Assembly: GCA_017854535.1 (NCBI GenBank)
Contig: JAFMHL010000022.1
Location: 1-64,000, forward strand
Direction of reading: 5' to 3'
DNA from: Nitratireductor sp.
GTDB taxonomy: Bacteria > Pseudomonadota > Alphaproteobacteria > Rhizobiales > Rhizobiaceae
DNA: 64,000 nucleotides
Shown here: one piece after another, positions 1-64,000 of the stretch
Numbering within the stretch: position 1 is the stretch's first letter
Layout: each line of letters opens with the position of its first letter
Notes under the pieces: model-generated
The model's input: the letters and a program-made list of their open reading frames with translations, nothing else
What the model was told of the DNA's origin: nothing
The model's database searches: none
Position numbers and translations under genes: made by a program

Positions 1-57
1 CCTAATTCACTCCGGTGAAAAGGGCGCGGTGTCAGATCAAGTCGAGACTTTTACAAC

Positions 58-183
58 TTAATGACGTCTGTGCCGTTTGGTCAGGCGCTCAAAGTGCTCA
101 GCACGCTTTTCATCTTCCAGCTTCAAAATTGCTGCAATGCCAAGACCTGTTACCATAAGGAAAGCTATCAATACCAAAGTCAT
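58..183 (-). CDS. Small single-span membrane protein, 41 aa (hypothetical)
   Basis: A 41-codon ORF read from an ATG at 183 to a TAA at 58. A good Shine-Dalgarno (AAGGAAA) lies about 5 bases before the ATG. The first 20 residues (MTLVLIAFLMVTGLGIAAIL) form one hydrophobic segment. The remainder is a strongly charged tail rich in Lys, Arg, Glu and His, ending in KRHRRH. This is the layout of a small inner-membrane protein with a basic cytoplasmic tail. I do not recognise a family. The overlapping 105-codon plus-strand frame has no comparable start signal or protein character, so I prefer the minus-strand reading. Function unknown; coding status is inferred from start signal and composition only. 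Confidence 0.5.
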   Translation of the reverse strand: MTLVLIAFLMVTGLGIAAILKLEDEKRAEHFERLTKRHRRH

Positions 184-428
184 CTTCGTTTCCTTTCAAT
201 TCCTAAAATTATAAACGTGTTCAATACTCGTTTAGTTGCACCAGTTTGGCAGTTATTTTCTGAACCAATGCTTAGAATGGTATTCAGAAAGGGTTCATCT
301 GATTTAACGCTACAAGTCTTACACAGAATAATATGTGCAATTGCTCACATCTCGAACACGGGGATCAAAAGCAGGTGAAGCAGAATTTAACAGTTGCAGA
401 ATAAGGTTTGAAATGGGAAAAGAACGCA
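184..428. promoter_or_regulatory. Intergenic region with probable divergent promoters for the small ORF and coaD
   Basis: No convincing gene. It should hold the start signals for the minus-strand small ORF and for coaD. An imperfect inverted repeat (TTCTGAA at 258-264 and TTCAGAA at 283-289, with CCA/TGG inside) could form a hairpin, but no U-run follows. No clear -35/-10 pair was identified by eye. Confidence 0.3.
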
Positions 429-920
429 ATGGAACGCATCGCTTTATATGCTGGGTCTTTTGATCCGCTCACCAACGGTCATTTGGACGTTATTCGCCAG
501 AGCCTTGCGCTGGCTGATAAAGTTGTTGTGGCGATTGGCGTTCATCCCGGCAAAGCTCCCATGTTCAGTTTTGAAGAGCGTTCTGCTATGATTGAACAAT
601 CAGTTGCAAATCTGAAAGGCGCAAAAAACCGAGTAAGCGTTGTATCCTTTGACGGATTGGTGATTGATCTTGCCAAGAAACAAGGTGCTTCCCTGATGGT
701 TCGCGGCCTTCGCAATAGCACTGATTTTGACTATGAAATGCAGATGGCGGGCATGAACGGAACCATGGCCCATGATGTACAGACCGTATTTGTTCCGGCC
801 AGCCCTGATATGGGTCATATTACGGGCACATTAGTGCGGCAAATCGCCAAAATGGGCGGAGATGTCTCGCAATTTGTACCAGATGCGGTATTGGCAGCCC
901 TCAAGAATAAGTTGATTTGA
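429..920 (+). CDS. coaD: Phosphopantetheine adenylyltransferase (CoaD)
   Basis: Catalyses the penultimate step of coenzyme A synthesis, transferring AMP from ATP to 4'-phosphopantetheine to give dephospho-CoA. The 163-residue product has the usual CoaD length. It begins with the nucleotidyltransferase signature [12 protein letters not shown] (T/HxGH-type ATP site), followed by [16 protein letters not shown], typical of this family. The C-terminal ISSTxVR-like motif appears as [11 protein letters not shown] chose the ATG at 429 ([11 protein letters not shown]) over a TTG seven codons upstream because CoaD proteins normally begin directly at this strand. It is followed by two cyclophilin genes on the same strand, an arrangement common in Rhizobiales. 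Confidence 0.95.
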
Positions 921-944
921 TTCAAATCTCTCACAGGAAATTCT

Positions 945-1586
945 ATGATAAACGCAATCCATTCTCCGATGTCTGCTTTTACACGTTTAGTGTTTTTGGC
1001 TTTTTTTGCACTTGGCCTGACAGCTTGTAACAATGCTGGCGATGTCGCGCCAAAGGCAGAAGCGCCAACAACCCAGGAAACATCTTCTACAGATGCCATC
1101 AAGACCGCGGCAATAGGCGATAATGCGCTTTATCTCGACTTGAAAGATGGACGTGTGGTGATTGAATTGCTGCCTGATCTCGCGCCAAAACATGTTGAGC
1201 AAATTAAAACGCTTACGAAAAAAGGTTTTTATGACGGCATCGTCTTTCACCGTGTGATTGAGGGTTTTATGGCCCAGACAGGCGATCCAACAGGAACAGG
1301 GATGGGTGGTTCAGACTTGGCGGATATCCCTGCCGAGTTCACAGCAGAACCGTTTAAGCGCGGTGTAGTCGGTATGGCCCGCTCTCAAAACCCAAACAGC
1401 GCCAACAGCCAGTTTTTCATCATGTTTGCTGACGGTGATTTCTTGAACAATGAATATACTGTTTTCGGCAAAGTGGTTGAAGGCATGGAGTTTGTTGACA
1501 AGATCAAACGGGGCGAGGGCCAAAGCGGCACGGTTACCGATCCTGATAAAATCATCAAAATGCAATTGGCGAACGACGCCAACTGA
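945..1586 (+). CDS. Cyclophilin-type peptidyl-prolyl isomerase, predicted lipoprotein
   Basis: Peptidyl-prolyl cis-trans isomerase of the cyclophilin family, predicted to act on proteins in the periplasm. The 213-residue precursor starts with a hydrophobic signal segment ending in a lipobox LTAC (Cys about residue 28). A low-complexity Ala/Thr/Glu linker follows, then a cyclophilin domain from about residue 58. Core motifs are FHRVIEGFMAQTGD (catalytic Arg) and NSANSQFFIMF. The start at 945 is supported by AGGAAA just upstream. The next gene is a cytoplasmic paralogue, so the pair probably provides the same folding activity on both sides of the membrane. Confidence 0.9.
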   Translation: MINAIHSPMSAFTRLVFLAFFALGLTACNNAGDVAPKAEAPTTQETSSTDAIKTAAIGDNALYLDLKDGRVVIELLPDLAPKHVEQIKTLTKKGFYDGIVFHRVIEGFMAQTGDPTGTGMGGSDLADIPAEFTAEPFKRGVVGMARSQNPNSANSQFFIMFADGDFLNNEYTVFGKVVEGMEFVDKIKRGEGQSGTVTDPDKIIKMQLANDAN

Positions 1587-1690
1587 TTTAACAGAAGTCT
1601 CCAAATTGAATATTTGCATTCTCGCGCATGTTATCTCTATGAGTAACTTATCTAAAAGCATGCGTTTCTAAGTAAAAAAGGAATTTTAAA

Positions 1691-2155
1691 ATGGCATATG
1701 ACGATCCACAAAACACTATCCTTATGGAAACAACCAAGGGCCCTGTTGTTATCAAATTGCGTCCTGATCTTGCACCAAATCACGTTGCACGCATCAAGGA
1801 ACTGGCCAGCGAAGGCTTTTACGACGGTATTGTTTTTCACCGTGTGATCGACGGTTTTATGGCGCAAGTCGGCTGCCCTCATGGCATTGGTACTGGCGGT
1901 TCAGACAAGCCTGATCTTAAAGCTGAGTTTAATGCAGAACCTCATGTTCGCGGCACATGTTCTATGGCTCGTAGCCAAATGCCAGACAGCGCCAACAGCC
2001 AATTCTTTATCTGCCTGGACAATGCTGGCTTCCTTGATCGTCAATATACTGCTTGGGGTCATGTGATTGAAGGTATGGATAATGTTGATCTGATCAAAAA
2101 AGGTGAGCCGGTTCGCGACCCTGATTCAATCGTTTCTATGAAAGTTGCTGGCTAA
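1691..2155 (+). CDS. ppiB: Cytoplasmic cyclophilin peptidyl-prolyl isomerase
   Basis: A 154-residue single-domain cyclophilin without a signal peptide, so probably cytoplasmic. It carries FHRVIDGFMAQVG with the catalytic Arg, DSANSQFFICL and LDRQYTAWGHV. It is clearly homologous to the lipoprotein cyclophilin just upstream, which suggests an old tandem duplication. An AAAAAAGGAA Shine-Dalgarno-like run precedes the ATG. A strong terminator follows the stop codon, so coaD-ppi-ppiB is probably one unit, separate from queA. Confidence 0.92.
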   Translation: MAYDDPQNTILMETTKGPVVIKLRPDLAPNHVARIKELASEGFYDGIVFHRVIDGFMAQVGCPHGIGTGGSDKPDLKAEFNAEPHVRGTCSMARSQMPDSANSQFFICLDNAGFLDRQYTAWGHVIEGMDNVDLIKKGEPVRDPDSIVSMKVAG

Positions 2156-2178
2156 TAAAATTAGAATGTTGAACATTG

Positions 2179-2215
2179 ATGTCCCGGGTCTTAACTGGCT
2201 CGGGATATTGTTTTT
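2179..2215 (+). terminator. Rho-independent terminator after ppiB
   Basis: Arms ATGTCCCGGG (2179-2188) and CTCGGGATAT (2199-2208) pair with two G-U wobbles across a 10-base loop. A T5 run follows at 2211-2215. It lies between ppiB and queA. Confidence 0.75.
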
Positions 2216-2226
2216 GAGGATCGAAA

Positions 2227-3300
2227 ATGCGCGTTGATCTGTTTGATTTTGAATTGCCAGAAGATCGCATTGCCTTGCGGCCAGCGGTTCCGCGCGATTC
2301 GGCGAAACTGCTTGTGGTGGATCCTGCAAACGGACTGAGCGATCATAGTGTTAGTGATTTGGCCAATATGCTAAAGACCGGTGATGCGTTGGTATTTAAC
2401 GATACAAAGGTTATTCCAGCGCAATTGGAAGGTATTCGCCAGCGCGACGGTGTTTCAGCATCAATCGGCGCCACGCTCCATATGCGAATGGCTGGCAATC
2501 GCTGGAAAGCATTTGTACGCGGTGCGAAAAAATTGAAAGTAGGCCAACGCTGTCACTTTGGCGGGCAAAATGAAGCCTGTCTTTCAGTCACGCTTGACGC
2601 AAGTGTTGTCGACAAGGGCGAGGATGGTGAGGTTGAGTTTCTTTTTGATCTTACGGGTGTTGCGCTGGATGAAGCTTTGGCTGCTATCGGGCATATTCCA
2701 CTACCGCCTTATATCGCGCTAAAGCGCGGGGAAGATGCGCAGGACCGTGAAGACTATCAAACGATTTATGCCAAAGAGGAAGGGGCTGTGGCAGCTCCGA
2801 CGGCAGGGCTACACTTTACTCAAGAGTTATTTGCAAAGCTTGCCGCGAACAATATCGAGCGGCATTTTGTAACTCTGCATGTAGGGGCGGGAACGTTTTT
2901 GCCAGTAAAGGCTGATGACACGGAAAATCACAAAATGCATTTCGAACGGGGCGTGGTTTCGCAGGAAACGGCTGATGCCCTCAATGCGGTTAGAGCGCGC
3001 GGTGGCCGCATTGTTTCTGTAGGAACAACATCACTGCGGCTGTTGGAAAGTGCGGCTGACGAGAGTGGCAAGCTTAGTGCCTGGGAGGGGGCAACAGATA
3101 TCTTTATTACCCCCGGTTATAAATTTCGGTTTGTTGATATTTTGATGACCAACTTTCATTTGCCGCGCTCGACGCTGATGATGTTAGTTTCTGCGTTCAG
3201 TGGCATGGACGTTATGAAAGCGGCTTATGATCATGCGATCAAAAACGAGTATCGTTTCTATTCCTATGGGGATAGTAGCCTGCTATATCGCGCTTCATGA
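2227..3300 (+). CDS. queA: S-adenosylmethionine:tRNA ribosyltransferase-isomerase (QueA)
   Basis: Transfers and rearranges the ribosyl group of S-adenosylmethionine onto preQ1 in tRNA to make epoxyqueuosine. The 357-residue product has full family length. Recognisable motifs are [22 protein letters not shown] and [18 protein letters not shown]. The start [19 protein letters not shown] is classical QueA. The stop overlaps the tgt start (ATGA), so the two queuosine genes are translationally coupled. Confidence 0.95.
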
Positions 3301-4451
3301 TCCAAACATCTAAACCAATAACCACGCCTGAATTTACTTTCAACTTGCTTGCTAAAGACGGCAAGGCGAGGCGGGGTGAAATCACCATGCCGCGCGGGAC
3401 CATTCGCACGCCTGCATTTATGCCTGTTGGGACTGCAGGTACTGTCAAAGCCATGTATATGGATCAGGTAAAGGAACTTGGTGCGGATATCATCCTTGGC
3501 AATACCTATCACCTGATGCTTCGTCCGGGAGCTGAACGCGTTGCTAAATTAGGTGGCTTGCATGAATTTGCCCGTTGGTCGGGACCAATCTTGACCGATT
3601 CTGGTGGCTTTCAGGTCATGTCGTTGTCGGCCTTGCGTAAACTGACCGAAGACGGCGTTACATTCAAATCCCATGTGGACGGTCAGAAATTCTTCATGTC
3701 ACCAGAGCGCTCAATCGAAATACAAGACCTGCTCGGTTCTGACATTCAAATGCAGTTGGACGAGTGCATCGCGCTTCCTGCCGAGCGCAAAGAGATCCAA
3801 CGGGCAATGGAGCTTTCGCTGCGCTGGGCTGAGCGTTCAGCAAAAACCTTCGGTGACCAACCGGGCAAAGCGATGTTTGGTATTGTCCAAGGCGGCGATG
3901 ATCTGGAATTGCGCGTTAAGTCGGCTACTGCTTTGGCAGCCATGGATTTGAAGGGTTACTCAATCGGCGGCCTTGCGGTAGGTGAACCGCAAGAGGTGAT
4001 GTTGCGGACGTTGGATGTGACTTGTCCAGCCATGCCGGAAAATAAACCCCGTTATTTGATGGGTGTTGGTACGCCAGATGATTTGATCGAGTCGGTGGCA
4101 CGCGGTGTTGATATGTTTGACTGCGTCATGCCAACACGGGCAGGGCGGCACGGGCTAGCCTATACGCGTTTTGGCAAAATAAACTTGAAGAATGCCCGCC
4201 ATGCGGAAGATCATCGTCCCCTGGATGATGAGAGCAATTGCCTTGCCACCAACAATTATTCGCGGGCTTATCTGCACCATCTTGTGAAGTGTAACGAGGC
4301 GCTGGGTGGCATGTTGCTCACTTGGAACAACCTCGCTTACTATCAATATCTGATGCAAGGCATGCGCGACGCCATTGAGGCTGGTCGTTTCTCGGATTTC
4401 ATAGCCGAAACAAAAGCGGCATGGGAAAAAGGCGATCTTGCACCTTTGTAA
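3297..4451 (+). CDS. tgt: tRNA-guanine transglycosylase (Tgt), zinc site degenerate
   Basis: Exchanges G34 of target tRNAs for preQ1 in queuosine synthesis. The 384-residue protein keeps the substrate and catalytic motifs: [13 protein letters not shown] with its Asp, GGLAVGE, and MFDCVMPTR with the nucleophile Asp. The structural zinc site of bacterial Tgt (three Cys and one His) is largely gone. By alignment from memory with the Zymomonas enzyme, the ligand positions here are Ser313, Cys315, Thr318 and Asn344, so only one Cys remains. The surrounding sequence ([25 protein letters not shown]) is otherwise intact, so the gene is not decaying. The start overlaps the queA stop. Related Rhizobiales Tgt proteins may share this change. 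Confidence 0.95.
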
Positions 4452-4471
4452 ATGCGTGTTAGGCTCATCCC

Positions 4472-5635
4472 ATGAAGCCACCTGCATACGACATTGACCT
4501 TGTAGAGTTTTCTAAAGATCCGTATCCGTTTTTGAAAGAGATGCGGGCGAAAGTACCAATTTGTTATGTGCCTCAGTTAGATGCGGTGTTGCTTAACAAA
4601 CGCGATGATATCTTTATCTGCGAAAAGAATATTGAGGTTTTTGCATCTTCTCAGCCCGGTGGATTGATGACAGTTCTCATGGGTGAAAACATGATGCGCA
4701 AAGATGGCGATGCCCATATGCATGAGCGAAAGGCAATCTTTCCAACGATTTCGCCAAAAACCGTTGCCAATCAATGGCAGCAACAATTTGAGACTTTGGC
4801 TGATGAAATTCTGGACGAACTATTCAAGCAAAACGAAATGGATGTGGTTGCTGATTATGCCATGCGTTTATCTTCCGGCGCGTTGAAAATTGTTACCGGA
4901 CTTATGCAAGCCGACTGGTGGGATATGGATCGATGGTCTCAGTCGATGATAGACGGGATCGCGAATTATGCAGGTGACAAAGAGATTGAAAAGCGCTGCA
5001 ATACGGCAACGGCTGAAATCGATGCGGCCATCACCGAGCGCATGGAAGCCTTAAAACGCGGGCCTGATCAAAGTATGTTGTCGGTGCTTCTTGGCAGTGA
5101 TTTGCCGGAATCCAGTATTAGAGCCAATATCAAACTGGCTATCAGCGGCGGGCAAAATGAGCAACGCGATGCGATAGCCGGATGTGTATGGGCTTTGCTT
5201 GAGCATTCTGATCAAATGGACATCGTCCGCTCAAAAACCATTGGCTGGATGCAGGTATTTGAAGAATATAGCCGTTGGATGGCACCAATTGGTATGTCAC
5301 CGCGCAGGATCAATGAGGATTTCACCTATAATAATATTGATTTTATAGAGGGCCAGCGGGCTTTTTTAATGTTCGGTTCTGCCAATAGGGATGAGGATTG
5401 CTTCGCCAAACCAGATATTTTTGATATTCGTCAGGACACTGCGAAAAGCATCGCATTTGGGGCAGGGCCACATTTTTGTGCAGGCGCATGGATTTCACGT
5501 GCATTGGTAGCAGGTGTTGGGTTGCCCAAACTGTTTGAAAAGTTCCCTGATATCAAGATTAGTGGACAGAACGATTCCAGGTTTTCAGGCTGGGCTTTTC
5601 GTGGGCTAAATCAATTGCGTGTTGATTTACATTAA
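4472..5635 (+). CDS. Cytochrome P450
   Basis: A 387-residue soluble bacterial-type P450 monooxygenase; substrate unknown. The haem-binding loop is FGAGPHFCAGAWISR, with the axial thiolate at Cys336. The K-helix ExxR is EYSR, within VFEEYSRWMAPIG. The I-helix, usually AGxxT, instead reads ISGGQNEQRDAIAG, so the conserved proton-relay Thr is not evident. It lies 20 bp after tgt and may be read through from it. No ferredoxin or ferredoxin reductase is adjacent. Its stop shares the palindrome TTAA with the stop of the converging DUF4864 gene. It might supply a hydroxylated substrate to the acyl-CoA genes further on, but that is speculation. Confidence 0.9.
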   Translation: MKPPAYDIDLVEFSKDPYPFLKEMRAKVPICYVPQLDAVLLNKRDDIFICEKNIEVFASSQPGGLMTVLMGENMMRKDGDAHMHERKAIFPTISPKTVANQWQQQFETLADEILDELFKQNEMDVVADYAMRLSSGALKIVTGLMQADWWDMDRWSQSMIDGIANYAGDKEIEKRCNTATAEIDAAITERMEALKRGPDQSMLSVLLGSDLPESSIRANIKLAISGGQNEQRDAIAGCVWALLEHSDQMDIVRSKTIGWMQVFEEYSRWMAPIGMSPRRINEDFTYNNIDFIEGQRAFLMFGSANRDEDCFAKPDIFDIRQDTAKSIAFGAGPHFCAGAWISRALVAGVGLPKLFEKFPDIKISGQNDSRFSGWAFRGLNQLRVDLH

Positions 5636-6096
5636 GTCGTTGCACCCCTGTAAGGATCCATTTTTACGCCTGTGATTTTCCAAGAACCGTCTTCCTGCTG
5701 TTTCAAGGTATAGACCGCCTGCCATTGTTTACCGCTAGGGTCGGTGATGATGACCTCTTGGTAAATCTCATTGTTGACGATTGTATTGCGGCCAAAGACA
5801 AAACTGTCCGACTGCCAGATCGCGCCATAACCCTGTTTGACCATTGATGAAAACCTATCAACAGATGGAAAAATTTTTTTCACATTCGGCGCAGCGTGGG
5901 AGTATGCCCGTAGGGTGTCTCCCGCTTTGAAAGCGTTGAGCTGGTCTCTTACTACAGATTGGGTACCCGCGGTTTCGCTCGGACCAACGTTCACTTCTTG
6001 GGCATGGGCTTGGGAGGTGAGGAGGGCCGCTATAACAAACATAGCCAAACCAATGATTGCTGTTATCACATTCGTTTTGTGAATTTTGAAAGTCAT
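5632..6096 (-). CDS. Exported DUF4864-family protein
   Basis: A 154-residue protein with an N-terminal signal peptide of about 32 residues ending AQAHA-like (SQAHAQEV). The mature part is a small NTF2-like alpha+beta domain resembling DUF4864 proteins: a region with LNAFKAGDTLRAYSHAAPNVKKIF, then strands ending in GSWKITGVKMDPYRG. Function unknown; predicted periplasmic. It converges on the P450 gene with overlapping stops and lies downstream of the APH-type kinase on the same strand, separated by about 95 bp. Confidence 0.75.
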   Translation of the reverse strand: MTFKIHKTNVITAIIGLAMFVIAALLTSQAHAQEVNVGPSETAGTQSVVRDQLNAFKAGDTLRAYSHAAPNVKKIFPSVDRFSSMVKQGYGAIWQSDSFVFGRNTIVNNEIYQEVIITDPSGKQWQAVYTLKQQEDGSWKITGVKMDPYRGATT

Positions 6097-6191
6097 TCGA
6101 GCCTCCTACTGCCAAGTCCATATAGTAACTACGGATCAATCATCTGGTTAGTTTCACAAGAGCGTAGGAACCTAGTGTATCTAGTCTTAGT

Positions 6192-7247
6192 TCATTCGCC
6201 TTTGTCGATCATTTCCATTGCTAGGTGACCCAAGATTGGAACCGCAATGCCGTATTGTTTGGCCTTTTCCGGATTAGACGCATTACCATCCAAAGAGCGT
6301 TTGTAAACGCCTTGCAAAATTGCCGCGAGGCGGAAGAAGCAAAACGCCACGTAAAAATGCCAGTTATCAATGCCTGATAGGTTTCTGCGTTTGCAGTAGG
6401 CTGCTACATAATCCTTTTCAGATGGAATGCCCAAAGCGGCTTTGTCTATTCCACCCAAACCACGAAATCCGCCCTGATGGGGCAAGCGCCATTGCATGCA
6501 CTGATATGCAAGATCTGCAAGCGGATGGCCAAGCGTTGATAATTCCCAATCGAGAATACCAATAATTTCATGGGCGTCATGGCTGAAGACCATATTATCG
6601 AGGCGATAATCTCCGTGGACCAAACTGACCTGTCCATCATCGGGAGGCATGTTCTTGCCCAGCCATTCAATCAGTCTTCTAATGTCTTTGTTTGGCTCAA
6701 CTTCGCTCGCATCATATTGCTGGGTCCAGCGGCCAACCTGGCGTTCAAAGTAACTTCCGGGCTTTCCAAAATCCGATAGACCGGCTTCATTCACATCTAC
6801 TTGGTGGAGCTTTGCCAAGGCTTCATTCATTCGATCATAAATTAAATGGCGGCGCTCAGGCGCTGCTTCGCCATGGTTCTCATGAATTTCAGGCAAAGCC
6901 GGATCCCAAAATATGTGACCATCCAAAAATTCCATCACGAAAAACATGCGCCCGATTGGACTGTCTTCATCGCTCAACGCGTGGACCTTTGGAATAGGTA
7001 CTCCGGTTCCAGCCAAAGCTTTCATTACCCGGTATTCGCGGTCTACCTGGTGCGCGGATTTAAGAAGATCACCGGGGGGTTTCGCACGAAGCACATATTT
7101 TCCGCTTTGAGCTGTAATCAGAAAAGTAGGGTTAGACTGGCCGCCCTCGAACTTCTTTATTTCCATCAAATCATGAAAACCGGAAACATGCTGATCGAGC
7201 CAAGGTTCGAGTGCTTCATTATCCAGATTGTTGACAGGTGCGCTCAT
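6192..7247 (-). CDS. APH-family phosphotransferase (ACAD10/11 N-domain / LvaA-like)
   Basis: A 351-residue kinase-like protein of the aminoglycoside phosphotransferase fold. It has the ATP-site segment YVLRAKPPGDLLKSAHQVDRE, the catalytic loop HGDYRLDNMVF and a metal-binding DWELSTLGHPLADLAY. These match the kinase domain of ACAD10/ACAD11 and the stand-alone LvaA kinase that phosphorylates 4-hydroxyacyl-CoA in levulinate catabolism (established knowledge, recalled). An ACAD11-like dehydrogenase is encoded 6 kb away in the TetR locus, which supports a hydroxyacyl-CoA kinase role over antibiotic resistance. I chose the ATG at 7247 (MSAPVNNLDN) over a TTG 19 codons upstream. Confidence 0.85.
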   Translation of the reverse strand: MSAPVNNLDNEALEPWLDQHVSGFHDLMEIKKFEGGQSNPTFLITAQSGKYVLRAKPPGDLLKSAHQVDREYRVMKALAGTGVPIPKVHALSDEDSPIGRMFFVMEFLDGHIFWDPALPEIHENHGEAAPERRHLIYDRMNEALAKLHQVDVNEAGLSDFGKPGSYFERQVGRWTQQYDASEVEPNKDIRRLIEWLGKNMPPDDGQVSLVHGDYRLDNMVFSHDAHEIIGILDWELSTLGHPLADLAYQCMQWRLPHQGGFRGLGGIDKAALGIPSEKDYVAAYCKRRNLSGIDNWHFYVAFCFFRLAAILQGVYKRSLDGNASNPEKAKQYGIAVPILGHLAMEMIDKGE

Positions 7248-7285
7248 AGAATATCCCAGTGAATCCACGTTCTGATTTTTAAAAT

Positions 7286-7304
7286 TTGACGGTGTTAACG
7301 TCAA
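7286..7304. promoter_or_regulatory. Inverted repeat upstream of the kinase gene
   Basis: TTGACG (7286-7291) and CGTCAA (7299-7304) are perfect arms around a 7-base centre, in the divergent region between the kinase and lptF. It could be an operator. It does not resemble the ACATAC/GTATGT repeat near the TetR gene. Confidence 0.3.
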
Positions 7305-7431
7305 AGGTCAAGCCAATTGCAGCTCTGGGTGATGTTTCCCGTTCTTTTCTGTTTCGCCCTAGAATAGACAAAAGTTTGAAAGAATGTATTAGGAACGCAT
7401 GCCGAATTGCTAGTGGGCAGACGGGGAACTA

Positions 7432-8634
7432 ATGAAACTACTGGAATGGTATATTTTTCGCAGGGTTGCGTTTGCCGCTGTTGTAACGCTTTTGGCTTTG
7501 GCTGGGGTAATCTGGATTATTCAGGTTTTTTCTCGCATTGACCTCGTCACTTCTAGCGGACAATCAATCTTGGCTTATTTCAAGATTACGTTTCTTGCTA
7601 TTCCCGGGCTTTTATTGGCTGTAATCCCGATTGCATTACTTCTGGCGACAGCTAACACCATCAATTATTTCAATGCCAATTCTGAGCTGGTGGTGATCAA
7701 TGCAAGTGGTGCATCCAACCGTGTGATTGTTAAGCCATTTTTTGTTTTGACACTGCTATTTTCGATATTCACAGGCCTGGTTGGCCATTTCATCATGCCG
7801 CTATCAACGACCCAGCTGCGGATTGAAACCTCTTCCAAAAATGCTGATCTGATCAATGTCATTTTGCGTGAAGGTGTATTCAGCAAAATGGACAAAGGAT
7901 TGATGGTTCATATCAAAAACCGCAATCCTGATGGCTCTTTGAATGGGTTGTTGATTTCAGATGATCGTGACCCCGATAATGCTATGTTGTATATCGCCAA
8001 GAGGGGCGTTGTCGCACGCAAAGGTGACCAATCTTTATTGCTTTTGGAAGATGGTGAAATACAGCAGTCCAGCGCCAAGGACGGATCGTCATCGATCATT
8101 CGCTATCAGTCCTATGTGATTGATATGGCGTCTATGGGGTCGCAAAATGCTGAGATCACGCGACGGGCAAAAGCAAGAACGACTTATGAATTATTAAATT
8201 TTGATCCTGACGATCCGGTTTATAAAAAACGCCCTGATGAATTTGTTATTGAGGTCCATGAACGTTTTTCAGAGATGTTGTGGCCATTTGCCAATGTTCT
8301 GGTGTTGTTGGCATTCACAGGTCAGGCGCGGTCCAGCAGGCAGGGCCATAGCAATGCTGTTGCAGTTGCAACAACACTATTGCTCTCCACACGTGCTGTA
8401 GGATTTGGATTTCAAAATGCATCAGGAGATGACTTGAACCTACTGATTTGGCTTTATATTTTACCAAGTCTGCTGATCTTGTTTGCGTGTTGGTTTTTGT
8501 GGCAAAACAAATTGGTTTCATTGCCGAAAAATGCTCAGGATTTCCTCGATGCCAAGTGGGATCAGATTATCGCTGCCTTCAAATCCATGAATGAGAGATA
8601 TTTGGAATTCAGAAAGAAAAAGGCCAGGCTGTAA
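7432..8634 (+). CDS. lptF: LptF/LptG-family lipopolysaccharide export permease
   Basis: A 400-residue membrane protein of the LptF/LptG (YjgP/YjgQ) family, which with LptB extracts lipopolysaccharide from the inner membrane for transfer to LptC/LptA. Hydrophobic segments lie near residues 10-32, 50-75 and 98-120, and three more in the last 110 residues, flanking a periplasmic beta-jellyroll domain. The opening LLEWYIFRRVAFAAVVTLL and ELVVINASGAS are typical. It reads most like LptF. The usual partner lptG is not adjacent, unlike the common lptF-lptG-lptD order. The stop codon lies inside the loop of the following terminator hairpin. Confidence 0.85.
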   Translation: MKLLEWYIFRRVAFAAVVTLLALAGVIWIIQVFSRIDLVTSSGQSILAYFKITFLAIPGLLLAVIPIALLLATANTINYFNANSELVVINASGASNRVIVKPFFVLTLLFSIFTGLVGHFIMPLSTTQLRIETSSKNADLINVILREGVFSKMDKGLMVHIKNRNPDGSLNGLLISDDRDPDNAMLYIAKRGVVARKGDQSLLLLEDGEIQQSSAKDGSSSIIRYQSYVIDMASMGSQNAEITRRAKARTTYELLNFDPDDPVYKKRPDEFVIEVHERFSEMLWPFANVLVLLAFTGQARSSRQGHSNAVAVATTLLLSTRAVGFGFQNASGDDLNLLIWLYILPSLLILFACWFLWQNKLVSLPKNAQDFLDAKWDQIIAAFKSMNERYLEFRKKKARL

Positions 8635-8648
8635 GTGCCTGGCCTTTT
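8618..8648. terminator. Bidirectional terminator between lptF and the thiolase gene
   Basis: A perfect 12-bp stem (AAAAGGCCAGGC at 8618-8629 with GCCTGGCCTTTT at 8637-8648) around a 7-base loop that contains the lptF stop. A-rich and T-rich ends let it terminate both the plus-strand lptF and the converging minus-strand operon. Confidence 0.85.
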
Positions 8649-8668
8649 GAAAACGATATTTTGAGCGA

Positions 8669-9871
8669 TCAATAGACTTCGAATAGTCCTGCTGCGCCCA
8701 TTCCGCCACCAACGCACATGGTTACAACCACGTATTTCGCACCGCGTCTTTTACCTTCAATCAGCGCATGACCCGTCATACGAGCGCCTGACATTCCATA
8801 AGGATGGCCAACAGAAATGGCCCCACCGTTGACGTTATATTTCTCAGGATCGATGCCCAGTTTATCGCGGCAATATAGAGCCTGGACAGCGAAAGCTTCA
8901 TTGAGCTCCCAAAGGCCGATATCATCCACCTTCAAACCATTGGCTTTCAAAAGCTTTGGCACAGCGAATACGGGGCCAATGCCCATTTCATCTGGATCAC
9001 AGCCAGCTGCTGCCATACCAACATAACGGCCAAGCGGTTTTATACCGCGCTTTTCTGCTTCTTTTTCTTCCATTAAAACGGAAGCTGAAGCGCCATCAGA
9101 TAGTTGTGAAGCGTTACCAGCGGTGATGAATGCGCCTTCTTTGATTTGCTTGCCACCTTTGAAAACGGGCGAAAGGCTTTGCAGTCCTTCAAGTGTTGTG
9201 GAAGGGCGATTGCCTTCGTCTTTGTCCAAGGTAACTTCAACATCGGAGATTTCTTTTGTTTCTTTGTCCTGCACTTTCATGATGCTTTTCATCGGTACGA
9301 TTTCATCATCAAATTTTCCGGCAGCTTGAGCCGCCGCTGTGCGCATTTGTGACTGTAAACCATATTCGTCTTGAACATCTCTAGAAATGCCATATCGAGC
9401 AGATACAACTTCTGCCGTTTCAAGCATGCTCATATACAAAGCAGGCATATTTTCCATGAGCCACGGATCGACGCTGCGATACATATTCATTTTATCGTTT
9501 TGGGTAAGGGAAATTGATTCAAGTCCGCCGCCAACGGTTACGTTCATTCCATCGCCCGTAATCTGTTTGGCGGCAGTCGCTATTGCCATAAGCCCTGAGG
9601 CACATTGTCGGTCTAATGACATGCCAGCAACTGAAGTCGGCAATCCAGCTCGCATGGCGCATTGGCGAGCCATATTCATATGGGTAGAACCTTGTTGAAT
9701 GGCCGCTCCCATAACCACGTCGTCGATTTCGCCTTTGTCTATGCCGGCTCTTTCAACTGCATGGGCAATTGCATGGCCGCCTAAGGCTTGTGCTTGCGTG
9801 TCGTTGAAAGCACCGCGATAGGCTTTTCCAATCGGGGTTCTTGCTGTGGAAACGATAACTGCTGAACGCAT
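8669..9871 (-). CDS. Acetyl-CoA acetyltransferase / thiolase
   Basis: A 400-residue thiolase. Thiolysis of a 3-ketoacyl-CoA would end a beta-oxidation cycle. The nucleophile Cys90 sits in [13 protein letters not shown]. The second active-site elements are [16 protein letters not shown] (His) and the C-terminal [10 protein letters not shown] (Cys). The start at ATG 9871 ([20 protein letters not shown]) has AAGGAA about 8 bases upstream and is preferred to a frame opening 10 codons earlier. It is the last gene of a four-gene minus-strand operon with two SDR genes and a MaoC-type hydratase. Confidence 0.92.
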
Positions 9872-9925
9872 GGGTTTTTCCTTATGGTTTTGTAAGTTCA
9901 ATCAATATTGAATGATGTTTTGATC

Positions 9926-10828
9926 TTAAGCTTTTTGTGCATTGGTGAGGATTTTGGAAACATGCTCTGTACCTGACAGATAGACACTTGGGTCTGACAT
10001 ATCAGCGATTTTGTCGAACTCTGCAGCGATCGTATCCGCATTGCGATCTTCTTCAGGAATATAAAGGCCTTTGCTCTCGCGCACTTCCATCTTTGAATAG
10101 GTTCCAGCGCCAGCAAACATAACGGTTCTGTTTGGCGCGTCCTTACTCACCAGATAAACGGCAGCAGGTGTTACAAATTTTGGATCGAGCGCAACCAACA
10201 TTTCCTCTGTCATGATGTCTTCGGTCATGCGGGTGGCTGCAGTTGGAGAAACGCAATTGATACGTATGTCGTTTTTTGCGCCTTCGATGCATAGTGTGTT
10301 CATAAGACCTACAACGCCCATTTTTGCAGCGCCATAATTTGCCTGGCCGAAATTGCCGTAAACACCAGAGGTCGATGTAGTCATCAAAATGCGGCCATAG
10401 CCTTGCTCTTTCATTTGGTTCCAAACGGCGAGGGAGCAATTGGCAGAACCGCCTAGATGAACGGCAACAACAGAGTTCCAATCGCTGATTTCCATCTTAC
10501 CGAAGCTCTTGTCGCGCAAAATACCTGCATTGTTGATGAGAATGTCAACACGGCCCCATTTGGCGACAGCATCAGCGATCATCTTTTGGCAGTCTTCATA
10601 GCTCGCAACATTGGCACCGTTGGCCATTGCTTCGCCACCAGCAGCTTCAATTTCTTTCACCACTTCTTCTGCCGGGGATAAAGATCCGCCTGTGCCATCA
10701 CGCGCGCCGCCAAAGTCGTTGACGACGACCTTTGCGCCGCGTTTAGCCAGTTCCATTGCATGGCTTTTGCCAAGGCCGTTTCCTGCGCCTGTTACAATCG
10801 CCACTTGTCCATCAAATCGAATTGTCAT
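9926..10828 (-). CDS. SDR dehydrogenase, multifunctional-enzyme type-2-like (3-hydroxyacyl-CoA dehydrogenase)
   Basis: A 300-residue short-chain dehydrogenase of the kind found as the N-terminal domain of peroxisomal multifunctional enzyme type 2 (HSD17B4). It has the NAD site VTGAGNGLGKSHA, VVNDFGGARDG, the NNAG motif, and the catalytic Ser and YGAAK in STSGVYGNFGQANYGAAK. It probably oxidises 3-hydroxyacyl-CoA to 3-ketoacyl-CoA for the adjacent thiolase. In eukaryotic MFE-2 this domain is fused to a MaoC-type hydratase. Here the hydratase is the next gene upstream in the same operon, which supports the assignment. Confidence 0.85.
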   Translation of the reverse strand: MTIRFDGQVAIVTGAGNGLGKSHAMELAKRGAKVVVNDFGGARDGTGGSLSPAEEVVKEIEAAGGEAMANGANVASYEDCQKMIADAVAKWGRVDILINNAGILRDKSFGKMEISDWNSVVAVHLGGSANCSLAVWNQMKEQGYGRILMTTSTSGVYGNFGQANYGAAKMGVVGLMNTLCIEGAKNDIRINCVSPTAATRMTEDIMTEEMLVALDPKFVTPAAVYLVSKDAPNRTVMFAGAGTYSKMEVRESKGLYIPEEDRNADTIAAEFDKIADMSDPSVYLSGTEHVSKILTNAQKA

Positions 10829-10846
10829 TGGATTTCCTGTTTTGTC

Positions 10847-11311
10847 TTACGAGTTCAAGAGAGTTAGGCCTAACCATTCAGCGATCAAAGCCGGTTTGTC
10901 CGATCCTTCAATCTCGACGCTGACTTCATATTTGGAGAGTATTTCGCCTGGCTTGCGCTCATTACACTCCATTAATTTGAAGTGACCGCGAACGCGTTTT
11001 CCTGAGTTTACGGGCATCAGAAAGCGGATTTTTTCAAAACCATAATTGATCCCCATGCGGGCTTCGCTAACCCGGGGAAGGGCCTCAACTACAAAACCTG
11101 AAAGGAGTGATAGGGTCAAAAAGCCATGGGCAATGGTCCCACCAAAAGGCGTTTCAGCTTTTGCTCTTTCTTCATCCACATGAATGAACTGATGGTCATG
11201 GGTGGCGTCGGCAAATGTATTGATCATTTCCTGGGACACCAAGACCCATTCGGAGGTTCCGGTAGGTTTAACTTTGCCTGAGATTAGATCGGCTGCGCTT
11301 ACAGTTTTCAT
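10847..11311 (-). CDS. MaoC-family enoyl-CoA hydratase
   Basis: A 154-residue hot-dog fold protein of the MaoC/(R)-specific enoyl-CoA hydratase family. It shows the hydratase motif around ADATHDHQFIHVDEERA (Asp and His) and the following PFGGTIAHGFLTLSLLS. It would hydrate a 2-enoyl-CoA to a 3-hydroxyacyl-CoA. It lies 18 bp before the MFE-2-like dehydrogenase and 3 bp after the upstream SDR gene, consistent with one transcript. The stereochemistry and chain length it accepts cannot be read from the sequence. Confidence 0.88.
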   Translation of the reverse strand: MKTVSAADLISGKVKPTGTSEWVLVSQEMINTFADATHDHQFIHVDEERAKAETPFGGTIAHGFLTLSLLSGFVVEALPRVSEARMGINYGFEKIRFLMPVNSGKRVRGHFKLMECNERKPGEILSKYEVSVEIEGSDKPALIAEWLGLTLLNS

Positions 11312-11314
11312 GGT

Positions 11315-12154
11315 TTATACCTTTGATGCTTCATCAAACAGATTTGGACCAGACATAACATGGATGCCGCCATCAAGTGGCAAGATGCACCCAGTTACGT
11401 AAGAGCCACCGTGGCTGCAAAGATAGATTGCAGCCGCAGCAATGTCATCAGGCGTGCCAACGCGCCCAAGTGGAACTGATTTTGCAACGACTTCTCGCTG
11501 ATCAGCCGTGGCTGTCGCATGGGCTGTCATTTTTGATGGAAACGGCCCAGGTGCAAATGCATTAAAGGTGATATGGCGGTGCGCCAGTTCTTTGCCAAGA
11601 ATACGGGTGAGGTGGTGCACGGCCGCTTTGGAAGCCGAATATGAATATGCGCCATCGCCAAGCGCTGCTGTTCCCATGACCGAACCAAGATTGACGACAC
11701 GGGCAGGGCTATCTGGTGAAGCAGCTTTATCCAGCAAGGGAAGCAAGAGTTTTGTTAGGTTGAATAGCCCGGTGACATTAAGATCAAGCACCCGGCTCCA
11801 AGCTGCATAAGGGAAGTCTTCAATTGGCGCGCCCCACGATGTGCCAGCATTATTAAACAAGATATCAAGTTTATCAGTGCGGTCTGAGACTTCTTTTGCC
11901 AGGGCGTTGACACCTTCTTCATTGGCCACATTGCCACCAAATCCGGTTGCTTGTCCTTTTGCGCCAGAAGCTTTGGCTTCTGCATTGATCTCTTCTGCTA
12001 CTTTGACGCAATCTTCCGCCTTGCGAGATGCGATCATCACATTTGCGCCAGCCATAACCAGGCCTGTGGCGATCATTCGGCCAATGCCCGTTGCTCCGCC
12101 CGTTACCAGAGCGGTCTTTCCCTCAAGTGAAAACAGTCTTTCAAAAATTGACAC
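11315..12154 (-). CDS. SDR-family oxidoreductase
   Basis: A 279-residue classical short-chain dehydrogenase and the first gene of the minus-strand operon. Motifs are VTGGATGIGR (cofactor), NNAGTSWGAPIEDF, and the catalytic YSASK with the Ser upstream. The start is GTG at 12154 behind a near-perfect AGGAGG. In a pathway for oxo or hydroxy acids it could act as a ketone reductase (the role of LvaD in levulinate catabolism) or as a hydroxyacyl dehydrogenase. The sequence alone does not decide. Confidence 0.85.
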   Translation of the reverse strand: MSIFERLFSLEGKTALVTGGATGIGRMIATGLVMAGANVMIASRKAEDCVKVAEEINAEAKASGAKGQATGFGGNVANEEGVNALAKEVSDRTDKLDILFNNAGTSWGAPIEDFPYAAWSRVLDLNVTGLFNLTKLLLPLLDKAASPDSPARVVNLGSVMGTAALGDGAYSYSASKAAVHHLTRILGKELAHRHITFNAFAPGPFPSKMTAHATATADQREVVAKSVPLGRVGTPDDIAAAAIYLCSHGGSYVTGCILPLDGGIHVMSGPNLFDEASKV

Positions 12155-12219
12155 GATATCCTCCTAGATGAATGCGCTTGCGAGTTAGGGTCTCTATAAC
12201 CGTTAAATCTAAACGTCGA

Positions 12220-12248
12220 TTGACAACATACCGAGTAGTATGTACCTA
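12220..12248. promoter_or_regulatory. Candidate TetR operator overlapping a promoter
   Basis: An inverted repeat ACATAC (12226-12231) and GTATGT (12238-12243) with a 6-base centre spans 18 bp, a size typical of TetR-family operators. It follows directly on a consensus -35 TTGACA (12220-12225) pointing to the TetR gene and sits between the two divergent operons. Binding here could repress both directions. Confidence 0.55.
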
Positions 12249-12335
12249 TTTTATGTCAGTCGTAAAGCCACTTTCGGTAAGATTTTTCAAAGTGTGGATG
12301 CTTGCGTCTATAATGTCTAGAGGCTGTTTGGAGGA

Positions 12336-13085
12336 ATGGATTTGGGTCAGTCGTTAAAATCAGTGCCTGTAGATCAGAGCTATGATCTGCACACAGATGA
12401 TAAGGCCGACATCCTCGCGAATTCTGCGATGGTTCAACTGGCAGATATTGATCCGGGAAAAGCGTTGATTTTGCAGGCGGCAGCGGACTGTTTCAAGGAA
12501 GCAGGTTTCAATGCCACCAGCATTGATGACGTCGCAGCCCGATTGTCATCTACCAAAGGCCGGATTTATCATCATTACCGCTCGAAAGCTGATTTGTTCT
12601 TTGATGTTCATCGTACAGGTATGAAAATCAATCTGGGCACGCTTGAGCCGGTTGCCAAAGGCAATGCAGCTCCAAAAGACAAGTTTATTCGAATGTGCGA
12701 AGTCCATGTTTATAACATGCTTCATTCAATCAATTTTCAGCGCGTTGTTATGCAGGGCGTGGAAATGCATTTGGCGGGGCGCACAACCCAGCAAGAGCGC
12801 GATAAGTTGGCTTTGTTGATGGAAGAACGAGAAAAATACGAGATGTTCTTTCAGGACGTATTGCTAGAAGGTCGCCGGCAGGGCGTTTTTTCCTTCGACA
12901 ATCCATCCTTTGCCTCAAAGGCTGTTTTGGCGATTTTGAATAATCCGGTTATCTGGTATCAAAAACGCGATGATGAAAACGAGACCAGCCGAAAAACTAT
13001 CATTGACCAGTTCGCACGATTTGCACTCAAATGTGTCTCTGGCAATTCCGTTAAACCTACCTCTTCAGGAGTAAAAGATGTCTGA
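12336..13085 (+). CDS. TetR-family transcriptional regulator
   Basis: A 249-residue regulator. The helix-turn-helix lies near residues 45-92: ILQAAADCFKEAGFNATSID, then DVAARLSSTKGRIYHHYRSK, a textbook TetR domain. The C-terminal ligand domain is longer than average and has no recognised signature. It stands between and probably controls two divergent acyl-CoA operons, so the ligand is likely an acyl-CoA or related metabolite (inference). Its end overlaps the ACAD start by 8 bp. The ATG at 12336 has GGAGG unusually close, so a start slightly downstream is possible. Confidence 0.9.
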   Translation: MDLGQSLKSVPVDQSYDLHTDDKADILANSAMVQLADIDPGKALILQAAADCFKEAGFNATSIDDVAARLSSTKGRIYHHYRSKADLFFDVHRTGMKINLGTLEPVAKGNAAPKDKFIRMCEVHVYNMLHSINFQRVVMQGVEMHLAGRTTQQERDKLALLMEEREKYEMFFQDVLLEGRRQGVFSFDNPSFASKAVLAILNNPVIWYQKRDDENETSRKTIIDQFARFALKCVSGNSVKPTSSGVKDV

Positions 13086-14331
13086 TTCAATCAATTCTAA
13101 CATGGCCCTTGGGATGAGTGATCGGGTGAAGCCGATCCATGAAAAAGTAAAAGCCATGGTTCAAGACGAAATTATCCCTTTGGATGACGAATATCTTGAA
13201 GAGGTGAACAAAGGCAGCCGCTGGGAATATACAGCGCGCCAGACAGAAATTTTGGAAGGTTTGAAAGACAATGCCAAAGAGCGCGGATTATGGAATTTCT
13301 GGTTGACAGATTCTGAGCGTGGCTATGGCTTGTCGACGGTTGAATATGCCTATCTTGCTGAAGAAATGGGTAAATCACATTTGGCGGCTGAAGTTTTCAA
13401 CTGCGCGGCGCCAGACACCGGCAATATGGAAGTTCTGGAACGATACGGCAATGATGATCATAAGAAGCGTTGGTTGGAGCCACTACTAGAAGGCAAAATT
13501 CGTTCGGCCTATCTGATGACAGAACCTGATGTTGCTTCTTCCGATGCGACCAATATTGAAATGTCTTGTGTTCGTGATGGTGACTCCTATGTTTTGAATG
13601 GTGAGAAATGGTGGTCATCAGGGGCAGGTGACCCACGCTGTGCCGTTTACATCGTTATGGTTGCGTCACCTGATGAAGAACGTAAGAAACACCAGCAACA
13701 TTCGATGATACTTGTGGATGCCAAATCTGCAGGCGTTGAAGTGCTTCGTGCCATGGAAGTGTATGGTATGGATGATGCGCCTCATGGCCATATGCATATC
13801 CGATTTACAAATGTGCGCGTCCCCGCCGAAAACCTTTTGCTTGGTGAAGGACGCGGATTTGAAATATCCCAAGGCCGCCTTGGACCTGGTCGTATTCACC
13901 ATTGCATGCGTGCGATTGGACAGGCGGAAAAAGCGTTGGAGCAAATGTGTACACGCTCATTGCGCCGTGAAGCATTTGGCAAACCGATTGCCCATCTAGG
14001 TGCCAATTATGACATCATCGCCAATTGCCGGATGGAAATTGAGCAATCACGTCTGCTGTGCTTGAAAGCTGCCTGGATGATGGATCAGGGTGATCCGCGT
14101 GCTGCCGCGCCGTGGATTTCGCAGATTAAGGTAGTTGCCCCGCTGATGGCGCTGAAAGTGATAGATGAAGCTGTCCAGATGTTTGGCGCACAAGGTGTCT
14201 CACAAGATACGTCTCTGTCCAATGCTTGGAAGCATGTTCGCACACTGCGTCTTGCGGATGGACCTGATGCGGTTCATCGCCGTCAAGTGGCACGTGAAGA
14301 ATTGCGTAAATATACCCAGCAGAAAATTTGA
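13078..14331 (+). CDS. ACAD10/11-like acyl-CoA dehydrogenase
   Basis: A 417-residue flavoprotein of the acyl-CoA dehydrogenase superfamily. Segments such as EVFNCAAPDTGNMEVLERYG, MTEPDVASSDATNIE, GEKWWSSGAGDPRC and GRGFEISQGRLGPGRIHHCM match the ACAD10/ACAD11 and LvaC branch more than classical fatty-acyl dehydrogenases. At the position of the usual catalytic Glu (in YEGT-type motifs) this protein reads LADGPD, so the residue appears to be Asp. Members of this branch eliminate phosphate from 4-phosphoacyl-CoA after a kinase step (recalled). A matching kinase lies at 6192-7247. CAGGAG precedes the ATG, inside the end of the TetR gene. Confidence 0.88.
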   Translation: MSDSINSNMALGMSDRVKPIHEKVKAMVQDEIIPLDDEYLEEVNKGSRWEYTARQTEILEGLKDNAKERGLWNFWLTDSERGYGLSTVEYAYLAEEMGKSHLAAEVFNCAAPDTGNMEVLERYGNDDHKKRWLEPLLEGKIRSAYLMTEPDVASSDATNIEMSCVRDGDSYVLNGEKWWSSGAGDPRCAVYIVMVASPDEERKKHQQHSMILVDAKSAGVEVLRAMEVYGMDDAPHGHMHIRFTNVRVPAENLLLGEGRGFEISQGRLGPGRIHHCMRAIGQAEKALEQMCTRSLRREAFGKPIAHLGANYDIIANCRMEIEQSRLLCLKAAWMMDQGDPRAAAPWISQIKVVAPLMALKVIDEAVQMFGAQGVSQDTSLSNAWKHVRTLRLADGPDAVHRRQVAREELRKYTQQKI

Positions 14332-14343
14332 GGCGTTGAGCTT

Positions 14344-15312
14344 ATGAAGGCGATAATTTGTAACGAATACGGACCAATCAACGGGTTGGTTTATGGCGAT
14401 ATGGAAGAGCCAAAATGCGGACCGAATGAAGTTATTCTTGATGCGGAAGCTATTGGTGTAAATTTTCCAGACGGGCTTTTGGTGCAAGGCTTGTATCAGG
14501 CAAAACCGCCAACGCCCTTTGTTCCAGGTATGGAACTGGTCGGCACGATAAGCGCCATGGGAGAAAAGGTTGAGGGCTTCAAAATTGGTGATCGCGTTGC
14601 AGCGCTTGCCTTGATGGGAGCGTTTGCTGAAAAAGTAAAAGTCCCCGCATCCAATTTGATGCTAGTTCCTCCCAATGCCGATGGCGGCGAAGTAACAGCG
14701 CTTTTGTGCGGGTATGGAACTTCACACCATGGGCTTAAACAGCGCGGACAGTTGAAAGCCGGCGAAACGCTGGTCGTGACTGGCGCTGCGGGATTAACAG
14801 GCCTTGCAGCGGTTCAAATTGGCAAGGCCATGGGCGCGAAAGTTATTGCGGTTGCATCAACACCGGAAAAGCAAAAAGTGTGCTTGGACAACGGCGCGGA
14901 CATTGCGCTGGGTTATGACAATTTGAAAGATGAGTTGAAAAAAGCCACGGACGGCAATGGCGCCGATGTTGTCTTTGACGTTGTTGGCGGCGAAGCATTT
15001 GATGCTTGTTCCCGCGCTATGGCTTGGGGCGGGCGTTTGTTGGTTGTTGGTTTTGCCTCTGGAACCATTCCTCAGTTTGCAGTTAATCTAGCCCTTGTCA
15101 AAGGCTATGCAGTGGCTGGCGTTTTCTGGGGTAGTTTCACTGCCCGTGAACCAAAAGTATTTGCATCCAATATGCAGGAGCTGATGGGTTGGTATGTTAG
15201 CGGTAAAATAAAGCCAGTGGTTGAGGCGGTTTATCCATTGGAAAAAGCTGCTGAGGCTCTCAATTTTATTCATGACCGTAAAGCGGTTGGCAAAGTAATT
15301 CTAAAGCCGTAA
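14344..15312 (+). CDS. Zinc-free MDR NADPH:quinone oxidoreductase-like protein
   Basis: A 322-residue medium-chain dehydrogenase/reductase of the quinone oxidoreductase type. An N-terminal GroES-like domain (VPGMELVGTISAMG) precedes a Rossmann domain with GAAGLTGLAAVQIG. The Cys/His zinc ligands of alcohol dehydrogenases are absent, as expected for this branch. It starts 12 bp after the ACAD gene in the same operon. It may reduce an enoyl or quinone-like intermediate; the real substrate is unknown. Confidence 0.85.
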   Translation: MKAIICNEYGPINGLVYGDMEEPKCGPNEVILDAEAIGVNFPDGLLVQGLYQAKPPTPFVPGMELVGTISAMGEKVEGFKIGDRVAALALMGAFAEKVKVPASNLMLVPPNADGGEVTALLCGYGTSHHGLKQRGQLKAGETLVVTGAAGLTGLAAVQIGKAMGAKVIAVASTPEKQKVCLDNGADIALGYDNLKDELKKATDGNGADVVFDVVGGEAFDACSRAMAWGGRLLVVGFASGTIPQFAVNLALVKGYAVAGVFWGSFTAREPKVFASNMQELMGWYVSGKIKPVVEAVYPLEKAAEALNFIHDRKAVGKVILKP

Positions 15313-15338
15313 TCGGCAAAATTTATCAGGAGATGCGC

Positions 15339-16373
15339 GTGACCATTCCATCAACAATGAAGGCTCTTATTCTCAAAGGCCATGGCTATTCAGGAACTGC
15401 GGAAGGTCCGGCTATTCCATCACTTGAGCCGTGGCTGGATTTTACAACTGTAGACGTCCCTGAGCCTGATGTCGGGCAAGTGTTGATCAAGGTCATTCAA
15501 TCAGGCGTCAATCCGTCTGATCTGCATTTCATCAAAGGCGAATATGGCATTCCACGCTTCAAAGGCACTCCTGCGGGCTTTGAGGGCTGTGGAACAGTTG
15601 TTGCAGCCGGTGAAGGCGCCGAAGGGCTCGTTGGGCAACGTGTAGGTTTTATCGCGACTGGTTCAGGCGCTTGGGCAGAATATGCTCTGTCGGATTTAAA
15701 GAGCTGTTTTCCAGTTCATCCATCTGTTTCAGATGATGATGCCGCTGCGCTTTATGTGAATCCACTAACAGCTATTGCAATGGTTGAGGAAGTAAAAGCA
15801 ACGGGAGCGAAGTGCTTTATTCTTTCTGCCGCAGCCAGCCAATTGTGTAAACTGATGATTGGCCTAGCCAAGCAGGATGGATTGAAAGTGATTGCGCTTG
15901 TTCGCCATGATGAACAGATGGCGCATCTGACCGATCTTGGTGCCACTCATGTTTTGAACAATACCAAAGAAGGTTTTATGGGCGAAATGCTCACCCTGAT
16001 GCAAAATGAGAAGCCAACTGTGTTTCTTGATGCTGTTGCCGATCAGACTTCATCGGATATTTTTGCTGCCATGCCAAACCATGCCGAATGGGTAATCTAT
16101 GGAAAGCTTTCGACTGAAATGCCTGCATTGACCCAACCCGGCCAATTTATTTTCATGTCTAAGAAAATCCGTGGTTTTTGGCTTACAAAATGGCTTCGCG
16201 AGCAGACTACAGAAAAGGCTATTGCCGCTGGCACAAAGGTTCAGCAATTATTTGGTTCAGGTGCTTGGAAAACTGAGGTGGCAGCCAAAGTTGCTCTTGT
16301 AGATGCCCATGAGCAATTGCCAAAACTAACGGCGAAGGCCAATAGCGGCAAGATCATGATCCTCGGAAGTTAG
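15339..16373 (+). CDS. MDR-family oxidoreductase (second copy)
   Basis: A 344-residue medium-chain reductase only distantly similar to its upstream neighbour. The N-terminal GroES-like domain has GVNPSDLHFIKGEYGIP and GTPAGFEGCGTVVAAGEGAE. The nucleotide-binding part is atypical (FILSAAASQLCKLMIGLAKQ), lacking the neat GxGxxG-like loop of the first copy. I prefer the GTG at 15339 because AGGAG lies 6 bases upstream; an ATG two codons earlier overlaps that Shine-Dalgarno. Substrate unknown. Confidence 0.8.
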   Translation: MTIPSTMKALILKGHGYSGTAEGPAIPSLEPWLDFTTVDVPEPDVGQVLIKVIQSGVNPSDLHFIKGEYGIPRFKGTPAGFEGCGTVVAAGEGAEGLVGQRVGFIATGSGAWAEYALSDLKSCFPVHPSVSDDDAAALYVNPLTAIAMVEEVKATGAKCFILSAAASQLCKLMIGLAKQDGLKVIALVRHDEQMAHLTDLGATHVLNNTKEGFMGEMLTLMQNEKPTVFLDAVADQTSSDIFAAMPNHAEWVIYGKLSTEMPALTQPGQFIFMSKKIRGFWLTKWLREQTTEKAIAAGTKVQQLFGSGAWKTEVAAKVALVDAHEQLPKLTAKANSGKIMILGS

Positions 16374-16383
16374 GAACATCACA

Positions 16384-17547
16384 ATGACCCCTGAACAACG
16401 CATCGAGCATTATCCTGCGATCGAGGATTTGCGGCAGATTGCCAAACGACGCATGCCGCATTTTGCCTGGGAATATCTTGATAGCGGGACAGGGCTTGAG
16501 AAAGCTGTTCAACGAAATCGTGATGCGCTTGATAAGGTGATGATCACACCGAAAGGGCTAAAAGGTTTTGACAAGATCAAACTGAATACAAGTTTGTTTG
16601 GTAACGAATATGATTTGCCTTTTGGTATTTCGCCAGTCGGCATGACAGGGTTAATGTGGCCAGGTGCTGAGTTGATGCTGGCAGAAACCGCGCGAAAAAA
16701 GAACATTCCTTATTGTCTAAGTACGGTTGGATGCGAAACGCCGGAAAGCGTTGGCAAGATTGCCCAGAAAAATGCATGGTTTCAGCTTTATACATTTGCC
16801 GATTGGAAGATCAACGAGGACCTTTTAAAGCGCGCAGCTGATTCAGGTTTCTCCACGTTGGTGATCACTGTAGATGTTCCAATTCCTAGTATGCGCGAAC
16901 GACAAAGACGGGCCGGGTTGCGAGTGCCGCCGAAGATCACGCCGCAGTTTCTAATGGAAGTTGCCAAACGTCCTGCTTGGGCGCTGGCAACGCTGAAACA
17001 TGGAAAACCTGCATTCCGTATGTTGCAAAAATATGCCAGCTCCGAAGATATGCGCGAACTGACCAAGTTTATTGCATCGCAAAGAATTGGCGGCGCCTAT
17101 ATGTGGAAAGATCTCATTCGTTTTCGTGAGATTTGGAAAGGTCCAATTGTGATCAAAGGCTTGCTGGATGTTGCTGATGCAAAGCAAGCCATTGAACATG
17201 GCATGGATGCCATAGTTGTTTCCAATCATGGCGGACGTCAGTTTGACGGTGCTCCTGCTTCTATATCCGTTTTGCCGGAGATAGCTGATGCGGTGAACGG
17301 CAAAGTGAAAATATTGTTTGATAGTGGTGTTCGCACTGGTCTGGATGTTCTGAGGGCGTTGGCGCTTGGGGCTGATTATGTTTTTGCCGGAAGACCGTTT
17401 TTATATGGTGCCGCTGCCATGGGGCAGGTGGGCGGTGATCATGTTGTTGATATTTTGAAAGCGGATCTTGAGAATAATATGATCCAGCTTGGCGTTAACG
17501 ATATCGCTGATTTAAGAAATTTGAAAATCCTCGACTTCGATCAATAG
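16384..17547 (+). CDS. FMN-dependent alpha-hydroxy acid oxidase/dehydrogenase
   Basis: A 387-residue protein of the L-lactate dehydrogenase (LldD)/glycolate oxidase family, which oxidises L-2-hydroxy acids to 2-oxo acids using FMN. The substrate and FMN motifs are visible: GISPVGMTGLMWPGAE, YCLSTVGCETPESV, VIKGLLDVADA and VVSNHGGRQFDGAPAS with the catalytic His and Arg, then DSGVRTGLDVLRALALGA. It is the last gene of the TetR-led operon. That suggests it handles a hydroxy acid made in the same pathway rather than lactate itself, though lactate remains possible. Confidence 0.88.
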   Translation: MTPEQRIEHYPAIEDLRQIAKRRMPHFAWEYLDSGTGLEKAVQRNRDALDKVMITPKGLKGFDKIKLNTSLFGNEYDLPFGISPVGMTGLMWPGAELMLAETARKKNIPYCLSTVGCETPESVGKIAQKNAWFQLYTFADWKINEDLLKRAADSGFSTLVITVDVPIPSMRERQRRAGLRVPPKITPQFLMEVAKRPAWALATLKHGKPAFRMLQKYASSEDMRELTKFIASQRIGGAYMWKDLIRFREIWKGPIVIKGLLDVADAKQAIEHGMDAIVVSNHGGRQFDGAPASISVLPEIADAVNGKVKILFDSGVRTGLDVLRALALGADYVFAGRPFLYGAAAMGQVGGDHVVDILKADLENNMIQLGVNDIADLRNLKILDFDQ

Positions 17548-17722
17548 ACAGCAACCATTTGTTAACTGTGTTTATTGCCTTCAATTTAACCCTAACAAAG
17601 TACTATTCTAAGATAAGCAGAAAAATCACTGTCCTATGAGGCTGGGATCATTTGTTTTTATTAGTTCCATACTTTTGCCGTAAAGCGCCTCTTTAAGGAG
17701 CAGGCTCAAGGAGTTAAATCGA
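17548..17722. other. Intergenic stretch after the hydroxyacid oxidase gene
   Basis: An AT-rich stretch with no recognisable gene. No strong terminator was found, only weak short inverted repeats (for example ACAG...CTGT near 17550). It should carry the promoter of the small ORF at 17723 if that is real. Confidence 0.3.
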
Positions 17723-17818
17723 ATGTTACGCATCTTATTAAAAGTCAGCTTTTTTTCATCTATTGTCATGGCTTCCATGATTCCCGATAGCGTTGGAAAT
17801 ATTGCTTCATCAGATTAA
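17723..17818 (+). CDS. Possible 31-aa exported or membrane peptide
   Basis: A 31-codon ORF with a strong Shine-Dalgarno AAGGAG nine bases before the ATG. The peptide opens MLRILLKVSFFSSIVMASMI, a short positively charged and hydrophobic segment like a signal peptide or small membrane anchor. It ends with a polar tail (PDSVGNIASSD). The stop lies 18 bp from the end of the converging MscS gene. No family is recognised. The start signal is the main argument for coding. Confidence 0.35.
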   Translation: MLRILLKVSFFSSIVMASMIPDSVGNIASSD

Positions 17819-17836
17819 TCAGCTTGAGCTCGATGT

Positions 17837-19171
17837 TTATCGCTCGGGCTTCTTCGCTTGAGCTTTCGCCCGTTTAGGGGCTTTTTCAATTATCATTTTT
17901 TCTGGTTGTTTAATAATAATCTCGCGATGCGGGAACGGAATGCCGATGCCATTGGCTTTGAATTGATCCCAAAGTGCAATTAACACCGTTCCGCGAATAT
18001 TGGTTAGGCCATTTTGCGGATCTTTAATCCAAAATCTCAAAACAAAGTTGATGGATGAATCGCCAAATTCAGTCATCCAGCAAACCGGCGCCTTGCGTTT
18101 ACTCACTCTTGAAATATCGGCCAAGGGTTCAAGTGCCAACTTGATGACTTCATGAGGGTCGCTGTCGTAGGAAACGCCGAAGGGTACATCGATACGCACC
18201 AAGTCGTCAGAAAATGACCAATTGACCACCTGTTGCGTGATGAGATCCTCATTTGGAATAAGATATTCTTTGCCATCGCGGGTGATGACGGAAACAAATC
18301 TGGCGCGCAATTCGCGGATCCAGCCAAATGTTTCTCCCAGAGATATTGTGTCCCCAGGCTTGATCGACTTATCAAGCAGAATAATTATGCCAGAAATAAA
18401 GTTTGAGACGACTTTTTGAAGACCAAAGCCCAAACCAACACCGACTGCACCGGAGAAAACGGTTAGGGCAGTTAAGTCGATGCCAATGGCTGATAAAGCC
18501 AGCGCAAGGGCAATGATCATCAATCCAATCTTGATGAATTTACCAATTAAAACCCGCAAAGACGGCGTCAGGTCTTCAATTTTTTGAATACGTGTGTCTG
18601 CAAAATTGCCTGTGAACGAGGCCAGCCAAATCAAACTGACCAACAGAAAGATACCTTTGAGAACAGACAGGACTGATAGACGAAAATCGCCGAGTGTTAA
18701 AGCGATGCTGTCCAACCCCACGGTCACAGTTCCCAGAATTCCTGTGATGCTCATTGCAGCTACGGTCCAACCGATTACGGTTAATGAGCGTGCAAGGAAA
18801 CGACTTCGTATAATCCTAGAGAACACCGCAATGATGAACCAAGCCGCGGCGAGGTCTATTGCAACATCAATGATCCAGGCGCGTGAAGGCCAAGTATTTT
18901 GTTTGATAATTGCAGACGAAATCATTGCCAATGGGATGAAAAACACCCATTCCAACCGCCTGAGGAAAGCCACCAAAACGCGTAAAAGGTCTAGATTACC
19001 TTTGATCTCACGTATTCTATCTTCGAATTTTGGCTCAAGATAATCGGCCAATTTTTTTGCAGCGAAAAACGCGACCAGAATGATGCCCAGTTGATACATC
19101 GTCCATGGATTATAAAGATAAAACCAAAGCGATTTCATCTTGAGTGACAACATTAAATAGGCGGTTTCCAT
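17837..19171 (-). CDS. MscS-family mechanosensitive ion channel
   Basis: A 444-residue integral membrane protein. About five hydrophobic segments in the first 250 residues precede the conserved MscS pore helix region GVGLGFGLQKVVSNFISG and IILLDKSIKPGDTI. A cytoplasmic beta domain follows (TRDGKEYLIPNEDLITQQVV). It ends with a Lys/Arg/Ala-rich tail (KAPKRAKAQAKKPER). It probably opens on membrane tension to release solutes on osmotic downshock. It lies downstream of psuG on the same strand, about 80 bp away. Confidence 0.9.
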   Translation of the reverse strand: METAYLMLSLKMKSLWFYLYNPWTMYQLGIILVAFFAAKKLADYLEPKFEDRIREIKGNLDLLRVLVAFLRRLEWVFFIPLAMISSAIIKQNTWPSRAWIIDVAIDLAAAWFIIAVFSRIIRSRFLARSLTVIGWTVAAMSITGILGTVTVGLDSIALTLGDFRLSVLSVLKGIFLLVSLIWLASFTGNFADTRIQKIEDLTPSLRVLIGKFIKIGLMIIALALALSAIGIDLTALTVFSGAVGVGLGFGLQKVVSNFISGIIILLDKSIKPGDTISLGETFGWIRELRARFVSVITRDGKEYLIPNEDLITQQVVNWSFSDDLVRIDVPFGVSYDSDPHEVIKLALEPLADISRVSKRKAPVCWMTEFGDSSINFVLRFWIKDPQNGLTNIRGTVLIALWDQFKANGIGIPFPHREIIIKQPEKMIIEKAPKRAKAQAKKPER

Positions 19172-19252
19172 GGTTTAGTAATTCTCCTTGGAACCATCAT
19201 GACCTGATTTGTTTTAAAAACAAAGTCTGTTCCTAGACTTCGAGGATAGCAT

Positions 19253-20155
19253 TCAACAATGTTTGGCTATTTGCGCAGCAAGTTGTGCGTTGTTTCTGAT
19301 CAAAGCTATGTTTGTAACCAGAGAACGGCCATTTGTAATCTCAAACATGTGCCCCAAAAGAAACGGCGTTACTTTTTTACCGCTAATCCCGCGTGCGTCT
19401 GCTTCTTTGATAGCTGTATTGATGAAACTTGCAATTTCGCTAGCAGGAATTTCGCTTTCGGTTGGGACGGGATTGGTAACCAGCATGGCGCCATGTTGGT
19501 TGATGGCGCGACGCATTTTCCATAATTCTCCGATGGCTTCAGGGGCATCAAGGCGAAGAGGGGCTTTTACGCCGCTTTGGCGCGACCAGAACGCTGGCAA
19601 CTCATCTGTTTGATAGCCGATAACAGGAACGCCTTCAGTCTCCAAGACTTCCACGGTTTTTTCAATATCCAGAATTGCTTTTGCGCCAGCGCACACAGTG
19701 ATGACATTGGTGCGTCCAAGTTCATTCAGATCTGCTGATATGTCGAAACTGGTTTCAGCGCCTTTGTGGACACCTCCGATGCCGCCTGTTGCAAAAACCT
19801 GAATGCCTGCCAATTCAGCGGCCATCATGGTAGCCGCAACTGTGGTCGAGCCAATCCGTTTTTTTGACAAAGCATAAGCAAGGTCTGCACGCGAAAGCTT
19901 CATGGAATTTTTCGATTTTGCCAGCCATTCCAGCTGCTCTTTGCTGAGACCAATGTGAATGAAGCCATCGAATACAGCTATAGTTGCTGGAATAGCGCCA
20001 TTATCGCGGACATCCTGTTCAACTTGTTGGGCGGTTTCTAAGTTTTGTGGCCAAGGCATGCCATGGGTAACGATGGTCGATTCGAGAGCCACCACAGGCA
20101 TTTTCTTTTTGAGTGCTGATTCTATTTCAGGTGAAATTTTTAATATAGACGTCAT
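19253..20155 (-). CDS. psuG: Pseudouridine-5'-phosphate glycosidase (PsuG)
   Basis: Cleaves pseudouridine 5'-phosphate to uracil and ribose 5-phosphate. The 300-residue product has the family length and hallmark segments VALESTIVTHGMPWPQNLET, TIAVFDGFIHIGL and ATGGIGGVHKGAETSFDISA. It overlaps the end of the PfkB kinase gene (ATGA), so the kinase and glycosidase form a coupled pseudouridine catabolic pair. Confidence 0.93.
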   Translation of the reverse strand: MTSILKISPEIESALKKKMPVVALESTIVTHGMPWPQNLETAQQVEQDVRDNGAIPATIAVFDGFIHIGLSKEQLEWLAKSKNSMKLSRADLAYALSKKRIGSTTVAATMMAAELAGIQVFATGGIGGVHKGAETSFDISADLNELGRTNVITVCAGAKAILDIEKTVEVLETEGVPVIGYQTDELPAFWSRQSGVKAPLRLDAPEAIGELWKMRRAINQHGAMLVTNPVPTESEIPASEIASFINTAIKEADARGISGKKVTPFLLGHMFEITNGRSLVTNIALIRNNAQLAAQIAKHC

Positions 20156-21057
20156 TTCAGTTTTGGTCCTTCCACGGCCAGCTTGGGGCTGAACGGGCCG
20201 TCATGGGTTAGGGAATAGGCTGCAACTTGATTGGAGAAAGAAACCGCATCAGGAAAAGTTTTACCAAAAGCCAATGCGGCAAGAACTGCTCCCGCTAACG
20301 CATCGCCAGCGCCATTTACATCCATCAAGTTTTCAATTTTTTGTGGTATGACTTCACCAATTTTACCATCATGCCAATAGATCAATCTATCTGCGCCTTG
20401 AGATATGGTTCCAGCTGAAGCACCTTGATTGATTGCCCAAGCTGCGAGCTCATGGGCGTTAGAATGATCATGGCCAGATAAAATCCGGGCTTCACCTAGA
20501 TTAGTAAATAGGCAGTCTACCTGGCCTAATATTGGAAGAAGTCGGCGGGCTTTTGCAGGTGAAATTGTTGCGGCTGCCAAGAAGCTTGCTTTGTCAGCAC
20601 TAGCTAACAATAAAGACTCTTCAAGATTTGCATTTAGAAAGAGGCCCATATCGTTTTTTAGATGTTCGCTTAAATGTCTCTTTATCCAATCGTTATCAAT
20701 CACGTTGTAAATTGCCAGATCTGAAGCACCTATGACGATATCACCAAGCGGTTCGAAAATAGCCGTGTAGTTTCCTGTTGGTTGTTCATTGGTTTGAATA
20801 AGTGCGGAGCGGATATTCCTTTGTTTGCAGATTTCTACAAGATGCTGGCCGTTTAGGTCATCGCCTATGGGGCTAAGTAAGGTAACGTTTAATCCAAGTG
20901 CTGATGCTGTGCTGGCAGAATTGAGAGCGGAACCGCCGGGGATGTTTTCAATTTTTGCGGGATTGGAGACACCCATCACGGCTGGCTGGTTCAACCGCAT
21001 GATCTGATCAAAATGCGCACCGCATAGAAAAACGTAATCTTTTGGAGTAGGGCGCAA
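20152..21057 (-). CDS. psuK: PfkB-family kinase, probable pseudouridine kinase
   Basis: A 301-residue ribokinase-like sugar kinase. It shows the N-terminal GGSALNSASTASALGLNV and the C-terminal PfkB signature DVNGAGDALAGAVLAALAFG with the catalytic Asp. Coupling to psuG makes pseudouridine the likely substrate. The start appears to be a TTG at 21057, separated by one base from the moeA stop (TGA-G-TTG). No in-frame ATG is available before conserved sequence. It continues the moaC-moeA transcription unit, where Rhizobiales more often carry lexA. Confidence 0.87.
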   Translation of the reverse strand: MRPTPKDYVFLCGAHFDQIMRLNQPAVMGVSNPAKIENIPGGSALNSASTASALGLNVTLLSPIGDDLNGQHLVEICKQRNIRSALIQTNEQPTGNYTAIFEPLGDIVIGASDLAIYNVIDNDWIKRHLSEHLKNDMGLFLNANLEESLLLASADKASFLAAATISPAKARRLLPILGQVDCLFTNLGEARILSGHDHSNAHELAAWAINQGASAGTISQGADRLIYWHDGKIGEVIPQKIENLMDVNGAGDALAGAVLAALAFGKTFPDAVSFSNQVAAYSLTHDGPFSPKLAVEGPKLK

Positions 21058-21058
21058 C

Positions 21059-22315
21059 TCAAATATCCCGCAACATGATTACCTGTGTTGCTTCACCTAC
21101 TTTGGCACTTGGTGCTTTGATTGCTCTAATAATCAGGCAATCCGCTTTTGCCAGCGTAGCCAACATGGAACTATCTTGTTTGGGAAATGGAGCAACAAGT
21201 ATCTCTCCATTTTTTCCACGCCTTGCAATGCCGCGCATATAGTCTTCGCGTTCGTCATTCGCAAGCAAGTCACAATCGAATATCGCCGTAACAGGCTGAA
21301 CCGTTTGGGCTGGATATCCGCCTAACAAACGGATTAAAGGACGCAAATAAATGTGGCTGGATACAAGGCTGGAAACCGGATTTCCCGCAAGGCCAAAAAA
21401 GCGTCGCGTTTTGCCTCCTATTTCAGCTTTGCCAAAGATGACGGGCTTTCCCGGTCTCATGGCGATTTTCACAAAGGAGAAAACAAAGCCGAAACTTTCC
21501 ATCACTGGTTTGACAAGATCATGATCGCCAACCGATGCGCCGCCGGAAGTCACAATAAGATCAGCACCATTTTCCAATGCTTGGGATATTTTTTGTTGGA
21601 GCGCTTCGATTGTATCAAGAGCAATTCCTAGATTGTCTACTTCAGCGCCAGCATCTGCAGCAATCGCCGCGACACCGAATGTGTTGGACGCAATGATTTG
21701 ACCAGATTTAGCTGCTTGTCCGGGCAACACAAGTTCATCGCCAGTCGCTATGATGGCGATCTTCGGCTTTTGATAAACCTCTACGACAGGATGATTCATA
21801 CTTGCAGCTAATGAAAGGCTTTGCGGATCAAGGACAGTTCCTCTTGTCAGCAATGTTTGACCCTGTTGGAAATCCAAACCTGCCTGACGCACAAATTTTC
21901 CGAGGTCAGCGGTTTCAAGAATGGTAATAAGATCACCATCTGCGCGAACATTTTCCTGAATAATAATTGTGTCACAGTCATCAGGAACTGGTGCGCCTGT
22001 GAAAATACGTATGCACTCTCCTTTACCAACACTTCCGTCAAAAGGATGTCCTGCAGCCGTTTCTCCTATTAAATTGAGAACGGTTTCATTCCCGATTAAA
22101 TCGCTATGGCGAATTGCATAGCCATCCATCGCTGAGGCTGGAAAAGGAGGTTGGGTGCGCTTCGCCTTTAAGTCTTCAGCCAAGACACGATTGCTTGCAG
22201 AGGCTAGATCAATGCGCTCGCTACCAACTGGTTCCACATCTTCCAACACAAGCTGCAAAGCCTTAGGCGCGGGGACCAGACCATGATGCAAAATATTGGG
22301 ATCTGCACCTGCCAA
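21059..22315 (-). CDS. moeA: Molybdopterin molybdotransferase (MoeA)
   Basis: Inserts molybdate into adenylylated molybdopterin to form molybdenum cofactor. The product shows SAMDGYAIR, RIFTGAPVPDDCDTIIIQE, TSGGASVGDHD and GLAGNPVSSLVSSHIYLRP, all classical MoeA. The open frame extends 43 codons further upstream into moaC, but I choose the TTG at 22315. It sits one base after the moaC stop (TGA-G-TTG), has AAAGG upstream and gives a typical 418-residue MoeA. ATG alternatives at 22405 or 22381 would need a long overlap with moaC. Confidence 0.9.
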   Translation of the reverse strand: MAGADPNILHHGLVPAPKALQLVLEDVEPVGSERIDLASASNRVLAEDLKAKRTQPPFPASAMDGYAIRHSDLIGNETVLNLIGETAAGHPFDGSVGKGECIRIFTGAPVPDDCDTIIIQENVRADGDLITILETADLGKFVRQAGLDFQQGQTLLTRGTVLDPQSLSLAASMNHPVVEVYQKPKIAIIATGDELVLPGQAAKSGQIIASNTFGVAAIAADAGAEVDNLGIALDTIEALQQKISQALENGADLIVTSGGASVGDHDLVKPVMESFGFVFSFVKIAMRPGKPVIFGKAEIGGKTRRFFGLAGNPVSSLVSSHIYLRPLIRLLGGYPAQTVQPVTAIFDCDLLANDEREDYMRGIARRGKNGEILVAPFPKQDSSMLATLAKADCLIIRAIKAPSAKVGEATQVIMLRDI

Positions 22316-22316
22316 C

Positions 22317-22826
22317 TCAACTACCTTTGCGTTCCAGCGAACCAGTTTCGCTTTGAGACCAGTGGCCGGATTTGCCGCCATATTTTTCAACAACTTTGAT
22401 ATCATTGATCTGCATTCCGCGATCAACGGCCTTGGCCATGTCATAGATTGTCAACAAAGCAACGGAACACGCCGTTAGCGCTTCCATTTCAACGCCTGTT
22501 TTGCCGGTTAGCTTGGCTGTTGTCGTCACGCGCAGTCCTGGCAATTCTTTATCAGGCACAATGTCCACGGATACTTTGTCCAATGCCAGCGGATGACAGA
22601 GTGGAATTAAGTCTGATGTTTTCTTGGCAGCCATAATGCCTGCAATGCGGGCCGTAGCAAGCACATCGCCTTTTTTGGCATTGCCATCCAAAATCATTGC
22701 AAGCGTATCAGGATCCATCACGATGGAGCCTGTCGCAGATGCAGAGCGAGAGGTTGTATCCTTTTCGCCAACATCCACCATATGGGCATCGCCAGCGTCT
22801 GTGATATGGGAAAGTTTATCTGCCAT
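22317..22826 (-). CDS. moaC: Cyclic pyranopterin monophosphate synthase (MoaC)
   Basis: Converts the MoaA product to cyclic pyranopterin monophosphate in molybdenum cofactor synthesis. The 169-residue protein has [37 protein letters not shown] and the C-terminal GGKSGHW, followed by a 16-residue tail. It starts one base after the trpC stop (TGA-T-ATG) in the ppiD-trpD-trpC-moaC-moeA string, a conserved alphaproteobacterial order. Confidence 0.95.
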
Positions 22827-22827
22827 A

Positions 22828-23637
22828 TCAGGCTGCTTTCGCCGGATTTGCCAGCAGTGCTTTGGTGGCTGATTCCACGTCCTGTTGGCGCATCAGGCTC
22901 TCACCGATGAGGAATGTTCTGATATTTGAACGGGCCATTCTTGATAAATCTGAAGAAGTCGACAGGCCGCTTTCACCAACTAAAAGTTTTCCTGATGGAA
23001 CCATAGATGCCAAACGTTCGCTTGTTGCGATATCTGTCTCGAAGGTTTTCAAATTACGATTGTTCACGCCGATCAATTCAGATTTCAAATGGGTTAGGGC
23101 GCGTTCCATTTCTGGTTCGTCATGGACTTCGATCAATACATCCATGCCAAGTTCAAAAGCTTTTTCTTCCAACGCTTTGGCTTCTTCATTTGTCAAAGCT
23201 GCCATGATGATCAAAATACAATCACCGCCCCAAGCGCGCGCTTCATAGCATTGGTAGGGTTCGAACATAAAATCTTTGCGCAGTGCCGGAATGGAAACCG
23301 CATCGCGTGCCTCGGTTAAAAAGCTAGGAGAACCTTGAAACGAAGGTTGATCTGTTAAAACAGACAGACAGGCTGCCCCGCCATTTTCATAGGCTTTTGC
23401 CAATACGGGCGGATTGAAATCCTCGCGGATCAATCCTTTTGACGGGCTGGCCTTTTTGATTTCAGCAATCAAGGCATATTGCCCTGCTGAAATTTTTGCT
23501 TTGAGAGCATTGGCAAATCCGCGAGGTTTGCTTTGCTCGTAAATCAATGCCTTAAGATCAGCGATAGAATGTTTGGCTTTGGCCGCTGCAATTTCTTGGC
23601 GCTTATAGGCTTCGATTTTTTGAAGGATATCTGCCAT
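22828..23637 (-). CDS. trpC: Indole-3-glycerol phosphate synthase (TrpC)
   Basis: Closes the indole ring in tryptophan synthesis. The 269-residue TIM-barrel protein carries [39 protein letters not shown], the catalytic Glu region [16 protein letters not shown] and [16 protein letters not shown]. It follows trpD by 3 bp and is translated into moaC almost without a gap. Confidence 0.96.
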
Positions 23638-23640
23638 TGG

Positions 23641-24660
23641 TCAGGAATTCCCGCGATTGCTGGAAATCACCAACTGATCGAGAGCGGCTTTGGCTTTTCC
23701 CTCATCGATCGCTTTAGATGCAATTTGAACGCCATCCATCAGATCACTGGCTTTATCTGCGATCACCAAAGATGATGCAGCATTCATCAACACCATATCG
23801 CGATAGGCGGAAGGAACGCCATTGAGTAAATCAGTCAGTGCTTTTGCGTTATAAGACGCATCTCCGCCGGCGATGGCATCAGCAGATTGCACCTTGAAAC
23901 CGAAGTCAACTGGCGTGACTTCCTTGGGCAAGACTTTACCATCTGAAAGTTCAGCAATATGGGTTTCGCCGGTTATGGTCATTTCATCAAAGCCATCCCC
24001 ATGCACGACCCAAACCTTCTCAGAGCCAAGCTCACGCAAAACCTTTGCTGCAGTGATCAACCATTTTGGTGAGAATACGCCGAGCAATTGGCGCTTTACA
24101 CCAGCGGGGTTACACATGGGGCCAAGTAAATTAAAAATAGTCCTGGTGCCAAGCTCTGCTCTAGCAGGGCCAACAAAACGCATCGCCGAGTGGTGGGCGG
24201 GGGCGAACATAAAGCCTATATTTGCTTCATTGATGCAATCGCTAATCTGGTCCGGTGACAGATCGAGATTTACACCAAGAGCGATCAAAACGTCAGCAGC
24301 TCCAGATTTTGAAGATAAGGCGCGGTTGCCATGTTTTGCGACTTTGACACCACAACCCGCGACGACCAAGCCTGTAGCGGTTGAAACGTTTAACGAGCCT
24401 TTGGCATCGCCGCCTGTTCCCACAATGTCGATGGCTCCATCTGGGGCATCAACGGTGAGCATTTTCGCGCGCATGGCCCGAATAGCACCCACAAATTCAT
24501 CATCGCTTTCACCGCGCACACGAAGCGCCATGAGAAATCCGCCGATTTGTGAAGGAGTGGCATCACCCGACATCAATATGGAAAAAGCCGACTGTGTTTC
24601 ATCACTTGTCAGACTGTTTCCATCTGCAACTTTCGCAATATAGTCTTTGAGATTACTCAC
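23641..24660 (-). CDS. trpD: Anthranilate phosphoribosyltransferase (TrpD)
   Basis: Transfers the phosphoribosyl group of PRPP to anthranilate. The 339-residue product has the glycine-rich PRPP loop [40 protein letters not shown] and [16 protein letters not shown], all TrpD-specific. It lies 15 bp downstream of ppiD and is coupled to trpC. Confidence 0.96.
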
Positions 24661-24675
24661 AAAACCATTCCTATA

Positions 24676-26589
24676 TTAATATCCAGAATTGTAGCTTAGA
24701 GCAGCTTCAATGGCCTGACGGTTGATCTCAACGTTTTGGTCCTGTTGGATACGCGCAATCAACTGGTTGACGACATCATCGCTTAGCAATGTGTTGAACT
24801 GGGTTTTTTCTTCATCCGTGATAGACGTTGTTTCGCCAGCCTGAACGTCTGAAACCATTGCAACGATTCTGCTTGTTCCGCTTTCACCTGGTACAATGAT
24901 CGCATCTCCCTTAGGAATGTTAAAGCCGGAACTAATTGCCTGTTGGGGAAGGCCAATTGCCGTTCCATTGCGCTTCACAGCAGGGGTTTGTTGTGCAATT
25001 CGCAATGGTGCGTTTTCAACAAACGGTAGTAATTCATAAATTACAGCGTTGAACGCTTCGCCTGAAGCCACTTTTCCACGAACAGACTCGGCAAGCGCTT
25101 CAACTGCTTTGGACGTTTCTTCAGCCAACCAGTCGGATTTGACGTTGTCTAATACTTCCTCAAAGGTTTTTTGACGCTCAGCCGTAATGCCAGCAACTTC
25201 AAACCAGACAAAACCATTGGTGCCCAATGAGATTGGATCAGCCTCAACGCCTTCATCTGTATCGAAGGCCGCTGCAAGCAATTCACGTGATTGAGGCAAA
25301 TCATTGATGATGTTGCCTTCTGGATCACGCGAAGTGCGGTCTACCGCTTCAACGATGCGCATTTTCAGATTGGCTGCTTCAGCAGCATTGGCCAGTGGTT
25401 CACCAGCAGCGCGCTCGTCTTCCAACTTGTCATGGGTTTCAAAAATATCATTGGCCGCTGTGGTAAGCGCGATGGCTTTTCGAATTTCAGCCTCAACTTC
25501 GCTAAGTGGTTTAGTTTCACCAGCTTCAATCGCAGTGACACGCAAGAGAACCTTACCGAACAATCCGTCCACAAGCTCACTTGGCTGGTTAGGCTCAAGG
25601 GCAAAAACAGCGTCTGCAATTTTGGTGTCAGGAATGGCATCCTTTGCCAAAGTACCCAAAGCGATATCGGCCGCTGTTTTACCTTCTGATGCAACAATCT
25701 CGTCAAAGGTCTTGCCCGAATTCAATGCTTCTACTGCAGCATCTGCTTTAGCGGGGTCTGTGAATACCAATTGTTCAATCGTGCGCTTTTCGGCACTGGA
25801 AAAGCCTGCTTTGCGAGCTTCGTAATCAGCCTCAATCTCTTCTTTGGTAACGGCTGCTTCATCAGCAATGTCAGATGCCTGCAATGTAACGATGTTCAGC
25901 TTACGAAATTCGGGAGCCATATAATTTTCAAGATTGGCTTCGTAATATGTTTTCAACGCATCGTCGGTAGGGTCAGCGATTGGCGCAATGTCTTTGTCGG
26001 TTAGTTCAACAAATTCGAACTTGCGTTCTTCGGACTGGAATTTACCCAAAAGCTTCCAATAAGCATCCGGCAGACTTATTTCACCAGCAGTGCCTTCAAT
26101 GATCTGGTTTCTGACGGCGACGGCTTTGCGTGTTTGGATATATTCATCTTCTCGCATTCCAACGGAACGTAAAACTTGTTGAAGCTGAGCTCTTGAAAAT
26201 TGTCCTGTTGCATCACGGAAAGAAGCGTCTTCGCCAATCATGGTAGCCAGTTTGTCTTTGGACAGGCTCAATCCCATGTCGTTCGCACTTTCATCAAGTA
26301 GTGCTCCGCTTACCAATTGGGTCAGGACATTTGTGCCAACACCAAAGCTATCTGCTTGCTCTCGCGTAATTCTGCTGCCGATCTGCCGCTGGACTTGGTC
26401 AAGTTGACGGTCATAAGCAAGGCGGTATTCCACTTGCCCAACATTGGTGTCGCCAACCGATATCACCGAGCTGCCGCTGCTTTGTAACATGGAACCGGAC
26501 ACGCCCCATACGGCAAAACTGGCAACCAATAATACGAGTAGGGTTTTTGCTACCCAGCCTTTGGTCGCGTTTCGAAGCATACTCAGCAT
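24676..26589 (-). CDS. ppiD: PpiD-like membrane-anchored peptidyl-prolyl isomerase
   Basis: A 637-residue periplasmic chaperone anchored by one N-terminal segment (WVAKTLLVLLVASFAVWGVS, about residues 12-31). A SurA/PpiD-like N-domain follows, with DTNVGQVEYRLAYDRQLDQV, then a central parvulin-type rotamase region and a long C-terminal domain. It likely assists proteins leaving the Sec channel. I chose the ATG at 26589, which has CAGGAA about 7 bases upstream, over a frame opening 15 codons earlier. It heads the trpD-trpC-moaC-moeA-psuK-psuG string. Confidence 0.85.
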   Translation of the reverse strand: MLSMLRNATKGWVAKTLLVLLVASFAVWGVSGSMLQSSGSSVISVGDTNVGQVEYRLAYDRQLDQVQRQIGSRITREQADSFGVGTNVLTQLVSGALLDESANDMGLSLSKDKLATMIGEDASFRDATGQFSRAQLQQVLRSVGMREDEYIQTRKAVAVRNQIIEGTAGEISLPDAYWKLLGKFQSEERKFEFVELTDKDIAPIADPTDDALKTYYEANLENYMAPEFRKLNIVTLQASDIADEAAVTKEEIEADYEARKAGFSSAEKRTIEQLVFTDPAKADAAVEALNSGKTFDEIVASEGKTAADIALGTLAKDAIPDTKIADAVFALEPNQPSELVDGLFGKVLLRVTAIEAGETKPLSEVEAEIRKAIALTTAANDIFETHDKLEDERAAGEPLANAAEAANLKMRIVEAVDRTSRDPEGNIINDLPQSRELLAAAFDTDEGVEADPISLGTNGFVWFEVAGITAERQKTFEEVLDNVKSDWLAEETSKAVEALAESVRGKVASGEAFNAVIYELLPFVENAPLRIAQQTPAVKRNGTAIGLPQQAISSGFNIPKGDAIIVPGESGTSRIVAMVSDVQAGETTSITDEEKTQFNTLLSDDVVNQLIARIQQDQNVEINRQAIEAALSYNSGY

Positions 26590-26863
26590 GTGACATTCCT
26601 GTTTTTGAAATTGGGCCAGTTCAAAACAGGCCAATTTGTTTTTGATTTGGATTGTGTATAAAGAACAAGTGCGGTGTTCTCAACACTTAGTCAGACATAA
26701 AACCGCAATGCCAATGACAAATTTTTTATCTCATTTTAAGACGATTTTCTTAGATCTAAACTCTTAGGTGATTTGCCCTTGGTTGAATTGACAGGCCATA
26801 TGAACGTGCTATCGCCAATCAGTAACAAATTGAACCATATGTGAGAACTGAAGAGGAAGCGCT
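26590..26863. promoter_or_regulatory. Divergent promoter region between ppiD and tpiA
   Basis: No gene seen. A TTGACA at about 26789 could be the tpiA -35, but the matching -10 is poor (TATCGC about 16 bases on). A GAGGAAG Shine-Dalgarno precedes tpiA. Confidence 0.35.
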
Positions 26864-27631
26864 ATGACGCCTGGAATTAAGCCGTTAGTGGCAGGAAATT
26901 GGAAAATGAATGGCGTTTTGGCCAGCCTTTCCGAACTCCAATTGTTGAATTCAGGTTTCAGTGTGGAACTTCAAAGCAAGATCGACATGTTGGTTTGTGT
27001 TCCGGCAAGTCTGTTGTTTCCTGCGAGCGATGCGACAAAGTCAAGCGCAGTGCAAATTGGAGCGCAGGATTGCCATAAAAACCTATCAGGAGCGCATACA
27101 GGCGATATTTCTGTTGAGATGATTTCGGATGTAGGCGGCAGTGCAGTTCTGGTAGGTCATTCAGAACGCAGAACTGACCATCATGAAACCAATGCGGTTG
27201 TGCTTGAAAAAGCTAAAACGGCTTTGGCTCATGGCCTGCAAACAGTGATTTGCATCGGCGAGACTGAGGCTGAGAAAAGGGTAGGGACTACGCTCGATGT
27301 TTTGAAGTCGCAAATGGCAGGCTCCATTCCTGATGCTTGGGAAAAAGGTGAGATGATTGTGGCGTATGAGCCAGTTTGGGCAATTGGTAGCGGATTAACC
27401 CCAACGGCTGAAGATGTGCGTGCTGCCCACAAATTTATGCGAGACGAATTGGTCGTTCGCTTTGGTGAACAGGGTGCAAAGACAAGATTGCTTTATGGTG
27501 GGTCCGTCAAACCAGCCAATGCAGTGGAGTTGATGTCTATTAAGAATGTCGATGGGGCGCTGGTTGGTGGAGCCAGCCTGAAAGCTGCAGATTTCTTAGG
27601 GATTGCCGCAGCTTATGAGACGATTGCTTGA
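26864..27631 (+). CDS. tpiA: Triose-phosphate isomerase (TpiA)
   Basis: Interconverts dihydroxyacetone phosphate and glyceraldehyde 3-phosphate. The 255-residue protein has AGNWKMNG with the active-site Lys, VGHSERR with the catalytic His, AYEPVWAIGSG with the catalytic Glu, and the phosphate loop LLYGGSVKPANA. Divergent from ppiD, as is common in Rhizobiales. An imperfect hairpin follows at 27661-27684. Confidence 0.97.
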   Translation: MTPGIKPLVAGNWKMNGVLASLSELQLLNSGFSVELQSKIDMLVCVPASLLFPASDATKSSAVQIGAQDCHKNLSGAHTGDISVEMISDVGGSAVLVGHSERRTDHHETNAVVLEKAKTALAHGLQTVICIGETEAEKRVGTTLDVLKSQMAGSIPDAWEKGEMIVAYEPVWAIGSGLTPTAEDVRAAHKFMRDELVVRFGEQGAKTRLLYGGSVKPANAVELMSIKNVDGALVGGASLKAADFLGIAAAYETIA

Positions 27632-27660
27632 AGTAAAGATACGGGCGAGACTGCTCTTAA

Positions 27661-27684
27661 CAAGGGTGCAAAAATAGCACCTTG
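27661..27684 (+). terminator. Weak hairpin after tpiA
   Basis: CAAGGGTGC and GCACCTTG pair with one bulged G across an AT loop, 30 bp after the tpiA stop. There is no U-run, so terminator activity is uncertain. Confidence 0.35.
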
Positions 27685-27809
27685 AAAGGGCGTATATTAA
27701 TAGCCAACTAATTATCAATTCATATACTAGGGTTATCACAGCATTTTTAGGCTGAATTGCCCTTTATTTTGGCTTCTGCCTCCTGTAGAAGACGGCAAAA
27801 TCAAATGAT

Positions 27810-27839
27810 TTAGGCATTGCTGTGAGCATTGATGCCTAA
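27810..27839 (+). promoter_or_regulatory. Inverted repeat in the secG leader
   Basis: TTAGGCAT (27810-27817) and ATGCCTAA (27832-27839) are perfect 8-base arms separated by 14 bases, ending 28 bp before the chosen secG ATG. It could be a leader hairpin or a protein-binding site. Function unknown. Confidence 0.3.
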
Positions 27840-27867
27840 GGGCAATGGCTCGGAAAGCAGACTTTTT

Positions 27868-28233
27868 ATGGAAACGGTATTAATCGTAATTCACCTTATG
27901 GTGGTTTTGGCATTGGTTGTTGTTGTTTTGCTTCAACGCTCAGAAGGCGGTGGCCTTGGTATGGGCGGCGGTGGCGGCGGTGGCGGCGGTGGCTTTATGT
28001 CAGCAAGAGGCGCGGCTAATGCATTGACGAAAACAACGTCCATTCTTGCTGCTGCGTTCTTCGCAACATCAATTGGTCTTGGCATTTACGCCAAATTTCG
28101 TGAAAACCCATCCGACATATTGAACCGCGTACCGACACAGACACAAGATGGAACCAGCATTTTGGATCAGATTACACCTGAGAGTGAAAAAGCTCCGGTT
28201 GATGGTGAACCATCGGCTCCATCCAGCCAGTAA
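27868..28233 (+). CDS. secG: Preprotein translocase subunit SecG
   Basis: The small auxiliary subunit of the SecYEG channel. The 121-residue product has two hydrophobic segments (METVLIVIHLMVVLALVVVV and TTSILAAAFFATSIGLGIYA) around the conserved loop LLQRSEGGGLGMG. An uninterrupted run of ten glycines replaces the usual short glycine stretch. SANALTKTT-like sequence (AANALTKTTSILA) fits SecG, and the polar tail is Pro/Ser-rich. ATG 27868 has GGAAAG upstream and is preferred to a longer frame from 27829. pyrG follows, a standard order. Confidence 0.92.
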   Translation: METVLIVIHLMVVLALVVVVLLQRSEGGGLGMGGGGGGGGGGFMSARGAANALTKTTSILAAAFFATSIGLGIYAKFRENPSDILNRVPTQTQDGTSILDQITPESEKAPVDGEPSAPSSQ

Positions 28234-28250
28234 AAATTGAAATCAGCTTT

Positions 28251-28295
28251 TAAACGCCCGGAATTGATTTCAAATTCTCTTTCGGGCGTTTTTTT
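28251..28295 (+). terminator. Rho-independent terminator after secG
   Basis: AAACGCCCG (28252-28260) pairs perfectly with CGGGCGTTT (from 28283), with a further partly paired GAATT/AAATTC inside the loop. A T-run extends to 28295. Confidence 0.88.
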
Positions 28296-28353
28296 ATGTG
28301 CATAAATGCGAACAATCACATTTCCCCTTTGCGAATCTCAAATATTTGGTTAG

Positions 28354-29994
<1,641 letters not shown>

Positions 29995-30115
29995 ACATCC
30001 TACCAGCGCAATTAATTTTGATGCCGGATAATTTACTATACTGCTTAGGTTGTCTTTGAAAACAACTCGTTACCCGTTATAGTGATTGTGGGGATGTAAG
30101 ACTGAAACCGTTTTA

Positions 30116-31312
30116 GTGAGTCCAAATTTGTCAAAATTCCTCATTCTGTTTTCATTGTTGTTTGTAATTGCTTTGCCAGTCCGCGCAGATGTGCTTGGGC
30201 CAAATCTAACTTTCAATGCGAATACTGGGCGGGTTTATAGCCATAAGAATGCGTTTAATCGCTGGTATCCCGCGTCGATCACAAAGATGATGACCGCCTA
30301 TGTTGCGCTTAAACAAATCAAAATCGGCAAGCTGAGTTTTAAGTCTCCGGTTCGTATTTCTGAATATGCATTGTCTAAACCGCCGAGTAAGATGGGGTTT
30401 CCGGTTGGTACGGTTCTTAATCTCGAATCTGCGCTTAAGATCATTTTGGTAAAATCTGCTAATGACATCGCAACTGCCATTGCCGAATCGGTTGGCGGTT
30501 CAGAAGAAGCATTTGTTGGGATGATGAACCAATATGCCCGTTCAATCGGTATGCGATCGTCAAACTTTATGAACCCGCATGGGCTTCACGATCCCAACCA
30601 ATATGTAACCGCCTATGATATGGGTATTTTGGCGCGGCAAATTTACAAAGAATTTCCTAAGGAAGCCGAGTTATTTAGTATTCATGCTATCAAAGTGGGT
30701 AAGCGTACCTTGAGAAATCATAATGCCTTGATGCGGCGATTTCCTGGAACAATTGGCATGAAAACAGGGTTTATTTGTTCTGGTGGCTTGAATATCGTTA
30801 CAGCGGCAAAGGTGAATAACCAGATTATTGTGTCGGTTGTTTTGGGTGGAACAAGCGGAAGAGAACGCAATCTTTTGGCTGCCGAACTGTTGACGGATGC
30901 GAAAAAACAAAGGTTTGCGTTTAATCCGACAAAACTGGAAAAATTGAAACGCCCTTCAAACATTGCTGCACCAATCGATATTCGCGATTATGTTTGCGGG
31001 CGGAAAAAAGGCCAAAGCCTCGAAAGCGAATCTGAAGAAGAGGGTGCAGATACCGAAGCTACGGAAGTGGTTAGTATTGCTGATCGCGAGGCTTTGGTAA
31101 TGACCGAAGGCAAACAGCCTGTTACAGTTATCCAAGTTGGTTTGAACAATGCAACTGGACCTGATCCTTTTGAGCTTTTGGTGGAAAAACCGCCTTTGGA
31201 ATTGGTCGAAGAATTCAAAGATGTTGCTGGCGTTTTGGAGCCCGCCACCCGTTATGAAATTGGCGGTAAATTCAAAGTTCCAGTACCAACTTCCCGCCCA
31301 GTTATCCAATAA
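30116..31312 (+). CDS. D-alanyl-D-alanine carboxypeptidase (S11 penicillin-binding protein)
   Basis: A low-molecular-weight penicillin-binding protein that trims peptidoglycan pentapeptides in the periplasm. A signal peptide (KFLILFSLLFVIALPVRA) precedes the catalytic domain with SITK (Ser-x-x-Lys), SAN (Ser-x-Asn) and MKTGFICSGG (Lys-Thr-Gly). The C-terminal 140 residues are acidic and Pro-rich and do not look like the standard PBP5 C-domain. The start is unclear: no ATG is available, and GTG 30116, TTG 30086 or TTG 30128 are all possible; I give the GTG. Confidence 0.85.
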   Translation: MSPNLSKFLILFSLLFVIALPVRADVLGPNLTFNANTGRVYSHKNAFNRWYPASITKMMTAYVALKQIKIGKLSFKSPVRISEYALSKPPSKMGFPVGTVLNLESALKIILVKSANDIATAIAESVGGSEEAFVGMMNQYARSIGMRSSNFMNPHGLHDPNQYVTAYDMGILARQIYKEFPKEAELFSIHAIKVGKRTLRNHNALMRRFPGTIGMKTGFICSGGLNIVTAAKVNNQIIVSVVLGGTSGRERNLLAAELLTDAKKQRFAFNPTKLEKLKRPSNIAAPIDIRDYVCGRKKGQSLESESEEEGADTEATEVVSIADREALVMTEGKQPVTVIQVGLNNATGPDPFELLVEKPPLELVEEFKDVAGVLEPATRYEIGGKFKVPVPTSRPVIQ

Positions 31313-31433
31313 TTCAATATCAGCGGATTGGGCGATGTTTACGAGGCTGCCCAAAGAGCATGGCATGCCTTGCAAACAAGCAGCCAATGGGGCAAACCAA
31401 ATCTCTAATATTTAATCAAACTGAAGTGATCTC

Positions 31434-32348
31434 ATGTCAGCATCTCCACGCCAGCCGCGCAAGGTCGATCACCTTGTTCTTCCTGTCACCAGCTTAGAGG
31501 CATCGCGTGAGCGGTTATCCGCGCTCGGCTTCACAGTAGCTGCGGATGCGCGCCATCCATTTGGAACCGAAAATGCCTGCGTCTTTTTTAAAGATGGTAC
31601 TTATCTTGAGCCGCTGGCTATAGGTCACAGGGAGACCTGCGAAGCGGCTGCATTGAAAGGCAATGTCTTCGTTGCGCGTGATCAGGTGTTCAGGTTTCGG
31701 AGAGGCCATGAAGGGTTTTCCAGTTTGGTTTTATCTAGCGATGACGCTGACAAAGACCAAAAGGCTTTCAAGAAACTTGGTATCAGTGCTGGTAACCAGT
31801 TAAAATTTTCACGCATGTTTAAAGAGGCATCTGGCAAGGAAAGCGAAGGCAGTTTCAAGCTTTCTTTTGCTGCGGATCTGCGCTCGCCGGACAGTCTGTT
31901 TTTCACATGTGAGCGCGTCAATGTTCCAAAAATTGATCGCTCGGCTTTAGAGAAACACGCTAATGGCGCTGTCTCGATAACCGAGATTGCTTTGGGCGAG
32001 CCAAACCCATCTGACTTTCAATATTTCCTGCAAGAGGTTTTAAATCAACGCAATATCAATTCGCACTCATTTGGGATCGAATTGGAATCTGGCAATGCTA
32101 ATATCGCTGCCTATGGCGCCGAAGGATTAAAGGCTTGGTATGGCATTGAAAGCAATTGCCATTCGGGAGGTGGCGCGCGGGGATTGCGGTTTAGGGCTTT
32201 TTCAGTTGGTGTGAAAAGCTTAAAGGCTGTCGAAAAGATTCTTAAAAAGAAGAAAATTGAAGCCCGCAAAATTGCTCACCGGTTGGTGGTTGACCATAGC
32301 ATTGGCCAAGGTTGCGTGATTGCGTTTGAAGAGGTGAAGTCCAAATGA
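31434..32348 (+). CDS. VOC-superfamily glyoxalase-like protein
   Basis: A 304-residue protein with a glyoxalase/dioxygenase-like (VOC) N-terminal module: KVDHLVLPVTSLEASRERL, then FGTENACVFFKDGTYLEPLA. A second, weaker module follows in the C-terminal half. This matches 'glyoxalase-like domain' proteins of unknown substrate. It overlaps kdsA by ATGA, a tight coupling that may reflect co-expression more than shared chemistry. Enzymatic role not assignable. Confidence 0.75.
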   Translation: MSASPRQPRKVDHLVLPVTSLEASRERLSALGFTVAADARHPFGTENACVFFKDGTYLEPLAIGHRETCEAAALKGNVFVARDQVFRFRRGHEGFSSLVLSSDDADKDQKAFKKLGISAGNQLKFSRMFKEASGKESEGSFKLSFAADLRSPDSLFFTCERVNVPKIDRSALEKHANGAVSITEIALGEPNPSDFQYFLQEVLNQRNINSHSFGIELESGNANIAAYGAEGLKAWYGIESNCHSGGGARGLRFRAFSVGVKSLKAVEKILKKKKIEARKIAHRLVVDHSIGQGCVIAFEEVKSK

Positions 32349-33199
32349 GCGGTGCAAACAGCGTTGTAAAAATCGGCAAAGCTGAATTCGGCAATCATTT
32401 GCCTTTATCGCTTATTGCCGGGCCTTGCCAGCTTGAATCACGCCAACATGCGTTTGATATGGCTGGGGCTTTGAAAGAGCTCACTACGGAACTCGGAATT
32501 GGGTTCGTTTATAAGTCTAGCTATGACAAAGCGAACCGCACCAGCATCGATGCTACACGCGGCGTTGGTATGGATGAGTCGATGCCAATCTTTGATGATC
32601 TGCGCAAAGAGCTTGGCGTTTCAATTTTGACGGATGTCCATACGGCCGAACAATGTGCTTTGGTGGCAAAGCATGTGGATGTGTTGCAGATACCTGCCTT
32701 TTTGTGCCGTCAAACAGATTTGCTGGTTGCTGCAGCTAAAACCGGCGTTGTTATCAATGTTAAAAAAGGTCAGTTTCTTGCGCCTTGGGACATGAAAAAC
32801 GTCTCTAAAAAAGTTACCGATAGCGGAAACCCAAATGTGTTGGTGACCGAGCGTGGCGCTAGTTTTGGCTACAACACCCTTGTATCAGATATGCGCGCTT
32901 TGCCGATTATGGCGCGCGAAACAGGTGCGCCGATTATTTTCGACGCAACCCATTCTGTTCAAAGTCCAGGCGGGCAGGGTGGTTCGTCAGGTGGGGATAG
33001 AACCATGGTGCCTTATCTATCGCGGGCAGCGGTAGCTGTTGGCGTAGCGGGTGTGTTTGTGGAAACCCATGATGATCCGGAGAACACAATTTCATCAGAT
33101 GGTCCAAATATGATGCGTTTGTCAGATATGCGACAATTGCTTGAAGATTTAATGGCCATTGACGCGATTGTTAAGAAGAGCGCGAAGACAACGCGGTAA
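32345..33199 (+). CDS. kdsA: 3-deoxy-8-phosphooctulonate synthase (KdsA)
   Basis: Condenses phosphoenolpyruvate with arabinose 5-phosphate to give KDO 8-phosphate for lipopolysaccharide inner core. The 284-residue TIM-barrel protein has LIAGPCQLESRQHAFDMA, YKSSYDKANRTS, SILTDVHTAEQ, VLQIPAFLCRQTDLL, NVKKGQFLAPWDM and FDATHSVQSPGGQG. It is followed by eno, in the usual Rhizobiales neighbourhood. Confidence 0.97.
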   Translation: MSGANSVVKIGKAEFGNHLPLSLIAGPCQLESRQHAFDMAGALKELTTELGIGFVYKSSYDKANRTSIDATRGVGMDESMPIFDDLRKELGVSILTDVHTAEQCALVAKHVDVLQIPAFLCRQTDLLVAAAKTGVVINVKKGQFLAPWDMKNVSKKVTDSGNPNVLVTERGASFGYNTLVSDMRALPIMARETGAPIIFDATHSVQSPGGQGGSSGGDRTMVPYLSRAAVAVGVAGVFVETHDDPENTISSDGPNMMRLSDMRQLLEDLMAIDAIVKKSAKTTR

Positions 33200-33575
33200 T
33201 CCGCTCTTCGTAACGCAAGCTCAGACAAGTGAAATCAGTTCCACAGGCGTTGCGCTTTTTTAACCATTCTGAATGCGCACGGGTCACTGCCTGCCGTTCA
33301 GGCGTTGTGCTCGTGTTTACATATGCAGTGGCATAAATAGTACCAAGTTTCTCGTCCATTGCCTGAAGGCCTTCATCATTGCAAATGGCAAACTGGGCAG
33401 AAGTTTCAGCACTAGCACAAGAAAAAGATTGCGCCTTGGCAGGTAAAGACCAAAAGAGCGTCATGCCAGCCATGCAGATGGCTGCAGGTAGCACAATTGC
33501 CCGCAAAGAAGTGCTTAGCAATCCGGCATCCTGTTCGATAAGTTCACTTTGGTTCAGAAAGTTCTGCTTGTTCAT
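33171..33575 (-). CDS. LprI/DUF1311-like exported protein
   Basis: A 134-residue protein with an N-terminal hydrophobic export segment (ICMAGMTLFWSLPAKAQ, about residues 33-49) preceded by a long polar leader. A Cys-containing domain follows, with SFSCASAETSAQFAICNDE, LDEKLG-like MDEKLGTIYATAY, and WLKKRNACGTDFTCLSLRYEERI. Four paired cysteines and the SEWLKKRNAC region are typical of the LprI/DUF1311 family, one member of which inhibits lysozyme. It overlaps the 3' end of kdsA by 29 bp on the opposite strand. Activity here unproven. Confidence 0.75.
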   Translation of the reverse strand: MNKQNFLNQSELIEQDAGLLSTSLRAIVLPAAICMAGMTLFWSLPAKAQSFSCASAETSAQFAICNDEGLQAMDEKLGTIYATAYVNTSTTPERQAVTRAHSEWLKKRNACGTDFTCLSLRYEERITALSSRSS

Positions 33576-35093
<1,518 letters not shown>

Positions 35094-35096
35094 TGC

Positions 35097-36173
35097 ATGA
35101 AGGATATTGAGGCAGGCGTTAGGGCAAGTTTTGTTTCACAGGCCGAAGCTTGTGAGGCGTTGGGTTCTGCCTTTACCGGACGGCTTTGTCGATTGATTGC
35201 TGCGCGCCTTGAAGCGCAAAGTGCAATTGGCCAACACATCTTTCATTGGAAAGGCGACTATTCAGCCAAGGCTGATAATGTTGCCCTGCGCCTTTGCGGA
35301 GCCATCAACCATTTAGCGCTGATGGGAACTGATAAGTTGCTGCAGACGGTTTATCCGCCGCGCCCGAATTTTGAATTTATGGATGATGATACGGTTTGGG
35401 ATATCATCAATGGTGCGTTGGAGCGCCAAGGTGCTGCAATCATCGACTTTATGAAGTCAGCGCCCCAAACCAATGAAGTTCGCCGCTCAGCAGCGCTCAT
35501 TCCTGCTTATCATGCGATTGCAAAGCGCTTTAACTTGCCGATAGACTTGTACGAGTTGGGAGCAAGCGCTGGGCTAAACTTATATCCCGATCTTTATGGC
35601 ATACAAACGGATGAGTTCTCGATCAATCCCGATTCAAGACTAGTTCTTTCGCCAGAATGGCGTGGGGATATCCCAGCTATGGGTGATTTGCGCATTTCGA
35701 GCCGAAAAGCTTGTGATCTTACACCTGTTGATATCAGCAATGACGCCAATTGCATCCGCATGTTGGCTTATATCTGGCCGGATCAGATTGAACGCGTCAC
35801 ACGCACCAAAGCCGCGATTGACTTAGCGCAGAACAATCCCGATCATTTGGTTGAACAGAGCGATGCGATTGAATGGCTTGAAAAATGCCTGAATAATCGC
35901 GCGAAAAACCGTGCATCTGTTTTTCATCATACAATTGCATGGCAGTATTTTCCGACAGCTTTACAAGCTAGGGGCGAAGCGCTTTTTCAAAACCATGGTT
36001 CAACAGCAACTACCGCAGCGCCGCTTATCCGACTTTCCATGGAAAGTGATGGTAAGGGTGCGGATGAGGGCGCATTGCTCACCATGACAGTTTGGCCATC
36101 TGGCAAAACCTACGAGCTTGGGCGCGCTGATTTTCATGGTAGATGGGTGGATTGGCAAAACCCGGTTCTTTGA
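35097..36173 (+). CDS. DUF2332-family protein
   Basis: A 358-residue soluble protein of the DUF2332 family, common in alphaproteobacteria and without known function. Typical segments are RASFVSQAEACEALGSAFT, the central LYELGASAGLNLYPDLYGI and the C-terminal VFHHTIAWQYFP. The LGASAGLNL loop recalls a methyltransferase-like nucleotide site, but this is only suggestive. It starts 3 bp after eno, so it is probably co-transcribed. Confidence 0.8.
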   Translation: MKDIEAGVRASFVSQAEACEALGSAFTGRLCRLIAARLEAQSAIGQHIFHWKGDYSAKADNVALRLCGAINHLALMGTDKLLQTVYPPRPNFEFMDDDTVWDIINGALERQGAAIIDFMKSAPQTNEVRRSAALIPAYHAIAKRFNLPIDLYELGASAGLNLYPDLYGIQTDEFSINPDSRLVLSPEWRGDIPAMGDLRISSRKACDLTPVDISNDANCIRMLAYIWPDQIERVTRTKAAIDLAQNNPDHLVEQSDAIEWLEKCLNNRAKNRASVFHHTIAWQYFPTALQARGEALFQNHGSTATTAAPLIRLSMESDGKGADEGALLTMTVWPSGKTYELGRADFHGRWVDWQNPVL

Positions 36174-36281
36174 ATGAACCGAACGTCGTCCAGACTTTAT
36201 ACTGTAAACCCTTCCTTAAGTCTGTTGGTCTAATTTTACCGAAGTTGAGTATCCCCTGCGTATTTTCGGGAATTAGTATCT

Positions 36282-36599
36282 GTGTCCACACGTCAAAAAC
36301 GCGAAAGCCGTTTCTCCGGCTTTATTGTTCCATGCCTTTGCGCTGCTATTTTGGGCTATTTTGCCTATCACGCGCAGACTGGCCGTTATTCCATCCATAC
36401 CAAAACTGAAATGCATGAAGAAAAGCTGCGCCTGAAAAGCGTGTTGGCGGAACTGACCCATGAGCGTGAACAGCTTCAGCGCCGTGTTGATCAACTCACA
36501 GTTGGCAGTTTGGAAAAAGATGCTTTGGATGAAGCTGCGCGCAGTCAACTTGGTTTATCTGCTCCTGGCGAACTGGTTATCTTGTATAACCCGATTTAA
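36282..36599 (+). CDS. FtsB/DivIC-type septum formation initiator
   Basis: A 105-residue bitopic protein. A single membrane segment (about residues 13-30, SGFIVPCLCAAILGYFAYHA) precedes a coiled coil (EEKLRLKSVLAELTHEREQL) and a conserved C-terminal LEKDALDEAARSQLGLSAPG. This is the layout of FtsB/DivIC cell-division proteins. It starts with GTG at 36282 and sits between eno and pdhA, the usual place of this gene in Rhizobiales. Confidence 0.85.
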   Translation: MSTRQKRESRFSGFIVPCLCAAILGYFAYHAQTGRYSIHTKTEMHEEKLRLKSVLAELTHEREQLQRRVDQLTVGSLEKDALDEAARSQLGLSAPGELVILYNPI

Positions 36600-36647
36600 C
36601 GCCAAACTATTCGATAGTTGCAAAGCTTCTCAAATGCCGCAAATGCG

Positions 36648-36672
36648 ATATTAACTGAAAGTCAGTTAATAT
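36648..36672. promoter_or_regulatory. Perfect 11-bp palindromic arms upstream of pdhA
   Basis: ATATTAACTGA (36648-36658) and TCAGTTAATAT (36662-36672) form a perfect inverted repeat with a 3-base centre, about 145 bp before pdhA. There is no following U-run, so an operator is likelier than a terminator. Confidence 0.45.
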
Positions 36673-36769
36673 TGGAAATTCCTCAATGTTTTAGGTAGTT
36701 ACGGTGCGATCAGCCATGCAATTTATGCAATTGCTTGATCATATTTTTTCTGTTCTATTGTGTTGGGAG

Positions 36770-36792
36770 ACTTACAAAAGGTAATTGTAAGT
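36770..36792. promoter_or_regulatory. Second palindrome immediately upstream of pdhA
   Basis: ACTTACAA (36770-36777) and TTGTAAGT (36785-36792) are perfect 8-base arms around a 7-base centre, ending 24 bp before the pdhA ATG. It may be an operator overlapping the transcription start or a leader hairpin. Confidence 0.45.
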
Positions 36793-36816
36793 GAGTAGAT
36801 TGTCAGGGAGAAAAAT

Positions 36817-37884
36817 ATGGCTGCCAGTTCGGCAAATAAGGGCAAGTCTGTAAAACCGCCCAAATTGAAACCCACCCCAACCACAAAAGATGCATACACC
36901 AAAATGGTGGCGCCTAAGCCTGTCGATCTTTCCAAAGAAGAAGAAATGGCAGCTTATCGCGAGATGTTGCTCATTCGTCGTTTTGAGGAAAAAGCAGGTC
37001 AGCTTTATGGGATGGGCCATATTGGCGGGTTCTGCCACTTGTATATTGGACAGGAAGCGGTTGTTGTTGGCATGCAAATGGCGGCCATTGAGGGCGATCA
37101 GGTTATTACCGGATATCGCGACCACGGACACATGCTTTCCTGCGGGATGGACCCAAAAGGTGTGATGGCTGAACTAACCGGACGTTCCGGCGGCTTGTCG
37201 AAAGGCAAAGGCGGCTCCATGCATATGTTCTCGAAAGAGAAACATTTTTACGGCGGCCATGGCATTGTTGGCGGTCAGGTTTCACTTGGAACTGGTTTGG
37301 CCTTTGCCAATTGGTACCGCGACAGTGAAAACGTTTCCATGGCTTATTTCGGCGATGGCGCGTCTAACCAAGGACAGGTTTACGAGAGCTTCAATATGGC
37401 GGCTCTTTGGAAACTTCCCGTCATTTATATCATCGAAAACAATCGCTATGCGATGGGTACATCTGTTCACCGCGCTTCTGCGATGATGGATTTCTCACAG
37501 CGTGGTGCTTCGTTCAACATTCCTGGCATTCAGGTGGATGGAATGGATGTACGCGCGGTGAAAGCAGCCGCTGATCTTGCCACTGCCTATTGCCGCTCTG
37601 GCCAAGGACCTATCATTCTGGAAATGCAAACTTATCGCTACCGCGGTCACTCAATGTCTGATCCGGCGAAATATCGCTCGAAAGACGAAGTGCAGAAAAT
37701 GCGCGCCGAAAGCGATCCGATTGAACAGGTAAAACAGCGTATTCTTGCCGATAAAATTGCCAGTGAAGATGATTTAAAGGCAATCGACAAAGAAATTCGC
37801 GAAATCGTGGCTAATGCAGCCGACTTTGCCCAGAACGATCCGCTTCCGGAGCCATCTGAGCTTTACACCGATATTTTGATTTAA
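36817..37884 (+). CDS. pdhA: Pyruvate dehydrogenase E1 alpha subunit (PdhA)
   Basis: The thiamine-diphosphate-binding alpha subunit of pyruvate dehydrogenase E1. The 355-residue protein has [30 protein letters not shown], the thiamine diphosphate motif [20 protein letters not shown] and the phosphorylation-loop region [18 protein letters not shown]. The N-terminal 30 residues are Lys/Pro-rich. An AGGGAG ribosome site lies just upstream. It heads pdhA-pdhB-DUF5076-pdhC. Confidence 0.96.
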
Positions 37885-37894
37885 GGGGAATGTG

Positions 37895-39271
37895 ATGTCT
37901 GTACAAATTCTCATGCCAGCACTTTCTCCGACTATGGAAGAGGGAAACCTCGCCAAATGGTTGGTCAAAGAAGGCGATAAAGTTTCCTCCGGCGATGTGA
38001 TTGCTGAAATCGAAACTGACAAAGCGACGATGGAAGTTGAAGCGGTTGATGAAGGCACTATTGCCAAAATCGTCATTCCAGCTGGAACTGAAGGCGTAAA
38101 GGTAAATGAATTGATCGCTATCTTGGCCGAAGAAGGCGAAGACGTGAGCGCTGCTGCCAGCGGAGGCGGTTCTGCGCCAGCTCCTGCAGCCGAGGAAACA
38201 ACATCCGATGCGCCAGCGCCTGCGAAAGTGGCTGCTGAGCCTATCAAAGTTGAAGTAGCTGCTGATCCCGATATTCCGGCAGGAACCGAAATGGTTTCCA
38301 TGACCGTTCGTGAGGCGCTTAATTCTGCTATGGCGGAAGAAATGCGTGCTGACAAAAATGTCTTCATCATGGGCGAGGAAGTTGCTGAATATCAGGGCGC
38401 TTACAAAATCACCCAAGGGTTACTGGACGAGTTTGGTCCACGCCGCGTTATTGATACGCCGATTACAGAGCATGGATTTGCCGGTATCGGTGTCGGTGCG
38501 GCCATGACTGGCCTGAAGCCAATCGTTGAGTTCATGACGTTCAACTTTGCCATGCAAGCGATTGACCAGATCATCAACTCTGCTGCCAAAACGCTTTATA
38601 TGTCTGGCGGTCAAATGGGTGCGCCAATGGTGTTCCGTGGTCCTAATGGTGCTGCGGCCCGTGTGGGTGCTCAGCACTCACAATGTTACGCCGCATGGTA
38701 TGGTCATATCCCTGGTTTGAAAGTCGTGATGCCTTATACGGCAGCCGACTACAAAGGCCTGATGAAAGCGGCTATCCGCGATCCTAATCCAGTTATCTTC
38801 CTTGAGAACGAAATTCTCTATGGGCAATCCTTTGATGTGCCGAAAGTGGATGATTTTGTTTTGCCGATTGGTAAAGCGCGCATTCACAAAAAGGGCAGTG
38901 ATTGCACGATTGTTTCATTCAGCATTGGCATGACTTATGCGATCAAGGCTGCCGAAGAACTAGCCAAAGAAGGTATTGATTGTGAAATCATCGATCTTCG
39001 CACCATTCGTCCGCTGGATATGGAAACTGTTATCGCGTCTGTGAAAAAGACAGGCCGTCTTGTGACTGTCGAAGAAGGCTTCCCGCAATCTTCTGTGGGT
39101 GATCATATTGCTGCGCAAATCGTGCAGAAGGCGTTCGATTATCTGGATGCTCCGGTTATCACGATTTGCGGCAAGGATGTTCCAATGCCTTATGCGGCCA
39201 ATCTCGAGAAACTTGCGCTGCCAAATGTCGGCGAGGTGATCGAGGCTGTTAAGGCTGTGACGTATCGATAG
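37895..39271 (+). CDS. pdhB: Pyruvate dehydrogenase E1 beta subunit with lipoyl domain (PdhB)
   Basis: The beta subunit of E1. The roughly 458-residue product carries an extra N-terminal lipoyl domain ([16 protein letters not shown], lipoylated Lys in [12 protein letters not shown]), then an Ala/Pro-rich linker to about residue 130, then the transketolase-like E1 beta domain ([53 protein letters not shown]). The lipoyl fusion on E1 beta is a known alphaproteobacterial feature. ATG 37895 is chosen over a GTG one codon upstream; AAGGGGAA precedes it. Confidence 0.96.
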
Positions 39272-39281
39272 GGGCAGATAA

Positions 39282-39566
39282 ATGCTCCAGCGTCTCGACA
39301 TCAGAACTGTTCGTTATGACCGATTTTCGGACGAGGTTTTGATGGATGGCAGGAAGATTGTTGTTGCTGTCACGAAAGACGCGCTGGAAGCTTTATACAA
39401 TCGGGCGCTTGCTCCCGATGAAGCCATTTTAAGGGCTGTGGACGAGGCGAAACGCCTTACGCGGCTTGCAGAGATTATCCCGGCCGATGATGGGCGGGTG
39501 CTGATAACCAAAGAACGGCTTTTGAACGATGGTCAATTTGGCCTTGCTGAAGAAAGCCGGAGTTAA
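39282..39566 (+). CDS. DUF5076-family small protein
   Basis: A 94-residue soluble protein with segments VLMDGRKIVVAVTKDALEAL and RVLITKERLLNDGQFGLAEE. I recognise it as DUF5076, a family that sits between pdhB and pdhC in many Rhizobiales (recalled). Its fixed position inside the pyruvate dehydrogenase operon suggests an accessory role in the complex, but no function is known to me. Confidence 0.75.
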   Translation: MLQRLDIRTVRYDRFSDEVLMDGRKIVVAVTKDALEALYNRALAPDEAILRAVDEAKRLTRLAEIIPADDGRVLITKERLLNDGQFGLAEESRS

Positions 39567-39691
39567 GAGCCTTTCCCCATTTGACGGGATCGTTGGATGG
39601 ACAAGGAAATGCGACAAAATCTGCGTTAGAGCGTTCAAATTGCTCTGCGGAAAACTGATACGCACTAACGGGAACATGGGAGTTCTTAAAC

Positions 39692-41014
39692 ATGCCGATT
39701 AATATCACGATGCCTGCATTGTCACCGACGATGGAAGAGGGAAACCTTGCCAAGTGGTTGGTTAAAGAAGGCGACAAAGTTTCTTCCGGTGACATCATTG
39801 CCGAGATTGAAACGGATAAGGCAACCATGGAAGTTGAGGCCGTTGATGAAGGCATCATCGCGAAAATCGTGGTTGCTGGCGGCACAGAGGGTGTGAAGGT
39901 AAATGCCTTGATCGCTATCTTAGCTGAAGAAGGTGAAGATGTTGCAGAAGCTGCGAAGGGTGGTGGGGCTGCACCAGCTGCTGCGCCAACATCTGAAGCA
40001 AAGGTTGAAGCTCCATCATCTGCACCAGCGCCTCAAGCTGCGCCAGCATCGGCTCCTGCTTCTATTAGCGGCGAACGCGTGTTTGCATCACCCTTGGCGC
40101 GACGTATTGCTAAAGATGGCGGTGTTGATGTTGCCGCTATTCAAGGTTCCGGTCCTCATGGACGCGTGATCAAACGCGATGTGGAAGCAGCGATTGCGGG
40201 TGGCACAGGCAAGGCTACCTCTGCAGCATCAGCTTCTGGCGAAGCACCAAAAGCGGCTGCATCTGCACCTGTTGGAATGTCCGCAGAACAAACTTTGAAA
40301 TTGTTCAAAGAAGACAGTTACGAGTTGGTCAAGCATGACGGTATGCGCAAAACGATTGCAAAGCGCCTGCAAGAATCCAAACAAACCATTCCCCATTTCT
40401 ATGTGTCCGTTGATTGTGAACTGGATGCATTGTTGAAATTGCGCGGCGAGCTCAATGCATCTGCACCGATGAAAGACGACAAGCCTGTCTACAAGCTTTC
40501 GGTCAACGACATGGTGATCAAAGCGCTGGCGCTGGCATTGCGTGATGTTCCGGAAGCCAATGTTTCTTGGACAGATGAGAATATGGTGATGCACAAACAT
40601 TCTGATGTGGGTGTTGCTGTTTCAATTCCAGGAGGCCTCATTACGCCGATCATTCGTTCAGCAGAATTGAAGACATTGTCTGCCATTTCAAACGAAATGA
40701 AAGATTACGGAAAACGCGCGAAAGAGCGCAAGTTGAAGCCGGAAGAATATCAAGGCGGAACAACGGCTGTTTCTAATATGGGAATGATGGGCGTTTCCAA
40801 CTTCTCGGCTGTGGTGAATCCTCCCCATGCGACCATTCTTGCAGTTGGGGCTGGTGAGCAGCGTCCGGTGGTTAAAGATGGTGCGCTGGCCATTGCTACC
40901 GTGATGACCGTGACGCTTTCAACCGATCACCGTGCTGTTGATGGCGCGCTTGGTGCGGAGCTGATCGGTGCATTTAAAACTTACATCGAGAACCCAATGG
41001 GGATGTTGGTTTAA
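39692..41014 (+). CDS. pdhC: Dihydrolipoamide acetyltransferase E2 (PdhC)
   Basis: The core acetyltransferase of pyruvate dehydrogenase. The 440-residue protein has one lipoyl domain ([12 protein letters not shown]), an Ala/Pro-rich hinge, an E3-binding domain ([33 protein letters not shown]), a second hinge, then the catalytic domain ending with [14 protein letters not shown], where the His and Asp are catalytic. The lipoyl domain is nearly identical in protein sequence to that of PdhB but differs at many synonymous sites. Confidence 0.96.
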
Positions 41015-41018
41015 GGGG

Positions 41019-41660
41019 ATGGGTGCAAAGACCATCCTTTGCTATGGCGACTCGCTAACTTGGGGTTCTGATCCGGCGACTGGCGGAAGACATCCAAAGG
41101 CTTGCCGTTGGCCGGACGTGTTGGCCGCTGGCTTGGGATCGAAAGTGGAGGTTATCACGGACGGGCTGCGAGGACGGACAACAGCTTATGACGAGTATTT
41201 GTCTGATAGTGACCGGAATGGCGCAAGAACATTACCAACGGCACTCTATACCCACGCGCCGCTTGATCTTGTGATTTTGGTGCTGGGTACCAATGACATG
41301 AAACCGCATATTGCCGGAACAGCAATTGCAGCCATGCAAGGGATGCGCAGACTGGTTCATATTGTTCGGAACCATGTTCCTGGACCAGATATGCCAAAGC
41401 CGAAAGTGCTTGTGGTCTCACCGCCGCCGCTATGCAAAACGGAAGATGTGTTTACTGCGGAGATGTTTAAGGGTGGGATTGAACATTCAATCCATTTGGC
41501 AAAGCTATATGCTCAGGTGGCGAATGAACAAAAGTGTGAATTTTTCGACGGAGGCAGCGCTGCCAAGACATCGCCCATTGATGGTGTTCATTTGGATGAT
41601 GCAAACACAGTGAAATTAGGCGAGGCGTTGGTGCCTATCGTCAAGAAGATGTTGGGATGA
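41019..41660 (+). CDS. SGNH/GDSL-family hydrolase (arylesterase-like)
   Basis: A 213-residue SGNH-fold esterase. Block I is LCYGDSLTWGSDP with the catalytic Ser, block III is LGTNDMK with the Asn, and block V is SPIDGVHLDD with the catalytic Asp and His. There is no signal peptide, so it is probably cytoplasmic. The ATG at 41019 abuts an AAGGGG with no spacer, which is unusual; an upstream in-frame ATG would overlap pdhC by 47 bp. The natural ester is unknown. Confidence 0.85.
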   Translation: MGAKTILCYGDSLTWGSDPATGGRHPKACRWPDVLAAGLGSKVEVITDGLRGRTTAYDEYLSDSDRNGARTLPTALYTHAPLDLVILVLGTNDMKPHIAGTAIAAMQGMRRLVHIVRNHVPGPDMPKPKVLVVSPPPLCKTEDVFTAEMFKGGIEHSIHLAKLYAQVANEQKCEFFDGGSAAKTSPIDGVHLDDANTVKLGEALVPIVKKMLG

Positions 41661-41900
41661 TTGAGGGGGCGCGTTTTCAAGACCGAGGGCATTGGCGATT
41701 TGCCCACCAAAATTCGATAGGACAACCAAAATTGCGAAGGCATACATCAGGCTGGTGAATGCAGTAATTAAGTGAAGCGAAAAGATAGAACGGAGAAAAC
41801 GAACCAAAAACAATAGAACAAGCAGCATACCAATCCCGCTCAGCAATACTGGTAAATCCATAATGTTATCGATTGAAATGAGGCTTAGGGCGAAGTCCAT
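41616..41900 (-). CDS. Small membrane protein, unknown family
   Basis: A 94-residue protein with two hydrophobic segments (LPVLLSGIGMLLVLLFLVRF and AFTSLMYAFAILVVLSNFGG), a polar C-terminus and no recognised family. The start at ATG 41900 has AGGAAC about 6 bases upstream, better than the ATG at 41915. Its 3' end overlaps the SGNH hydrolase gene by 45 bp on the opposite strand. Membrane-like composition supports coding. Confidence 0.5.
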   Translation of the reverse strand: MDFALSLISIDNIMDLPVLLSGIGMLLVLLFLVRFLRSIFSLHLITAFTSLMYAFAILVVLSNFGGQIANALGLENAPPQSSQHLLDDRHQRLA

Positions 41901-41962
41901 TTGATGTTCCTGCAAATTACACTGATGTTGTTTTGAAGTTCACATTATTTGACGTTGAAATT

Positions 41963-42559
41963 ATGATGGTACATGAACCAATTACCATACGAAAGGCAAC
42001 GCAAAAAGACGCCGCAGACTTGGCAATTATTGATAATATGGCCAGCTTTGGAATGTCTTTGGCTTTTTGGCAACATGCGGTGACAACTGGCGAGGCGGAA
42101 GATGTCCTGGTTTTCGCCCGTGAGAGGTTTGCGGATAAAGGCTCTATTTTCGGCTGGAAAAATGCGTTTGTTGCAGAAAACGAGAATGAAGTTTTGGGAG
42201 CAGTTACAGTCTATGAAATGCCTGAACCTGATGATGAGATTGATGAAATAAAACGACTATTTCCAAGATTTGTTCCAGTGTTCGAGTTGTTTGGTGAAAC
42301 AGTTGGAGATTGGTTCATAGATAGCTTGGGAGTATTCCCACAAGCTAGGGGTAATGGCATCGGTGGGCGTTTGGTCAATTGGGCACTCGAACGAAGCAAA
42401 GAGCAAAATTACAAAACCGCAGCTTTGGTTGTGGAGAGCGATAATGAACCAGCTGTCGCGCTTTATGAAGCGAAGGGATTTTCTAAGATGAAGTCACTTC
42501 CAAAGATCGAAGAAGACGCAAAAGGTGAGTGGTTATTAATGAAGGCGGTGCTGAGCTAA
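41963..42559 (+). CDS. GNAT-family N-acetyltransferase
   Basis: An approximately 198-residue GNAT acetyltransferase. It opens with ITIRKATQKDAADLAIIDNM and has the acetyl-CoA loop LGVFPQARGNGIGGRLVNWA, then AALVVESDNEPAVALYEAKG and FSKMKSL. Two adjacent ATGs (41963 and 41966) are possible starts. The substrate (amine or protein N-terminus) cannot be told. Confidence 0.85.
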   Translation: MMVHEPITIRKATQKDAADLAIIDNMASFGMSLAFWQHAVTTGEAEDVLVFARERFADKGSIFGWKNAFVAENENEVLGAVTVYEMPEPDDEIDEIKRLFPRFVPVFELFGETVGDWFIDSLGVFPQARGNGIGGRLVNWALERSKEQNYKTAALVVESDNEPAVALYEAKGFSKMKSLPKIEEDAKGEWLLMKAVLS

Positions 42560-42644
42560 TCCGAGCGAAAGGTTTGACTTCAATCAAGGAGAAGACGGGA
42601 ATAAGCAGCTAGGGTTTTTGGACATAACAACAAAGGAGCGTTTT

Positions 42645-42881
42645 ATGTCCCATACACCTCACGAATTAGCCGAAGAATTTCCAGAGCATGTTGAAAAAAT
42701 GCATGTGCTGAAAACAGAAAATGCACATTTTTTGAAACTGTTTGACGAATATCACGAAATTAACCGAGCGGTTCATAGAGCAGAAACAGATGTAGAACCG
42801 ACTGATGATTTGAATATGGAAGTTATGCGTAAAAAACGCTTGGCTTTGAAAGATGAAATTTACGGGATGCTGGCGAAATAA
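42645..42881 (+). CDS. YdcH-family (DUF465) small protein
   Basis: A 78-residue helical protein of the YdcH/DUF465 family: HTPHELAEEFPEHVEKMHVL, then KLFDEYHEINRAVHRAE and the Lys-rich MRKKRLALKDEIYGML. The ATG at 42645 has AAAGGAG upstream and is preferred to a start nine codons earlier. Function unknown. It lies 60 bp before lpd. Confidence 0.85.
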   Translation: MSHTPHELAEEFPEHVEKMHVLKTENAHFLKLFDEYHEINRAVHRAETDVEPTDDLNMEVMRKKRLALKDEIYGMLAK

Positions 42882-42941
42882 ACATTTGCCTGCTTCCAAA
42901 GTTTAAACAGGGATGTCAGTCCCGAAGTGAAGGAGCAGGCA

Positions 42942-44387
42942 ATGGCCAATGCATATGACGTGATAATTGTTGGATCAGGACCGGGCGGTTATGTGACCGC
43001 TATTCGGGCATCTCAATTAGGTCTGAAAACCGCGATTGTCGAGCGCGAGCATCTTGGTGGCATTTGCCTCAATTGGGGATGTATTCCGACCAAGGCACTT
43101 TTGCGCTCAGCGGAAATCAAACATTTTGCAGATCATGCGAAGGACTATGGTCTGACGCTTGAAGGCAAAATGACGGCCAATGTCAAAGATGTTGTCGCAC
43201 GTTCACGCGGTGTATCGGCTCGACTAAACGGAGGCGTTGGCTTTCTTATGAAAAAGAACAAAGTTGATGTGATCTGGGGCGAAGCGAAACTTGCCGGTAA
43301 AGGTAAGATTATCGTTGGCAAATCCACAAAGAAAGCGATGGAGCCGCAACATCCTGCGCCAAAGGGAACGTTAGGCGAGGGCGAATACACCGCTAAGCAC
43401 ATTATTCTTGCCACAGGAGCCCGCCCGCGCGCTTTGCCGGGAATTGAGCCCGATGGCAAACTGATCTGGACTTATTTTGAGGCCATGGTTCCAGCGGAAC
43501 TTCCGAAAAAATTATTGGTTATGGGCTCCGGTGCGATCGGCATTGAATTCGCATCCTTTTATAATTCGATGGGATGCGATGTTACGGTTGTGGAATTAAT
43601 GGCGAATATCATGCCTGTGGAAGATCCTGAGATTTCAGGCATTGCCCGCAAGGCGCTTGAAAAACAAGGTATGAAAATCATCACGGAAGCCAAGGTCACC
43701 AAGGTAGATAAAGGCGCAAATTCTGTAAAAGCCTCCGTTGAAACGAAAGACGGTAAGACACAAATTATCGAGGCAGATCGTCTGATTTCGGCTGTTGGTG
43801 TCCAAGGTAATATAGAAGGCCTAGGTCTTGAAGCGCTGGGCATTAAGACTGACCGTGGATGTATTGTAATCGATGGCTATGGCAAAACAAATGTCGATGG
43901 CGTCTTTGCCATTGGTGATGTGGCTGGCCCTCCAATGCTGGCACACAAAGCCGAACATGAAGGTGTTATCTGCGTTGAAAAAATTGCAGGTCTCCCGAAT
44001 GTTCATCCTATGGAAAAGAACAAAATTCCTGGCTGCACTTATTGCCATCCACAGGTCGCGTCTGTTGGCCTTAACGAAACAACTGCAAAAGCCGCCGGTA
44101 AAGAGGTGCGGGTAGGGCGTTATATGTTTAATGCCAATGGTAAGGCGATTGCGCTTGGTGAAGACAATGGCATGATCAAAACCATTTTTGACAAGAAAAC
44201 TGGAGAGCTTTTGGGTGCTCATATGGTGGGCGCGGAAGTAACCGAATTGATCCAAGGGTTTGTTATCGCCATGGGTCTTGAAACCACCGAAGAAGATTTG
44301 ATGCATACGATCTTCCCACATCCTACTTTGTCTGAAATGATGAAGGAAAGCGTTTTGGATGCTTATGGTCGTGCGTTGAACGCTTAA
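42942..44387 (+). CDS. lpdA: Dihydrolipoamide dehydrogenase E3 (Lpd)
   Basis: Reoxidises dihydrolipoyl groups of the pyruvate dehydrogenase complex using FAD and NAD. The 481-residue protein has the FAD motif VIIVGSGPGGYVTAIRASQL, the redox-active disulfide GGICLNWGCIPTKAL, an NAD site VMGSGAIGIEFASF and the C-terminal catalytic HPHPTLSEMMKES. I chose ATG 42942 behind GAAGGAG; a GTG lies five codons upstream. Position downstream of pdhC supports the pdh assignment. Confidence 0.95.
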   Translation: MANAYDVIIVGSGPGGYVTAIRASQLGLKTAIVEREHLGGICLNWGCIPTKALLRSAEIKHFADHAKDYGLTLEGKMTANVKDVVARSRGVSARLNGGVGFLMKKNKVDVIWGEAKLAGKGKIIVGKSTKKAMEPQHPAPKGTLGEGEYTAKHIILATGARPRALPGIEPDGKLIWTYFEAMVPAELPKKLLVMGSGAIGIEFASFYNSMGCDVTVVELMANIMPVEDPEISGIARKALEKQGMKIITEAKVTKVDKGANSVKASVETKDGKTQIIEADRLISAVGVQGNIEGLGLEALGIKTDRGCIVIDGYGKTNVDGVFAIGDVAGPPMLAHKAEHEGVICVEKIAGLPNVHPMEKNKIPGCTYCHPQVASVGLNETTAKAAGKEVRVGRYMFNANGKAIALGEDNGMIKTIFDKKTGELLGAHMVGAEVTELIQGFVIAMGLETTEEDLMHTIFPHPTLSEMMKESVLDAYGRALNA

Positions 44388-44414
44388 GGTTGAATTTCAA
44401 AAAGGAGAATTAAC

Positions 44415-44642
44415 ATGGATATCAAAGCTTTACTCATATTTCTTGCAGTAGGCGCAGTAGCCGGATTGCTTGCCAGTATCGTCGTTGGTGGTGGCGGATT
44501 GCTTTATTACATTATCATTGGTGTGGTTGGTTCTTTCGTTGGCGGCTTTTTGTTCAGCGCACTTAAGATCAATCTTTCAACTGGTAGCCCGATTGTGAAT
44601 CAAATCATCACATCAGCGATTGGTGCCATAATTGTTGTGTAG
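44415..44642 (+). CDS. GlsB/YeaQ/YmgE-family small membrane protein
   Basis: A 75-residue hydrophobic protein with Gly-rich membrane segments (FLAVGAVAGLLASIVVGGGG, IIGVVGSFVGGFLFSAL), typical of the transglycosylase-associated/YeaQ family often linked to stress. AAAGGAG precedes the ATG. A related, longer paralogue follows 30 bp downstream. Confidence 0.8.
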   Translation: MDIKALLIFLAVGAVAGLLASIVVGGGGLLYYIIIGVVGSFVGGFLFSALKINLSTGSPIVNQIITSAIGAIIVV

Positions 44643-44672
44643 CTTGCGCGTATGATCGCTTGAGGCACTGAT

Positions 44673-45173
44673 ATGAACGAACCTTCAATGATTATGGGTA
44701 TGGCTGGCGTTGGCTTTTTTGGCATGTTGCTGATCGGCCTCCTGGCTGGATGGATCGCTGAACGCGTTATGAACCGCGATCATGGACTGCTGACCAATAT
44801 TCTTGTTGGCATTGCTGGATCCTTTGTCGGCGGCACAGCGGCGTCAATATTGGGTTTCCAGTGGTATGGGTTTGTGGGTAACCTCGTTGTTGCCTCGCTT
44901 GGAGCCATTGGCATTCTTTGGTTTTTTGGCAAGCGGGAACAAAAAGCACAGCGCAATAAACGAACGGGGTCTGAAAATGATCGAGGTTCTGCGACTAATT
45001 CAGATGACTTGGCTTCTACTTCTCCAGAAGATTTGAACAGTGATTTGCCGCCCATATATCATGCGGCACCAGAATATTCTGAGGCAAGGCCCCCAGTAAG
45101 CGTTACGCGTTCAAAAAAAGCACCGGCAAAAAAGAAAACTACAAAAAAGCCAGCGATAAAACGAAAGAGCTAA
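44673..45173 (+). CDS. GlsB/YeaQ-like membrane protein with basic C-terminal tail
   Basis: A 166-residue protein. The first 90 residues match the YeaQ family ([40 protein letters not shown]). The rest is a hydrophilic tail, first acidic and Ser-rich, then strongly Lys/Pro-rich ([19 protein letters not shown]). The tail could bind nucleic acid or peptidoglycan, but this is a guess. It ends 1 bp before lipA, so the two are coupled. Confidence 0.75.
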
Positions 45174-45174
45174 A

Positions 45175-46131
45175 ATGGTAACTGTTCTCGATACAATCGC
45201 AAAACCGCGTCACCCTGAAAAGGCCAAGCGTGCGGAACATATTGTGCTGAAAAAGCCAGACTGGATTCGTGTGAAAGCTGGCGGCTCTCCGGTCTATGAA
45301 GAAACACGCAAGATTGTTAAAGCCAATGGGCTTGTAACGGTGTGTGAAGAGGCGGGTTGCCCCAATATCGGTGAATGCTGGTCAAAGAAACACGCGACCA
45401 TGATGATCATGGGGGATACCTGCACGCGGGCTTGTGCGTTTTGTAATGTGCGTACTGGAATGCCTCAAGCTTTGGATGTTCATGAACCTGCCAATGTTGC
45501 CGATGCTGTTGCAAAACTAGGTCTTGAGCATGTTGTTATTACCAGTGTGGATCGTGATGATCTTGATGATGGCGGCGCTCAGCATTTTGTCGAGACGATT
45601 GAAGCGATTCGTGCGCAATCTCCTAAGACAACAATTGAGATTTTGACACCCGATTTTTTGCGCAAGGAAGGCGCGCTTGAAAAGGTTGTTGCGGCCAAGC
45701 CCGATGTTTTCAACCACAATTTGGAGACCGTCCCGTCGAAGTATCTGACGGTACGTCCAGGAGCGCGTTATTTTCATTCGATCCGGTTGTTGCAACGGGT
45801 CAAAGAACTCGATCCAACGATCTTTACCAAGTCTGGCATCATGGTTGGTCTCGGCGAAGAGCGAAATGAAGTGTTGCAATTGATGGATGATTTGCGAACT
45901 GCCCAAGTAGACTTCATCACAATTGGGCAATATCTAGCGCCAAGCCGCAAACATCACGCAGTCATCAAATTCGTGACACCGGATGAATTCAAGTCCTACG
46001 AGACGATTGCTTATACCAAGGGCTTTCTGATGGTTTCCTCTACGCCGTTGACGCGTTCATCGCATCATGCTGGCGAAGATTTTGCCCGTCTGCGGTCAGC
46101 GCGTGACAATCAGATGGCTGCAAAGGCCTGA
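45175..46131 (+). CDS. lipA: Lipoyl synthase (LipA)
   Basis: A radical SAM enzyme that inserts two sulfurs into protein-bound octanoyl groups. The 318-residue protein has the auxiliary cluster motif [13 protein letters not shown], the radical [13 protein letters not shown], and [13 protein letters not shown] near the end. It supplies the lipoyl groups needed by PdhB and PdhC encoded nearby. Confidence 0.97.
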
Positions 46132-46137
46132 ATAAAC

Positions 46138-46605
46138 GTGCCAAATTTCAGTAAAACGCATCCAGTCTTGCACTCTGCGAAAAACATGTTTGCCCTGGTG
46201 GCAGATGTGGAGCGCTATCCGCAGTTTTTGCCTTTGTGCGAGGGACTTACTGTGAAATCTCGTCGCGAAAAGGGTGGTAAAACCATGCTTCTTGCGAATA
46301 TGACCGTTGGATATAAGGCCATACGGGAAACCTTCACCAGTCAGGTTATGCTGGATCCGGATAACAATATCATCAATGTTCAATATCAGGATGGTCCATT
46401 TAAGTATCTTGATAATCGCTGGAAATTCGTACCGACGGGTGCCAATAGCTGCGAAGTCGTTTTCTTTATCGATTATGAATTCAAGAGTAAAATGCTTGGT
46501 ATTTTGATGGGGAGCATGTTTGAAACGGCATTTAAGCGCTTTACCCGTGCATTTGAAGATAGAGCTGACGCGATCTATGGAAAGATGAACAACGCGATCA
46601 ATTGA
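46138..46605 (+). CDS. COQ10/RatA-like START-domain protein
   Basis: A 155-residue SRPBCC (START-like) protein of the coenzyme Q-binding COQ10/RatA family: LHSAKNMFALVADVERYPQF, then LPLCEGLTVKSRREKG and VVFFIDYEFKSKMLG. Probably a lipid or quinone chaperone that assists respiration; the RatA label for toxins is inherited from E. coli. It starts with GTG, 6 bp after lipA, the usual order. Confidence 0.85.
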   Translation: MPNFSKTHPVLHSAKNMFALVADVERYPQFLPLCEGLTVKSRREKGGKTMLLANMTVGYKAIRETFTSQVMLDPDNNIINVQYQDGPFKYLDNRWKFVPTGANSCEVVFFIDYEFKSKMLGILMGSMFETAFKRFTRAFEDRADAIYGKMNNAIN

Positions 46606-46692
46606 CTTTTGAGTTAGCCAGCCAAAACCCATTTCTCTATTTGTTAAACTTTGTTCTCTATTTTCTCGATCAAGGAAATCGGGGATATATCA

Positions 46693-48963
46693 ATGTCAGA
46701 GTTTGGAACTACCGCTACAAAACCACATTTTTTAGGAATATTTGGTTCGGTATTGGTACCAGTATTCACCGTTACTCTTTTTCTTAGTGCGTTTCTGCTA
46801 TTTTCAGTTCAGCCCTATTTTACAAAGATTGTATTGCCAAAACTAGGTGGTTCACCGGGGGGTTGGTCTGTTGCCATGGTGTTTTTCCAGACCATATTAT
46901 TGCTCGGTTACGGGTATGCACATATTCTAATTCGATATTTTAGCTCCCGCAATTCTTCACTGATACATCTTGGCGTGATGTTGATTGCATTTGTTGCGTT
47001 GCCGATCGCAATTCCTGAAAATTGGATTGATGTACCTAACAGTGGTCAAGTGCCCTGGCTTATTGGTTTATTTACGGTAGCGGTTGGATTGCCATTTTTT
47101 GCTGTTTCGGCCAACGGACCTTTGCTGCAAGCATAGTTTTCAAGAACTGAGCATCCTTATGCGAAAGATCCGTATTTCTTATATGCGGCGAGCAATATTG
47201 GTAGCTTTGCACCTTTGTTCTTATACATCTTGTTTTTTGAGCCTTTGTTCTCGGTAAAAAGCCAATCGATGATGTGGAGCAGCGGATTTGTTGTTTTGGC
47301 GATTGGAATCGCAATTTGCTCTTTGCTGATGATGCGCTCGCGGGAAGCTTATGAAAGCAATTGTGATGCGAACGAATTTTTAGGGACCAAACCTAGCACA
47401 GCGGATCGGCTGACCTAGATCGGTTTAGCGGCAATTCCTTCTGCATTGTTGGTTGCGGTCACTTCATTCGTATCTACGGATGTTGCTTCAGCTCCATTTC
47501 TTTGGGTAATTCCTTTAGCCCTTTTCTTAGCCACATTCATTATTGTTTTTGCTAAGCGCCAAGTCATTGCGCCTAAAACATTGGAAAAATTTCTGGTACC
47601 GGCTGTATTGGTAGGACTGGTTTCTTGCATTCCGCAACTTCAAATTCCCGGCTGGTTGAATATTGCTTTTCACTATTCGTTGTTTTTCTTGGTGGCGCTG
47701 GTTGCACATGGGGCAATGGCAGCTAAAAGACCTGCCGCAATCCATCTGACAGAATTCTATTTGCTGATGTCCGTTGGTGGATTAGTAGGGGGCGTATTCA
47801 CAAGCCTTATTGCTCCTGTGTTATTTGTCAAAATTGCAGAATACTCCTTACTCTTGGTTGTATCGTTATTCGCAAGTAGGGAAATTTCCAGAATTGGTTT
47901 GAAATCATCTGCAATGGTGGTCGCATTAGCTTTTTCGGTGATTTTTGTTCTTGATGGTAGTTGGCAAGAATATATTCCAAACTCGAAAGTGATATTGGTT
48001 CTTCTGATCAGCATCATTCTGATTGGCTTGATGTTTATATTGCTTGTTAAATATCGTGCTTTTCAGCAGAGCGGCTTGATGCTCGCGCTTACATTTTTCT
48101 TGTTTCTAAACTTCCAGATTGATCAACCCGTTTTCAAAGAACGCAGCTTTTTTGGTGTCACAACTGTTTTGGGCTCAAAAGCGTCAGGCCTTCGCACGTT
48201 ACAACACGGCACTACAGTTCATGGCGCTGTTAAACTAGGCAACAATGAAGGTGAGCTTGGTAGCAGCCGTCCTGAGCCATTGACCTATTACCACTATAAC
48301 AGCGGTATGGCCCGTTCCATTAGTGCAATGCGTGCAAGACGAAATGGAACAATCGAAAATGTGGGAGTGGTTGGCCTTGGGTCTGGAAGCTTGGCTTGTT
48401 ACAAGCAAGCAGCTGAAACTTGGGATTTTTATGAGATAGATCAACTCATGATTGATCTTGCTTCACGCAAAGATATCTTTGGTTTCGTTCCAAATTGCGC
48501 GCTGGATTCGCGAATGATCGTTGGGGATGCACGACTGACACTAGGACGGGAAGCCGACAAGAAATACGATCTGCTGATCATTGATGCGTTTTCATCAGAC
48601 TCAATTCCAGTTCACCTTTTGACGGTAGAGGCAATGCAGCTTTATCGCAGTAAAATGAAGAGTGACGGTCTGCTTGTTATGCATATATCAAATAGGCACA
48701 TGGATTTGGCGCCAGTGCTTGCTGCAAATTCCAAGGAATTGGGCCTGCAAGCTCGTGTGGGCTCTGTCACTGGCGACGATTTTCCAAAGGAAACTATGAA
48801 ATTGAAAAGTACGGTGGCGTTTATTACGAAAAACGATGAGGAACTTGGAGATTTGGCAAATGATCCAAACTTGGAATTGATAAAGCCAGATCAGGTTGCC
48901 CCGTGGACAGATGATTATTCGAACATTCTTTCTGCCATGATGATGGGCGGGAAAGAGCATTAA
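46693..48963 (+). pseudogene. Fused MFS-transporter/spermidine-synthase-like gene with two in-frame TAG codons
   Basis: One frame of 756 codons from ATG 46693 to TAA 48963, interrupted only by TAG at 47134 (codon 148) and TAG at 47416 (codon 242). There are no indels. The N-terminal part has many membrane segments (FLSAFLLFSVQPYFTKIVLP). The C-terminal part is spermidine-synthase-like (VGVVGLGSGSLACYKQAAET, LLIIDAFSSDSIPVHLL). At both TAG sites family members have Trp (GPLLQA-W-FSRT and ADRLT-W-IGL, recalled), so each fits a TGG-to-TAG change. TAG is used as a normal stop elsewhere here (pyrG, pdhB), so genome-wide recoding is unlikely. Probably a young pseudogene; suppression or sequencing error remain possible. 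Confidence 0.85.
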
Positions 48964-48978
48964 GTTAGAATTCAATAA

Positions 48979-49016
48979 AAAGACCCCGGAACGGGGAGGA
49001 ACGTTCCGGGGTTTTG
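48979..49016. terminator. Strong bidirectional terminator
   Basis: A perfect 11-bp stem (ACCCCGGAACG at 48983-48993 with CGTTCCGGGGT at 49002-49012) and an 8-base loop. T-rich sequence follows on the plus strand, and AATAAAAAG precedes it, giving a U-run on the minus strand. It can serve the fused gene and the converging small ORF. Confidence 0.88.
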
Positions 49017-49041
49017 TTTGACTGTGATTAGGATTGGAGAC

Positions 49042-49197
49042 CTAAGCAGCAATCTGTCGGTTTGCCTTTGGTTCAGGGCCGATGATTAGAAGATAGTACC
49101 CTACTTGACTGGTTACTGTGTATTTTGTCACACATGGGAACACGTCGATATTTGCCTGTTTTTTCATCAAAAACATACAGTTGAACTTCATTAACAT
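49042..49197 (-). CDS. Small hypothetical protein, 51 aa
   Basis: A 51-codon minus-strand ORF from ATG 49197 to TAG 49042, ending just before the bidirectional terminator. The sequence is protein-like rather than random: [19 protein letters not shown] followed by [11 protein letters not shown]. Its start is uncertain, since the first 11 codons hold several ATGs and no strong Shine-Dalgarno. It is divergent from the cold-shock gene. I do not recognise a family. The convergent terminator and composition are the evidence. Confidence 0.5.
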
Positions 49198-49281
49198 GTA
49201 AAGATCCATAAAAACTTGGTTTTTTCGAAAGAAACACTTGCTGCAACACTGTGTGGCAATGCTACTATGAAAAAGGAATCA

Positions 49282-49959
49282 ATGATTGCGCGCGTAAATA
49301 AGTGGGGCCGCGCATTGCGAGGAGAGGGTCCGGGCGGCATGGGGGCCAAACCAATATCACCGGTTCAATCCGGGCGTGGTACTATTGGAACGGAAGCAAA
49401 AACTTCCGGGTCTTCGGTTGTCGATGCTTCTGCAGGCGATGTGTCAAGCGAAGTAGTCCTAGTTTCCGGCGCTATAAAGTGGTTTGATGTATCAAAAGGA
49501 TTTGGCTTTATCGTTCCTGATGAACCTATGCCCGATGTTCTGCTTCATGTTACTTGCCTTAGAAAAGATGGTTTCAACACTGTTTTGGAAGGCTCGCGGA
49601 TTGTTTGCGAAGCTGTTCAAGGCAATCGCGGATGGCAAGCTTTACGCGTTTTATCGATGGACGATTCAACCGCAGTGCAGCCAGACCCTGCGGATGAGCA
49701 ACGCACCCATGTTTCAGTAGAACCTGAAAGCGGATTGGAACGCGTTCTCGTAAAATGGTTCAATCGTACCAAGGGTTATGGCTTTGTTGTTAAAGACGGC
49801 AAAGATATATTCGTCCATATGGAAACGCTTCGTCGTTTTGGCTTGGCAGAATTACGCCCAGGGCAAATGGTGCTGGTGCGATTTGGGAGCGGTCCTAAGG
49901 GACTAATGGCCGCTGAAATATTCCCGGACGACGACCGTATTCTCAGCAAGAAAAACTGA
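49282..49959 (+). CDS. Protein with two cold-shock domains
   Basis: A 225-residue protein with two CSDs. The first, near residues 62-125, has [19 protein letters not shown] (RNP1-like GFGFI). The second, near 150-215, has [19 protein letters not shown] (RNP1-like GYGFV) and [10 protein letters not shown]. The N-terminal 60 residues are Gly/Ser-rich and basic. Such proteins bind single-stranded nucleic acid. The ATG at 49282 follows AAAAGGA by about 4 bases; an ATG at 49267 is possible. Confidence 0.85.
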
Positions 49960-50051
49960 GATTAATCAAAATCCAATAAAAAACTAGGTTCTGGCTTTTC
50001 TAGATGATAGAGACGGGGGAATAGCTAATCCTTTCGGCTTTTGTTTGTTTA

Positions 50052-50063
50052 GGGTTTAAACCC
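50052..50063. promoter_or_regulatory. Perfect 12-bp palindrome before the ABC ATPase gene
   Basis: GGGTTTAAACCC is self-complementary and sits 20 bp before the chosen ATG. It could be an operator or chance; no repeat of it was noticed elsewhere in the window. Confidence 0.25.
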
Positions 50064-50083
50064 GAATATGGTGCGTGTTTTCT

Positions 50084-51304
50084 ATGACGGTGTTTTCAAA
50101 AGAAATTCCGAAAAATGGCGATCAAATGATAACGCCTCGCGATAAGACGGCAAAACTCCGCCGTTACCGCCCTGGCGTTACAATTGCTTCAAATATTCGC
50201 TTTCAGGATGTTTCCCATCACTACGGCGAAAAGCAAACATTGAAAAATGTCAGTTTGGACATTGCACCGGGTGAAGTTGTTTGTTTGCTTGGACCATCTG
50301 GATCGGGAAAAACCACTTTGCTGCGCCTTGCGGCTGGTCTGGCAAACCTTTCATCGGGTAGCATTTTCATAAATAATCAAGAAGTGTCCAACCCCAAAGG
50401 CCTCATTGCGCCGGAAAAACGCGGTGTCGGATTGGTGTTCCAAGACTTTGCTTTGTTCCCACATATGAACATATGTAAAAATGTGGAGTTCGGATTGACC
50501 CAGCTTAATCGCAGCGAGCGCACCGAGCATGCTCTTAGGATGTTGGAAACTGTGGGCCTGAGAAAATCTGCCGAGCTTTACCCAAATAATTTATCTGGTG
50601 GAGAGCAGCAACGGGTAGCATTGGCCAGGGCACTGGCGCCGAAGCCTGGCATCTTGTTGATGGATGAGCCGTTTTCCGGTTTGGATGCGCGTTTGAGGGA
50701 AAATGTTCGAGATGAAACCCTTTCTTTGTTGCGTGAAACCCGTTCAACGGTTCTCATCGTTACCCATGATCCTGAAGAGGCCCTGAAAATCGGGGACCGC
50801 ATTGTTTTGATGCGCGATGGAGAACTTATTCAAGTCGGTACCTGTGATGATTTGTATTCGCGCCCGAATTCGCTGTTTTCAGCTCAGTTTTTTACTGAGC
50901 TGAACAGTTTTGACGGAATTTTTGACGGCAGAAAAATTTGTTCGATCATCGGGGATTTCGATCTTCCACAAGAGTATGAAAATGCCACGGTTGGTGAAAC
51001 TTTCAGCGTTTGTGTCAGGCCAACTGATTTTAGAGTTGAGGTTGGCAATGCCGATGGCATTGGCAGGGTGAAGTTCAAATCGAATAATGCGTTGAATGAA
51101 ACTGGCGATGAGCAGTTTCATCAAGCATTTGCAATTTCAAGGCGGATGGTTGGTAGTGTTGAGTTGGTAAAAGCTGTCATTCCGGGAGATAATTTGGTGA
51201 TCAATTTGAAATTGGCGAATGATACTTTGCCCCAGAAAACCCAATGGATGGAAATATCTGCGCAAAAAGACAGGGTTATGATCTTCAAGACGGAGCAAAA
51301 CTAG
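50084..51304 (+). CDS. ABC transporter ATP-binding protein (iron/Fbp- or Pot-type), orphan
   Basis: An approximately 406-residue ABC ATPase of the FbpC/PotA type. Walker A is LLGPSGSGKTTLLRLAAGL, the signature is LSGGEQQRVALARAL, Walker B is ILLMDEPFSGLD, and the switch His is in VLIVTHDPEEALKIGD. A C-terminal TOBE-like domain of about 130 residues follows (SVCVRPTDFRVEVG). No permease or binding-protein gene is adjacent, so its partners lie elsewhere. The start could also be GTG 50075 or ATG 50126. Confidence 0.88.
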   Translation: MTVFSKEIPKNGDQMITPRDKTAKLRRYRPGVTIASNIRFQDVSHHYGEKQTLKNVSLDIAPGEVVCLLGPSGSGKTTLLRLAAGLANLSSGSIFINNQEVSNPKGLIAPEKRGVGLVFQDFALFPHMNICKNVEFGLTQLNRSERTEHALRMLETVGLRKSAELYPNNLSGGEQQRVALARALAPKPGILLMDEPFSGLDARLRENVRDETLSLLRETRSTVLIVTHDPEEALKIGDRIVLMRDGELIQVGTCDDLYSRPNSLFSAQFFTELNSFDGIFDGRKICSIIGDFDLPQEYENATVGETFSVCVRPTDFRVEVGNADGIGRVKFKSNNALNETGDEQFHQAFAISRRMVGSVELVKAVIPGDNLVINLKLANDTLPQKTQWMEISAQKDRVMIFKTEQN

Positions 51305-51374
51305 CGCCAGTGGGTTATAAAAAATGCATTGTGGACTTCGGTTTGACTGGTGAGTTGAAAATTAATTTATTGCC

Positions 51375-51392
51375 AAAGGGTGAAATCCCTTT
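51375..51392 (+). terminator. Weak hairpin after the ABC ATPase gene
   Basis: AAAGGG and CCCTTT pair across six bases, 70 bp after the stop, without a clear U-run. A modest terminator candidate only. Confidence 0.3.
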
Positions 51393-51453
51393 GATTCATC
51401 ACCATCTAAGACTAAAGCCGTTGACCATATTAGAATTGAGTGCTGTTACCTGC

Positions 51454-51483
51454 TTGCAGTAGAGTATGAGACAGCGCTATAAT
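51454..51483 (+). promoter_or_regulatory. Candidate tatA promoter
   Basis: TTGCAG (51454-51459) and a consensus TATAAT (51478-51483) are separated by 18 bp, about 60 bp before tatA. Confidence 0.55.
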
Positions 51484-51500
51484 GAGCGTAATGGACAGAT

Positions 51501-51523
51501 TGGGTTTCGTGCAACGTAACCCA
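51501..51523 (+). promoter_or_regulatory. Hairpin in the tatA leader
   Basis: TGGGTT and AACCCA (51501-51506 and 51518-51523) extend through CGT/ACG with one T-T mismatch around a GCA loop. It lies between the candidate promoter and the tatA Shine-Dalgarno. Role unknown. Confidence 0.35.
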
Positions 51524-51542
51524 CAAAATTATGGAGTGAGTA

Positions 51543-51761
51543 ATGGGACAGATTGGTGTTTGGCAGATTGTTATTGTTGCCGTTGTTGTGGTCTTGTTGT
51601 TTGGACGCGGCAAAATTTCTGATTTGATGGGTGATGTTGCCAAGGGCATTAATTCCTTCAAAAAAGGCCTTAAAGACGAAGAGACAGATGTCGCTAAGAC
51701 AATCGATCAAAACGCGTCTGAGACGGTCGAAGATATCAAAGAAAAAACCAAAACCAGCTAA
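51543..51761 (+). CDS. tatA: Sec-independent translocase subunit TatA
   Basis: The pore-forming subunit of the twin-arginine translocase, which exports folded proteins. The 72-residue product has a short N-terminal membrane helix ([17 protein letters not shown]), the [12 protein letters not shown] hinge with the conserved Gly, an amphipathic helix and an acidic tail. GGAG precedes the ATG. First gene of tatA-tatB-tatC. Confidence 0.93.
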
Positions 51762-51836
51762 CTTCCTGTGTTTGGGAGCGGCATTCGCATCGGGCCGATA
51801 GTTTTTCGGCCTGCTCTTTGTGTATTGGAATAATCC

Positions 51837-52385
51837 TTGTTTGATATTGGCTGGACAGAAATGTTGGTTGTCGCTGTAGTGGCAATCGTTGTGGTGGGAC
51901 CCAAAGACCTGCCGCAAATGCTGCGTGCTTTTGGTAAAGCCATGAGCGGCGTTCGCAAAATGGCCGGTGATTTTCAAAAGCAGTTTGATGACGCGGTTAA
52001 AGAGGCCGATCTTGAAGATGTAAAGAAGATTGCAACTGGAAAATCGTTCAAGCCGCTTGAGGATATTAAAAGCTCAACTGAAGCGTTTAAGAAGCAGGTC
52101 AAAGAGCAGATGGACGCATCTGTGTTGCCAACTAAGACAGCACCTGCGGATGCAAAGCTGCCTGATCCTGCCGCAGCCAAGAAACCTGCTGAGGCGACCA
52201 AGCCGGAACCAAATACGCCTGAATTTTTCACCGGAAAAACAGAGGTGGCTGCGAATAAACCGGGCAAAGCTGCATCCGCTGCCAAAAACCCGATCAAAAA
52301 ACCCGCTTCCAAACCAGTTGCAAAAGCCACGGCTAAAATCGGCAAACCTGCCAAAAAGAAACCAGCTGCAGGTAAGAAAGCATGA
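51837..52385 (+). CDS. tatB: Sec-independent translocase subunit TatB
   Basis: The substrate-receptor subunit of the Tat system. The 182-residue protein begins MFDIGWTEMLVVAVVAIVVV with GPKDLPQMLRAFGKA, the TatB hallmark, then an amphipathic helix and a long Lys/Pro/Ala-rich tail (PAKKKPAAGKKA). The start is a TTG at 51837. The stop overlaps the tatC start (ATGA). Confidence 0.92.
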   Translation: MFDIGWTEMLVVAVVAIVVVGPKDLPQMLRAFGKAMSGVRKMAGDFQKQFDDAVKEADLEDVKKIATGKSFKPLEDIKSSTEAFKKQVKEQMDASVLPTKTAPADAKLPDPAAAKKPAEATKPEPNTPEFFTGKTEVAANKPGKAASAAKNPIKKPASKPVAKATAKIGKPAKKKPAAGKKA

Positions 52386-53191
52386 GCGACGACACAGATA
52401 TCGATGCTTCAAGCGCGCCTTTGATGGAGCACTTGATTGAGTTGCGTCAGAGGCTGATGTGGTCTTTGGTGGCAATCGCTGTATTTTTTGTTATCTGTTT
52501 CATCTTTGCCGACAAGATTTTCAATATTCTTGTTATTCCCTATCAACAGGGCGCCGGCACAACTGACGTGAAGTTCATCTTTACGGCACTGCAAGAAAAG
52601 TTTTTCGTTGAAATCAAGATCGCTTTCTTCGGGGCGATGTTCATATCCTTTCCCGTGATTGCCACGCAGATTTATAAGTTTGTCGCTCCCGGCCTCTATA
52701 AAAACGAACGCGGCGCGTTTCTGCCGTTTCTCATTGCAACGCCGATTTTATTTCTAATCGGCGCTTGCCTTGTATTCTTTTTGATCATGCCGTTGGCGAC
52801 CAGTTTCTTTCTTTCCATGCAGCAGTCAGGTGGAGAAGGCTTGGCAGAGATTGAAAACTTGCAGGCCGTTGGAAGCTATCTTAGCCTAATCATGACGCTA
52901 ATTTTTGCGTTCGGTTTGGTTTTCCAGTTGCCGGTGGTCATTACGCTTTTAGCAAAGGCAGGGATGACAAATTCAAAATGGCTCAAAGATAAACGCAAAT
53001 ATGCCGTTTTGGTTACCTTTGTTGCTGCGGCAGTTTTGACGCCGCCTGATCCTGTTAGTCAGATTGGTTTGGCCGTTCCAGCATTGCTTCTCTATGAAAT
53101 TTCAATCTATTGCGTTCGAATTATTGAAAAACGCCGCAAAGAAGAGCGCGAAGAAGAAGCATCGTCCTCGACAGATATTGCCACCGACTGA
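52382..53191 (+). CDS. tatC: Sec-independent translocase subunit TatC
   Basis: The multispanning core subunit that recognises twin-arginine signals. The 269-residue protein has six hydrophobic segments and the conserved N-terminal LMEHLIELRQRLMWSL, FPVIATQIYKFVAPGLYKNE, and the loop FGLVFQLPVVITLLAKAG. The C-terminal tail is charged (RRKEEREEEASS). Coupled to tatB. Confidence 0.96.
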   Translation: MSDDTDIDASSAPLMEHLIELRQRLMWSLVAIAVFFVICFIFADKIFNILVIPYQQGAGTTDVKFIFTALQEKFFVEIKIAFFGAMFISFPVIATQIYKFVAPGLYKNERGAFLPFLIATPILFLIGACLVFFLIMPLATSFFLSMQQSGGEGLAEIENLQAVGSYLSLIMTLIFAFGLVFQLPVVITLLAKAGMTNSKWLKDKRKYAVLVTFVAAAVLTPPDPVSQIGLAVPALLLYEISIYCVRIIEKRRKEEREEEASSSTDIATD

Positions 53192-53276
53192 TCATCCGTT
53201 TACACGATGAATGAAGATAGGGCAGGGATTCCTTTTGGTTCTCTTGCCGCAATGATATTTGTATTTGAGGCCTGGA

Positions 53277-54560
53277 ATGTTTGACATCAAGTGGATCCGA
53301 GATAATCCCGAAGCTTTTGACCAAGGTCTTGCTCGCCGCGGCGTTTCCCCATTATCAGCCAAGCTGATCGAGTTGGATGAAAAACGCCGCGCTCATGTGG
53401 GTAAAGTTCAAGATGCACAGCAGCGCCGCAATGCTGCATCCAAAGAAATTGGCCAAGCCATGGGGCAGGGCAAAGCAGATGTTGCTGAAACGTTGAAGGC
53501 TGAAGTTGGCGCGTTGAAGGTGTTTTTGAGCGAAGCGGAAGCCATTGAGCGGACGCTGAACGAAGAAATCAAAACCATTTTGAGCACGACGCCAAACCTG
53601 CCTTTAGATGATGTGCCGGAAGGCGCTGACGAAAGCGGCAATGTCTTGTATCGCGAACATGGCGAAAAACCGAATTTGGGTTTTGAAGCCAAAGAACATT
53701 TTGAGATCGAAGCAATCGGCGATGACATGGACTTTGATCGCGCGGCTAAGTTATCAGGAGCGCGGTTTGTTGTGCTTAAAGGCGATATTGCTCGGCTAGA
53801 GCGGGCATTGGGTCAGTTCATGCTCAATCTTCATACAGAGGAGCATGGATATCTGGAAGTGCAACCGCCATTGCTGGTCAATGATGCGACGATGTATGGC
53901 ACTGGCCAATTGCCAAAATTTGCTGAGGATTTGTTCAAAACAACTGATGATCGTTGGCTCATCCCAACTGCTGAAGTTCCACTGACTAATCTGGTTCGCG
54001 ACGAAATTTTGGATAAAAAAGATCTACCAGTTCGTATGACCGCACTGACTTATTGTTTCCGTTCTGAAGCGGGTTCTGCAGGACGCGATACACGCGGCAT
54101 GTTGCGCCAGCATCAGTTTAACAAAGTCGAACTAGTTTCCATTACGGGCAAGGAAGGTTCCATCGAAGAATTGGAGCGGATGCTTGGTTGCGCCGAAAAA
54201 ACGCTTCAATTGCTTGGTCTGCATTACCGTGTGATAACGCTTTGCACAGGCGATATGGGTTTTGGCGCGCGCAAGACATACGACATCGAAGTCTGGTTGC
54301 CAGGTCAGGAAGCTTATCGGGAAATCTCAAGCTGTTCAGTTTGTGGCGATTTCCAAGGACGGCGGATGAATGCGCGGTATCGTGAAGAAGATGGCAAAAC
54401 GATCAGCCATGTTCACACACTGAACGGCTCAGGCGTCGCAGTCGGTCGCATGTTGATTGCGGTGCTGGAAAACTATCAGCAAGCAGATGGAACCATTCGT
54501 GTGCCTGTTGTTCTCGTTCCGTTGATGGGCGGAAAAACTGTAATTAGTGGAAAAGCATAA
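53277..54560 (+). CDS. serS: Seryl-tRNA synthetase (SerS)
   Basis: Charges tRNA-Ser. The 427-residue protein starts [20 protein letters not shown] with an N-terminal coiled-coil tRNA-binding arm, then class II motifs: [20 protein letters not shown] (motif 2), VELVSIT and the C-terminal [20 protein letters not shown] (motif 3). ATG 53277 is chosen over an upstream TTG. It follows tatC as usual in Rhizobiales and its stop overlaps surE by one base. Confidence 0.97.
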
Positions 54561-55315
54561 TGCGGATTTTGATAACCAACGACGATGGCATTCATGCTGC
54601 AGGCCTTCAATCAGCGATCAGAATTGCAGAAAAATTCACAAGTGATATTTGGGTTTGCGCGCCTGAAACTGATCAGTCAGGTCTTGCCCATTCGCTTACC
54701 TTGTCAGAGCCTCTTCGCCTTCGCAAAATAAGCGATAGGCAGTTTGCATTAAAGGGTACGCCGACTGATTGCGTGATCATGGCAGTGCGCGAGATCATGC
54801 CAGAAGCGCCAGACTTGATCTTGTCTGGTGTAAACTCAGGTCAAAACATAGCCGATGACGTTACTTATTCTGGGACCGTCGCTGGTGCGATCGAAGGAAC
54901 GATGCTCGGTATTCGTTCTATTGCGCTTTCCCAGGCCTATGATTGGCATGACGGGTTGCGGACCGTGAAGTGGGAAACTGTCGAAGCACATGCGCCTGAG
55001 ATTATTAGTTCGTTGATGGAAACAGATTTTCCAAAACGCACCTGCATGAATGTAAATTTTCCAAACTGTTCGCCCGATGAAGTGGACGGAATTGAGATTA
55101 CAAGGCAGGGAACGTTTACACACGGACTGTTCATGGAAAAACGCCATGACGGGCGGGGTTTCCCATATTACTGGCTTCGGTTTGGGCGTGAGCGTGACAA
55201 TGCGGACAAGGGAACCGATATTCGGGCACTTGACGAAAAACGTATTTCCATCACGCCGTTAAAATTGGATTTAACTGATGAAGTTTTCGCAGAAACGCTA
55301 CGTAGTAAGTTTTAA
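54560..55315 (+). CDS. surE: 5'/3'-nucleotidase SurE
   Basis: A nucleotide monophosphate phosphatase with a metal site in [31 protein letters not shown] and [20 protein letters not shown]. The 251-residue length is normal. It overlaps the serS stop by one base and precedes pcm, a stress-survival pairing seen widely in proteobacteria. Confidence 0.96.
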
Positions 55316-55370
55316 ATCTTGATTAAAATGATTAATACCACGAAACCGGATTTTGTTTTTAGGGGGTCCA

Positions 55371-56015
55371 GTGCCAACCGATAAAAGAGAAGCCGTTGCT
55401 AGCTTACTGCTTAGACTACGTCAGGCCGGCATCATGGAGCAAAGATTGTTCCGTGCCTTTGAGGCCATTCCACGCCAAAACTTTGTTCCCATCATTTTTC
55501 TTGATGATAGTTATGCACGTGGTGCGTTTCCAATAGAGTGCGGACAGATTATGACGTCAGCCGATCAGGTGGCCAGATGCCTTCTGGCCTTGGATGTTAC
55601 GTCGAAAGACCGCGTGCTTGAAGTTGGGACCGGTTCTGGGTATCAGGCGGCGTTGTTGTCTCATTTGGGATTGAAGGTCACTTCCGTAGATAGGTTCCGA
55701 ACACTTGTCGAAAAAGCTCGGATGCGGCTCGATACGCTCAAGATTACCAATGTATTGGTAACCCATGCAGATGGCCGTGATGGATTGCCGAATGCTTTGT
55801 TCGACAGGATTATTATCAATGGGGCAATCCCAGAAATTCCAAAACACCTGATTGATCAAGTTGCTTCAAACGGAATTATAGTCGCTCCTATTGGGCCTGG
55901 TGATGGGGCGCAAAAAATGACGAAACTTGTAAAAATTGGTTCGCGGTTTCAAGTTGAAGAAATGTTTGACGTTCGCATGCAGCCCTTGAAGGCTGGATTG
56001 GCGAAAGCAATCTGA
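55371..56015 (+). CDS. pcm: Protein-L-isoaspartate O-methyltransferase (Pcm)
   Basis: Repairs isoaspartyl residues in damaged proteins using S-adenosylmethionine. The 214-residue protein shows QRLFRAFEAIPRQNF-like RLFRAFEAIPRQNFVP, the motif SADQVARCLLALDV and the SAM site VLEVGTGSGYQAALLSHLG, followed by DGRDGLPNALFDRI. GTG 55371 follows AGGGGG and is preferred to a TTG six codons upstream. Confidence 0.92.
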   Translation: MPTDKREAVASLLLRLRQAGIMEQRLFRAFEAIPRQNFVPIIFLDDSYARGAFPIECGQIMTSADQVARCLLALDVTSKDRVLEVGTGSGYQAALLSHLGLKVTSVDRFRTLVEKARMRLDTLKITNVLVTHADGRDGLPNALFDRIIINGAIPEIPKHLIDQVASNGIIVAPIGPGDGAQKMTKLVKIGSRFQVEEMFDVRMQPLKAGLAKAI

Positions 56016-56506
56016 TGTCTGTGATTATTCGAAAAGCAGAAGATGAAGACTGGGAAAACTGCTGGTCAATTATTGAGCCCGTTTTTGCGGCTGGTGAAAC
56101 CTATCCGCACGAGAATTGCACCAGTGATCAAGGCAGGGAATATTGGTTTGGTTCTTCCAACAATGTTTATGTTGCTGAAGACGAAAGTGGAAATACCCTC
56201 GGAACCTATATGCTGAAAGCAAATGTAACGGGGCGCGGTGCACATGTTTGCAACTGTGGTTATATCGTTTCACCTGCGGCAAGAGGAAAAGGCGTCGCCT
56301 CCCAAATGTGCGAACATTCGCAGCAAGAAGCCAAAAGGCTGGATTTTCATGCAATGCAATTCAATTACGTGGTAGCAACCAATACGGGCGCCGTAGATCT
56401 TTGGAAACGGCTTGGCTTTGACATCATCGGCACATTGCCTGGTGTTTTTAGACATGCGTCGAAAGGAATGGTCGACGCCCATATTATGTTCAAAAAGCTG
56501 ATTTGA
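56015..56506 (+). CDS. GNAT-family N-acetyltransferase
   Basis: A 163-residue acetyltransferase: VIIRKAEDEDWENCWSIIEP, YMLKANVTGRGAHVCNCGYI and the acetyl-CoA loop VSPAARGKGVASQMCEHSQQ, ending VATNTGAVDLWKRLGF. It overlaps the pcm stop by one base (TGATG), so it is translationally coupled. Substrate unknown. Confidence 0.87.
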   Translation: MSVIIRKAEDEDWENCWSIIEPVFAAGETYPHENCTSDQGREYWFGSSNNVYVAEDESGNTLGTYMLKANVTGRGAHVCNCGYIVSPAARGKGVASQMCEHSQQEAKRLDFHAMQFNYVVATNTGAVDLWKRLGFDIIGTLPGVFRHASKGMVDAHIMFKKLI

Positions 56507-56645
56507 ACTGTTTTTGATCATTTCAATGCAAAAATGAATGACGTAACGTTATAAAAATCAATAAAATTTGAAATTTTAACTCTGCGGTAAGATTAACGGG
56601 GTTTAATGAAATCCTGAATTTAATGTATCGCGTGAGTATTTTGTA

Positions 56646-58280
56646 ATGCGTTCTCTAGTATCGAACAATGGACTACGTTGCCTGTCGCAGGTAGCTTTCA
56701 TCGGAATCATGGCGGGCTTCGCTACTGGTTGCAGTTCTGACTTTACCAGATTTGACCGCAATCTGTATGCAGCTCTGCCTCAGTCACAGGCGCAGCAGGC
56801 GAACAACGCTTATCCTGATAATGTGGACCGGATGACTACGGCCTCAATTGGCACATCTAGCCCCAATCCTACACCGCTTGGCGCTGTATCACAGCGTTCA
56901 GCATTGCCGGACCATGTGGCTAGTCAGACTTACAATCAGCCTGTTTCGCAAAATGCATATTCTAATAATCAACCAACCTATACGCCTACGCCAAATTATG
57001 ATTCCGGTGTTGTAAGGCAAGCATTGCCAAAGCCAACGGTAACATCTCAAGCGCTTCCAAGCGCTCGTTCGGTTGTTGATCCCATTAAAACTGGTGCCAT
57101 TTCCAATGTTCAAAGCGCAATTGCCACGCCTAAGCCTCTAGTTGCTGCAGCTCCGGCTGTTGCCGCCGCTGCATCTAATCGGGTAGGTGGCTGGACTGGT
57201 GCAGGTGGTACTGCAATCAACATCCAATCTGGCGAGACGCTTTACAACGTTTCAAAACGCTATGGGGTTCCTGTCAAAGAGATCATGCGTGTGAATAACA
57301 TTCAGGATGCATCTAGCGTGAGAGTTGGTCAACAGGTTGTCATTCCAACCTATATTTACTCTCAGAACGCGCCAATCTCTGCACCTGATAATAATCCTGG
57401 TACCAAGGCAGCAAGCGCCTATCGCGGTAATCTTGGTCAAGCAGATCCAAACAATGTTGCTGTGCCGACGAAAAGTCCGCAACAAATGGCTGCGTTGAAC
57501 ACGAATAATGCTCAGCCGTCCAATACGATTGTTCAACCTCGGGCAAAGCCTAAGCCTTGGACTGAAGATGGATCTCAGGAAAGTGTTCCTGATTATTCGA
57601 TTGTGACAGGATCTGTTGGCTCTTCATCTGGAAGTTACACGGTTGTTTCAGGTGATTCACTGTCGAAAATCGCTTCAAGATACAATGTGGGCACATCGTC
57701 TCTTATGCAAGTGAATGGCCTTCAGAACAGCAATATTCGCATTGGACAATCGCTGAAAATTCCGGGTACGGCTGCAGCAACTCAGGTTGCTAAAGCGACT
57801 ACCTCGTCAAAAGTTGCCGAAGCACCTCAAAAATATGTGAAGCCGACTGTAGACAAGACCGTTACCAATTCTGTTGATACAAAGGCGCCAGCTGCTACGG
57901 GTATTGACGTATTGCGCTGGCCTGTGAGTGGTAAGGTTGTTACTGCATTTGGCGCAAGCAAGAATGGCCAACCGAATGACGGTATTGATATTTCAGTTCC
58001 AGAAGGTACCGCTGTAAAAGCTGCAGAAAACGGTGTGGTTATCTATTCTGGTAGTGATCTTGAGAATTTTGGTAATCTTGTATTGATCCGCCATGCTGGT
58101 GGGCTGGTTACGGCCTATGCTCATAACAAATCCAACAGTGTTGCGAAAAATACGCAGGTCACCCGCGGACAAGTTATTGCTGTTTCTGGCAGAACTGGCT
58201 CAGCGACATCTCCAATGTTGCATTTTGAAGTTCGCAAGGATTCTAAACCGGTAAACCCGATCAAATATCTCGGTGGTTAA
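56646..58280 (+). CDS. nlpD: NlpD/EnvC-like lipoprotein with two LysM and a degenerate M23 domain
   Basis: A 544-residue envelope protein. A signal segment ends at a probable lipobox (FATGC). A Pro/Ser/Ala-rich region follows. LysM-1 lies near 182-227 (INIQSGETLYNVSKRYGVPV) and LysM-2 near 331-375 (YTVVSGDSLSKIASRYNVGT). The C-terminal M23 domain reads NDGIDISVPEGTAVKAAENG and ends SPMLHFEVRKD. The zinc ligands are mostly missing: Asn replaces the first His, and the final HxH is HFE. It is therefore probably a regulator of amidases in cell separation, like NlpD, not a peptidase. Confidence 0.88.
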   Translation: MRSLVSNNGLRCLSQVAFIGIMAGFATGCSSDFTRFDRNLYAALPQSQAQQANNAYPDNVDRMTTASIGTSSPNPTPLGAVSQRSALPDHVASQTYNQPVSQNAYSNNQPTYTPTPNYDSGVVRQALPKPTVTSQALPSARSVVDPIKTGAISNVQSAIATPKPLVAAAPAVAAAASNRVGGWTGAGGTAINIQSGETLYNVSKRYGVPVKEIMRVNNIQDASSVRVGQQVVIPTYIYSQNAPISAPDNNPGTKAASAYRGNLGQADPNNVAVPTKSPQQMAALNTNNAQPSNTIVQPRAKPKPWTEDGSQESVPDYSIVTGSVGSSSGSYTVVSGDSLSKIASRYNVGTSSLMQVNGLQNSNIRIGQSLKIPGTAAATQVAKATTSSKVAEAPQKYVKPTVDKTVTNSVDTKAPAATGIDVLRWPVSGKVVTAFGASKNGQPNDGIDISVPEGTAVKAAENGVVIYSGSDLENFGNLVLIRHAGGLVTAYAHNKSNSVAKNTQVTRGQVIAVSGRTGSATSPMLHFEVRKDSKPVNPIKYLGG

Positions 58281-58306
58281 GTCCTACTGAGTGATATCAA
58301 TAAAAA

Positions 58307-58340
58307 TGGCCCGCATCGCGATGCTGCATGTGGGCCGTTT
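58307..58340. terminator. Bidirectional terminator after the NlpD-like gene
   Basis: GGCCCGCAT (58308-58316) pairs with ATGTGGGCC (58328-58336) with one G-U wobble. TAAAAA precedes and TTTATA follows, so it can act for nlpD and for the converging ATPase gene. Confidence 0.75.
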
Positions 58341-59220
58341 ATATTGTGGCGTCTAGTCGCCCAGCCAAATCCTGAATGAATTGCCAAGCGACACGCCCAG
58401 AGCGCGCACCTCTGGTTGTTGACCATTCTAGGGCTTCATGACGCATTTTGTCTCGATCATATGGCAATTGGAAATGATCGGCATATCCAAATACCATTTC
58501 AAGATATTCATCCTGGCTGCATTTGTGAAAACCAAGCCAAAGACCAAAGCGATCTGACAAGGACACTTTTTCCTCCACAGCTTCTGACGGATTAATCGCG
58601 GTCGAGCGCTCATTTTCCATCATATCGCGCGGTAAAAGATGGCGACGGTTGGAAGTAGCATAAAAAATCACACTATCAGGACGGCCCTCGACACCGCCAT
58701 CGAGCGCAGCTTTCAGCGATTTGTAAGAACTGTCGTCATGGTCGAAGGATAGATCATCACAAAAGAGAATCACTCGTTCGACTTTCTCTCGCAAATGGTT
58801 GAGTAGTATCGGAAGGCTATCAATGTCTTCGCGGTGTATCTCGATTAATTTGAGATTGTTCTGCTTGCCTTGATCTTGATTGACATAAGCTTGTGCGGCT
58901 TTGACTAGGGAAGATTTTCCCATGCCGCGTGCGCCCCACAACAAAACATTATTTGCTGGTTTTCCTGCTGCAAAGCGTCTGGTGTTTTCGATTAGAATGT
59001 CACGAACCTGATCAATCCCTTTCAACAAAGGCATATCAATGCGGTTGACCTTCTTCACGGGCATTAAAGCCAGATTTTCGGGGTTCCAGACAAAGGCTTC
59101 GGCCAAATCCAGATCAATCTTGGCTTGCGGCCCCGTATCGGCCAGTCCTTCGACGGCAGCAATCAAGCGGTCGATTTTCTTATTCAGCGTTACAATCAGG
59201 TCGTCATTCTTGGTGGGCAT
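58339..59220 (-). CDS. DUF815-family ATPase
   Basis: A 293-residue AAA-like ATP-binding protein of the DUF815 family. Walker A is LLWGARGMGKSSLVKAA, with Walker B-like VILFCDDLSF and the sensor region VIFYATSNRRHLLPRDMM. Its partners and function are unknown. It stands between nlpD and yajC, a conserved alphaproteobacterial place, and converges on nlpD with a shared terminator. Confidence 0.87.
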   Translation of the reverse strand: MPTKNDDLIVTLNKKIDRLIAAVEGLADTGPQAKIDLDLAEAFVWNPENLALMPVKKVNRIDMPLLKGIDQVRDILIENTRRFAAGKPANNVLLWGARGMGKSSLVKAAQAYVNQDQGKQNNLKLIEIHREDIDSLPILLNHLREKVERVILFCDDLSFDHDDSSYKSLKAALDGGVEGRPDSVIFYATSNRRHLLPRDMMENERSTAINPSEAVEEKVSLSDRFGLWLGFHKCSQDEYLEMVFGYADHFQLPYDRDKMRHEALEWSTTRGARSGRVAWQFIQDLAGRLDATI

Positions 59221-59508
59221 TGCGAAAATGTATCCTGTGAATTGGCTTAAATTACCAGAGTTTTGAGAAGCGCTTTATCATGGCAACAGGACAACTTAAA
59301 GCAAAGCACAAGTTTTTTGAGGTTTTCCCTGAAAATTGGTTGTGGTTCGCAGTTTTGTGCTTATCTGTTCCATATAATTCGTTGACTGGTTTGGTTTGCA
59401 ATCCGCTTCAAGATGGCTATATTCCGGCAACTTTCACAGAGACGGTAATGCGTGGTGATTTTCACGGATACTGTTTTAGATTTTGACACTTTTATTGGAG
59501 ACCGGTTC
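59221..59508. promoter_or_regulatory. Divergent promoter region before yajC
   Basis: A 288-bp stretch without a convincing gene. A 68-codon frame at 59280-59486 lacks a Shine-Dalgarno and protein-like character. It should hold the yajC and ATPase promoters, though no clear -35/-10 pair was assigned. Confidence 0.3.
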
Positions 59509-59829
59509 ATGTTTGTGACCCCGGCATATGCCCAGACTGCAGGCGGTAGTGGTGATCTCATTATGAGCATCCTGCCATTCATTTTGATGTTCATCATTTT
59601 TTACTTTTTGCTTATCCGTCCGCAAAGACAGGCTGCAGTAAAAAGAACTGAAATGCTGAACAATATTCGCCGCAATGATACGGTCGTTACAGGCGGCGGT
59701 GTTGTTGCCAAAGTTACCAAGGTCATTGATGACCATGAGTTGGAAGTCGAAATTGCAAAAGATGTAAAAGTTAAAGTTATGCGCGCGATGGTGGCTGAAG
59801 TGCGGGTCAAAGGTGAACCTGCAAAGTAA
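59509..59829 (+). CDS. yajC: Preprotein translocase accessory protein YajC
   Basis: A 106-residue bitopic inner-membrane protein that associates with SecDF. The membrane segment LIMSILPFILMFIIFYFLLI is followed by RPQRQAAVKRTEML and GDTVVTGGG-like NDTVVTGGGVVAKVTKVIDD, typical of YajC. ATG 59509 follows TTGGAG; a longer frame from 59452 is not needed. A terminator-like hairpin separates it from secDF. Confidence 0.93.
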   Translation: MFVTPAYAQTAGGSGDLIMSILPFILMFIIFYFLLIRPQRQAAVKRTEMLNNIRRNDTVVTGGGVVAKVTKVIDDHELEVEIAKDVKVKVMRAMVAEVRVKGEPAK

Positions 59830-59874
59830 AACGAATTGAGGTGGATAGATTAATCTGTCCACCGTCTCGTTTTT
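59828..59874 (+). terminator. Long hairpin with U-run between yajC and secDF
   Basis: GGTGGATAGATT (59840-59851) pairs with AATCTGTCCACC (59852-59863), with outer AAAACGA (59828-59834) facing TCGTTTT (59867-59873). It is followed by T-rich sequence. It looks like an intrinsic terminator or attenuator inside the yajC-secDF unit. Confidence 0.8.
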
Positions 59875-59940
59875 GATAAAAAAATGCTGCCAAGGCATCA
59901 TGCCTGATTAAAACCTGTTGCAGTCTGTTGGAAAGCAATC

Positions 59941-62520
59941 ATGCTCTATTTCTCCCGTTGGAAAATCCTATCAATTCTATTCGCAGTGTTGCTTGGTCTG
60001 GTTTATGCCGCACCAAACTTGCTGTCCAAATCAACATTGGAGATGTTGCCGGATTGGATGCCTAAGTCCCAGATGACTTTGGGTCTGGATTTGCAGGGTG
60101 GTGTTCATTTGCTCATGCAGGTTGATCGCGCGTCAATGATAGATGAGCGCTCTGAAACGTTGGAAGATGATGCTCGGCGTATACTGCGGGCAGAAAAAAT
60201 TGGTTATCGTTTTTCCAAACCACAAGGCATCAATGGCATAGATGTTCGCCTTCGTGACAACGGACAACTAGAGCTTGCGAAGGAAAAGCTGGGTGAGCTG
60301 ACACTTCCAATCAATGCCGGTTTGTTCGGACAGGGCAGTGTGCAAGAAGTTGACATGAGCGAGCCAGAAACTGGCTTGATCCGTCTGACCCTGAACAATC
60401 AGGGCATCGATAATGCTATGTCTAGTGCGGTCACCCAATCTATTCAGGTTATTGGCAAACGTATCAATGAGCTTGGTACCAATGAGCCTATCGTTCAACG
60501 GCAAGGCAATGACCGGATATTGGTGCAATTTCCTGGTCTAGACGATCCGACCCGTTTGAAAGATATTTTGGGTCAGACGGCTAAGCTATCGTTTCATCTT
60601 GTTTCATCCGAAATGACCGCTGCCGATGCGCTTCAATCCCGTCCACCAGCAGGGACTAAAGTTTTATTCGAAGACACCGATCCGCCAGTGCCGTGGTTGG
60701 TTGAAAGCCGTGCCATTGTGAGTGGTGAAGATTTGGTCGACGCCCAATCCGGTTTTGATCAGCGCACGAATGAGGCTATTGTTTCGTTCCGTTTTAATAC
60801 AAAAGGCGCAACACGTTTTGGGCAGGTTTCTACAGCCAATGTAGGCCGCCCGTTCGCGATTGTTTTGGATGATGTAGTGCTTTCAGCGCCCGTCATTCGT
60901 GAGCCGATCTTAGGTGGTTCTGGTCAGATTTCTGGTAGCTTCACGCCTGAGTCTGCGAATGACTTGGCTGTATTACTACGCGCAGGCGCACTACCAGCGA
61001 AACTAACCATCATCGAAGAACGGACAGTTGGGCCAGGACTTGGCGCTGACTCAATTGCTGCTGGTCAGACTGCTTCTATGGTTGGTGCGGTAGCCGTGGT
61101 TGTCTTTATGATATTGGCTTATGGCTTTCTCGGTCTGCTTGCTAACCTTGCTTTGATTGCAAATATTGCCATGATCATCGGCATCTTGTCCTTGCTTGGC
61201 GCAACGCTAACCTTGCCGGGTATCGCTGGTATTGTGTTGACCATGGGTATGGCTGTTGATGCGAACGTTCTGATCTATGAGCGCATTCGAGAAGAGCGGC
61301 GAAACGGACGGAACTTGATCCAGTCGTTTGACGCTGGTTTTAGAACAGCTTTTGGCACCATTTTGGATGCGAATGTTACCACGCTTATTGCAGCATTCAT
61401 TCTATTCTATCTTGGCTCAGGCCCCATTCGCGGATTTGCCGTTACTTTGGCAATCGGGATTATCACCACTGTGTTTACAGCCTACACCTTTAGCCGTTTG
61501 ATGATGGCACTATGGGTTCGCTACCAAAAGCCGAAAGAAATTCCAAAACGTCCGCTGGACGTTATTCCTGAAGAAACCTCGATCAAATTTATGATTGACC
61601 GCAAGTTCTCTTTTCCAGTTAGCGCTGTGGCGATGGTCGCATCGATCATCATGTTCTTTGCTATCAGTTTGAATTTCGGCATTGATTTCAAAGGCGGCAC
61701 ACTCGTCGAGTTGAAGTCCAAGTCTGCAGTTGCTGATATCGCTGATGTGCGTTCGCGGCTTGGTGAACTGAACCTTGGTGATGTGCAGGTTCAGGAATTC
61801 GGCTCACAGCAAGAAATTCTGGTTCGGGTGGAAAGTCAGGGAACCGTTGATAATGCGGAACAAAGTGTTGAAGCGCTTGTTCGCGATGCATTGATCGAAG
61901 ATTATGATTTCCGTCGGGTCGAGGTTGTTGGGCCAACCGTGTCGGGTGAACTAGCTCAAACAGGCACGTTAGCGGTTATTGCGGCGCTTTTAGCCATTAT
62001 GATCTATATCTGGTTCAGATTCGAATGGCAGTTTGCGGTTGGCGCTGTCATCGCAACAGTTCACGATGTTCTTTTGACTATCGGTATGTTTGCGGTCCTT
62101 CGGTTGGAATTCTCGCTATCCTCTATTGCGGCCATTTTGACCATTGTCGGCTATTCGCTCAACGATACGGTTGTGGTCTATGACCGCATCAGGGAGAATC
62201 TGCGCAAATACAAGAAAATGCCTATTCCGCAGCTATTGGATAAGTCGATCAATGACACGCTTTCGCGAACGATATTGACATCTGCGACTACTTTGGTTGC
62301 CTTGTTCGCTTTGTATTTCTTGGGCGGTGAGGTGTTAGCGCCATTCAGTTTTGCCATGATCTTCGGTATATTGGTTGGTACGTATTCATCGATCTTTATC
62401 GCTGCGCCCGTTTTGATTTTGTTCAATCTTCGTCCCGGTCAGGTGGCTGGCGCAGAGATGAGTGATATTGAGAAAGAAAAGCAGAAGACCGCCAATACTC
62501 AGCCAATCCAATTGGATTGA
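59941..62520 (+). CDS. secDF: Fused protein-export subunits SecD-SecF
   Basis: An 859-residue fusion of SecD and SecF, which use proton flow to help proteins leave the Sec channel. SecD covers roughly residues 1-530: N-terminal helix, TLGLDLQGGVHLLMQVD, a periplasmic domain, then transmembrane segments with MGMAVDANVLIYERIREERR. SecF covers the rest: SLNFGIDFKGGTLVELKSKS and GYSLNDTVVVYDRIRENLRK. The frame is uninterrupted, so the fusion is real. It begins about 110 bp after yajC. Confidence 0.96.
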   Translation: MLYFSRWKILSILFAVLLGLVYAAPNLLSKSTLEMLPDWMPKSQMTLGLDLQGGVHLLMQVDRASMIDERSETLEDDARRILRAEKIGYRFSKPQGINGIDVRLRDNGQLELAKEKLGELTLPINAGLFGQGSVQEVDMSEPETGLIRLTLNNQGIDNAMSSAVTQSIQVIGKRINELGTNEPIVQRQGNDRILVQFPGLDDPTRLKDILGQTAKLSFHLVSSEMTAADALQSRPPAGTKVLFEDTDPPVPWLVESRAIVSGEDLVDAQSGFDQRTNEAIVSFRFNTKGATRFGQVSTANVGRPFAIVLDDVVLSAPVIREPILGGSGQISGSFTPESANDLAVLLRAGALPAKLTIIEERTVGPGLGADSIAAGQTASMVGAVAVVVFMILAYGFLGLLANLALIANIAMIIGILSLLGATLTLPGIAGIVLTMGMAVDANVLIYERIREERRNGRNLIQSFDAGFRTAFGTILDANVTTLIAAFILFYLGSGPIRGFAVTLAIGIITTVFTAYTFSRLMMALWVRYQKPKEIPKRPLDVIPEETSIKFMIDRKFSFPVSAVAMVASIIMFFAISLNFGIDFKGGTLVELKSKSAVADIADVRSRLGELNLGDVQVQEFGSQQEILVRVESQGTVDNAEQSVEALVRDALIEDYDFRRVEVVGPTVSGELAQTGTLAVIAALLAIMIYIWFRFEWQFAVGAVIATVHDVLLTIGMFAVLRLEFSLSSIAAILTIVGYSLNDTVVVYDRIRENLRKYKKMPIPQLLDKSINDTLSRTILTSATTLVALFALYFLGGEVLAPFSFAMIFGILVGTYSSIFIAAPVLILFNLRPGQVAGAEMSDIEKEKQKTANTQPIQLD

Positions 62521-62523
62521 TCT

Positions 62524-62943
62524 ATGGGGCGTCCAAGCTTGAATGAACTAAGCAAAATGGGGAAAGGGATCGAAATACGCGATGCTCATTTTCCTGGCCG
62601 TGCACCAATTGATGCTTATGGCAATGGTGGCTTTCGCTTTGCAGATATGAGCCATCGAGGCAGTATTTTGTGTCTACCATCAGGCATTTATGGATGGAAT
62701 GTTGCAAGCCCTGAGGATCTAAAACTAAGCGCGTTTGATGCTTTGATTGCGGAAGCTGATTCAATAGAAGTTTTGCTTCTTGGGACAGGCATGGATCTGG
62801 TTCCCATTGCTTCAGAACTTCGTGCAGCCTTTAAAGACAAATTGATTCAGGCTGATTCAATGGGGACGGGCGCAGCGGTGAGAACCTTCAATATATTGCT
62901 TGCAGAAAACCGCGCTGTTGCAGCAGGACTATTGGCTGTTTGA
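62524..62943 (+). CDS. Mth938-domain protein (NDUFAF3-like)
   Basis: A 139-residue single-domain protein of the Mth938/DUF498 family: IDAYGNGGFRFADMSHRGSI, LCLPSGIYGWNV and LLLGTGMDLVPIASELRAAF. The mitochondrial relative NDUFAF3 is a complex I assembly factor, and alphaproteobacterial members are linked to secDF (recalled). It starts 3 bp after secDF and is followed by a phytoene-synthase-like gene 1 bp on. Function here is inferred by homology only. Confidence 0.82.
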   Translation: MGRPSLNELSKMGKGIEIRDAHFPGRAPIDAYGNGGFRFADMSHRGSILCLPSGIYGWNVASPEDLKLSAFDALIAEADSIEVLLLGTGMDLVPIASELRAAFKDKLIQADSMGTGAAVRTFNILLAENRAVAAGLLAV

Positions 62944-62944
62944 T

Positions 62945-63790
62945 ATGAGCGATCAAAGCCAGTTTTGTCTGGATTTACTGCGCGAGAATGATCCCCCTTT
63001 ATATGCCAGCCTATTGTTTGTGAACAAGGAGCAAAGGGAAGCTGCGGCTGTTCTTCAGGCGTTTCATTTCGAAATTGGGCGAATTTCATTTCTGGTCCAA
63101 GAGGCGATGCCCGGTCAGATCAGGCTGCAATGGTGGCGTGATGTCATCAATGGTGAACGCGATGGCGAGGCTAATGCTAACCCTTTGGCCAATGCGCTAT
63201 TGGCAATGATTGCGAGGTATAAACTCTCATCTGATGGTTTCGTACGATATCTGGATGCTCGTGTATTCGATCTGTACAATGATCCGATGCCAGACAGGGA
63301 TACGCTGGACGCCTATTTCGGAGAAACCGAAAGTTTCATCTATCACATGACGGCGCTGGTTTGTGGTGTGGAGGAAAATACAAGCTTGGCTGATGCTTGC
63401 GGCCATGCCGGGGTTGCGACAGGCTTGGAACGAATGCTTGCGCGTTTTCCTTATGACCGAAGTAGGCAACGCTGTTTCATCCCCATGCGTGAGTTGGAGA
63501 AAAACGAGCTGAATGCAGCTTTATGGTATTATGGAAATACCGCTGCCCATAATGAGATCATTAAAGCTCAGTTAGTTTTTGCAAATGAACATTTAAACAA
63601 AGCTCGACGCGCAATCAAATGCTTACCGAAAAAAGCTCAGGCTGCTTTCTTACCACTAGTTATCAGTTCTGAAAAAATCAGAAAACTTGAAACTCAAGAC
63701 GTCGCGTTGGTCCTTGAAGGCAAAGATCAAAGGCCTTCCTCGATGAAATTACAATGGGCCCTATGGAAAGCCGCGATGTTTGGTGTTTAA
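62945..63790 (+). CDS. Phytoene/squalene-synthase-like protein (NDUFAF6-like)
   Basis: A 281-residue protein of the squalene/phytoene synthase fold. The catalytic Asp-rich motif expected near residue 40 is replaced by AFHFEIGRI, followed by QIRLQWWRDVINGERDG. This resembles NDUFAF6, a mitochondrial complex I assembly protein, more than a carotenoid enzyme. No carotenoid gene is nearby. The ATG at 62945 is one base after the Mth938 gene stop, so the two are coupled. Catalysis of a prenyl transfer looks unlikely. Confidence 0.82.
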   Translation: MSDQSQFCLDLLRENDPPLYASLLFVNKEQREAAAVLQAFHFEIGRISFLVQEAMPGQIRLQWWRDVINGERDGEANANPLANALLAMIARYKLSSDGFVRYLDARVFDLYNDPMPDRDTLDAYFGETESFIYHMTALVCGVEENTSLADACGHAGVATGLERMLARFPYDRSRQRCFIPMRELEKNELNAALWYYGNTAAHNEIIKAQLVFANEHLNKARRAIKCLPKKAQAAFLPLVISSEKIRKLETQDVALVLEGKDQRPSSMKLQWALWKAAMFGV

Positions 63791-63858
63791 CTTTAATCCT
63801 CTATTTGCAGTAAAAGTTGGATTGTGACATCTTTCGATAATTAGTCGGTGGGATTACT

Positions 63859-64000
63859 ATGCCATTAGAGATTTTGGGGCCTTTGGTTCTAGTTGGAATA
63901 ATATCTGCAGTGGTTCTTGTGCGTTTTGTAGCCAACACGCCGCCGCGATTGATCAATACTGCTTCTCAAGCCCAGGCGATCTTATTGAACGAATTTCCAT
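63859..64000 (+). CDS. Partial gene at the window edge, membrane-anchored protein
   Basis: Begins at ATG 63859 and runs off the window after 47 codons. It opens MPLEILGPLVLVGIISAVVL, a single hydrophobic N-terminal segment, then RFVANTPPRLINTASQAQAI. I do not recognise it. It lies about 70 bp after the phytoene-synthase-like gene on the same strand and may be cotranscribed. Confidence 0.6.
   Translation, partial: MPLEILGPLVLVGIISAVVLVRFVANTPPRLINTASQAQAILLNEFP

Follow-up and report, generated by a model that had tools for sequence, protein, structure and literature searches.

Proteins of the NCBIfam family NF037959 (MFS_SpdSyn, fused MFS/spermidine synthase) are single unbroken chains, and a literature search under the family's name as a single phrase found no paper. 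Two described phenomena bear on a gene of this kind that carries stop codons in frame. Recent, strain-specific nonsense pseudogenes have been reported from Salmonella Paratyphi A, where nonsense changes made up 6 of the 22 gene-inactivating mutations between two genomes and, in the available text, the affected genes include ones for transport and metabolism (PMC2658671). Stop-to-Trp recoding through tRNA-Trp is known for UGA, which the accessible part of the source ties to a tRNA-Trp with a 4-bp stem (PMC13092985).

Here we describe a gene in a 64,000-nucleotide stretch of a Nitratireductor sp. draft genome (the window) that shares features with all three. It resembles NF037959 in an above-cut-off match in its synthase-like half and in having plasmid homologues that bear the family's name, and differs in holding two in-frame TAG codons, whereas no stop was found in the homologues examined. 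As in the Paratyphi A cases covered by the available text of PMC2658671, an otherwise intact frame is broken by point nonsense; unlike them, this gene, seen in a single strain, has two stops, both of them TAG at conserved Trp. Stops at Trp positions are also the mark of the UGA recoding. In contrast to that system, as far as the accessible part of PMC13092985 describes it, the codon here is UAG, RF1 is present, the tRNA-Trp(CCA) of congeners has a 5-bp stem, and other genes of the genome are broken by all three stops. We consider the gene to be most likely a recent pseudogene that arose by ordinary inactivation through two nonsense substitutions.

Results

A fused MFS/spermidine-synthase-like gene with two in-frame TAG codons

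The frame consists of 756 codons and a terminal TAA and is open apart from two internal TAG codons. Homologues align with it end to end and the same protein resumes after each TAG, with no frameshift anywhere in the gene. The initial annotation had described a frame intact save for these two codons, and exactly two internal stops were indeed found. The features of the locus are:

46693 to 48963, forward strand: fused MFS/spermidine-synthase-like gene with two in-frame TAG, a probable recent pseudogene (frame; NF037959; full-length homologues)
47134 to 47136, forward strand: first internal TAG, codon 148, at a position that is Trp in the homologues
47416 to 47418, forward strand: second internal TAG, codon 242, at a position that is Trp in nearly all homologues and Tyr in two
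47446 to 48963, forward strand: longest open frame left, 505 codons from a TTG, holding the aminopropyltransferase-like half (ORF list; profile match)
48983 to 49012, no strand assigned: GC-rich hairpin of 11 pairs, flanked on either side by T runs, 3′ of the gene (terminator scan and sequence)

Upstream of the interrupted gene lie a radical-SAM gene and a gene of the polyketide-cyclase family, and the same stretch also carries a pyridine-nucleotide-disulphide oxidoreductase gene. The hairpin is likely a terminator behind the gene; terminator-like sites in the region number 5 against 3.3 expected from shuffles, and the call rests on the strength of the hairpin's own stem. The product of the 505-codon frame is probably not made, because no clear ribosome-binding site precedes the TTG at 47446 (start region judged by eye).

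With TAG read as W, the protein matched NF037959 at 44.6 bits against a curated cut-off of 40, over residues 573–676 only, which lie in the synthase-like half. No Pfam family matched the interrupted protein at E 0.001. The membrane half and the synthase half are collinear with homologues over the full length, and the unbroken chain of the family is here cut by the two TAG codons.

Among the 393 other family genomes searched, 9 carried full-length homologues (E up to 1e-100), and the best identity across two overlapping family draws (199 and 394 genomes) was 51%. Further homologue loci occur in Hyphomicrobiales and other alphaproteobacteria, with 40–45% identity among the best 80 of 581 relatives. 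A first scan of genome contigs for closer relatives found none. In the six other genomes of the genus searched, two of them only 77% complete, no full-length copy was found, and two of the six gave weak partial matches. Plasmid homologues amounted to 10 records, all below 60% identity and several annotated as fused MFS/spermidine synthase; in tblastn, plasmids of Microvirga, Sphingomonas, Pseudoalteromonas, Legionella and Leptolyngbya carrying the annotation MFS/spermidine synthase matched most of the protein. The spread of the gene across the family is patchy.

Both stops fall at conserved tryptophans

The interrupted protein, its stops written as X, was aligned with 89 full-length homologues. 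The position of codon 148 is Trp in 89/89 and that of codon 242 is Trp in 87/89 and Tyr in the remaining 2; a smaller set gave 85/85 and 83/85. The placement of both stops at family tryptophans, as originally proposed, is thereby firmer than first stated. The tblastn alignments of the 85 homologues contained no in-frame stops, and as the sequences in the 85- and 89-homologue alignments are stop-free segments, those alignments are no test of stop absence. In the search of 394 family genomes, its own included, the interrupted gene was returned with two TAG and the 9 other full-length matches with no stops.

If two nonsense changes struck this gene at random, the probability that both convert Trp to TAG would range from 0.0016 to 0.022 with the mutation bias assumed, in simple mutation models applied post hoc to a gene picked for this very property. 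Because the probability was obtained in that way, we regard the pairing of TAG with Trp as a mild oddity only.

The remainder of the protein is largely conserved

With the stops excluded, the interrupted protein violates 2 of the 116 alignment columns conserved at 98% or more. This equals the count for two intact homologues (L041 and L043) but lies above the mean of 0.78 for the 85 homologues, a value pulled down by the close kinship among many of them. At 99% conservation 2 of 94 columns are violated (homologue mean 0.26), and at 95% 6 of 162 (homologue mean 2.39). The homologue that deviates most, L044, shows 6, 9 and 18 violations. The terminal branch leading to the interrupted protein measures 0.87, roughly double the value for L040, its nearest homologue (about 0.44). 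Excess violations together with a long branch could mean a relaxation of constraint older than the stops, or a faster-evolving lineage. Since nearly all fixed positions are kept, the pattern points either to a recent loss or to a gene that still works.

TAG is a terminator in this genome

RF1 (prfA) is present in the genome and contains no stops. In 844 kb we examined 497 stop-to-stop frames with 250 or more codons; the closing codon was TAA in 224 of them, TGA in 162 and TAG in 111. The median distance to the next in-frame stop is 18 codons after TAG, 13 after TAA and 15 after TGA (495 frames; those without a following segment drop out). These data confirm TAG as a genuine terminator, in line with the initial annotation, which had argued against global reassignment. 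Neither loss of RF1 nor avoidance of terminal TAG, either of which would mark amber recoding, was found.

A suppressor tRNA was sought in two ways. The Rfam tRNA model gave 35 matches in the genome (150 of 191 candidates scored), and none of the 33 that ARAGORN classified has a CUA anticodon; the two weakest were not recognised by ARAGORN. A CUA-loop pattern matched 44 loci against 99 for the reversed control, and no tRNA was seen at the 20 of these 44 loci examined. Among these classified tRNAs and examined loci, the amber suppressor tRNA suggested at the outset was not found. A tRNA-SeC with anticodon TCA called by ARAGORN at 39505 to 39586 on the reverse strand is probably false, there being no Rfam match in the window and no tRNA reported on contig C48 by the tRNA covariance model (150 of 191 candidates scored).

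The draft assembly yielded no tRNA-Trp. All three congeners examined have one, with a CCA anticodon and, as judged by eye, an anticodon stem of the full 5 bp. In one of them (G001) it lies just behind tuf. Contig C7 of the draft breaks off within the opening codons of tuf (L157, 1501 to 1555), which explains the missing tRNA-Trp, and the rest of tuf gave no further match in the assembly. SecE was likewise not found in the draft, although the same search succeeds in 12 of 14 control genomes, and its absence fits the same assembly gap if secE follows there, as it does in many bacteria; in G001 secE was not observed beside tRNA-Trp. We therefore dropped the missing tRNA-Trp as a sign of a code change, as the gap behind tuf accounts for it.

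Stops of all three kinds interrupt other genes

We searched for coding signal running through in-frame stops in 39 stretches of 20 kb plus the window, 844 kb in all or 24% of the 3.53 Mb genome. A strict first scan missed both known stops and a second caught one of the two; a third flagged 80 stops, 56 of them classed as gene junctions. Interrupted genes were picked by eye from the listed rows, partly by family resemblance, which yields a lower bound and no census. In these 844 kb, at least four further genes would be complete were it not for in-frame stops, and one more region appears decayed:

L193 (contig C24), 6249 to 7799: AgcS symporter with one in-frame TAG at 6357, otherwise intact
L194 (contig C26), reverse strand: TsuA/YeeE-like permease with one TAG at 17533, otherwise intact
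L194 (contig C26), reverse strand: SDR oxidoreductase with TAA at 6104 and 5915 and no frameshift
L171 (contig C34), reverse strand: DSBA-like isomerase with one TGA at 1597
L160 (contig C106), about 9300 to 12400: region that looks decayed, with several stops of mixed type from about 9481

The relatives of the AgcS symporter in four congeners (80–86% identity) are open and have Glu (one) or Gln (three) at the TAG position. In the permease, whose TsuA/YeeE-like assignment lies below the cut-offs of the matched models, the TAG falls at a position unconserved in 6 homologues. The two TAA of the SDR oxidoreductase stand where 3/3 homologues compared have Gln and Glu; its homologues reach 77% identity on plasmids of Sinorhizobium/Ensifer. 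The oxidoreductase resembles the MFS/spermidine-synthase-like gene in having two stops and no frameshift, but neither TAG nor Trp is involved. For the DSBA-like gene, a homologue is annotated as 2-hydroxychromene-2-carboxylate isomerase, and three homologues have Arg, Gln and Arg at the TGA position. Pfam matched no family in the L160 region.

Together the four genes hold five stops, which all lie at positions other than Trp and include TAG, TAA and TGA. The interruptions are therefore not specific to amber codons or to tryptophan, and in the 24% sample the pattern expected of recoding, with TAG alone at a single type of residue genome-wide, was absent. The pattern of stops across the genome is that of ordinary gene loss rather than amber tolerance, and the broken genes were presumably dispensable. 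No stop was seen in the ABC-ATPase domain among the matches listed (87 reported for this genome), which speaks against widespread damage.

Discussion

The MFS/spermidine-synthase-like gene combines inactivating mutations in frame with an intact homologous gene elsewhere, as a pseudogene does. We propose that this membrane protein, with its half of membrane helices and its spermidine-synthase-like half, lost selective value in the lineage, and that two nonsense substitutions followed, each consistent with a single G-to-A transition at a Trp codon. Translation would stop at codon 148, and the product, comprising no more than the beginning of the membrane half, would not work. Loss of function, dispensability and this order of mutations are what the sequence suggests. 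The loss looks recent, because no more than 2 of 116 near-invariant positions are broken and the frame is nowhere shifted. A recent event, one of the two readings offered in the initial annotation, is thereby supported.

Some observations sit less easily with inactivation. If the nonsense share seen in Paratyphi A, as given in the available text (6 of 22; PMC2658671), applied here, two nonsense events in a row without an indel would be expected in about 7% of cases, which is mildly unusual and counts against a pseudogene. That both stops are TAG at conserved Trp also counts mildly against it, as does the constraint, which looks nearly intact.

The little further decay in the protein would equally be expected if the real gene were intact and one or both TAG calls were errors of consensus or assembly. 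The draft comprises 116 contigs, searches of it recovered neither the body of tuf nor tRNA-Trp nor SecE, and in several other genes, too, stops are all that separates the sequence from an open frame. Against this, the listed ABC-ATPase matches hold no stop, estimated completeness is 99.16% with contamination 0, and two independent errors no more than 285 bases apart would be needed in a single gene; we regard such an error as unlikely. A working split gene is more doubtful still. The restart fragments might assemble or act separately, for instance as an aminopropyltransferase-like half made from 47446, where the frame stays open for 505 codons past the second stop and holds the spermidine-synthase-like stretch, but the start region before it is unconvincing by eye, the protein is a single continuous chain in the homologues examined, and the first break falls within the membrane half. 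We consider this highly improbable.

The identity of both stops and their place at conserved Trp, the largely conserved remainder of the protein, and a tRNA-Trp, the most relevant tRNA locus, that falls in the assembly gap beyond the end of contig C7 would also be compatible with a gene that still works, its UAG codons being translated, at least partly, into Trp or some other residue through RNA editing, near-cognate reading or a suppressor tRNA. Readthrough-prone stops are typically followed by C, and the bases that follow the two internal TAG codons are T and A. Classified tRNAs and examined CUA-loop loci yielded no CUA tRNA, RF1 is present, the tRNA-Trp of three congeners is an ordinary one with CCA and a 5-bp anticodon stem, and other interrupted genes carry TAA or TGA, or TAG at positions other than Trp. 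The 4-bp-stem tRNA-Trp is tied to UGA in the accessible part of PMC13092985. Decoding of UAG is accordingly very unlikely in our view. Its more specific form, in which the gene is alive because a mutated tRNA-Trp hidden behind tuf, or an effect of context, lets UAG be read partly as Trp, and the ambers are tolerated or even act as a switch that keeps a membrane enzyme low, is a shade less probable again. The suggestion that the codons are tolerated through readthrough, a suppressor tRNA or editing thus gained no positive support, and neither for UAG decoding nor for a working split gene is there positive evidence beyond the coincidence itself.

Recent inactivation by two nonsense substitutions therefore remains the preferred reading. 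Were the ambers nevertheless read as Trp, this would be a surprising find, a natural case of partial UAG-to-Trp decoding in a bacterium that still has its RF1. As it stands, the gene is one more freshly broken gene and matters little in itself. It serves as an example of how two stops at conserved tryptophans can mimic recoding while the genome around them shows stops of all kinds.
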